This document shows positions 1-36,004 of a stretch of 36,004 bases of DNA, piece by piece. How positions within the stretch are numbered: position 1 is the first letter of the stretch; every line of letters starts with the position of its first letter. The notes under the pieces are model-generated. The model was not told where the DNA came from. It made no database searches and saw nothing but the letters and a program-made list of their open reading frames with translations. A program made the translations under genes and the position numbers. Source of the stretch: Betaproteobacteria bacterium UBA2293 (GTDB taxonomy: Bacteria; Pseudomonadota; Gammaproteobacteria; Burkholderiales; Rhodocyclaceae); assembly GCA_002345845.1 (NCBI GenBank), contig DDWF01000285.1, positions 1 to 36,004 of the forward strand, given 5' to 3'.

Positions 1-1
1 C

Positions 2-1192
2 GACCAGTTCCCGGCGCTGATGGCGCTGGTCGATGCCGCCGTCGCCGCGGTCGCCACGGCCGAGCCGGAGGGCGCCATCGCCCGCCACAGCCGGACGGTG
101 GCCGGTGAACTGCGCCGCCATGGGGCTTCCCAGGCGGTTGCCGAAGGCCTGGGTCGCGCCCGCGTTTTCGGCAACGCCAGCGGCGACTACGGCACCGGCA
201 TCGCCGACGCGGTGCTCGATGACCGCCTCAAGCCGCAGGATGAGCGCCTCGGCCAGCTCTTCCTGCAACGCATGAGCCAGCCCTACGTCGATGGCGTGGC
301 CCTTGCCGATGTCGCGCCGGCTCTCGCCGAGCAGGCGCTCGGCGCCCAGTTGCGGCGCACCGACGCGGCGCTGCTGTCGCGCAGCTCGCACCTCTACGGC
401 ATGGTCACTTCCGACGACCCCTTTCAGTACCTCGGCGGTCTCGCCGCGGCGGCACGTTCGGCCGGCCGCAAGGCGCCGCTCGAACTGTTCGTCAGTCAGT
501 TGCAGAACGCCGACGAGCCGCATGCGCAAACGGCACAGCAGAGCATCGCCATGGAAATGCAGGCGCGCTACCTGCACCCCGGCTGGGTCGCGGCGCTGCA
601 AAAGGAAGGCTATGCCGGGACGCTGCAGGTGCTGAAGGCGGCGCAATTCGCCTGGGGCTGGCAGAGCGTCGTCGACGACGCGGTGCGGGCCGATCACTGG
701 CAGGGCTTGCACGATGTCTTCGTCAAGGACAAGCACGGCCTCGGTGTCCCCGACTGGCTGCGCAGCCACCCGCAGGCCTATGCCCAGACGCTGGAACGCC
801 TGATTCAGGCGGCGCGGCATAAGCACTGGACGCCGGATGCGGCGACGCGCCAGGAACTGGCCAAGCTGTACCGCGAGCTGACGGCGGCAGCGCCGCTGGC
901 CCAGCCATCGCGCGCCGTCGAAGCCTGGGTGGCCGGCGAGTTGCCCGGCACGCCGCGCGACAAGATCAGCGGTGTGGCCCGGCTGGTGGCCGGTGCCACG
1001 CCACAGCCGGCCAGCCCCGATGCAGCGGCGGGTGGCCAGACGGCCGAGGCCTACCAGCCGGTGCGCGGCGAGAAGCTGGCCCGCCGCCCGGACACGGCGC
1101 CGGCCCTGCCGGCCTGGCTGGCGCTGCTGCTGTTCCTGCCGCTGGTCGGTGGTGCGCTCCGGCAGCGCGTAGCGACTAACGGGAACCACTGA
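2..1192 (+). CDS. cobN: CobN-like cobalt/magnesium chelatase large subunit, C-terminal part (5' end outside window)
   Basis: The reading frame is open from the first bases of the window, so this is the last 396 or so residues of a longer protein. CobN/BchH-family large subunits insert a divalent metal into a tetrapyrrole using ATPase partner subunits. Family-typical stretches are visible: the SRSSHLYGMVTSDDPFQYLG block, an LGGLAAAARS block, a YLHPGW motif, and the AAQFAWGWQ and DVFVKDKHGLG segments near the end of the chelatase domain. After a Pro/Ala-rich linker the protein ends in one hydrophobic helix (LPAWLALLLFLPLVGGAL) followed by a basic tail. Classical soluble CobN of the cobalamin pathway lacks this helix. 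By the positive-inside rule the tail is cytoplasmic, which would put the chelatase body in the periplasm; that is inference. No cobalamin gene follows, and msrA lies 101 bases downstream. Confidence 0.88.
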   Translation, partial: DQFPALMALVDAAVAAVATAEPEGAIARHSRTVAGELRRHGASQAVAEGLGRARVFGNASGDYGTGIADAVLDDRLKPQDERLGQLFLQRMSQPYVDGVALADVAPALAEQALGAQLRRTDAALLSRSSHLYGMVTSDDPFQYLGGLAAAARSAGRKAPLELFVSQLQNADEPHAQTAQQSIAMEMQARYLHPGWVAALQKEGYAGTLQVLKAAQFAWGWQSVVDDAVRADHWQGLHDVFVKDKHGLGVPDWLRSHPQAYAQTLERLIQAARHKHWTPDAATRQELAKLYRELTAAAPLAQPSRAVEAWVAGELPGTPRDKISGVARLVAGATPQPASPDAAAGGQTAEAYQPVRGEKLARRPDTAPALPAWLALLLFLPLVGGALRQRVATNGNH

Positions 1193-1280
1193 GTCATCGC
1201 ACCGTCCACTACTGGCGGCAGGCGACGACCGGGCGATTTTGCCCACGTGCCAGCAAAAGCAATGTCATCCGACGACTCAG
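1189..1280 (+). other. Candidate structured leader upstream of msrA
   Basis: An 11-base arm overlapping the cobN stop codon (1189-1199, CTGAGTCATCG) is the inverted complement, with one mismatch, of 1270-1280 (CGACGACTCAG). Nested inside are CTGGC (1212-1216) with GCCAG (1249-1253), and GGGC (1231-1234) with GCCC (1241-1244). The closing arm ends three bases before the msrA ribosome binding site. This could be a folded 5' leader or a terminator-like structure for cobN, although no T-run follows. I do not recognise a known riboswitch class. Confidence 0.3.
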
Positions 1281-1293
1281 ACAAGGACTCATT

Positions 1294-1869
1294 TTGACCC
1301 TCTCCAGTAATTCTCCAACCACCACCGACAGCATCGTCCTCGGCATGGGCTGTTTCTGGGGCGCCGAAAAGCGCATGGCGGCCATTCCCGGCGTGCTCGA
1401 TGTCGAAAGTGGTTACGCCAACGGCGAGATCGCCGGCACCTACGAGGCGGTGCTGGAACACGAACGGCTGCTGCAATGGGGCAAGACGACCCGGCGCAAC
1501 CATGCCGAAGTGGTTAAGGTCACCTTCGACCCTACCCGGGTCGATGTCGAACAGGTGCTGATCGTGTTCTGGGAAAGCCACAATCCGACGCAGGGCGACC
1601 GCCAGGGCAACGACGTCGGCAGCAACTATCGCAGCGCGGTCTATACCAATAGCGACGCCCAGCAGGCCATCGCCCAGAAAACCCGCGATACCTATCAGAG
1701 CGCACTGACGGCCGCCGGCCGGGGCACGATCACCACGGAAATCGCGCCGCTGGCAACCTACTTCACGGCCGAGGAATACCATCAGGATTACCTGGTCAAG
1801 AACCCGAACGGCTACTGTGGCCTGGGTGGCACCGGGGTCAGATATCCGCTCGCCGCTATCGCCACTTAG
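1294..1869 (+). CDS. msrA: Peptide-methionine (S)-S-oxide reductase MsrA
   Basis: MsrA reduces the S epimer of methionine sulfoxide in oxidised proteins, using thioredoxin as the final reductant. The 191-residue protein carries the signature GCFWG with the nucleophilic Cys at residue 20. It also has the conserved GYANG segment, the TQGDRQGNDVGSNYRSAVY block, the EEYHQDYL block and a C-terminal resolving-Cys region (NPNGYCGLGG). The start is TTG; it is chosen because AAGGA (1283-1287) sits six bases upstream and no in-frame ATG lies before the GMGCFWG motif. The length is normal for a single-domain MsrA with no fused MsrB. It is probably transcribed alone or after the cobN-like gene; a possible structured leader precedes it. 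Confidence 0.96.
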   Translation: MTLSSNSPTTTDSIVLGMGCFWGAEKRMAAIPGVLDVESGYANGEIAGTYEAVLEHERLLQWGKTTRRNHAEVVKVTFDPTRVDVEQVLIVFWESHNPTQGDRQGNDVGSNYRSAVYTNSDAQQAIAQKTRDTYQSALTAAGRGTITTEIAPLATYFTAEEYHQDYLVKNPNGYCGLGGTGVRYPLAAIAT

Positions 1870-1940
1870 GCAGGCTGAGGTCTTCATCCGGCAGGTAGCC
1901 GCTTCGTGCCGGACATGGGCAGGTAAGCGCAGCGGCGGCC

Positions 1941-1956
1941 TGTCGCAAAGCCGACA
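1941..1956 (+). promoter_or_regulatory. NifA-type upstream activator sequence (TGT-N10-ACA)
   Basis: TGTCGCAAAGCCGACA matches the NifA enhancer consensus TGT-N10-ACA exactly. Its centre lies about 97 bases before the transcription start predicted from the sigma-54 promoter at 2019-2034. That falls within the usual enhancer distance for NifA. The short consensus can occur by chance, so the call rests on the pairing with the -24/-12 element. Confidence 0.7.
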
Positions 1957-2018
1957 AGAAGCATTTTCCCCTTGCCGTTTGCCGGCCGGGAGCTTGGTTT
2001 TTCGCGGCTTCCGGCGCC

Positions 2019-2034
2019 TGGCATCGCTCTTGCA
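2019..2034 (+). promoter_or_regulatory. Sigma-54 (RpoN) -24/-12 promoter
   Basis: TGGCATCGCTCTTGCA has GG (2020-2021) and GC (2032-2033) separated by exactly ten bases. It agrees with the consensus TGGCAC-N5-TTGCA at all key positions except C to T at the sixth. The predicted start of transcription is near 2045, just ahead of the rhodanese gene. Confidence 0.75.
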
Positions 2035-2073
2035 TCGAGCCGGGCAATGCCTTTTGCCGATTCCCCGCCCGCC

Positions 2074-2412
2074 ATGTCCCTCGCTGAATCCTCCACTTTC
2101 CGCTGCCTGTCCGCCGCCGAGGCCCTCGCCCTGATCGGCGAGGCACCAAGCGTTACGGTCTTCGATGTCCGTGACCTGCCCAGCTACCAGCGCGGCCACC
2201 TCGATGGCGCCGCGCATCTGTCCGAGGATCGTGTCCTGCCCTGGATGCGCCGCCTGGCCAAGGATGCGCCGGTGGTCATCTATTGCTACCACGGCAATGC
2301 CAGCAAGACCTACGCGCAGATGTTCGTCGATTTCCGCTACACCCGCGTCTTCAGCGTCGATGGCGGCTACGAAGCGCTGGCCGCGGTGCGGGTGGCGACG
2401 GTCGCGGCATGA
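2074..2412 (+). CDS. Rhodanese-like single-domain sulfurtransferase (nif-associated)
   Basis: Single-domain rhodaneses move sulfane sulfur from thiosulfate or a persulfide donor to an acceptor through a cysteine persulfide. The 112-residue protein has the CH2A-like DVRDLPSYQRGHLDGA segment and the active-site loop CYHGNAS with Cys71, followed by the VFSVDGGYEAL closing motif. Rhodaneses such as RhdN occur in nif clusters of diazotrophs, where a sulfur-transfer role in metallocluster supply is assumed. ATG 2074 is preferred because transcription from the sigma-54 promoter should begin near 2045. ATG 2047 is in frame but would be almost leaderless, and neither start has a clear Shine-Dalgarno sequence. 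The stop overlaps the next start (ATGA), which indicates translational coupling. Confidence 0.88.
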   Translation: MSLAESSTFRCLSAAEALALIGEAPSVTVFDVRDLPSYQRGHLDGAAHLSEDRVLPWMRRLAKDAPVVIYCYHGNASKTYAQMFVDFRYTRVFSVDGGYEALAAVRVATVAA

Positions 2413-2777
2413 CGGCGGCGCACGTCGCCAGCTGGGTGCGGACGCACGTCCTGACGGCCAGCGACATCGACTGCATCACCACGGTGATGCTGAAGATTCT
2501 CGACGGCAAGTGCAAGATGGACGGCGTCGAGAAAATCGTCATGACGCAGCTCTACGACGCCGTCCAGCACCGTGACGGCGAGCGCTTCGGCGGCGAATAC
2601 CACCGGCTGATCGCCAGCGCCCGCCAGGCGACCGGCGAAGAACTGCGAGACCACATTTACGAAAAGCGCCTGCTGGCCGAAACCATGCTGTCGCGCCCGG
2701 TGATGAAGGCCTTCAAGGCGATGATCCGCGAACAAGGGCTGTTCGTCGGCCTGGCCGAGGAAGAGGCAGTGGCATGA
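2409..2777 (+). CDS. Conserved-looking protein of unknown function in predicted NifA/sigma-54 operon
   Basis: I do not recognise this 122-residue protein. It is predicted soluble and mostly helical, with no signal peptide or membrane segment. It contains two cysteines (ITTVMLKILDGKCKM region and the preceding DC) and a charged central part. The start ATG overlaps the rhodanese stop as ATGA, and its own end overlaps the next gene's start the same way, so it is almost certainly translated as the middle gene of a three-gene operon. Its predicted control by NifA and sigma-54, and its position between a sulfurtransferase and a GST-like protein, suggest a role in nitrogenase maturation or protection. 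The function itself is unknown. Confidence 0.85.
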   Translation: MTAAHVASWVRTHVLTASDIDCITTVMLKILDGKCKMDGVEKIVMTQLYDAVQHRDGERFGGEYHRLIASARQATGEELRDHIYEKRLLAETMLSRPVMKAFKAMIREQGLFVGLAEEEAVA

Positions 2778-3406
2778 CCATGAAGTTCTACATGACCCCC
2801 GGCTCGTGCTCGAGCGGGATCCACATCCTGCTCGAGGAATGCGGCCTGGTCTTCGAGGCATACGTCGTCAACCTGCTGGCCGGCGACCAGTACAAGAAGG
2901 ACTACCTGGCGATCAATCCCAAGGGCAGCGTGCCGGCGCTGGTGCTCGACGACGGCACCGCGTTGACCGAGTTTTCGGCCATCGCCTGGTGGCTGGCGCG
3001 CAGCTACCCGAAGCGCCAGCTGCTGCCGGCAAGTCTGGCCGACGAAGTGCAGGTGCTCAGCGTACTCAATTACGCCGTGCACACCCTGCATACCCAGGGC
3101 TTCGCCCGCATCTTCACTACCGAGCGCTTCGCGCCGAGCAGTTGCGACCATGAATCGGTCAAGGCCCAGGGGCGGCAGATCATTGATCAGGGCTTCGCCA
3201 TCGTCGATCGCCAGCTGGCCGGCCGCGACTTCGTCGTCGATCACTTCACCATCGCCGACGCGGCGCTGTTCTACGTCGAGTTCTGGGCCGAGCGCATCGG
3301 CATCCCGCTGCCGGATAACTGCGCCGCCCACTACCGCCGCCTGCTGACCCGGCCGGCGGTGCGCCAGGTGCTGGCCGAAGAGGGCTACGCCTCGGCGCTG
3401 CGCTAG
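2774..3406 (+). CDS. Beta-class glutathione S-transferase-like protein (NifO-like context)
   Basis: The 210-residue protein has a thioredoxin-fold N-terminal domain beginning KFYMTPGSCSSGIHILLEE. Its Cys12 aligns with the catalytic Cys of beta-class bacterial GSTs. NPKGSVPALVLDDG and LTEFSAIAWWLA form the glutathione-binding half, and an all-helical C-terminal half ends with the FTIADAALFYVEFW motif. The start overlaps the upstream stop (ATGA). GST-like proteins such as NifO accompany nif genes in Azotobacter, and the upstream NifA/sigma-54 elements make a similar role plausible here. Assignment as NifO itself is not proven. Its TAG stop shares the palindrome CTAG with the stop of the convergent AraC gene. 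Confidence 0.9.
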   Translation: MTMKFYMTPGSCSSGIHILLEECGLVFEAYVVNLLAGDQYKKDYLAINPKGSVPALVLDDGTALTEFSAIAWWLARSYPKRQLLPASLADEVQVLSVLNYAVHTLHTQGFARIFTTERFAPSSCDHESVKAQGRQIIDQGFAIVDRQLAGRDFVVDHFTIADAALFYVEFWAERIGIPLPDNCAAHYRRLLTRPAVRQVLAEEGYASALR

Positions 3407-4365
3407 GGCGGCCGGCGCCCTTCGTTGCGCCAGGCCGCCGGTGTTGTGCCGAAAGCCCGCTTGAAGGCGCGGTTGAAGGCGGCATCCGATTCGTAGCCGA
3501 CTTCGGCGGCGATCTGTGCCGTTGCCGCCGTGCTTTCGCGCAGACGCACGGCAGCCAGTTGCAGACGCCAGTGGGCCAGGTAGCGCATCGGTGGCTGGCC
3601 GATCAGGGCGGTGAAACGTTCGGCGAAGGCAGAGCGCGACAGGCCGACTTCGCGCGCCAGTTCCTCGGTGGTCCACGGATGGGCGACGCGGCCGTGCAGC
3701 AGGGCCAGGGCGCGACCGACCAGGCGGTCGCGCAGGCCGGCCAGCCAGCCGCTCTGGCCTTCCGGCAGGGCCGCCACGTAACGGCGCACGCCCTCGACGA
3801 AGAGCAGCTCGGCCAGCTTGCCGAGCACCGCCGCCGAGCCGCTGCTGCTGACGGCGAATTCCGCCGCGGCGTGGCGGAAGGAATTCTCCATCCAGGCGCC
3901 GCCGGCGCCATCGCGCACGCCGAGCTTGAGCAGCGGGGGCAGGGCGTTGAGCAGCTGGTTGTCCGGCACGTCGCAACCGAGATAGCCGCAGATGATGTGC
4001 GTCGGCTCGCCGCCCCCTCCGTGGCGCAGCACCGCCGGGCTCCGTTCGCCCGGCGCCTGCACCTGGTCGTCAATGACTACCGGGCGCAGGTCGGCGGCGC
4101 TGCCCAGGACATGCGCGTCGTTGCGCGGCAGCAGCACGATCTCGCCGGCCAGTACCGGCAGCGGTGCGTCGTCGCCGACGCGCACCAGCAGCCGGCCGTC
4201 GATCACATAGTGGTAGGCGATCAGGTGTGCCGGCATGCGTCCCTGGGCGTCGAAATCCTCCGCCCCGACCTGCGACACCACGCACCACGGTGCGGTGAAT
4301 TCGGCGTCGAGAAAAACCCCGCCGGAAAAGCGTACCGCAGCAAATACCTCGGACAGGACATCCAT
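3403..4365 (-). CDS. AraC-family transcriptional regulator with cupin-type sensor domain
   Basis: The 320-residue protein has an N-terminal AraC-binding cupin-like domain (about residues 5-190, including ICGYLGCD) and a C-terminal pair of helix-turn-helix motifs (about 220-315: ELAREVGLSRSAFAERF and IAAEVGYESDAAFNRAFKR). The start is ATG 4365, because a strong AAGGAGG lies six bases upstream. A TTG-type extension to 4404 is possible but would bury that site. It is divergent from the TPR gene at 4517, with 151 bases between, so that gene is its likely target. It is clearly paralogous to the regulator at 7675-8685, with shared SGWLAGLRDR and VGLSRSA blocks. The inducer is unknown. Confidence 0.93.
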   Translation of the reverse strand: MDVLSEVFAAVRFSGGVFLDAEFTAPWCVVSQVGAEDFDAQGRMPAHLIAYHYVIDGRLLVRVGDDAPLPVLAGEIVLLPRNDAHVLGSAADLRPVVIDDQVQAPGERSPAVLRHGGGGEPTHIICGYLGCDVPDNQLLNALPPLLKLGVRDGAGGAWMENSFRHAAAEFAVSSSGSAAVLGKLAELLFVEGVRRYVAALPEGQSGWLAGLRDRLVGRALALLHGRVAHPWTTEELAREVGLSRSAFAERFTALIGQPPMRYLAHWRLQLAAVRLRESTAATAQIAAEVGYESDAAFNRAFKRAFGTTPAAWRNEGRRPP

Positions 4366-4451
4366 CTTCCGCCTCCTTGAACAAGGCCCCGGCGTTTCGG
4401 TCAAATCTTCCGGCGCCTCGGGTCTGTCAGCACCCCCGGCTGCGGATTATC

Positions 4452-4468
4452 TTGGCACTGCGCGCCAA
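4452..4468. promoter_or_regulatory. Inverted repeat TTGGC-N7-GCCAA in AraC/TPR intergenic region
   Basis: A perfect five-base inverted repeat with a seven-base spacer lies between the divergent AraC gene and the TPR gene, 49 bases before the TPR start. It could be an operator for the shared regulatory region. The repeat is short, so the call is tentative. Confidence 0.3.
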
Positions 4469-4516
4469 CGCCGGCGCCCACGACAAGCAAAACCATCCAG
4501 CCAAAAGGAGAACCCC

Positions 4517-5845
4517 ATGATCCTGCAAGACGATCTCGCGCTTACCTATTCCGGCGCCAGCGCCGACAGCCTCGCGCTCTACCGCCGCGCCCTGCATCAA
4601 TTCGCCTGCTACATCGAAGATCCGGTCGCCACCATCGATGCCGCCATCGCCCAGCAACCGGATTTTGTCATGGCCCACGTATTCAAGGCCTACTTGCACC
4701 TGCTCGGCACCGAACCGGCCGCCCTTGCCGTCGCCCGCGAATGCCTCGACGCCGTCCAGGGCCTGCCGAGCACCCCGCGTGAACGCGGCCACATCGAGGC
4801 GCTCAGCCAGATGCTCGACGGCCAGTGGCAGCGCGCCGGGCGCCTGCTCGAAGACCTCTCCATCGAATTCCCGCGCGACAGCCTGGCGCTGCAAGCCGGC
4901 CATTTGACCGATTTTTACCTCGGCAATTCCCGCCTGCTGCGCGACCGCATCGCCCGCGCGCTGCCCGCCTGGTCGGCGGGCATGCCCGGTTATCACGCGA
5001 TTCTCGGCATGCACGCCTTCGGCCTTGAGGAGATGGGCGACTACGCCCGCGCCGAAGCGCAGGGCAGGGCAGCGCTTGAACACGAAAGGCGTGACGGCTG
5101 GGCCTGGCACGCGGTGGCCCACGTCATGGAAATGCAGTGCCGCACGCGCGACGGCATCGCCTGGCTGCACGCCGATCCGGACGCCTGGTCGACCGACAGC
5201 TTCTTCAAGGTGCACCTGTGGTGGCACCTGGCGCTCTACCACCTCGAACTGGGCGAGATCGACGAAGTGCTGGCGCTGTTCGACGGGCCGATCCACGGTG
5301 AGCGCTCGACCGTCGTCCTCGACATGATCGACGCCTCAGCCTTGCTCTGGCGCCTGCAGCTGCGTGGCATCGATGTCGGCCAGCGCTGGCAGAGCGTCGC
5401 CGACGGCTGGCAGCCGATTGCCACCGCCGGCAACTACGCCTTCAACGACCTGCACGCGGTCATGGCCTTCGTCGGCGCCCAGCGCCCGGAGGTCGTCGCA
5501 GCGGTACTCGAAACCCAGCAATGGGCGATGCAACGCAGCAACGACAACGCCGCCTTCTGCCGCGAAGTCGGTCACCCGCTGACCCTGGCCATCAAGTCTT
5601 TCGGCCAGGGGCGCTACGACGAATGCGTGCGCCTGATCCGTCCGGTTCGCGACATTGCCCAGCGCTTTGGTGGCAGCCACGCCCAGCGCGACCTGATCGA
5701 CCTGACCCTGATCGAAGCCGCGCTGCGCGCCGGCCAGCAGCATCTCGCCGCCGCCCTGTGCGCCGAACGCCTGCCGATGCGTGGTCACAGCCCGCTGACG
5801 CGGCAGTTGCTGGCGCGCAGTGAACCGTTGCGCGTCGCCGCCTGA
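4517..5845 (+). CDS. Tetratricopeptide repeat protein, TTC38-like family
   Basis: The 442-residue protein resembles the TTC38-like family of helical-repeat proteins found in bacteria and animals, whose biochemical role is not established. Recognisable segments are the YRRALHQFACYIEDP opening, DFVMAHVFKAYLHLLGTE, MPGYHAILGMHAFGLEEMGDY, a WAWHAVAHVMEMQ block and SFFKVHLWWHLALYHLELG. There is no signal peptide or membrane helix, so it should be cytoplasmic. The start ATG 4517 has AAGGAG six bases upstream; the open frame continues further upstream but without a better start. It is divergent from an AraC regulator and ends at a strong terminator. Confidence 0.9.
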   Translation: MILQDDLALTYSGASADSLALYRRALHQFACYIEDPVATIDAAIAQQPDFVMAHVFKAYLHLLGTEPAALAVARECLDAVQGLPSTPRERGHIEALSQMLDGQWQRAGRLLEDLSIEFPRDSLALQAGHLTDFYLGNSRLLRDRIARALPAWSAGMPGYHAILGMHAFGLEEMGDYARAEAQGRAALEHERRDGWAWHAVAHVMEMQCRTRDGIAWLHADPDAWSTDSFFKVHLWWHLALYHLELGEIDEVLALFDGPIHGERSTVVLDMIDASALLWRLQLRGIDVGQRWQSVADGWQPIATAGNYAFNDLHAVMAFVGAQRPEVVAAVLETQQWAMQRSNDNAAFCREVGHPLTLAIKSFGQGRYDECVRLIRPVRDIAQRFGGSHAQRDLIDLTLIEAALRAGQQHLAAALCAERLPMRGHSPLTRQLLARSEPLRVAA

Positions 5846-5884
5846 AGCCGACGGGAAGCACCTCGGGCCGAAACCGTGAAGACA

Positions 5885-5911
5885 AAAACGCCGGGATGAA
5901 CCCGGCGTTTT
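5885..5911. terminator. Bidirectional intrinsic terminator between TPR and OmpA-like genes
   Basis: A perfect 11-bp stem (AAAACGCCGGG / CCCGGCGTTTT) with the five-base loop ATGAA lies between two convergent genes. It ends in T-runs on both strands, so it can terminate both transcripts. Confidence 0.9.
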
Positions 5912-5929
5912 ACTTGCGGTCCAGACGAC

Positions 5930-6466
5930 TTACTGAACGCTGAGCAGCAACTCGACCCGGCGGTTGGCGGCGCGGCCCTTGACGGTCGCGTTATCGGCGA
6001 CGGGCGCTTCCTCACCCCGGCCTTCTGCCGTCATCCGCGCGGTCTCGACACCCTTGCCGGCCATGTAAGCAACCACGGCTTTGGCCCGGGCTTCGGAAAG
6101 CGCCTGGTTATAGCGACTGCCCCCGGCGCTATCGGTATGGCCGACCACGGTAAGCTTGCTCGGCGCCACAGCGGACATCGCCGTGGCAATGCAATCGAGG
6201 GCTTCCTGGGCCGCGGGTTGGACCACGCTGCTCGCGGAAGCGAATGCCAAGGCGCCCGGCATCGTCACCCGCAAGGCATCGGCCGACTCGTCGAGCTTCA
6301 ACCCCATCGACTCAAGTGCAGCAAGTTGTTCCTTGAGCTGGACCAGGGGCGAGGCGGCGCCCGGTGTTGTGGACATGGCCTGGGGCGCCGATTCGCCCGG
6401 CGGCTGATTGGCACAGGCGGACAACAGGGCAAGGGAAGCGAACGCGATCAGGGCAGTGGATTTCAT
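5930..6466 (-). CDS. OmpA-family outer-membrane lipoprotein
   Basis: The 178-residue protein begins with a lipoprotein signal peptide whose lipobox LSAC places the lipidated Cys at residue 18. A short coiled segment (about 40-60) is followed by a C-terminal OmpA-like peptidoglycan-binding domain (about 70-178). Its key motifs are VVGHTDSAGGSRYNQALSE, where Asp contacts diaminopimelate, and GRAANRRVELLL with the conserved Arg residues. It should tether the outer membrane to peptidoglycan. ATG 6466 is chosen because AGAGG lies about six bases upstream; a TTG two codons earlier is in frame. It stands alone between terminators at both ends, so it is probably monocistronic. Confidence 0.92.
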   Translation of the reverse strand: MKSTALIAFASLALLSACANQPPGESAPQAMSTTPGAASPLVQLKEQLAALESMGLKLDESADALRVTMPGALAFASASSVVQPAAQEALDCIATAMSAVAPSKLTVVGHTDSAGGSRYNQALSEARAKAVVAYMAGKGVETARMTAEGRGEEAPVADNATVKGRAANRRVELLLSVQ

Positions 6467-6575
6467 GAACAACCTCTTGTGACGATGAATGGACTCGTTG
6501 GCGCGGCGGGCATGTTGCCTGCCATAAAAAGTCGAACATCATATATCAGATGTCATGTTCCGGAGGCGGTCCGCT

Positions 6576-6595
6576 AAAAATTGGGGCCGCCCCAA
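6576..6595 (-). terminator. Intrinsic terminator after methyltransferase
   Basis: Read on the minus strand, TTGGGG-CGG-CCCCAA forms a six-base stem with a three-base loop. Five T residues follow directly, 42 bases beyond the methyltransferase stop codon. Confidence 0.75.
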
Positions 6596-6636
6596 GCTTC
6601 TGGTTAACGGCCCCCTGTTTCGGCTTCTATGGTGCT

Positions 6637-7470
6637 TCAGCCCTTGGTGATGACCACTTCCAGGTACTCGCCGGGAATCACCAGCGACGACTGTCCGGCG
6701 ATATTGAGTTCGTCGATCAGGTTCGTGATGTCGCCTTCGAGCGCCTTCTGGCCGGTGGGGTCCAGTGCGGCGAAAGCCTTGAGCGTCGGCCCGTAGTAAT
6801 CGCGGAACACCTGCAGCCAGTGGGCCGCCGAGCGATAGCGGAAATTGAAGAGGCGCCGCTCACAGCGGATTTCCAGCGCTTGCGAGCCGAACAGCTCGAC
6901 GATGTGCGGCTCGCTCCCCCACAGGAGCGGAGACTTGATTCCGGCCGGCGGCGGCACATGGGCACCGATGGTTTTGAACAGGCGACCGATAAATCCTTGC
7001 GGTGTCCAGTTGGCCAGCCCGATGCGTCCGCCAGCGCGCAGCACGCGCAACATCTCCTGGGCACAGCGCACGTGATCCGGGCTGAACATCACGCCGAATG
7101 TCGACAGCACGACGTCGAAGCTGCCGGCTTCGAAAGGCAGGTGTTCGGCATCGGCGACCCGAAATTCGACCTGCTGACCTTCGGCCAGGGCGCGTTGGCG
7201 ACCTTTGTCGAGCAGCGCCGGCACATAATCAGTCGAGGTGACGTTGGCAAAGCGGCGCGCCGCAGCCAGCGTGGCGTTGCCGTTGCCGGCGGCGATATCG
7301 AGGATGTCTTCGCCTGCCTGCAGGTCAACTGCTTCGGCGAGCGACTCGGCGACGATCTGCAAAGTGGTGCCGATGACCGAGTAATCCCCGCTGGCCCAGG
7401 TGGCCTGCTGGCGTTGCTTGATTGCGGCGTAGTCGGGCGTGGTGGCAGGGGGGTCGAGAACAAGATTCAT
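6637..7470 (-). CDS. Class I SAM-dependent methyltransferase
   Basis: The 277-residue protein has the Rossmann-fold methyltransferase layout. Motif I is ILDIAAGNGNATLAAA (about 56-71). A VTSTDYVPALL acidic strand follows, then VADAEHLPFEAGSFDVV and VLSTFGVMFSPDH, and the RAGGRIGLANWTP post-motif typical of the UbiE/Methyltransf_11 group. The substrate cannot be read from the sequence. AGGAGA lies seven to eight bases upstream of ATG 7470. It is divergent from the AraC regulator at 7675, with 204 bases between, and is that regulator's likely target. The gene ends in its own terminator, which points to a single-gene transcript. Confidence 0.92.
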   Translation of the reverse strand: MNLVLDPPATTPDYAAIKQRQQATWASGDYSVIGTTLQIVAESLAEAVDLQAGEDILDIAAGNGNATLAAARRFANVTSTDYVPALLDKGRQRALAEGQQVEFRVADAEHLPFEAGSFDVVLSTFGVMFSPDHVRCAQEMLRVLRAGGRIGLANWTPQGFIGRLFKTIGAHVPPPAGIKSPLLWGSEPHIVELFGSQALEIRCERRLFNFRYRSAAHWLQVFRDYYGPTLKAFAALDPTGQKALEGDITNLIDELNIAGQSSLVIPGEYLEVVITKG

Positions 7471-7674
7471 GAAAGTCTCCTAAATGGTTTTGGCTACCTG
7501 ACGGGCAGGCCGGATGCTGGAAAAACCGTCGGCGCTGCTGGGCGACGACGAGTTCATTATTCGAACTTTTCGCCAGCGATACTTCTCCAAACGTCCGTCG
7601 GTCTTGCTCGCCAGTCCGCCTTTGAGTTCGGGCGGCGCAGCCGTCATCCGCATTTGATCGGGGCGCCATCACCC

Positions 7675-8685
7675 ATGAATCACGATCCGTTGTCCGATGT
7701 GCTGAGCAGCGTGCGCCTGCATGGTGCGGTTTTCTATTACGTCAGTTTTGGTACGGACTGGGCCGCCGAAACGCCGGCCTCGAGCCAGCTTGCCGAGGCG
7801 CTGATGCCGGGCACCGAGCATGTGCTCGCCTACCACCTGATTGCCAAGGGCAGCGGCTGGGCGGCCACCGACGGGGAGTCACCGGTTCGCCTGAACTGCG
7901 GCGACATCGTGATGTTTCCGCGCGGCGACCGGCATGTGTTGTCGAGCGCGCCGGGAATGCACGCGCAGCAGGACAACGACAACTGGCGTTTCATGACGCG
8001 CAACGATCCGAAACCGATCGCCGTCGCCTACCATCGCGGGGTGCTGCGGCCGGGCTCGTTGCAGCCCGCCGAGGAGGCCGTCGCCGTTATCGTCTGCGGC
8101 TTCGTCGGCTGCGATCTGCGCCCCTTCAATCCGCTGATCGCGGCCTTGCCGCACATTTTGCACCTGGCGGCCAACGACGTCGGCTCGTGGGTGGCACCGG
8201 TACTCGACCAGGCCGTGTCCGAATCGCGCCAGAGCCGGGCTGGTAGCGCGGCGGTGCTCGAACGGGTCAGCGAAATGGTGTTTGTCGATGCGGCACGCCG
8301 TCATCTCGAATCCTTGCCCGAAGACGCCTCCGGCTGGCTGGCCGGACTCCGCGACCGCCACGTCGGCAAGGCGATCGACCTGCTGCATGCGCGCCCGGCC
8401 GAGGAGTGGACGATCGACAGACTGGGGCGGCAGGTGGGGCTGTCGCGCTCGGCGCTGCACGAACGCTTTGTCGACCTGATCGGACAGTCGCCGATGCAAT
8501 ATCTGACCAACTGGCGCATGCAGCGCGCCGCCTGCCTGCTGCGCGAAAGCGCGGCGACCGTGGCGACCATCGCCCAGGAGGTCGGTTACGACTCGGAGGC
8601 CGCCTTTGCCCGGGCCTTCAAGCGCACCGTGGGCACCCCGCCGGCGGCCTGGCGGCGAACGCAGCATGCCTTGCGCCACGCGTGA
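7675..8685 (+). CDS. AraC-family transcriptional regulator with cupin-type sensor domain
   Basis: The 336-residue protein has an N-terminal cupin-like sensor domain (DPLSDVLSSVRLHGAVFYYV, then NCGDIVMFPRGDRHVL and VCGFVGCD) and two C-terminal helix-turn-helix motifs (RLGRQVGLSRSALHERF; IAQEVGYDSEAAFARAFKR). The frame is open for over 1 kb upstream, but that part is antisense to the methyltransferase. ATG 7675 is therefore the sensible start, since it aligns with the start of its paralog at 4365. No strong Shine-Dalgarno sequence is visible. It faces away from the methyltransferase gene, its probable regulatory target. Confidence 0.93.
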   Translation: MNHDPLSDVLSSVRLHGAVFYYVSFGTDWAAETPASSQLAEALMPGTEHVLAYHLIAKGSGWAATDGESPVRLNCGDIVMFPRGDRHVLSSAPGMHAQQDNDNWRFMTRNDPKPIAVAYHRGVLRPGSLQPAEEAVAVIVCGFVGCDLRPFNPLIAALPHILHLAANDVGSWVAPVLDQAVSESRQSRAGSAAVLERVSEMVFVDAARRHLESLPEDASGWLAGLRDRHVGKAIDLLHARPAEEWTIDRLGRQVGLSRSALHERFVDLIGQSPMQYLTNWRMQRAACLLRESAATVATIAQEVGYDSEAAFARAFKRTVGTPPAAWRRTQHALRHA

Positions 8686-8709
8686 TCCCGCCAGCGTCGC
8701 CTGCTCGCC

Positions 8710-9546
8710 TCACCCGCCTGCTGCATGCCGCTGGTCTGCCAGCCGCGAGAGTGCCCGCGACAGCGCCGAGGAGTTGATATAGCCGGCGTCGCGGGCGGCG
8801 GTTTTCAAACCCTTGCCCGCCTGTACGGCGCGCCGGGCGATGGCCAAGCGGATGGCCGAGAGGTATTTGCCCGGCGTTTGCCGCATCACGTCACGAAAGG
8901 TATTGGCGAAGGCAGTGCGCGACATGCCGGCTGTTGCGGCCAGCGTTTCCAGCGTCCATCTGTCTTGCGGTCGGGTGTGGATGGCGACCAGGGCACGGGC
9001 GATGCGCGGATCGGCAAGGCCGCTCAACAGTCCGCCGGTGCTTGTCGGGTGGGCAATCAGGTGGCGCAGCAAGCCGATGAACAGGATGTCGCCGGCGCGG
9101 TCGAGCAGGGCCGGCTGGCCGCAACGCGGCGCCTGCAGTTCAGCGGCGATCAGGTTGATCAGGTGGCCGAGCGAGGTTTCGGCGCCAGCCAGCGACACCA
9201 CCTGCGGTTCGGCAAATTCGCCCAGCAGCAGCGGGGCGACCGGTCCGTCGAGCCAGGCGCGGGCGCACATCAGGTGGCGGAAGGCGGCGGGCGACCCGGC
9301 GGCCAGTGCATGCGCGGTGTCGGCCCGGGAAACAAGGATGCACGGTGCCTGCAGCAGCTGGCTGGCGGTCGATGGCAATTCGAGGCGCAGGTGGCCCTCG
9401 GCCAGCAGATAGAGGTGCAGGCAGGGCGCCGCCTCGGCGGCAACCGTCAGGCAAGTGATGTCGGACGGCGCCAGACTGACCCGCACGCGCGGTGCCAGGC
9501 CGGCGAGCAGGGCGGAGAGTCGGTCGAGGCGGGCGGTAGCTGGCAT
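8710..9546 (-). CDS. AraC-family transcriptional regulator
   Basis: The 278-residue regulator has an N-terminal sensor domain of the AraC-binding cupin-like type (SDITCLTVAAEAAPCLHLYL, CILVSRADTAHAL). The C-terminal DNA-binding half contains TLETLAATAGMSRTAFANTF and then TAARDAGYINSSALSRAL. The protein stops soon after the second recognition helix, so the usual final helix is shortened. ATG 9546 is chosen; a TTG at 9561 is in frame and neither has a clear ribosome binding site. It is divergent from the peroxiredoxin-like gene at 9702 and convergent with the preceding AraC gene, 24 bases away. A 20-base piece of its 3' end recurs exactly at 14810-14829. Confidence 0.9.
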   Translation of the reverse strand: MPATARLDRLSALLAGLAPRVRVSLAPSDITCLTVAAEAAPCLHLYLLAEGHLRLELPSTASQLLQAPCILVSRADTAHALAAGSPAAFRHLMCARAWLDGPVAPLLLGEFAEPQVVSLAGAETSLGHLINLIAAELQAPRCGQPALLDRAGDILFIGLLRHLIAHPTSTGGLLSGLADPRIARALVAIHTRPQDRWTLETLAATAGMSRTAFANTFRDVMRQTPGKYLSAIRLAIARRAVQAGKGLKTAARDAGYINSSALSRALSRLADQRHAAGG

Positions 9547-9701
9547 GTGTACGAATTGCAACGATTAATGAACGCGGGTTTGCGTTTAGTTCAGCACAAT
9601 GGCTCTGCTCGGTCAAGCAAGGAATGCCGGGAGCGGCCAGCCGTGTCGGCCGCCCGGAAGGTTCCGGCGAAACCCCTGTTCAATCAACGAAAGGATGCTC
9701 C

Positions 9702-10250
9702 ATGTCCATTACTGCCCTGATGCCGCGCCAGCCGGTTCCCGCCCTCGCCGTCGCCCTGACCGGTGGCGGCCGTTTCGTGCTCGGCGCCGAACCTGCCGAG
9801 CGCTTCGATCTGATCGTGTTTTACCGTGGCCTGCATTGCCCGATCTGCGCCAAGTACCTGCTGGAACTCGAGCGTCTGGCGCCGGAATTCGCCAAGCGTG
9901 GCGTCCGCATCGTCGCCGTCAGCAGCGACGAGGCCGAACGCGCCCAGGCGATGGCCGACAAGGTCAAGGCCGACGGCATGCAGATCGGCTACGGCCTGAG
10001 TCTCGGCAACGCCCGCCAGTGGGGGCTGTACATCAGCGCCGCGCGCGGCAAGACCTCGATCGGCATCGAGGAACCGGCGCTGTTCAGCGAACCGGGCGTG
10101 TTCCTGGTCCGCCCGGACGGCACCCTGTATTACGGCGCGGTGCAGACCATGCCCTTCGCCCGGCCGCAGTTTCAGGATCTGCTCGGCGCCATCGATTTCG
10201 CCATCGCCCATGACTACCCGGCGCGCGGTGAATATCAGGGCGCCGTTTGA
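9702..10250 (+). CDS. Peroxiredoxin-like (AhpC/TSA superfamily) protein
   Basis: The 182-residue protein has a thioredoxin fold of the AhpC/TSA superfamily. A LIVFYRGLHCPICAKYLLEL active-site segment contains Cys46 and Cys49. It is followed by LAPEFAKRGVRIVAVSSDE and the FLVRPDGTLYYGAVQ strand. The TxxC signature of typical peroxiredoxins is replaced by a CPIC pair, so a thiol-disulfide reductase or atypical peroxidase activity is equally possible. AAGGA (9691-9695) lies six bases before ATG 9702, which decides the start over the longer open frame. It is divergent from an AraC regulator, its probable controller. It has no signal peptide and should be cytoplasmic. Confidence 0.9.
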   Translation: MSITALMPRQPVPALAVALTGGGRFVLGAEPAERFDLIVFYRGLHCPICAKYLLELERLAPEFAKRGVRIVAVSSDEAERAQAMADKVKADGMQIGYGLSLGNARQWGLYISAARGKTSIGIEEPALFSEPGVFLVRPDGTLYYGAVQTMPFARPQFQDLLGAIDFAIAHDYPARGEYQGAV

Positions 10251-10255
10251 TTCCT

Positions 10256-10275
10256 CGGGCCATCGCCTCGGCCCG
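10256..10275. terminator. Possible hairpin between convergent genes
   Basis: CGGGCC and GGCCCG form a six-base stem around an eight-base loop, five bases after the peroxiredoxin-like stop and before the convergent AraC gene end. No T-run follows, so termination here is uncertain. Confidence 0.35.
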
Positions 10276-10295
10276 GGCTTGAGCAGGCAGCGCCG

Positions 10296-11081
10296 TCAGG
10301 GGGGCGCAATGCCAGCGGCGCCGGCAAAGTAGCGGCGCGGCTCGCAGCCCAGCGTGCGCCGGAACATCGCGGTAAAGGCGCTGGCGCTGCGGTAGCCGAG
10401 TTTTTCCGCCACCAGCGTCACCGGCATGTTGTTGGCCAGATGGCCGAGGGCTTCGACCAGTCGCGCCTGCTGTCGCCACTGGCGAAAGCTCATGCCGGTC
10501 TCGCGCAGGAACTGGCGGGCCAGCGTGCGGCTGCTGGTGGCCTGCTGTTCGGCCAGGGTCTCCAGCGTCTCGCGGCTTTCCGGATTGGCGATCAGGTCCT
10601 GACACAGTTGCTGCAGGCGCGGCTCGCCGGGCATCGGCAGGTGCAGGGCGGGGATTTTCAGGAAACGCAGCTCGGCCAGCGCCAGCGCCGCGATCTGGCC
10701 AGCCCGGCCGGCGCGGTCGTAGGCCAGCGGTTCTTCGAGCAGGGCCAGGATCAGCGCCCGCAGCAGCGGGCTGACTTCCAGCAGGCAGCAGATATCAGGC
10801 AGACCGGGCGCGGCATCCGGGCGGATGTACAGGGTGCGCATCTCGACCGGGCCGAGCATGATCACCCGGTGCGGCGTGTTGGCCGGAATCCAAACGCCGC
10901 GCACCGGCGGTACCACCCAGCAGCCGGCTTCGGTCTCGACGCGCATGACACCGCTGCCGGCGTAGATCAGCTGGGCGCGCGGGTGGCTATGCACTGGTGT
11001 CTCGCCATCACGGTAATTGCGCCCCTTGGCGGTGACCGGGTGGGGCAGGGTCTGGTGCTCGTCGTCGTGGCCGCAGCTCAT
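10296..11081 (-). CDS. AraC-family regulator with N-terminal cupin (NimR-like)
   Basis: The protein has an N-terminal cupin (HSHPRAQLIYAGSGVMRVET and WVVPPVRGVWIPANTPH) and a C-terminal AraC helix-turn-helix domain (LETLAEQQATSSRTLARQFL; VTLVAEKLGYRSASAFTAMF). This architecture and the VPPxRGVWIPxxxPH block resemble NimR-type regulators, which in E. coli control a neighbouring MFS drug exporter. Here the divergent neighbour is also an MFS exporter, starting 88 bases away. ATG 11081 is used; a GTG at 11108 in the same frame is an alternative, and neither has a good ribosome binding site. The palindrome at 11118-11127 lies in the shared promoter region. Confidence 0.92.
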   Translation of the reverse strand: MSCGHDDEHQTLPHPVTAKGRNYRDGETPVHSHPRAQLIYAGSGVMRVETEAGCWVVPPVRGVWIPANTPHRVIMLGPVEMRTLYIRPDAAPGLPDICCLLEVSPLLRALILALLEEPLAYDRAGRAGQIAALALAELRFLKIPALHLPMPGEPRLQQLCQDLIANPESRETLETLAEQQATSSRTLARQFLRETGMSFRQWRQQARLVEALGHLANNMPVTLVAEKLGYRSASAFTAMFRRTLGCEPRRYFAGAAGIAPP

Positions 11082-11117
11082 GGTCGGGCCGGCGATTGTC
11101 CAATTCACGATGTTTTC

Positions 11118-11127
11118 TGTCCGGACA
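11118..11127. promoter_or_regulatory. Palindrome TGTCCGGACA between regulator and exporter
   Basis: A perfect ten-base palindrome lies in the short intergenic region between the NimR-like regulator and the Fsr-type exporter. Its position suits an operator controlling both promoters. There is no direct evidence of binding. Confidence 0.4.
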
Positions 11128-11169
11128 TGCTGTGATCAGTCATTCTAGACTGGCATCCCGGAAATCTGG

Positions 11170-12399
11170 ATGTTCCCCATGGAAAAGACGCTCACCGCCG
11201 ATGCCCCTGTCGCCGCGCCGCCCGCGCCCGACGCGTTGCACGCCACCACCTACCCGGTGATCGCCGCAATCAGCTTCGCCCACCTGTTGAACGACATGAT
11301 GCAGTCGGTGCTGCTCGCCATCTACCCGATGCTGAAGCTCGGTCTCAACCTGAGCTTCACCCAGATTGGCCTGATCACGCTGACCTACCAGCTGACGGCC
11401 TCTTTGCTGCAGCCGTTGATCGGCCTGTACACCGACCGCCGGCCGCTGCCTTACTCGCTGCCGCTCGGCATGGGCTTCACGCTGTTCGGCCTGCTCGCCT
11501 TGTCGCAGGCCGGCAGCTTCGCTGCGGTGCTGCTGTCGGCGATGTTGATCGGCATGGGCTCATCGGTCTTTCACCCGGAGTCCTCGCGTGTCGCCCGGAT
11601 GGCCGCCGGCAGCCAGCCCGGCCTGGCGCAATCGCTGTTCCAGATCGGCGGCAACCTCGGTTCGGCCCTCGGCCCGTTGCTCGCGGCGCTGATCATCGTG
11701 CCGCAGGGGCAGGGCAGCGCCGCCTGGTTCTCACTGTTCGCGCTGCTTGGTGTCGTCGTGTTGAGCTTTGTCGGGCACTGGTCCAGCCACCATGTCGTCA
11801 GCTTCCGCAAGCGGATGCAGGCGCATGCCGGCAACGGCCTGAGCCGCCGCCAGATCGGCTGGTCGCTGGCCATCCTCGGTCTGCTGATGTTCTCCAAGTT
11901 CTTCTACATGACCAGCTTGAGCAGCTATTACACCTTCTATCTGATCGACAAATTCGGCCTGCCGCTGGCCAGCGCCCAGATCTACCTGTTCGTCTTCCTC
12001 TTTGCCGTAGCCGCCGGCACTGTGCTCGGCGGGCCGGTCGGCGACCGTATCGGCCGCAAGCGGGTGATCTGGATATCCATCCTTGGCGTTGCGCCGTTCA
12101 CGCTGTTGCTGCCACACGTCGGCCTGTGGTGGACCGGCGTCCTCTCGGTGATCATCGGGATGATTCTGGCCTCGGCTTTCTCGGCCATCCTGGTTTACGC
12201 TCAGGAGCTCGTGCCCGGCAAGGTCGGCGCCATCTCCGGCCTGTTTTTCGGCTTCGCCTTCGGCATGGGCGGCATCGGCGCCGCACTGCTCGGCCAGTTG
12301 GCTGACGCGACGAGTATCAGGACGGTGTATCAGGTCTGCGCCTACCTGCCGCTGATCGGCCTGCTGACGGCGTTTTTGCCGACGATCAGGAAAGGCTAG
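11170..12399 (+). CDS. fsr: Fosmidomycin-resistance-type MFS exporter
   Basis: The 409-residue protein belongs to the major facilitator superfamily, with about twelve hydrophobic helices in the inner membrane. It closely follows the Fsr pattern: HLLNDMMQSVLLAIYPMLK at the first helix, TQIGLITLTYQLTASLLQP, the strongly conserved GSSVFHPESSRVARMA, and QSLFQIGGNLGSALGPLLAA. A DRIGRKR loop occurs in the second half. Fsr exports fosmidomycin in E. coli; the natural substrate here is unknown. GGAA sits six bases before ATG 11170; ATG 11179 is an alternative start. It is divergent from a NimR-like AraC regulator. Confidence 0.93.
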   Translation: MFPMEKTLTADAPVAAPPAPDALHATTYPVIAAISFAHLLNDMMQSVLLAIYPMLKLGLNLSFTQIGLITLTYQLTASLLQPLIGLYTDRRPLPYSLPLGMGFTLFGLLALSQAGSFAAVLLSAMLIGMGSSVFHPESSRVARMAAGSQPGLAQSLFQIGGNLGSALGPLLAALIIVPQGQGSAAWFSLFALLGVVVLSFVGHWSSHHVVSFRKRMQAHAGNGLSRRQIGWSLAILGLLMFSKFFYMTSLSSYYTFYLIDKFGLPLASAQIYLFVFLFAVAAGTVLGGPVGDRIGRKRVIWISILGVAPFTLLLPHVGLWWTGVLSVIIGMILASAFSAILVYAQELVPGKVGAISGLFFGFAFGMGGIGAALLGQLADATSIRTVYQVCAYLPLIGLLTAFLPTIRKG

Positions 12400-12483
12400 G
12401 GCGGCCCCACCCGGGAGCCCTTCCCGGGCAGTGCCGGTATGATGGATTGCTCGCTCCAGTTTCGACATTCCATATACGCCACC

Positions 12484-13083
12484 ATGAAAGATTACCTCCC
12501 CGACTGGGCCCATCCCTGGCTCGACGTCATCACCCTCGGCCTGCAGATTTTCCTGATCGTCCTTGCCGCAACCCTGCTGCGTGCGCTCGTCGTCCGTATC
12601 ATGACGCGCGTGGTCAAGCACCATAGCCTGCCGCTCGAACTCATCGTCGGCGGCCGGCGCTTTGCCAGCGTTCTCATTTACGGCGGCGTCCTGTTACTCA
12701 TCCTCGATCGCTTCGGTGTTTCCGGTGCCGTGCTGTGGACCGCCATCACCGGCTTCGCCACGGTCGCCGCCATAGCCTTCTTTGCGGCATGGAGCGTGCT
12801 CTCCAATATATTTTGCGCGGTCTTGATCTACACCACGCGCCCCTTCCGCTTGCACGACCACATCGAAATCCTGGAAAACGGCGACAAGCCTGGCCTCAGC
12901 GGCGAAGTCCTCGACATCCGCCTGATCTACACCACGCTCAAGGAAACGCTGCCGGACAGGGAGCCGACGCTGCTCCAGGTACCCAACAGCCTGTTCTTCC
13001 AGCGCATGGTGCGAGTAGCGGTGGTGGAAGCCTCACTGCTTGCCACGAGAGGCGCAGCAGGTAGACCGCTCCCGCCCGTTTGA
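12484..13083 (+). CDS. Small MscS-family mechanosensitive ion channel protein
   Basis: The 199-residue inner-membrane protein has three hydrophobic helices. The first is at about residues 15-35, and the third (AAIAFFAAWSVLSNIFCAVLIY) matches the MscS pore helix, followed by the TTRPFRLHDHIEI start of the beta domain. It then has VLDIRLIYTTLK and VPNSLFFQRM, the usual MscS core order. At about 200 residues it lacks the C-terminal alpha/beta domain of E. coli MscS (286 residues), so it is a minimal member or shortened. MKDYLPDW at 12484 is taken as the start; an upstream ATG at 12439 is in frame. It converges with the DUF3014 gene, leaving four bases between stops. Confidence 0.88.
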   Translation: MKDYLPDWAHPWLDVITLGLQIFLIVLAATLLRALVVRIMTRVVKHHSLPLELIVGGRRFASVLIYGGVLLLILDRFGVSGAVLWTAITGFATVAAIAFFAAWSVLSNIFCAVLIYTTRPFRLHDHIEILENGDKPGLSGEVLDIRLIYTTLKETLPDREPTLLQVPNSLFFQRMVRVAVVEASLLATRGAAGRPLPPV

Positions 13084-13087
13084 GCAC

Positions 13088-13888
13088 TTAGTTGGCCGGC
13101 GAACGACTGAGCAATTCCTGGCGGATGGCCGTCAGCGCCATGATCGCTGCCGCCCGGTTTTCGGCCCCCAGGCGCAGCATGATCCGCTGCCCGGCGGAGC
13201 GCGCTTGCAGAGACTTGTCGGCATAGGTGTAGAGAACCTTTGGCTGTTCCAGCGCGACCGGCGGCGCCAGGTCGGGTGTTGCGAGCAAATTGTCGATTGC
13301 CTCGATCAGCCGGTCATTGAAGAAGCCATCGGCATAGCCCAGCTCGCGATAAGCCTTCTGGAACAGCGGATAGAAACTTACATAGGTATCGACCAGAAGG
13401 CGCGGATCCACCGCCGACAGCACTTTCAGATGGTTGAGGTAACGCTGGGCATTGGCCGGCGCAATACTTAGTTCGTTGCCATCGCGTTCAACCAGAAAAG
13501 GCCCACCGACCGGCTTGACCGGGATCACCTTAGCCGGCGCATCATGACGCGGCAGATTGTCGATGGTTGCCACGAAACGGCGGATCATCCGATCGGAATA
13601 AAAATAGCTTTCCAGCGATTTCTCGCCGAACAACTTGGCCAGGGCCTGGCGGTAAAGCGGATCGCTTTGTTCGATATCGAGAAGCGGCGCTTGCCCTGGC
13701 GATGGCTCGACAGCCGCCAGCGGATAACGCTCGATCGGCAGGGGAGGCGGCACCGCCGCCGCAGGAGGAGATGGCGGCACGACCACCAGTTGCTCGGGCT
13801 CGGGGGGCTCCCGTTCGGATAGCCAGAAAACGACGCCAAGCCCGACGGCGACGATGATGCCCAGCAGCAGAATTAACTTCTTTCCCAT
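13088..13888 (-). CDS. DUF3014 domain-containing membrane-anchored protein
   Basis: The 266-residue protein has an N-terminal membrane helix (LILLLGIIVAVGLGVVFWL) and a proline-rich linker (about 27-52). A globular domain of the DUF3014 type follows (about 75-255), containing LPRHDAPAKVIPVKPVGGPF and RLLVDTYVSFYPLFQKAYRELGY. The family is widespread in proteobacteria and has no known function; the topology suggests a periplasmic domain. The start at 13888 is supported by AAGGAG about seven bases upstream. No functional partner is obvious nearby. Confidence 0.9.
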   Translation of the reverse strand: MGKKLILLLGIIVAVGLGVVFWLSEREPPEPEQLVVVPPSPPAAAVPPPLPIERYPLAAVEPSPGQAPLLDIEQSDPLYRQALAKLFGEKSLESYFYSDRMIRRFVATIDNLPRHDAPAKVIPVKPVGGPFLVERDGNELSIAPANAQRYLNHLKVLSAVDPRLLVDTYVSFYPLFQKAYRELGYADGFFNDRLIEAIDNLLATPDLAPPVALEQPKVLYTYADKSLQARSAGQRIMLRLGAENRAAAIMALTAIRQELLSRSPAN

Positions 13889-13978
13889 TGAAAACTCCTT
13901 TCAAGAGATCGAGTTACGCAGCCATCGCGAAACCAGTATCGAATACAGAGAGACCGGGGCCAGCGCCAGAAGTTGCCC

Positions 13979-14779
13979 TCAGGCGAGGCTTTCCAGCCAT
14001 TCATTCAGCTTGCCGGCAGCATCCAGCCATTGCGGGTCGAGCATCAGCATATGGCCAGCCCCCGCGATGACCTGTGTTCTGGCATTCCACGAGGCGGCGG
14101 TGAAATAGAGCATCGAGGACGGAAAAACCTGGTCGGCCGAACCACCCATGACCAGCGCCGGAATGCGGGCCCGGCCACGGGCGATGCGAAAGGGCGCGGT
14201 GACCATTTCGGCCACGGCCTTTTCCGATTCCGGCTGGATCAGCGGCAGATAGTGGACAGTTTCTTCCGGCGCCATGCTCGGCGAGAAATAAACACGGGCC
14301 ATGGTGCGCATGGTTTGTTCGCTGGCCGTGCCGTTGACCGCATTGGGCAACTCGGCAAAGAAATCCGGCATGGTCAGCGCCAAGCGGCTGGCCGTCCCAC
14401 CCGTTCCGGTCGGCGGCACCGGCGCCAGGAAAGCCACGGCGCGCGCCGTGCCCCGCTCGAGAAAACGCTGGCTGACCAGGCAGCCCATCGAATGGGCGAT
14501 CAATACCGGCGCCGCGGGCAGGCTGGCGACAGCAGCCGCGAGGTCGGCGACGTAATCGTCGAGGCCGAAAGCATCGAGATTCGCCCGATCCGCCGGATGG
14601 CTGCCGTGGCCGGAAAGCTCAAGCGCGTAGCAATCGTAGCCCTGCTCCTGAAAATACGGAATGAAGCGGATACCCCACAGGGCGGCGTTGCTGTAACCGC
14701 CATGGACAAAGAGCAGCGGCGGCCGGGCGCTGGGCTGTCGGGCTAGGTAGTGGTGAATAACTGGGGGTTTTGCAGACAT
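13979..14779 (-). CDS. Alpha/beta-fold hydrolase
   Basis: The 266-residue protein has the complete catalytic triad of the alpha/beta hydrolase fold. The nucleophile Ser97 is in AHSMGC, Asp216 in GGSADQVFP and His243 in AGAGHMLML. The oxyanion-hole segment FVHGGYSNAALW lies near residue 25. It has no signal peptide, so a cytoplasmic esterase or lipase-like enzyme is likely; the substrate cannot be inferred. AAGAAG lies upstream of ATG 14779. A fragment resembling the end of an AraC regulator lies just upstream, which suggests the gene once had a co-directed regulator. Confidence 0.93.
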   Translation of the reverse strand: MSAKPPVIHHYLARQPSARPPLLFVHGGYSNAALWGIRFIPYFQEQGYDCYALELSGHGSHPADRANLDAFGLDDYVADLAAAVASLPAAPVLIAHSMGCLVSQRFLERGTARAVAFLAPVPPTGTGGTASRLALTMPDFFAELPNAVNGTASEQTMRTMARVYFSPSMAPEETVHYLPLIQPESEKAVAEMVTAPFRIARGRARIPALVMGGSADQVFPSSMLYFTAASWNARTQVIAGAGHMLMLDPQWLDAAGKLNEWLESLA

Positions 14780-14808
14780 CTGGGTCTTCTTTGTAGAAAT
14801 GGGCAGAA

Positions 14809-14853
14809 CAGTGCCCGCGACAGCGCCGAAAAATTGATCTGGGCAGCCAGGTC
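14809..14853 (-). pseudogene. Fossil of an AraC-family regulator 3' end
   Basis: On the minus strand one frame reads DLAAQINFSALSRAL. This resembles the second helix-turn-helix of AraC proteins and specifically the YINSSALSRAL segment of the regulator at 8710-9546. The DNA at 14810-14829 is identical over 20 bases to 8750-8769. The frame is closed by a stop just upstream and has no start, so only a short remnant is left. Confidence 0.5.
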
Positions 14854-14887
14854 ACTAGTGGACGAGCGGTAAAGGGATTAGAAAAGG

Positions 14888-15055
14888 CTAACCGTTCTTT
14901 TCCGATGTTCTGCCGGAGCGATCCAGGAAGAACAGCAGCAGTCGCAAGGCGGCAACGCAACCGAAGGAAACCGCCAGGACGGCAGCCCAGGACCAGGCGG
15001 GGAAAAGAGAGGAGGCCAGGGCGGCCAGGATCAGAAAGATGATGACGAAGAACAT
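14888..15055 (-). CDS. Possible small membrane protein (55 aa)
   Basis: This short frame encodes 55 residues with two hydrophobic helices (FFVIIFLILAALASSLF; AAVLAVSFGCVAALRLLLFF) and a hydrophilic basic tail (LDRSGRTSEKNG). That is a sensible design for an inner-membrane hairpin protein. No convincing Shine-Dalgarno sequence precedes ATG 15055, and I recognise no homolog. Its end is 35 bases from the AraC fossil and 108 bases before the hydrolase start, on the same strand. A chance open frame in GC-rich DNA remains possible, though its hydrophobic pattern and normal composition favour a gene. Confidence 0.4.
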   Translation of the reverse strand: MFFVIIFLILAALASSLFPAWSWAAVLAVSFGCVAALRLLLFFLDRSGRTSEKNG

Positions 15056-15457
15056 GTCGGGATACTAACCGTTCGTTTCCTTGATCGCATACATGGCGCG
15101 CAGGGCTGGCCAGTCTTGGCGCCACTGCCGAGACTTGTTTCACAAATTAGAAAACACTTTAAAAAAGCAAAATAATAATATGTTTTTAAAAGTAATTAAA
15201 TTTTTTAGTTCTTATCCAATGGCCGTCTGCATTCCTGGCTTAATGTCTAGCCTGTTCAACGGCGGTTTTAACAATGCGAATTTGGCATGGAGTTTCTGGC
15301 CGGCAACAGCCTGCCACTGACTCTTGACTGATTTCTGCTGGGCAACGCATAAAAAAATTGATGCAAGTCAACAAGAAGGCAGTTATGGCCGTTCTGGCAT
15401 CGCTGATTTATTACGTTGGTGATACCGTTTGCCGCTGCCCATTTCCTGCGTTTTTCC
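15056..15457. other. Gene-poor interval with AT-rich patch (15143-15216)
   Basis: About 400 bases without a confident gene lie between the small membrane frame and the diguanylate cyclase. Bases 15143-15216 are strikingly AT-rich for this window, with runs of A and T. A 46-codon frame from ATG 15180 has no ribosome binding site and is not called. The right end holds the FNR/ANR-type box. The patch may be a promoter region or a relic of foreign DNA. Confidence 0.5.
15358..15371. promoter_or_regulatory. FNR/ANR-family binding site
   Basis: TTGATGCAAGTCAA matches the Crp/Fnr-family consensus TTGAY-N4-RTCAA at every defined position. Its centre is about 93 bases upstream of the diguanylate cyclase start, a suitable place for oxygen-responsive activation. 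No clear -10 element was identified, so the promoter geometry is open. Confidence 0.6.
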
Positions 15458-16834
15458 ATGCGTTTTCCGCAAATCATTCGGGCGCTGAGTCTGGTCCGGC
15501 CCTTGGGGCTTGCTGGAGCGCTATTTTCCCTGTTGATCCTGGCCGGTTACGCGCTGGGAGTTGAAGTTCTGTTTCGCCCCATGCACGGTGGCCCGGCAAC
15601 GCATCCTTTGAGTGCAGTCGGCTTGGGCATGCTGGGCATTGGTGCTTTCTTCTGGCATCCCCGGCAGAACAATCGGGTCGTGTTGTTTGCCGGTTGTTTT
15701 GTAGTTCTACTGGCGTCGCTGCGCCTGCTCGAACTGGCAAGTGGGGGAGCCCTGCTGGATTGGCTTACCCCTTTTACCTACCATCTTGCCGAGCAGGCAG
15801 CTGCCGGGCACCCGATATCGACCGGCAGCAACACGGCATTGATGACTCTGTGTTTCGGAATGGCACTGGTTTCGGTCGGCTTCAAGCGTTATGCCATGGC
15901 CCAGCAGTTATCTTTTGTCGGCCTCGGCTTTCCCTTGGTCTCCATCACCGGTTACGCCTACGGCATCGACAAGTTCTACGGGCAGATGGCAATGACCACC
16001 GCAATGGGCGGCATCATGGTCGGCGCGGCCATCTTGCTGAGCGGCGCCCATCGCAGCTTTCTGCGCTCCATCCTCAGTCCATGGGTCGGTGGCAGGATTG
16101 CCAGGGTGCAGATTCTGCTCGGCTACATCGTCCCATTCCTGATCGGCTATTGCCTGGCATTGACCATCGCCAACAACCCCTTGCAGCAATTTGGTCTGTT
16201 TTGCGTCCTGATCAGCGCCTTCATTTCCATGCTGGTCGCCTTTACCGCGGTCATTCAGGAAGGGGTAGACCTCTCGCGGCGGAGCGCCGAGCGTCGGCTC
16301 ATGCAGGTCGCCACGCTCGACTCCCTGACCAATCTGCCCAATCGCCGTCGCTTCTTCGATCACGGCCAATGGTTGATCGAGCGTGTGCGGCGTACCGGAG
16401 AAAGTCTCTCGGTGCTGTTGCTCGACATTGATTTCTTCAAACGGATCAACGACACCTATGGCCACCCGACCGGGGACCTCGTGTTGCAACAACTGGCAAC
16501 GACGGCCCGCCGCATTCTCCGTCGCCAGGATTTGATGGCCCGTTACGGCGGCGAGGAGTTCGTCATTATCCTGCCGGAAACCAACATTGCCGGTGCCTTG
16601 CTGCTCGGCGAGAAACTGCGGGCTCACATTGCCGCCACGGATTTTTCCGGTGTTGTTCCGATCACCATTTCGCTCGGCGCTGCCGAATACTCGGCCGATG
16701 AAAACCTGGATGATCTCATTGCCAGAGCCGATGTGGCGCTCTACCAAGCCAAGCGGGAAGGTCGCAACCGGGTCGTTGCCGCAGCCGACGCTGCGCCGGC
16801 GCTGGCCGACATCGGGAACTGCCAGGCCGCTTGA
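15458..16834 (+). CDS. Membrane-bound diguanylate cyclase (GGDEF)
   Basis: The 458-residue protein makes cyclic di-GMP from two GTP. The first 270 or so residues form roughly seven to eight membrane helices, an integral sensor region of the MASE type that I cannot assign more closely. A GGDEF domain follows (about 285-445) with LDSLTNLPNRRRFF, the LLLDIDFFKRINDTYGH metal/GTP segment and the active-site GGEEF at 364-368. An inhibitory I-site RRQD lies at 355-358, five residues before it, so product inhibition is expected. There is no EAL domain. ATG 15458 is used; a TTG at 15416 is in frame, and neither has a good ribosome binding site. An FNR-type box lies upstream. Confidence 0.93.
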   Translation: MRFPQIIRALSLVRPLGLAGALFSLLILAGYALGVEVLFRPMHGGPATHPLSAVGLGMLGIGAFFWHPRQNNRVVLFAGCFVVLLASLRLLELASGGALLDWLTPFTYHLAEQAAAGHPISTGSNTALMTLCFGMALVSVGFKRYAMAQQLSFVGLGFPLVSITGYAYGIDKFYGQMAMTTAMGGIMVGAAILLSGAHRSFLRSILSPWVGGRIARVQILLGYIVPFLIGYCLALTIANNPLQQFGLFCVLISAFISMLVAFTAVIQEGVDLSRRSAERRLMQVATLDSLTNLPNRRRFFDHGQWLIERVRRTGESLSVLLLDIDFFKRINDTYGHPTGDLVLQQLATTARRILRRQDLMARYGGEEFVIILPETNIAGALLLGEKLRAHIAATDFSGVVPITISLGAAEYSADENLDDLIARADVALYQAKREGRNRVVAAADAAPALADIGNCQAA

Positions 16835-16991
16835 GGGCCAGCTCGCCGGGGCTCGGTTGCCGTTCTTGCGGCCGCATGTCGCTCAATACGGATGTTCAAT
16901 TGCTTGCGGGGCGCTGGATTCTCAACACCAATTCGAAATCCCGATCCAGTTTCCCGCTGCCTTGGCGCCACAACGCATAGCATGGGAATTG

Positions 16992-17021
16992 GCATCATGT
17001 GATGCGATTGTTGATGCATCA
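16992..17021. promoter_or_regulatory. Operator-like inverted repeats before antitoxin remnant
   Basis: GCATCA-TG-TGATGC (16992-17005) is followed seven bases later by the perfect palindrome TGATGCATCA (17012-17021). Together they give four copies of the same half-site ending seven bases before the AGGAGG ribosome binding site of the antitoxin remnant. Autoregulated toxin-antitoxin operons typically have this arrangement. Confidence 0.6.
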
Positions 17022-17038
17022 CAGAATAGGAGGTCCCC

Positions 17039-17113
17039 ATGCGCACGACGCTCGCCCTCGACGATGATTTGCTTGCCAAGGCCAAAGCCTTGAGAGGTTG
17101 CATAAGGTATTGA
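17039..17113 (+). pseudogene. Truncated VapB-like type II antitoxin
   Basis: ATG 17039 is preceded by a perfect AGGAGG five bases upstream. The product begins MRTTLALDDDLLAKAKAL, the ribbon-helix-helix start of VapB-type antitoxins. It then runs into unrelated sequence (RGCIRY) and a stop after 24 residues, where intact family members have about 60-90. No PIN-domain toxin follows. The locus therefore appears to have lost the rest of the antitoxin and its toxin by deletion, while the ribosome binding site and operator remain intact. Confidence 0.75.
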
Positions 17114-17242
17114 AGGCGAAGGACGATTTGCTGCCACCTATGTCAGTCTGAAATATGCAGCCCGGGTGAGCAAGCCCTGCAAGCGTGTGCTGAAGCGAAT
17201 GCCGCAGGTGCGACCCAATAAACCAGTCCTGTTACGTATTAC

Positions 17243-20200
17243 CTAAATCCTCAACCGCGAATACCCAACCCCGCCGCCCTTCTCCACGCGAATCTGCGCC
17301 GGAATCCTTTCCTTCATGCCTTCGACGTGGCTGATCACACCGATCATCTTGCCGCTGGCGTTGAGCGTATCGAGGGCGTTGAGGGCGATTTCGAGGGTGT
17401 CGGCATCCAGTGTACCGAAGCCTTCGTCGAGGAACAGTGAGTCGATCGAGGTCTTGTGGCTGACCAGGTCAGACAAGGCAAGCGCCAGCGCCAGGCTGAC
17501 CAGGAAGCTTTCGCCGCCGGACAGGGTGCGCGTGTCGCGGGCGACTTCGCCTTGCCAGCTGTCGACGATGTCGAGTTCCAGTTCGCCGGTGCTCTTGCGG
17601 CGTAGCAGGTAGCGGCCGTGCAGGCGGGCCAGGTGGCCGTTGGCCAGGTGCAGTAGGTGGTCGAGGGTCAGGCCCTGGGCAAATTTGCGGAACTTGTCGC
17701 CTTTGGCCGAGCCAATCAGGCCATCGAGTCGCTGCCAGATATCGCTCTCGGTCGTTTGCGCGGCGATCTGCGCGAATAGCGCCTGCTGACTTTGCCGCGC
17801 TTGCTCGTCGCGGGTGAGCAGGGCGCGCTGGGCGCCGAGTTGTTCGCTGAGCTGGCGGCGCTGGGTTTCCAGTTGGGCGAGGGTTTCGTCGAGGTCGGCT
17901 AGCGGCGGGATCGGTGTTTCGCCGACGCTGGCCTGCAGGCGGGCGAGTTTTTCTCGGGCTGCCTTGAGTACGGCTGCGGCCTGCTGTTTGGCGAGTTGCC
18001 GGGTTTCCTGCAGTTGTCGCAGGCGCTGTCGTTCTTCGGCCGGCAGCAGCGCGGCGCTGTAGGCGGCGAGGTCGGCGAAGGGGCTGGCGGCGAGGGCGCT
18101 TTGCCAAGCGGTCGCGGCTTCGGCCAGTGCTTTTTGCTGTTGCGCGAGATTGGTTTCGAGTTGCGTCTGTCGGCCTTGTTGTGCGGCGAGTTGCTGCGTC
18201 AGATCGGTGATGCGCTCGGCGCAGCGGGCGAGGGCAGCGGCCGGGTCGTCGGTGGCCGGCAGGTCCATGGCCGACGGTATTTTCGGGAACGCTCTTCGGC
18301 GCTCCGCCCACTGCGTCGCCTGGATTTGTGCGGCGTCGTAGCGCTCCTGTTGCTGGACGAGGAGGGCTGCCAATGCCTGCCGGCGTTGTTGCGTTTGCTG
18401 CCAGTGCTGCCATTCGCCGTCGCGTTCGGCTAGCCACGTGGCAGCGTCGGTCGGGATTTCGTTCAGCGTTTCGACCAGCTTGGCGTCGAGTTCGGCCTGT
18501 TCCTGGGCGATGGCTTGCAGGGTTTTATGAAGCTCGGCCTGGCGGGTTTGGCCGGTTTGCATCGCCTGTTGCAGCAGCTTCTGCTGGTTGCCGGCATTGA
18601 GCAGCGCTTGAGCGGCGTCGGCGGCGGTCTTGCGGGCGGCGTTCAGCGCTTGTTCGCCCTGGTCGGCGGCTTGCATTCGCGCGGCGAGTTGGGTTTGCGC
18701 CTGTTCGGCGGCAGCTCGGGCTGCGGCGAGGGTTTTGGCGTCCTGCCAGGCGTCGACCGCAAGTGGTGTGCTTTCGGGCAGCGCGGCGATGCTTTCCTGC
18801 CATTCATTTTGCAGCCGGGTGCTTTCCTGCGTCGTCTTGGCTTGCTGCTCCTGCCCGCTTTTTTGCGTGGCTTGGGCGGCGGCCTGTTCGGCGCGCAGTT
18901 GCTGGCCTTTCTGGGTCAGCGCTTCGAGGGCCGCCTGTTTTTCCTTTAGCGTGGTTTCGGTGGCGGAAACGTCGAGCGCGGCGTAGGTGGCGATGGCCGG
19001 GTGTTCAAGCGCGCCGCACAGCGGGCAGGGTTCGCCCAACTGCAGTTGCCGGCGATGTTGCTCCAGGCTCTGAATGCGGCGTTCCTGTTCGAGCAGTTTC
19101 TGCTTGTCGGTGACCTGGCCGGCGAGCGCCTTGTGCTGTTCGCGCAGGGCGACCAGGGTCTGTTCCTGGGCGGCGATCTTTTGTTCGCCCTGCTGCAGTT
19201 GTGCGGCTTGCGTCGTTTGCAGTTCGGCCAGTTCGCGGCGGCGCTGGGCGAGGGCTTCGCGTTGCTGCCAGCAGGCGAGGCTGGCCTGTTCGCGCTGCCA
19301 GTGCTGGCGCAGTTCGGCCAGGGTTTGGCCGGCGAGGCGCTGGTTTTGGTCGGCCTGGGCTTTGTCCAGCGCCCTGTCGGCGGTGGTTTTGGCCTTGGCC
19401 GCGGCGTCGACCGCCAGCGTTTGCGCGGCGAGCTGACGGGCAGTTTCAGCCTGTTCCTGTTCGAGTTTCTGCTGCGCCTGGTGCTGTGCGGCGAGGTCGC
19501 GGCCCAACTTGGCGCGCAGTTCGAACTGCTGACGCCAGACGCCAAGGCGTTCGCCGAGTTGGGCGCGTTGTGGGTGGGCGGCGCAGAAGTCGTCGAGTTG
19601 TTTGGCTTCGCGTTGGCTTTGTTGCAGGGTGTGCAGCGCCTGGGTGGCGACCTGGGCGCTGAAGTGGCTGGCGGCGACGTGCTGGGCGAACTGTTCGCCT
19701 TGCCGTGTCACGCGCTCGGCGTGCAGGGTCTTGAGTTCGTTATCGGTTTGGGCGCAGGCGGTGCCGGCTTGTTGCCATTGCTGGTGCAGCGGTTTGAGGA
19801 ATTCCGCGGGTTCGCTGGCGGCGAGTTTTTGCAGCTCCGGCGCGGCGGCGGTCAGGGCGGCGTCGGCTTCCTGCTGCCTGGCTTCGGCGGTTTTGATTTC
19901 CTGTTCGCCTTGCGCCAGATCGAGGCGCCACTGGCGCTGGCTTTGCGTTTGCTGGTGGCGGCGCTGGACTTCGGTGAGCTCGGTGTCGAGGCGGGCGGCC
20001 TCCTGCTGCATGGCGGCGCGTTGCTCGTCGCTCAGCAGTTCCATGCCGTCGGCGCGGGCTTTGAGCTGGTCGAGCTGGCTTTTGGCTTCGCGCGCCTGTT
20101 CGAAAACCTTGCGCGAAATTTCGCCGTAGATTTCAGTGCCGGTCAGTTCTTCCAGCAGTTCGGCGCGCTCGTTGGCGCTGGCGTTGAGGAAGGCCGCGAA

Positions 20201-20668
20201 GCCTCCCTGGGCGAGCAGCATGGACTTGGTGAAGCGCGGGAAATCGAGGCCGGTGATCTCGGCGATGCGCTTGAGTTTGTCGTTGGTCTGCGTGCTGAGG
20301 ATAGTGCCGTCGCCAGTGGCGAGTTCGACCTTGGGGGCCTGCAATGCGCCGTCCACCTTGTCGCGGGCGCGGCGCTGGCTCCAGAAGGCGCGGTAGACGG
20401 CACCTTTCACTTCGAACTCGACCTCGGCCAGGCAGTCGGCGGTGTGCCGCGTCATGATGTCGTTGTCGGACGCCGAGATGGTCTTCAGGCGCGGCGTCTG
20501 GTGGTAGAGGGCGAGGCAGATGGCATCGAGCAGCGTCGATTTGCCGGCGCCGGTCGGGCCGGTGATGGCGAACAGGCTGTTGTCGGTGAAGGGTGGCCGG
20601 GTGAAGTCGATGGTCCATTCGCCTTTCAGCGAATTGAGGTTCTTCAGGCGCAGGGTCAGGATTTTCAT
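17243..20668 (-). CDS. sbcC: Exonuclease subunit SbcC (Rad50-like ATPase)
   Basis: SbcC is the SMC/Rad50-like ATPase that works with the SbcD nuclease on hairpins and DNA ends. The 1141-residue protein has Walker A GPTGAGKS at 37-44, then very long Gln/Ala/Glu-rich coiled coils. The zinc-hook CPLC (Cys548, Cys551) is at the midpoint. The C-terminal half carries the ABC signature LSGGES (about 1049-1054), Walker B SLFLDE (Asp1081, Glu1082) and the [14 protein letters not shown]-loop segment. Length is typical of the family. Unusually, sbcD is not adjacent: an EamA permease and a LysR gene lie between them. sbcC begins 98 bases after the EamA stop on the same strand, so it may be read through from that gene. 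Confidence 0.97.
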
Positions 20669-20766
20669 GCAGCGTGGCTAGGAGACTGTCCGGGGGCATC
20701 CGTCGAACGGCCGATTCTACCTTTGTCACCCGCCCGGCGAGGTCGCGCGTCGACGAGCGAAGGGCC

Positions 20767-21630
20767 TCACCGACGGTTTGCCAGCACAACACCGCAAGCG
20801 GCAATGGCAATACCCAGCCATTGGCCGGGACCGATTCGCTGTCCGAACAGCAGCCAGTCGCCAACGGCGGCGGCGACGGGAACGAGATAGAACAGGCCGG
20901 CGACGCGGCTGACTTCGCCGTCACGGATCAACACGACCAGCAGGCTGACCGCTCCCACCGATACGATAACGGCCATCCACAGCAGGGCGATGATGAATTC
21001 GCCGGTCCAGGCGACGGGGCTGTCTTCATATAGCAGTGAACCGAGCAGACAGCCCGCCGCGCAGACAGCACACTGGATGGCTCCGCCAGTGAACGGATGA
21101 ATCGTCGCGCAGCGAAATTTCTGATACAGGTTGCCGGCGCTCAGTCCGATCAAGGCCACGACAGACAGCAGCCCCGGGAGCAGTGCCGCAGCGCCGCCAC
21201 CGATGCCCTGCCGCAAGACTATAAACACGCCGGCCAAGCCCAACAGCAGGCCGAGCCAGCGTTGCCGGCCGACGCGTTCGCCGAGCAGCGTCGGCGCGGC
21301 GATGGCGATCAGGATCGGTTGCAGGGCGATGATCAGCGCCGAGGCAGCCGGCGCCATGCCCAGCGCGATGCTGTAAAAGACACCGGCCGAGAAGATGCCA
21401 ACCGTCAGCACACCGGCGGCGGCGATATCCAGCCATTCCCGGGCCTGGCGTGGCCAGGGTGTCGAAAACGCTTTGGCCAACAGCGCCAGCAGGCTTGCCG
21501 CGATGGCGAAGCGCAAGGCGAGGAAGGCAAAGGGCGGTGCGTGCGGCAGTCCGAGACGGGCGCCGACGAAGCCGGCGCCATATAGTGCAACGAAGACGAG
21601 CGCAGTTGGCGGCAAGGGTAGGGCAGGCAT
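20767..21630 (-). CDS. EamA-family (DMT superfamily) transporter
   Basis: The 287-residue inner-membrane protein has about ten hydrophobic helices formed by two EamA repeats. The first repeat ends around ALQPILIAIAAPTLLGERVG, the family's characteristic loop after helix four; the second ends in LFGQRIGPGQWLGIAIAACG. EamA proteins export amino acids or other metabolites; the substrate is not predictable here. ATG 21630 is chosen because AGGA lies shortly upstream and it gives a normal N-terminus; the longer frame runs into the LysR promoter region. It is divergent from a LysR regulator 106 bases away, a common permease/regulator pairing. Confidence 0.92.
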   Translation of the reverse strand: MPALPLPPTALVFVALYGAGFVGARLGLPHAPPFAFLALRFAIAASLLALLAKAFSTPWPRQAREWLDIAAAGVLTVGIFSAGVFYSIALGMAPAASALIIALQPILIAIAAPTLLGERVGRQRWLGLLLGLAGVFIVLRQGIGGGAAALLPGLLSVVALIGLSAGNLYQKFRCATIHPFTGGAIQCAVCAAGCLLGSLLYEDSPVAWTGEFIIALLWMAVIVSVGAVSLLVVLIRDGEVSRVAGLFYLVPVAAAVGDWLLFGQRIGPGQWLGIAIAACGVVLANRR

Positions 21631-21693
21631 CGTGTATTCCTGAGGGGGAGGGATGCCTGGACTGTACGTTCGCGTGCAAAATTTTAAAAATTG

Positions 21694-21712
21694 ATTATTA
21701 TCGGTTAGTAAT
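21694..21712. promoter_or_regulatory. LysR-type inverted repeat ATTA-N11-TAAT
   Basis: An inverted repeat with an eleven-base spacer lies in the AT-rich intergenic region between the divergent EamA and LysR genes. It fits the general T-N11-A layout of LysR-regulator binding sites. The motif is short, so it is tentative. Confidence 0.4.
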
Positions 21713-21736
21713 TTGAATTGCAAATAGGTGTGCACG

Positions 21737-22672
21737 ATGTCCCTCCGTCATCTTGATCTCGATGCCTTGCGCGCATTTGTTGCGATTGTTGAGCAGGGTG
21801 GCTTCTCCATCGCTGCCGAGCGGCTTGGCCGGAGTCAGTCGGCCGTCAGTCTGCAGATCAAGCGACTGGAACAGACGCTGGGTCAGACCTTGTTGCATCG
21901 GGTACAAGGGCGCGTGGACGGGCCGACCGCCGAAGGCGGCGCATTGTTGGCCTACGCTCGACAGATGCTGCGCCTTAACGATGAGGCCTGCGCGACTCTG
22001 GCGTGCAATGCGGAAGCCGGCAGCCTGCGCATCGGCTTGCCCGAAGAGTTGATGGAGCATGTTTTTCCCGCCGCGATTCCGCTGTTGCAGATGCGTTACC
22101 CGCGTTTGCGCCTGTCCGTTCAGGCGGAGGCGTCGCTACTGGTCCGCAGCGCGCTGGCGGAGGGCCGGCTCGATGTGGCGATCTACAAGGACTGCGCCGA
22201 CGGCGAACATGCCGGTTTGGCCGTATTGCGCGACGAGCCGTTGTGTTGGGTGGCGGGCGAAGCCTATCGCGATACCCTGCTCTCCGATGCCGACGTCCTG
22301 CCCTTGGCGCTGTTCGGCGAAAACTGCGTCTTCCGCATGGCGGCGACGGCCGCCCTGGCCCGCGCCGGAATTGCCTGGAAAGTCCACTACTCCGGCAGCA
22401 GTACGACCGGCCTGCGGCACGCGTTACGCCATGGTCTGGGACTCAGTGTCCTGCCACAGGGGCTGCTGGGCGACGGTCTGCTCGCCGTCAATTCCTGTGG
22501 GGGCATTGCCTTGCCGCCACTGCCGCGCTCGCGGTTGGTCGCGGCTTATGCCGGCGGCGGTGTTGCACCGGCCGCGCGGTGTCTGGTCGAGGCCTTTGCC
22601 GAGGCGCTTCATGGACCTGCGGCGGCGAGCCTTCATTCACTGTATGTAAGGGAGGCGACGACCGCTCGGTAG
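21737..22672 (+). CDS. LysR-family transcriptional regulator
   Basis: The 311-residue protein has an N-terminal winged helix-turn-helix (LDALRAFVAIVEQGGFSIAA, ERLGRSQSAVSLQIKRLEQ), a linker helix and a C-terminal substrate-binding domain (about 90-290: LRIGLPEELMEHVFPAAIPL, GRLDVAIYKD, HGLGLSVLPQG). ATG 21737 is used because AGGTG lies six bases upstream. A GTG at 21728 is in frame. It is divergent from the EamA permease, its probable target. Its last 40 bases overlap the 3' end of sbcD on the opposite strand. Confidence 0.94.
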   Translation: MSLRHLDLDALRAFVAIVEQGGFSIAAERLGRSQSAVSLQIKRLEQTLGQTLLHRVQGRVDGPTAEGGALLAYARQMLRLNDEACATLACNAEAGSLRIGLPEELMEHVFPAAIPLLQMRYPRLRLSVQAEASLLVRSALAEGRLDVAIYKDCADGEHAGLAVLRDEPLCWVAGEAYRDTLLSDADVLPLALFGENCVFRMAATAALARAGIAWKVHYSGSSTTGLRHALRHGLGLSVLPQGLLGDGLLAVNSCGGIALPPLPRSRLVAAYAGGGVAPAARCLVEAFAEALHGPAAASLHSLYVREATTAR

Positions 22673-23838
22673 CGTTCATTGAGCGCCATTTGCATCTCAT
22701 CGCTCAATTCCTCCTGCTGCAGGCGGCGGGCGAAGACGTCGTGCGGGCTGAGTTCGTCCAGCGTTTCGCTGGCGGCGGCTTCCAGCCGGGCGGCGGCGTT
22801 GCCCCGCTGGCGGCGGATGCGCAGGACTTCGACCGGCCAGCCTTCGGTCAGGGCTTCGATGCGCGCCGGCAGGTCGGCCAGGTAGTCGTCGGCGGCGACG
22901 GTGACTTCGAGCCAGGCCGGGCGCTCGCGTGTGCCTTGGGCGGCGGCGGCACCGATGGCGCCGGCCAGGGTATCCAGATTGCCGCTGACCGCGACCAGCC
23001 CCTGGAAGCGCGGCACCGGCAGCGGGGTGACCGCTTGCAGGCCGTCGCTATTGAGATCGACCAGCAGCACTTCCTTCGTCTGCTTCGCTTCGTCGAAGGA
23101 TAGCGGCAGCGGCGAGCCGCTGTAACGGATGTGCTCCAGCCCGCCGACTTTCTGCGGCCGGTGGATGTGGCCGAGGGCGATGTAGTCGGCCGGCGGGAAG
23201 GCGCTGGTCGGGAAGGCTTCGAGGGCGCCGACGTAGATTTCGCGCACCGATTCGCTGGTGCTGGCGCCGATCGTGGTCAGGTGGCCGGTGGCGACGATGG
23301 GCAGGTTCGCACTGTGGGCCAGGGCGGCGGCGTGCACCGCCGCATAGTGCTGCTGGATCGCCTGTTGCAGCGACAGTTGTTTGTCCTCGGCGCTTTGCCC
23401 GGCCTGGCTCTGCAGCACGTCGCGTGGGCGGACGAAGGGGATGGCGCAGACGAGGCAGCCGGGGTCGCCGTTGCGCTGCGGCAGCATGACCACCTGCGTT
23501 GCCGGGTCGTCGTGTGTGGCGGCGATCACCGTGGTGCCGAGGCGGGCCAGCAGTTCGCGGCTTTCACCCAGGGTCGCCGGCGAATCGTGGTTGCCGCCGA
23601 GCAGCAGCAGCGCGACGCCGGCTTCGTGCAGGCGCACCACCAGCTGGCTGTAAAGCTCGCGGGCGTAGGAGGGCGGTGTGCCGGTATCGAAGATGTCGCC
23701 GGCGATCAGCACCGCGTCTACTTGCTGTTCATCCACCTGTTCGAGCAGCCAGCCGATCAGCGCCTGATGTTCAGCCTGCCGGCTTTTGCCCATGAAATGC
23801 TGGCCGAGATGCCAGTCGGAGGTGTGGAGGAGGCGCAT
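22633..23838 (-). CDS. sbcD: Exonuclease subunit SbcD (Mre11-like nuclease)
   Basis: SbcD is the metallophosphoesterase subunit of the SbcCD nuclease. The 401-residue protein has the five Mre11-type metal motifs: TSDWHLGQ (Asp8, His10), IAGDIFDTG (Asp48), GGNHDS (Asn83, His84), ATGHLT and GHIHRPQ. A C-terminal domain with RIEALTEGWPVEVLRIRR and SPHDVFARR follows. The start MRLLHTSDWH at 23838 is the family-typical N-terminus; a TTG nine codons earlier is in frame. It is separated from sbcC by 1.96 kb and ends within the LysR gene on the other strand. Confidence 0.96.
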   Translation of the reverse strand: MRLLHTSDWHLGQHFMGKSRQAEHQALIGWLLEQVDEQQVDAVLIAGDIFDTGTPPSYARELYSQLVVRLHEAGVALLLLGGNHDSPATLGESRELLARLGTTVIAATHDDPATQVVMLPQRNGDPGCLVCAIPFVRPRDVLQSQAGQSAEDKQLSLQQAIQQHYAAVHAAALAHSANLPIVATGHLTTIGASTSESVREIYVGALEAFPTSAFPPADYIALGHIHRPQKVGGLEHIRYSGSPLPLSFDEAKQTKEVLLVDLNSDGLQAVTPLPVPRFQGLVAVSGNLDTLAGAIGAAAAQGTRERPAWLEVTVAADDYLADLPARIEALTEGWPVEVLRIRRQRGNAAARLEAAASETLDELSPHDVFARRLQQEELSDEMQMALNERYRAVVASLTYSE

Positions 23839-23929
23839 GCCGGGCTGGTCTGTGGGAAAGGACAAAGTTTAAACGGCAAAGCGCCTTTGCCGCAGGGCAT
23901 TGCTCGTATTCGGCCGGCTGGGCGCTGCC

Positions 23930-24784
23930 TCAGGTCATCTGCTTCGTACTTGAAGTGGCGACGTAACGTTCGCTGACGAAGCTTTCGATTGCCTGCAGGA
24001 AAGTGTTGCCCGTGTAATTGCCAGCCAGTTCGCGGGCCTTGCCGAGGAACTCGTCTTCGCTGATCCCGGCGGCCTTGGCCAAGCCGAGCCAGATGGATTG
24101 GGGGAAGGTGGTGCCGGCGGTTTCCGGCATGCTCAGTTTGGCTTCTTGCCAGCGCTGCTTCCACTTGTCGGGGATTTCTCCGGCTTGTTCCTGCTGGATT
24201 TGCGCTATTGCCACCTTGAGCTTGTGTGTCTCTTCGGCTTCGTTCAGCGGCGCTGCGTTCGCTGCCGGCGTCAGCCTGGCCATGGCCGCGGCGATGTCGA
24301 CTTCGCGCTGCGCGTCGGCCATCGTCATCGGCGCTTTCCAGCCCTCTGTCTGGACGGCGTGGATCAGTTGTACGTAGGGCGTCAGGTTGGTCATGCTTTC
24401 AGTGCTGGCGCCACGGGCGGCGTGCATTTCGCTCTTGATCTGCGCGATGAGCGCCGCGTTCTCCGGCAGCAGGGGCAGGTTGCCCATGCCTGGCGTTGTG
24501 CTGCTGCCGCCTATGCCCTGATTTGCCTGCAGGCGGGCCTGGGCTTCGTCGACAATATCCTGCGGAAAGACCCTGTTCAATTCGGCCAGTGCCGCCTGAC
24601 GAATGGACTCCGGGACAGCAATCCCGCCAGCGTTGGCGGCCGCCTGGCGGGCTTCGGCGGAGATGCTTACCGTTGTGCTTTCGGTCGTTGCCGTACTCTG
24701 GCGGCTTGCTGCGCTGCCGCTCATGCTGCGCGGGGCCGTTGCGCTACTGGTGCCGTATAAAGATGCGATGGCCGTGATACTCAT
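23930..24784 (-). CDS. Hypothetical protein, Ala/Ser-rich N-terminus
   Basis: I do not recognise this 284-residue protein. It begins with a low-complexity Ser/Thr/Ala segment (about 10-45) ending in VSISAEARQAAANAGG. A helical, charged body follows, including FPQDIVDEAQARLQANQG, a central repeat-free region and a C-terminal part with PDKWKQRWQEAKLSMPE and FLQAIESFVSERYV. There is no signal peptide or membrane helix. GGGAGG eight bases before ATG 24784 is a strong ribosome binding site, which supports a real gene. It lies 91 bases upstream of sbcD on the same strand and may share its transcript, but no functional link can be read from the sequence. Confidence 0.8.
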   Translation of the reverse strand: MSITAIASLYGTSSATAPRSMSGSAASRQSTATTESTTVSISAEARQAAANAGGIAVPESIRQAALAELNRVFPQDIVDEAQARLQANQGIGGSSTTPGMGNLPLLPENAALIAQIKSEMHAARGASTESMTNLTPYVQLIHAVQTEGWKAPMTMADAQREVDIAAAMARLTPAANAAPLNEAEETHKLKVAIAQIQQEQAGEIPDKWKQRWQEAKLSMPETAGTTFPQSIWLGLAKAAGISEDEFLGKARELAGNYTGNTFLQAIESFVSERYVATSSTKQMT

Positions 24785-25118
24785 TTTCGTCCTCCCGTCG
24801 GAATGTTCTGCTCTTGGCGAGAGGCCGCAGCAATATCGATGCCATGCCGAAGGAATGCTCGGCTATTGGTGCCGGGCCTTGCCTGGCAATGGTTGACGGC
24901 CGGAAAGTCGGGCCGGCGCACGGTAAGGGCAAGCGGCAAATTTTGCGGTCGACCGGAAAAATTCCCGTTTTTTGCGGCTGGCCATCAAGGACATCCTGCG
25001 GCCGGAGTGCACGGAGTACCCGGAACTCCCATCTCCGGCGCGGTCAAAGCATCATGACCCGCCGCGGCGGGGGCAAGGTCCCGCTCCGTCGCGCCCTGCG
25101 CGGGCGAGGAGATCAATC
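24785..25118. other. Divergent intergenic region, 334 bases
   Basis: This is the shared upstream region of the hypothetical protein and the Yip1-family gene. The only structure I can point to is the perfect palindrome CCCGCCGCGGCGGG at 25058-25071, close to the Yip1-family start. I see no convincing gene or small RNA. Confidence 0.4.
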
Positions 25119-25715
25119 ATGATGATGAATCATATTCCGGGCATGCTGGTTTCCGAGAAGACCGGCTGGGACGAAATCGACAAGTCCAATTATTCGGCGC
25201 GCTGGTTTTTTCGCAGTCTGGTCATGCCGCTGTCGCTGTTGCCGCCGGCCATGTATGCCTATGCCGAGCTGGTTCATCCCGGCGTGATTTTTCCACTGTC
25301 GATGCCGGCCCTGACGGTCACGCAGTTGCTGGTGATCGGCATCGTCTTCTACGGCATGCAGTTGTTGATGGTGGCCTACATGGCGATGCTGATCGAACGT
25401 ATGGCCCAGGCACGTGACCACGATCCGGGTTACGACGGGGCGTACGCGCTGGCCGCCATCGCCCCGGTGCCGCTATGGCTGTCGTCGCTGGCGCTGCTGG
25501 TGCCGAACCAGGGCTTCGTGATCGCCGTCGGCATCGTCGCCTGGGTGGCAGCGCTGGCCTTGATCCGCCATGGTGTACGGCCGCTGCTGCATGTCGATGA
25601 CGAGAAGACGGCTCGCTACATCGCCAACATGGTCTCGATGGCTGGCATCGCCGCCGGTATCGGCCTGCTGCTTGTGTCGGGGATGATTCTGAGCATGCTG
25701 CTCGGTAGCTGGTAA
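25119..25715 (+). CDS. Yip1-family integral membrane protein
   Basis: The 198-residue inner-membrane protein has about five hydrophobic helices (for example WFFRSLVMPLSLLPPAMYAY, GIVFYGMQLLMVAYMAML and IAAGIGLLLVSGMILSMLLG). A short cytoplasmic N-terminus contains PGMLVSEKTGWDEI. The layout matches bacterial Yip1-family proteins, whose function is not known. Three consecutive ATG codons begin at 25119, with GAGGAGA upstream; any of them could serve. The open frame extends to 24972 but without a ribosome binding site. It converges with the TonB-like gene across a small hairpin. Confidence 0.82.
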   Translation: MMMNHIPGMLVSEKTGWDEIDKSNYSARWFFRSLVMPLSLLPPAMYAYAELVHPGVIFPLSMPALTVTQLLVIGIVFYGMQLLMVAYMAMLIERMAQARDHDPGYDGAYALAAIAPVPLWLSSLALLVPNQGFVIAVGIVAWVAALALIRHGVRPLLHVDDEKTARYIANMVSMAGIAAGIGLLLVSGMILSMLLGSW

Positions 25716-25730
25716 GCGCCGGTCGGGCGC
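25716..25730. terminator. Small hairpin between convergent genes
   Basis: GCGCC-GGTCG-GGCGC forms a five-base stem directly after the Yip1-family stop codon. No clear T-run follows. It may act as a weak terminator or only protect the 3' end. Confidence 0.3.
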
Positions 25731-25735
25731 ACGCT

Positions 25736-26554
25736 TCATTGACAACGGCCGCCGCTCATCCGTGAGAAGCCGGCTGAGCCGTCGCGGTTGGCGGGGCGGA
25801 TGCAGATGGTGATGCCGAGCGAGCGGGCGGCCTTGTCGATGTCCGGCGGAAAGGGCAAAAACGGCACTGATCGCTCGACCACCGCTTTGATGTAGGCGAT
25901 TTCGTCGGCCTGGTCGCCGGCATTGAGCACGGCGAATGATTTCAGCGAGCCATCGGGATTGAGCCGGAAGTGGATGGCGGCCGGGCGCACGCCCTGGCCG
26001 CGCCGATCATTGCCAACTTGCAGTGAGCTACGGTTGAGGCGCCGCACCAGGCCATCCAGATACAACTCCAGGCTGAAGGGATCGGGCGACGGAGCGTTCG
26101 GGCGCAGCTCCAGCAGGGCCTCGCCTTCCTCGTCGCGCGCCGCCATCTGTCGGCCCTGTTCGCGCGCCATGACTTGCGAACGTTGGGCCAGCGTCGGCTT
26201 GGCGACGGCTCCGGGCTGTCTGGCCAATTCACTCAGGAAGTCATCCATTTCCGCCTTCTCGGCCACGCTCCATGTGGGTTGGGTCGTTGCCCGCGGCCGT
26301 TCGGCGGTCAACCGGCGGGTTCGGGGAGGCTTGCTGGCGGCAGCCGGTGGCGGCGCGGCGGGGGCTTCGCTGCTCTCGGCTGGCGCCGGGCTGACCGGGG
26401 CAAAGCGTGCCTCCAGGCGCGCGCTGGCCGCCGGACGAGCGGGTGGGGCATGCTGGGGAGCCAGCAGCAACAGCAGGTGGGTGGCCAGTGAAACCGCAAG
26501 CGCCCAGACCAGGGAGCGCCGCGCTGGCGAGATCGCGATCGACATCGGTGCCAT
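25736..26554 (-). CDS. TonB-like energy transducer protein
   Basis: The 272-residue protein has one N-terminal membrane helix ([20 protein letters not shown]), a long Pro/Ala-rich periplasmic linker (about 35-90), a helical segment ([18 protein letters not shown]) and a C-terminal TonB-type domain. The last includes [20 protein letters not shown] and [15 protein letters not shown]. This is the TonB layout, but no exbB/exbD or receptor gene is next to it, so it may be an orphan TonB or a related envelope protein. ATG 26554 lacks a clear ribosome binding site; ATG three codons later is also possible. It is divergent from purL. Confidence 0.75.
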
Positions 26555-26670
26555 TTTAAGCGGGGGCGTGCATCCGGTACTCAGGCATTTATCCGTGTGA
26601 CCGGCTTTCCGAAGCGGCCGAAGAGCGTCCGGCGACCGGCCGAAAGCCAGGCTCGCAAGGCCGCCTCGGG

Positions 26671-26676
26671 TATAAT
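26671..26676 (+). promoter_or_regulatory. Predicted -10 element of purL promoter
   Basis: A consensus TATAAT lies 35 bases before the purL start codon. No good -35 hexamer is seen at the usual 16-18 base spacing, so an activator or a weak promoter is possible. Confidence 0.55.
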
Positions 26677-26710
26677 GCCGGCCTCTCCGCCTAACCCGAA
26701 ATCACTCCCC

Positions 26711-29700
26711 ATGGCCGACATTCTTTGCCTCAAGGGCGACGCCGCCTTTTCCGCCTTCCGCCTGCAACGCCTGCAAGCCCGCCTGGTCGCGGCCGTCTCG
26801 GACATCGAACGGGTAAGCGCCGATTACTGGCATGTCGTCGCGCAAAAACGCGCGCTGACCGCTGATGAGCGGGCCAAGCTGGCGCAGCTGCTGGAAGAGC
26901 AGGTTGCCGGGGCGGAGCAGGGCGAGCTGTTCCTGGTCACGCCGCGCATCGGCACCATTTCGCCGTGGTCGTCGAAGGCTACCGACATCGCCTTCAACTG
27001 CGACCTGGAGCCGGCCATCGAGCGTATCGAGCGCGTCGTTGCCTTCCACGTCGTGCTGCGCAACAACCGGGCGCTGACTGCCGATGAGAAGAAGACCGTC
27101 GCCGGCTTGCTGCACGACCGGATGACCGAATCGGTGCTGCCGGGTTTTGAAGCCACCGGCGAACTGTTCCGCCATTTCGCGCCGAAGCCGTTGAATACCG
27201 TCGACGTGCTGGCCGGCGGCAAGGCGGCGCTGGTCGAGGCCAACGGGTCGCTCGGACTGGCACTGTCGGACGACGAAATTGATTACCTGCTGAATATCTT
27301 CACGTCGGCCGGCCGCAACCCGACCGACGTCGAGCTGATGATGTTCGCCCAGGCCAATTCCGAGCACTGCCGCCACAAGATTTTCAACGCTTCCTGGGTG
27401 ATCGACGGCGAGAAGAAGGACAAGACCCTGTTCGGCATGATCCGCGAAACCCATGCCGCGGCGCCGCAAGGCACGGTCATGGCCTACGCCGACAACGCTT
27501 CGATCATCGAAGGCGCGACCATCCAGCGTTTCTACCCGGATGCCGACCGCGGCTATTCGTACAAGGAAGAGCTGACCCACATCCTGACCAAGGTTGAAAC
27601 GCATAACCACCCGACGGCGATTTCGCCGTTCCCCGGCGCCTCGACCGGTTCCGGCGGCGAAATCCGCGACGAAGGCGCCACCGGCAAGGGCTCCAAGCCG
27701 AAGGCCGGCCTCTGTGGTTTCTCGGTCTCCAACCTGAATCTGCCTGATGCCCCGCAGCCGTGGGAACACGCCTATGGCCGCCCGTCGCGCATCGCCTCGG
27801 CGCTCGACATCATGATCGAAGGCCCGATTGGCGCCGCCGCCTTCAACAACGAATTCGGCCGCCCGAACCTGACCGGCTATTTCCGCACCTACGAGCAGGA
27901 TGTCGCCGGCACGGTGCGCGGCTACCACAAGCCGATCATGATTGCCGGCGGTCTGGGCAGCATTCAGGCCGAGCAGTCGTTCAAGGACGAAACCTTCCCG
28001 GTCGGCACGCTGTTCGTGCAACTGGGCGGCCCCGGCATGCTGATCGGCCTGGGCGGCGGTGCCGCCTCGTCGATGACGGCCGGTGCCAATGCCGAAGACC
28101 TCGACTTCGCCTCGGTCCAGCGTGGCAACCCGGAAATCCAGCGCCGCGCCCAGGAGGTGATCGACCGCTGCTGGCAGATGGGTAAGGACAACCCGATTCT
28201 GTCGGTGCATGACGTCGGTGCCGGTGGTGTGTCCAATGCCCTGCCGGAACTGGCCCACTCCGGCGGCGTCGGCGCCAAGTTCGACCTGCGCAAGGTGCCC
28301 ATCCTTGAACCGGGCATGTCGCCGGCCGAAATCTGGTCCAACGAATCGCAGGAACGCTACGTCCTGGCCATTCCGCCGAATCGCATCGGCGAGTTCCAGG
28401 CCATGTGCGAGCGCGAGCGCTGCCCGTTCGCTGTCGTCGGCGAAGCTACCAGCGATGGTCACTTGACGGTCACCGATGCCCATTTCGGCGTCAATCCGGT
28501 CGATATGGAAATGGAAGCTCTGCTCGGCAAGCCGCCGCGCATGACGCGCGACGTCAAGCACGAAGCGGAGACCTTCGTCTCCTTTGACGCGACCGCCATC
28601 GAACTCAAGGATGCTGCCTATCGCCTGATGCGTCTGCCGACCATCGCCGACAAAACCTTCCTGATCTCCATCGGCGACCGCTCGGTGGGCGGCATGACTG
28701 CCCGCGACCAGATGGTCGGCCCGTGGCAGGTGCCGGTGGCCGACGTCGCGGTGACGACGATGGGTTACCAGGGCTATCTCGGTGAAGCCTTCGCCATGGG
28801 TGAGCGTACGCCGCTGGCTGTGCTCGACGCTCCGGCCTCCGGCCGCATGGCCATCGGCGAGGCGCTGACCAACCTGGCTGCCGCCGATATTGGCGAACTG
28901 GGCAAGGTCAAGCTCTCCGCCAACTGGATGGCGCCGTGCGGCGTCGCCGGTGAAGATGCCCGCTTGTTCGACACCGTCGAGGCGGTTTCCGACCTGTGCA
29001 AGGCGATTGGCGTGTCGATCCCGGTCGGCAAGGATTCGCTGTCGATGCGTACCGCCTGGGAAGATGGCGGCGAGAAGAAGCAGGTGGTGTCGCCGCTGTC
29101 GCTGGTCGTCACCTCGTTTGCCGCGGTCAATGACGTGCGCAAAACGAAGACGCCGCAACTGGCCGTCGACCAGGGTGAAACCGAGCTGCTGCTCCTCGAT
29201 CTCGGCCAGAACCGCCTCGGCGGCTCGGCTCTGGCCCAGGTGTACAACGCCACCGGCAACGATGCGCCGGATGTCGACGATCCGGCTAAGCTGAAGGCGC
29301 TGTTCGATGCAGTGCAGAAGCTCAATCATGACGGCCTGCTGCTCGCCTATCACGACCGTTCCGACGGTGGCCTGTTCGTCGCTGCTTGCGAAATGGCTTT
29401 CGCCAGCCGCCGCGGCGTGTCGCTCGATTTGGACGGTATCTGCTACGACGCGGGTGCCGGCGATATCGATGGTTCGGAAAAGCGTCCCGACCTGCTGGCC
29501 GGCCGCGATTTCGAGAACATCGTCCGCGCCCTGTTCAATGAGGAACTCGGCGCCCTGATCCAGATCCGCCGCAGCGAGCGCGAAAAGGTGACCTCGGTGC
29601 TGCGCGCCCTGCGCGTGCCTTACCACTTCGTCGGTCACCTCAACGAATGGGATGAAATCCGCGTCACCCGCAACGCCAAGCGCGTCCTGCGCGAGAAGCG

Positions 29701-30643
29701 CGTCGACCTGCAACGCGCCTGGTCGGAAACCAGCTACCAGATGCAGACTCTGCGCGACAATCCGAGCTGCGCCCAGCAGGAGTTCGACCGCATTCTAGAC
29801 ACCAGCGACCCCGGCCTGACGCCGAAGGTCACCTTCGATCCGCAGGACGATTTCACCAAGGTCTATCAGGACATCAGCGGTCGCCCGCGCGTCGCCATCC
29901 TGCGCGAGCAAGGCGTCAACAGCCATTACGAAATGGCCGCCGCCTTCGACCGCGCCGGCTTCGCCTCGGTCGACGTACATATGAGCGACATCCTGGCCGG
30001 CCGCGTCAGCCTCAAGGATTTCAAGGGACTCGTCGCCTGCGGCGGCTTCTCTTACGGCGACGTACTCGGCGCCGGCCAGGGCTGGGCCAAGACCATCCTG
30101 ATGCACGAAGTCTGCCGCGACGAGTTCGCTGCCTTCTTCAAGCGCCCGGACACCTTCGCCCTCGGCGTCTGTAACGGCTGCCAGATGATGAGCGCGCTGA
30201 AGTCGATCATCCCCGGCGCCGAACATTGGCCAGCCTTCCGCCGCAACAAGGTCGAGCAGTTCGAGGCGCGCTTCGTGATGACCGAGATTCTCGATTCGCC
30301 GTCGATCTTCTTCGCCGGCATGGAGGGCTCGCAGGTGCCGATCGTCGTTTCGCACGGCGAGGGCAGGGCGGTGTTCGACCATGCCGACGACCAGAGCAAG
30401 GTGCTGTCCGCCGTCCGTTACGTGGACAACAAGGGCGAGCCGACCGAGGCCTATCCGTACAACCCGAACGGCTCGCCGGGCGGCCTGACCGCGGTGACCA
30501 CGGCCGACGGCCGCTTCACCATCATGATGCCGCACCCGGAACGTGTCTTCCGCACCGTGCAGATGTCCTGGCACCCGGAAAACTGGGGCGAGGATTCGCC
30601 GTGGATGCGGATGTTCCGCAACGCCCGGCGCTGGGTCGGCTAA
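26711..30643 (+). CDS. purL: Phosphoribosylformylglycinamidine synthase PurL (single-chain)
   Basis: PurL converts FGAR, ATP and glutamine to FGAM in purine synthesis. At 1310 residues this is the large one-chain form found in proteobacteria, not the split PurL/PurQ/PurS type. Visible features are the N-terminal PurS-like part and the synthetase core with [31 protein letters not shown] and [19 protein letters not shown]. The C-terminal glutaminase domain has Cys1154 in GVCNGCQMM and the triad partners His1275 and Glu1277 in [19 protein letters not shown] at 26711 is the family-typical start; there is no Shine-Dalgarno sequence. It ends at a long palindromic terminator. The gene is isolated from other pur genes, as usual. 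Confidence 0.98.
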
Positions 30644-30654
30644 AAGTCGCCCCA

Positions 30655-30694
30655 CCAAATGAAAAAAGCAGCCGCGGCTGCTTTTTTCATTTGG
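30655..30694. terminator. Bidirectional intrinsic terminator after purL
   Basis: A perfect 40-base palindrome (20 bases per arm, from CCAAATG to CATTTGG) contains a GC-rich core GCAGCCGCGGCTGC flanked by A6 and T6. It lies between the convergent purL and CZB-like genes and can terminate both. Confidence 0.95.
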
Positions 30695-30709
30695 GCGTCG
30701 AGGTACAGA

Positions 30710-31048
30710 TTAGGGCAGGTTGCGGGCGTCACCCAGTCGATCGATGACGCGGTGCGCCGCTTCGTTAAGATCGGGGAGCAGCAGGTCGGCCGAATCACCG
30801 AGGCCGTTGTTGCTTAGGTCGATGATCTCGTTAGCCAGCACATGAAAATGGCGGTCGGCAGCGAGCAGGGCGGCCAGGATGCTGTTGTTGCCTGCGGCCA
30901 CTTCCTGGCTCAGGCAGCTTTCCAGCGTGCAGCAACGATGCTCGGATAGTGGCATGTCGGCGTAGTCGCCACCGGCAAAGGCGTTAATGAACTGGCGACG
31001 CCAGTAATTGTGTGAGCGAATGGCGCCGTCGATATCGATCTGCGTCAT
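30710..31048 (-). CDS. Stand-alone CZB-like (chemoreceptor zinc-binding) domain protein
   Basis: The 112-residue soluble protein resembles the CZB domain that usually ends chemoreceptors and some diguanylate cyclases. The pattern is RSHNYWRRQF (His13), a SEHRCC segment (His37, Cys39, Cys40) and DRHFHVLANEI (His67, His69). It also keeps the AFAGGDYAD loop. The zinc ligand set is not identical to the classical three His and one Cys pattern, so metal binding is likely but not certain. ATG 31048 is chosen with GGAG nine bases upstream; a TTG at 31084 is in frame. No chemoreceptor gene is nearby. It could be a small zinc- or redox-sensing protein. Confidence 0.65.
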   Translation of the reverse strand: MTQIDIDGAIRSHNYWRRQFINAFAGGDYADMPLSEHRCCTLESCLSQEVAAGNNSILAALLAADRHFHVLANEIIDLSNNGLGDSADLLLPDLNEAAHRVIDRLGDARNLP

Positions 31049-31189
31049 GGGCGGAATCTCCGTCGGGTTGAGTGCTGCGGGCAAATCATCTGCCGTCGTC
31101 AGCCGAAGCCCGAATTATGCCGCAGAGCGCCGCCGCGGGTCAGTGGGGAAATCGCTATCCGTCCGGAAAATCAGCCATCGCAACCGGCC

Positions 31190-31498
31190 TCAGGAAAGGC
31201 TGAGCCGGGCCGTGTGCCAGGCGCTGGTCAGCCGGGACAGGTGCTGGCGCAGGCCGGCGAGGCACTGCGGCCGCTCCAGGCGGATCCGCCCGCTACCGAT
31301 GCTCTCGATCAGCGCCAGTCCATTACTGACAATGCAATGGCTTTGGCCGGGGCGGAGAAATACATCGCCGGCCTCGCCATCGACGGTCAGCCAGATGGTG
31401 CCCGCCATGCAGACGATACGCAGACCGCGTGCGTCGCGCAGCGACAGCGGATGGTTGTCGGCGAGGCAAAGCTCACCGGAACCCAGATCGATTTTCAT
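31190..31498 (-). CDS. DUF2917 domain-containing protein
   Basis: The 102-residue protein matches the small DUF2917 family: SLRDARGLRIVCMAGTIWLT, VDGEAGDVFLRPGQSH and LALIESIGSGRIRLE, which together suggest a small beta-rich cupin-like fold. Its role is unknown. GGAGAA lies upstream of ATG 31498. The gene is divergent from a MocR-type regulator 148 bases away. The region between them carries three regulator half-sites, so it is probably the regulator's target. Confidence 0.88.
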   Translation of the reverse strand: MKIDLGSGELCLADNHPLSLRDARGLRIVCMAGTIWLTVDGEAGDVFLRPGQSHCIVSNGLALIESIGSGRIRLERPQCLAGLRQHLSRLTSAWHTARLSLS

Positions 31499-31577
31499 GG
31501 CGTTCTCCGGCTGGACTATGGAGGGCAGTGTAGATTTCGTTTGGTCAGTGATACAGTGGCAATGAAATCAAATTGTG

Positions 31578-31613
31578 ACCAGTACAGTTGTTGTATTTGG
31601 TAACTGTACTGGT
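31578..31613. promoter_or_regulatory. MocR-type operator: 12-12-12 perfect inverted repeat
   Basis: ACCAGTACAGTT (31578-31589) and its exact reverse complement AACTGTACTGGT (31602-31613) are separated by twelve bases. They lie in the middle of the divergent DUF2917/MocR intergenic region. The perfect 12-base arms make a regulator-binding site very likely. Confidence 0.8.
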
Positions 31614-31626
31614 TGCAAAACATGCC

Positions 31627-31638
31627 AACTGTATTGGT
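31627..31638 (+). promoter_or_regulatory. Third operator half-site before MocR gene
   Basis: AACTGTATTGGT repeats the right arm of the upstream inverted repeat with one mismatch, 25 bases further on. It ends eight bases before the MocR start codon, where a bound regulator could block its own expression. Confidence 0.7.
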
Positions 31639-31646
31639 GACTCCCG

Positions 31647-33065
31647 ATGAGTGAATTGTTGCGTTACGAAAAGCTGGCCGCCGAGCTGGAAGGCATGATG
31701 GCCGACGGCGCCTTGCGCCACGGCGAGCGTCTGCCATCGGTGCGGCGCCTGTCGCAGGAACGCCGGCTGTCGGTGTCGACGGTGGTGCAGGCGCTGCGTC
31801 AGTTGGAGAGTCGCGGACTGGTCGAGGCCCGACCGCAAAGCGGCTATTTTGTGCGTCGGCCAGGGCCGGTACGGGCCGAGCCGAGTCCACGGGCAACACC
31901 AGAAACAGCGGTTCCGGTCGATGTCACGGAGCGTCTGGTGCGCGTCCTGCAGGCTGGCTGCAAGCCCTTGGTGGCACCGCTGGCGGCGGCCCTGCCGGCG
32001 CCGCAGCTATTACCGGTGGCGGCACTGCAGCGCCTGTATGCAGGCGTCGCCCGACGGCATCCGAAACTGCTTGAAGGCGGCAGCCATGTGAACATGAACG
32101 AGCCGGCGCTGGTCCGCCAGCTGGTTCGCCGTTCGCTGGCCTGGGGCGGGCCGCTGGCCAGCGACGAGATCGTCATCACCAATTCGTGCACCGAAGCGCT
32201 CGGCCTGTGCCTGCGGGCGGTGACCAAGCCGGGCGATACCGTTGCCGTCGAGTCGCCGGGCTACTACCTGATGTTGCAGTTGCTGGAAACGCTCGGCCTG
32301 CGCGCCCTGGAAATCCCGACCGATCCGCGCCACGGCCTGTCGGTCGAAGCGCTGGAACTGGCCAGCCGCCACGGCGGTGTCGCCGCCTGCCTGCTGGTGC
32401 CGAATGCCAGCAATCCATTGGGCAGCGTCATGCCTGACGAGAAGAAGCGCCAGTTGGCGGTGCTGACGGCGGCGCGCGGCATCGCCCTGATCGAGGACGA
32501 CATCTACGGTGACCTGCATTTCGGGGCGCAGCGGCCGTGGCCAATCAAGGCCTTCGACACCGCCGGCAACGTCATGCTGTGCTCGTCGTTTTCCAAAAGC
32601 CTGTCACCGTCGTTGCGCATCGGCTTTGTTGCGGCTGGGCGCTACCGAGCGGCGATAGCGCTGCAAAAAACCATCACCAGTGGCGGGACCAATCCGATCA
32701 CCCAGAACGTCCTCGCCGAGTACCTCGCCTCGACCGCCTTCGAGCGTCACCTGCGTACGCTGCGCCGGCTCTACGAGCAGCAGGTCGCGGCCATGCAGGC
32801 GTCGGTCAGCCGCTACTTTCCGGCGGCAACCCGCATTTCCCAGCCGCAGGGTGGCTATGTCCTGTGGGTCGAATTGCCCGAGCACGTTGACACCTCGCAG
32901 ATCTATGAGCGGGCGATAGCCGAGAACCTGGCCTATGTCCCGGGCGAACTGTTCTCGGCCAGCGGCATGTATCGCAACTGTCTGCGCCTCAATTGCGGGA
33001 ATCCGCATACACCGGAGATCGATGATGCCGTGCGCCGTCTGGGAAGGATCATCGACGCCGCCTGA
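31647..33065 (+). CDS. MocR-type regulator (GntR DNA-binding domain fused to aminotransferase-like domain)
   Basis: The 472-residue protein has an N-terminal GntR winged helix (about 1-70: GERLPSVRRLSQERRLSVST, LRQLESRGLVEARPQSGYFV). It is fused to a fold-type I aminotransferase-like domain (about 85-470). The PLP lysine is Lys317 in SSFSKSLSPSLRIGF; VPNASNPLG and ALIEDDIYGDL are further cofactor-site segments. MocR proteins use PLP and a small ligand to control a neighbouring gene, often divergent. Here that gene is DUF2917. The start is ATG 31647, just after the third operator half-site. The ligand cannot be inferred. Confidence 0.95.
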   Translation: MSELLRYEKLAAELEGMMADGALRHGERLPSVRRLSQERRLSVSTVVQALRQLESRGLVEARPQSGYFVRRPGPVRAEPSPRATPETAVPVDVTERLVRVLQAGCKPLVAPLAAALPAPQLLPVAALQRLYAGVARRHPKLLEGGSHVNMNEPALVRQLVRRSLAWGGPLASDEIVITNSCTEALGLCLRAVTKPGDTVAVESPGYYLMLQLLETLGLRALEIPTDPRHGLSVEALELASRHGGVAACLLVPNASNPLGSVMPDEKKRQLAVLTAARGIALIEDDIYGDLHFGAQRPWPIKAFDTAGNVMLCSSFSKSLSPSLRIGFVAAGRYRAAIALQKTITSGGTNPITQNVLAEYLASTAFERHLRTLRRLYEQQVAAMQASVSRYFPAATRISQPQGGYVLWVELPEHVDTSQIYERAIAENLAYVPGELFSASGMYRNCLRLNCGNPHTPEIDDAVRRLGRIIDAA

Positions 33066-33157
33066 GACGGCGAAGGGCCGGCAAACTACGGTATCATTGC
33101 CAACTTTTGGCAGGCCGCGCCCTGCCGTCCTGAACGATTTCGAAGGATTTTCTCGTC

Positions 33158-35038
33158 ATGTTCGACGCAGTCCGCAATAACAAGATCATCACCCAGGCGA
33201 TTCTTGGTCTGATCGCCATCACCTTCGCTTTTTTCGGCCTTGAATCCTATGTCCGTGACCCGGGTTCGGCTGGCGACGTGGCAAAAATCGGTGATCTGAC
33301 GATCAGCCAGCAGCACTTTCAGGAAGCTCTGCGTGAACAGCAGGAGCGCCTGCGGACCCAGCTCGGCGAGCAGTACAACGCCAAGATGCTCGAGGCACCG
33401 GAAGCGCGCAAGGCCATCCTCGATGATCTGATCAACCAGCGCCTGTTGATGCTGGAAGCGACCAAGCACCGGATGTTCGTCAGCGACGAGGCGATCCGCC
33501 AGACCATCCTCGGCATCCAGGCCTTCAATGTCGACGGCCGTTTCTCCAACGAACGCTACGAGGCGGCCCTGCGCGCCCAGGGCATGACACCGGCCGGTTT
33601 CGAAGCCCAGCTGCGCCAGGATCTGACGCTGCAGCAACTGGCCGGTTCGATCGCCCGCTCGACAATCAACGCCAATGCCTCGGTTGCCCGCATCCTGGCG
33701 CTGCAAACGGAAAAACGTGACGTCTCGGAAGTGCTCATCAGTCTCGAAAGCCACCTCGACAAGGTCAAGCTGGCCGACGACGCAGCACGCAAGTACTACG
33801 ATGAAAACAGCAAGCAGTTCCAGATGCCGGAACAGGCTGTGGCCGAATACGTCGTGCTGTCCATGGACGCCATCAGCGATCAACTGACGGTCAGCGAGGC
33901 CGAGATTCAAGCCTGGTATGAGGGCCATCGCAACCAGTTCGAGCAGCCCGAAGAGCGCCGCGCCAGCCACATTCTGGTGGCATCGGAAAAGCTCGGTATG
34001 GACAAGGCACGCGTGAAAGCCGAAGAGCTGCTGGCGGAAATCCGCAAGAATCCCGGCCGCTTCGCCGAACTGGCTGGCAAGAATTCGGATGACCCGGGTT
34101 CGGCCAGCAAGGGCGGCGATCTCGGTTACTTCGCGCGCGGCATGATGGTCAAACCCTTCGAGGACACTGCCTTCGCGCTTGCAGATGGCGAGATTTCCGG
34201 TGTCGTCGAATCGGATTTCGGTTTCCACATCATCAAGGTGTCGGGCATCCGTGCAGCCAAGCTGAAGCCGTTGGCCGAAGTGCGCAGCCAGATCGAGGCC
34301 GATCTGAAGAAGACCGCTGCCTCGCGCAAGTTCGCCGAAGCCGCCGAGGCTTTCAGCAACACCGTCTATGAACAGGCCGATAGCCTGGCGCCGGTCGCCG
34401 AAACCTTCAAGCTCAAGATCAACCGCTCCGGCTGGTTGGAACGTCAGCCCAATCCGGCCAACGGCCCGTTGGCCAACGAGAAGCTTCTGGCCTCGCTGTT
34501 CAGCGAAGATTCGACCAAGAACCGGCGCAATACGGAAGCGGTGGAGATTGCCTCGAACACGCTGGTGGCCGCCCGGGTCGTCGATTATCGCCCGGCTGCA
34601 CTGCAGGAATTTGCCGGCCTCAAGGCCAGCATCGAAACCCTGCTGCGGCGCCAGGAAGCGCAAGTGATGGCCCGCCAGGAAGGCGAAGCACGTCTCGCCG
34701 CGCTGAAGAATGGCGAAGATCGTCAGTCGTGGAGCGCCGGCAAACTGGTTTCGCGCCTCGATTCCCGTCTGCTGCCACCGCCAGCCGTGCCGGTTGTCTT
34801 CCGTATGGATGCCGGAAAACTACCCAGCTATGCCGGTGTCGAGTTGCCTGGCGCCGGTTATGCTCTCCTTCGCCTGAACCGTGTCGATGCCGGCGCGGCG
34901 CTTGACGAAACCAGCCGCAAGACCTTGCAGGGGCAGCTGGACAACTTCTCGGCCCAGGAAGAACTCCGTCTCTACCTGGCAGCCCTGCGTAACCGCTACA
35001 AGGTTGAAATCAATCAATCGGCGCTGGAAAACAAATAA
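33158..35038 (+). CDS. ppiD: Periplasmic peptidyl-prolyl isomerase PpiD (SurA N-terminal/parvulin)
   Basis: PpiD is an inner-membrane-anchored chaperone of the periplasm that helps secreted proteins leave the Sec channel. The 626-residue protein starts with the typical MFDAVRNNKIITQ and an anchor helix (about 12-30). A SurA-N-type chaperone region (about 40-160) follows, then a parvulin domain (about 265-362: RRASHILVAS, GGDLGYFARGMMVKPFEDTAF, SDFGFHIIKV) and a long C-terminal helical region. Length and order match the family. AAGGA lies about ten bases before ATG 33158. It converges with fabI across a strong terminator. Confidence 0.96.
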   Translation: MFDAVRNNKIITQAILGLIAITFAFFGLESYVRDPGSAGDVAKIGDLTISQQHFQEALREQQERLRTQLGEQYNAKMLEAPEARKAILDDLINQRLLMLEATKHRMFVSDEAIRQTILGIQAFNVDGRFSNERYEAALRAQGMTPAGFEAQLRQDLTLQQLAGSIARSTINANASVARILALQTEKRDVSEVLISLESHLDKVKLADDAARKYYDENSKQFQMPEQAVAEYVVLSMDAISDQLTVSEAEIQAWYEGHRNQFEQPEERRASHILVASEKLGMDKARVKAEELLAEIRKNPGRFAELAGKNSDDPGSASKGGDLGYFARGMMVKPFEDTAFALADGEISGVVESDFGFHIIKVSGIRAAKLKPLAEVRSQIEADLKKTAASRKFAEAAEAFSNTVYEQADSLAPVAETFKLKINRSGWLERQPNPANGPLANEKLLASLFSEDSTKNRRNTEAVEIASNTLVAARVVDYRPAALQEFAGLKASIETLLRRQEAQVMARQEGEARLAALKNGEDRQSWSAGKLVSRLDSRLLPPPAVPVVFRMDAGKLPSYAGVELPGAGYALLRLNRVDAGAALDETSRKTLQGQLDNFSAQEELRLYLAALRNRYKVEINQSALENK

Positions 35039-35086
35039 TTGCCGGCAGGGGCCGTCAGTGGCGGCCCCGGTTCACGGCAGGTAATA

Positions 35087-35123
35087 AAAAACGCCGACAC
35101 GGCATAAGCCGGTCGGCGTTTTT
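35087..35123. terminator. Bidirectional intrinsic terminator between ppiD and fabI
   Basis: AAAAACGCCGAC and GTCGGCGTTTTT form a twelve-base stem, with an inner CGGC-ATAA-GCCG hairpin. T-runs on both strands and the convergent gene ends suggest it serves both transcripts. Confidence 0.92.
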
Positions 35124-35138
35124 GCTGGCCGCTTGAGG

Positions 35139-35936
35139 TCAGGCAGGTAGCGGCTCGGCGTTACCAAGGGCGACGGTGTTCATGCCGCCATCGACGTAAA
35201 GGATTTCGCCAGTGATGCCGCTGGCCAGATCGGAGAGCATGAAGGCGGCAGCGTTGCCGACTTCCTCGATGCTGACGTTGCGGCGCAGCGGGGCATTGTG
35301 CGAGTTGTAGGCGAGCAGCTTGCCGAAGTTGCCGATGCCGGACGCCGCCAGGGTCTTGATCGGACCGGCGGAAATGGCGTTGGCACGGATACCTTCGGGG
35401 CCGAGGCAGAAAGCCAGGTAACGCGTAGCGGCTTCCAGGCTGGCCTTGGCCAGACCCATGGTGTTGTAGTTCGGCATGGTGCGCTCGGCGCCCAGGTAGG
35501 ACAGGGCGAGAGCGGCACTCTTGCGCCCCTGCATCATCGGTCGGGCGGCCTTGACCAGGGCAGGGAAGCTGTACGAGGAAATCTCGTGGGCAATACGGAA
35601 GGCCTCGCGCGAAATGCCGTCGAGGAAATCACCTTCGATGGCTTCGGTCGGGGCGTAGGCGATGGAGTGCACCAGGCCGTCAAGACCATCCCAATGCTTC
35701 GCGAGTTCGCTGAACACAGCATTGATCTCATCGTCGCTGCCGACATCGAGCGGGAAGACCAGTGAGCTATCGAACTCGGCGGCGAACTTGTTGATGCGGT
35801 CGAGGAAGCGCTCGTTCTGGTAGGTGAAGGCCAGTTGCGCACCTTCGCGATGACAGGCCTTGGCTATGCCATAGGCGATGGAATGTTTGGACAGCAGTCC
35901 GGTGATCAGAATCTTCTTGTCGGCAAGAAAGCCCAT
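35139..35936 (-). CDS. fabI: Enoyl-[acyl-carrier-protein] reductase (NADH) FabI
   Basis: FabI reduces the enoyl-ACP double bond in the last step of each fatty-acid elongation cycle. The 265-residue protein has the divergent Rossmann motif [13 protein letters not shown], the catalytic [20 protein letters not shown] segment with Tyr147, Tyr157 and Lys164, and the C-terminal [13 protein letters not shown]. Residue 93 is Ala in HSIAYAP where E. coli has Gly; other natural FabI proteins also have Ala. GGGAGA lies upstream of ATG 35936, with a consensus -10 element at 35969-35974. It is the last gene of the window. Confidence 0.98.
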
Positions 35937-35968
35937 GTGTTGTTCTCCCTAAGGGGTTTAGCCGGAGG

Positions 35969-35974
35969 ATTATA
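35969..35974 (-). promoter_or_regulatory. Predicted -10 element of fabI promoter
   Basis: On the minus strand TATAAT lies 32 bases before the fabI start codon. No strong -35 hexamer is visible in the few bases left in the window. Confidence 0.6.
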
Positions 35975-36004
35975 AAGCATCACATGTTCGGATAGGTCGG
36001 TCCT

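Follow-up and report, generated by a model that had tools for sequence, protein, structure and literature searches.

A rhodanese-ORF2-glutathione transferase operon as a probable accessory unit of the nif regulon, detached from the main nif cluster

INTRODUCTION

Can an operon found away from the nif genes be assigned to the nif regulon, and what might it contribute to nitrogenase? This question is raised by three overlapping genes of a betaproteobacterial contig, which code for a rhodanese, a protein called ORF2 here and a glutathione transferase (GST), and which follow putative binding elements for NifA and sigma-54. The nitrogenase-assembly parts list is still growing, and transferring nitrogenase to new hosts by engineering requires knowledge of its accessory genes. 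Accessory operons controlled by NifA and sigma-54 are a kind already known.

RESULTS

Promoter elements and layout of the operon

The window, i.e., the whole stretch of 36,004 nucleotides analyzed here, carries on its forward strand the genes for the rhodanese (2074-2412, 112 residues), ORF2 (2409-2777, 122 residues) and the GST (2774-3406, 210 residues). The initial annotation described three genes joined by ATGA overlaps, and both junctions, rhodanese/ORF2 and ORF2/GST, were indeed found in the sequence. It also placed an exact TGT-N10-ACA site at 1941-1956 and a GG-N10-GC sigma-54 promoter at 2019-2034. Both were confirmed on the forward strand, the former as a match to the NifA upstream activator sequence (UAS), TGTCGCAAAGCCGACA, and the latter as an exact -24/-12 element, TGGCATCGCTCTTGCA, with GG at 2020-2021 and GC at 2032-2033. 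The two elements are 78 bases apart. Sigma-54-dependent transcription starts about 12 nucleotides after the GC element, and this geometry predicts a start near 2045, about 97 nucleotides after the center of the UAS, as the annotation had proposed. With that start, translation from an ATG at 2047 would have hardly any leader; the relatives place the start of the rhodanese gene at 2074.

The left part of the window is occupied by cobN, which is open at its 5' end and extends to 1192. The methionine sulfoxide reductase A gene msrA (1294-1869) lies between cobN and the operon, and a convergent AraC-type gene, ending at 3403, comes after the GST gene. Rfam and tRNA scans gave no match. Genes for methionine sulfoxide reductase A are repeatedly found near ORF2, up- or downstream, in betaproteobacterial loci; apart from the window, such a gene was present at 8 of the 80 relatives' loci described below (L003, L004, L005, L006, L007, L008, L012 and L018).

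Taken from the window alone, neither motif is significant, as each occurs singly at chance level. Two UAS matches were found in the 36 kb for 2.87 expected, and promoter-like sites, allowing two mismatches at most, numbered 40 (two of them exact) for 33.9 expected. The chance-level frequency of TGT-N10-ACA would suit an operon whose sigma-54 promoter answers to another activator, NtrC or a stress activator, the TGT-N10-ACA being incidental.

Conservation of the UAS-promoter pair

Scanning genome contigs with an ORF2 alignment yielded 143 loci, and the best 80 of them were retained. In 25 of these, ORF2 comes directly after the rhodanese gene, and together with the window they formed a comparison set of 26 sequences. 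We searched the 263 bases before each rhodanese start for an exact TGT-N10-ACA and TGGC-N7-TTGC. Both elements were kept in 20 of the 26 sequences (19 of 25 without the window). By comparison, the pair arose at 0.0005 per sequence in first-order simulated sequence and, with its elements 41-199 bases apart, in 5 of 278 regions upstream of other ORFs of the 25 loci, a control set that was unscreened for true nif promoters and came from an imperfect ORF picker, which gave spurious high-GC frames in Azotobacter vinelandii, so some regions may front no real gene. Four of the five control pairs were in L013, L019 and L023, and one was in L065. Chance was rejected on these figures as an explanation of the pair. 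Thus, the NifA/sigma-54 signal can be regarded as real because the pair is conserved before the same genes in relatives.

The spacing between UAS and promoter, among the 20 sequences with both, was 77-80 in 13, 67-68 in 6 and 114 in one (L022), the last being out of phase; Rayleigh p-values for the spacing phase ignore shared ancestry and are descriptive only. The surroundings of both elements were poorly conserved, and the UAS consensus was TGTCGCaAAg.CgACA. The exact pair in 19 of 25 relatives and the phased spacing in 19 of 20 sequences argue against an activator other than NifA.

The pair was missing from six of the 26 sequences. Neither element was found in L010, L013, L019 and L023, where transcription may begin further upstream, since NifX-like and flavodoxin genes precede the operon. 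L011, which sits at the end of its contig, had only the UAS, and L034 kept the promoter without an exact UAS. In L032, L049 and L060, a TGT-N10-ACA stands on the other side of the promoter, about 40 bases past the -24 element and before the ORF2 start, rather than upstream.

The same signal in other settings and at nif genes

A wider scan of the 80 loci, with a slightly different promoter pattern and up to 3.5 kb upstream of ORF2, showed the signal in other ARRANGEMENTS, with UAS-promoter pairs at 27 of the 80 loci, single cases of which may be due to chance. The pairs before the operons of A. vinelandii CA, A. chroococcum and A. beijerinckii have spacings of 79, 79 and 80, respectively, and are found some 2.9 kb before ORF2, close to the start of a SagB-like first gene; the longest ORF of the SagB-like gene in L028 begins before the pair. 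The operon of A. vinelandii CA, at 4.93 Mb, has the gene order SagB-like, rhodanese, NifX-like, ORF2, GST. At Methylomonas-type loci with a NifX-like gene in first position, the spacing is 67 or 78-80. Pairs were also found before rhodanese-GST genes without ORF2 in G036 (spacing 77) and before a lone GST gene in G155 (spacing 78). At the Azonexus hydrophilus locus L007, which has ORF2 without rhodanese or GST, a promoter at -102 is preceded 78 bases upstream, at -180, by a UAS with one mismatch. The locus with rhodanese and ORF2 in G151 (L106) had a UAS match without a promoter match. With L106 as the counterexample, the signal accompanies the genes where rhodanese, ORF2 and GST are found apart.

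We also checked nine pieces of 19-20 kb from the nif regions of five genomes. They contained six UAS-promoter pairs, with spacings of 56, 56, 58, 76, 78 and 79, and five of the nine pieces, including that of A. vinelandii and both of G029, were without a pair. The pair with a spacing of 78 precedes nifB of G001, the genome of the closest relative, and this equality with the window operon is a further point against another activator.

Occurrence of the three genes in nitrogen fixers

Among the 45 ORF2-carrying genomes examined, drawn from the best 80 of the 143 loci, nifH was above the cut-off in 40. The other five had nifH fragments (G002 and G030) or only weak matches (G011, G013 and G014); in all five, and also in G212 (see below), nifB was above the cut-off. 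nifA was above the cut-off in 19 of 19 tested relatives, including the three without nifH.

In a sample of 199 genomes from the family of the closest relative, nifH was detected in 88 (E up to 1e-50; 84 above the cut-off). ORF2 was present in 22 of the 199, 21 of them with nifH, and the remaining one, G212, had nifB. The ORF2 match of G191 is weak (E 3e-4), and dropping this genome gives 20 of 21 with nifH. At E limits chosen by the analyst, GST (up to 1e-60) and rhodanese (up to 1e-25) were each found in 20 genomes, 20 of 20 with nifH in both cases. Hypergeometric tails for the association with nifH were 1e-7 for ORF2 and 2e-8 for each of GST and rhodanese, values that overstate it because the species are related. 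In 274 genomes from the class of A. vinelandii, 31 with nifH, ORF2 was found in 7, 6 of which had nifH (tail 9e-6). The seventh, G478, has ORF2 without a match to nifH (E up to 1e-50) or nifB (E up to 1e-20) and is either a real exception or an incomplete genome. The ORF2 family thus appears, from these genome searches, to occur largely in nitrogen fixers. All three genes are almost completely confined to genomes that have nifH or nifB, and this also speaks against control by NtrC or a stress activator, which we regard as improbable. ORF2 was absent from 67 of the 88 nifH genomes of the family sample (present in 21); as most fixers of the family do without it, it is accessory rather than essential.

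In 5 of the 45 genomes (G023, G035, G036, G037 and G044), the contig with ORF2 also carries a nifH copy no more than 50 kb away from it; this count is a lower bound because drafts break contigs. The third nifH copy of A. vinelandii, which we take to be anfH, is 28 kb away from ORF2. The distance was up to 30 kb in 4 of the 6 genomes of the class sample that have both (G023, G282, G394 and G421). In G011, 2.5 kb separate ORF2 from nifB and 15 kb separate it from nifA; in the complete chromosome of G029, nifH is 433 kb away from ORF2. Among the relatives with a genome, the closest one (L003 in G001) shares 90.5% DNA identity over window positions 2-6557. It has nifH, nifB and nifA, all on contigs other than that of the operon, and none of the three was found within the 27 kb of contig that remain on the side named by the initial annotation. 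The comparison of motifs and loci therefore favors the annotation's proposal of a putative accessory unit under NifA and sigma-54 that lies apart from the main nif cluster. In view of the conservation, regulation of the operon by NifA and sigma-54 is very likely.

The rhodanese and the glutathione transferase

Family-level annotation alone gives only a rhodanese and a GST, which would also be the result if ordinary housekeeping glpE and GST genes stood beside motif look-alikes. The rhodanese matched Pfam PF00581 (E 2e-16, 60.6 bits, cut-off 22.2). Its best solved relative is E. coli GlpE (1gmx, E 1.6e-17), with which it shares a single rhodanese domain and a CYHGN(A/S)S active-site loop. The active-site Cys71, in CYHGNAS, was conserved in 34 of 34 rows that have a residue at that site, in an alignment of 35 rows (one gapped there) from which relatives below 50% identity were left out. 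Unlike GlpE, the window protein falls below the NCBIfam GlpE equivalog cut-off (85.5 of 102 bits), has a NifA-type promoter and is encoded between msrA and an AraC-type gene as neighbors of the operon.

The initial annotation had related this protein to the rhodaneses of nif clusters. In A. vinelandii, a rhodanese gene lies 1.5 kb after nifB, and we take its product to be RhdN. The window rhodanese is 30% identical to that protein over 79 residues, compared with 65% identity to the rhodanese of the A. vinelandii ORF2 operon. RhdN identity was rejected on this low identity and on the location of the operon in G001, on a contig other than that of nifB. The ORF2-linked rhodanese ORF has 261-262 codons in the Azotobacter loci L028, L029 and L033 and in L076, and in the last of these (8841-9629) it is fused to ankyrin repeats.

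The GST matched Pfam PF13409 (E 2e-16) and PF13410 (E 4e-8) and is beta-class-like. Its Cys12 and His106 align to Cys10 and His106 of E. coli GstA (1a0f), presumably the catalytic residues of that enzyme in GstA numbering. Cys12, His106 and an extra Cys183 were invariant (41 of 41). The likeness to beta-class enzymes (1a0f and 1pmt) thus consists of the GST family and of an aligned catalytic-type Cys and His; the window protein differs from GstA in its score below the NCBIfam GstA equivalog cut-off (123.3 of 198 bits), in Cys183 and in the presence of nifH in all 20 family-sample genomes with close relatives. The sub-cut-off scores of both proteins, together with the presence of nifH, at the chosen E limits, in 20 of 20 family-sample genomes carrying close relatives of each, make the housekeeping explanation very improbable.

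The suggestion that the third gene might be a GST-like NifO was not borne out. NifO is ArsC/Spx-like, and the P. stutzeri A1501 gene between nifB and nifQ is presumably nifO. The matches of the window protein at E up to 1 were all of GST type, ArsC/Spx families being absent among them, and NifO identity was rejected on this basis. The A1501 gene is listed as arsenate-reductase-related in PMC2820453. A plasmid search with the GST gave as the best two organisms L001, whose locus is within a nif region, and L002, with no nif-named gene in 30 kb of incomplete annotation.

The ORF2 protein

ORF2 has 1098 relatives in the protein database. It matched no family above the cut-off in Pfam, NCBIfam or PADLOC, and 43 members searched singly in Pfam gave a best E of 0.041. 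Cys22 and Cys35 were invariant (81 of 81), and the protein has a D-C-x(4)-M-L-K-x(2)-D-G-K-C-x-M motif. The structure model has six helices (mean pLDDT 90.6). A PDB sequence search with the ORF2 profile gave a best E of 0.048, and Foldseek and VIA-align searches with the model returned no convincing match, which does not show a new fold. We found no description of ORF2 or of the rhodanese-ORF2-GST operon among the titles and opening abstract lines of the openly licensed PMC papers that were listed. The ORF2 family and this particular operon therefore appear to be undescribed in the family libraries and in that literature.

The partners of ORF2 were counted at the 80 loci by tblastn with fixed queries, so that only supplied queries were detectable and cuts at contig ends counted as none. 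Directly upstream of ORF2 were a rhodanese (25 loci), a NifX-like domain (25), an AAA ATPase (9), an LRV protein (1) or other/none (20); directly downstream were a GST (36), a flavodoxin (4), an AAA protein (3), a TPR protein (2) or other/none (35). ORF2 is the constant element, as its partners vary across the loci, and it seems from this census to be a recurrent partner that elsewhere directly follows a NifX-like or AAA ATPase gene instead of a rhodanese gene. With starts extrapolated from alignments, 4-base overlaps were found at 41 of 60 upstream junctions and 23 of 36 GST junctions; junctions with an upstream AAA gene were mostly not overlaps (1 of 9). The stand-alone NifX-like domain aligns with the NifB model in its C-terminal part, at positions 330-439 (E 9e-26), and in L076 such a domain (9642-10004) is directly upstream of ORF2. 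The AAA ATPase has 564-574 residues and stands beside ORF2 at 12 of the 80 loci (9 upstream and 3 downstream), e.g., L013:10378-12084. The nif region of the Methylococcus plasmid encodes an ATP-binding protein (L001:11624-13327) likened to it by its similar length only.

DISCUSSION

Overall, the best explanation of positions 1941-3406, its proposed mechanism and function included, is a detached accessory operon of the nif regulon, to which we give a probability of about 0.6. NifA bound at 1941-1956 would activate the sigma-54 RNA polymerase at 2019-2034 via DNA looping, and because of this activation the rhodanese, ORF2 and the GST would be produced when nitrogenase is. Using thiosulfate-type donors, the rhodanese would form a protein persulfide; the Cys/His GST would handle the glutathione side, i.e., glutathione persulfide or mixed-disulfide chemistry, and ORF2 might serve as an adaptor, either passing on sulfur or holding a partner in the maturation of the nitrogenase metal clusters. 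We rank a supply of sulfur or thiol for nitrogenase cluster maturation first among the possible functions, as a tentative assignment somewhat short of even odds; the presence of two cysteines is no proof of sulfur transfer. That rhodanese, ORF2 and GST each occur apart weakens the case for a single machine of three proteins.

Ranked second, as a possibility that deserves consideration, the operon could be a protective thiol-redox unit under NifA, devoted to repair or detoxification of reactive sulfur, oxidized thiols, electrophiles or O2 by-products during nitrogenase work, with ORF2 as a redox chaperone. Such a role is consistent with the nature of GST and rhodanese, two thiol enzymes whose catalytic-type Cys is intact, with the methionine sulfoxide reductase gene near the unit in the window and at 8 of 80 relatives' loci and with the hemerythrin genes found within 6 kb of ORF2 at 9 of the 80 loci. 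However, msrA is outside the operon and variable in position, and directly upstream of ORF2 a NifX-like cofactor-carrier domain is found as often as a rhodanese (25 of 80 loci each), a pointer to cofactor handling.

Sulfur or thiol supply remains our preferred function. A bolder extension of it, which we consider less likely than not, is that ORF2 represents an unrecognized family of nitrogenase-maturation factors, present even in A. vinelandii. It would be a NifA-induced, two-cysteine helical adaptor coupling interchangeable partners (rhodanese, NifX-like cofactor carrier, AAA ATPase and GST) in sulfur or cofactor delivery outside the known nif set.

Among known systems, the nifB-nifQ cluster of P. 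stutzeri A1501 and A. vinelandii can be compared with the window operon; the names nifO and rhdN and the A. vinelandii gene order are assumed here. It comprises nifB, with NifA/sigma-54 signals, an ArsC-like gene, nifQ, a glpE-like rhodanese gene and a glutaredoxin gene. The likeness lies in these signals and in a GlpE-type rhodanese beside glutathione-linked or thioredoxin-fold genes, according to the table for A1501 in PMC2820453. In contrast to that cluster, the window operon has a different rhodanese (30% identity), a GST in place of the glutaredoxin and the ArsC-like protein, and ORF2, and it is separated from the nifB contig in G001. Other function-unassigned genes tied to nitrogen fixation, and in this respect like ORF2, are pnfA of A1501, which is NifA/sigma-54 dependent, found only in fixers and codes for a 31.7-kDa protein, and nafU of A. 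vinelandii, whose product is an inner-membrane protein, as described in PMC8907163 and PMC2820453. For comparison, ORF2 has 122 residues.

The operon adds three genes that occur largely in fixers, together with a clear promoter signature and a family absent from Pfam and NCBIfam, and the version of the operon in A. vinelandii, a laboratory strain, makes the function testable. The phased UAS-promoter pair conserved across relatives can locate members of the nif regulon far from the nif cluster.

Two other genes of the window may be mentioned. A peptidylprolyl isomerase gene (33158-35038, forward strand) matches the NifM model below the cut-off (104.5 of 168.2 bits) and looks ordinary. The second exact -24/-12 element, TGGCATCGATATTGCT (24829-24844, reverse strand), lies 45 bases before a gene for a 284-residue protein (24784-23930) without a Pfam or NCBIfam match. 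In L014 the identical element, which has no UAS with it, precedes a gene that is 75% identical to this one, and the window gene is possibly a sigma-54 gene under another activator.
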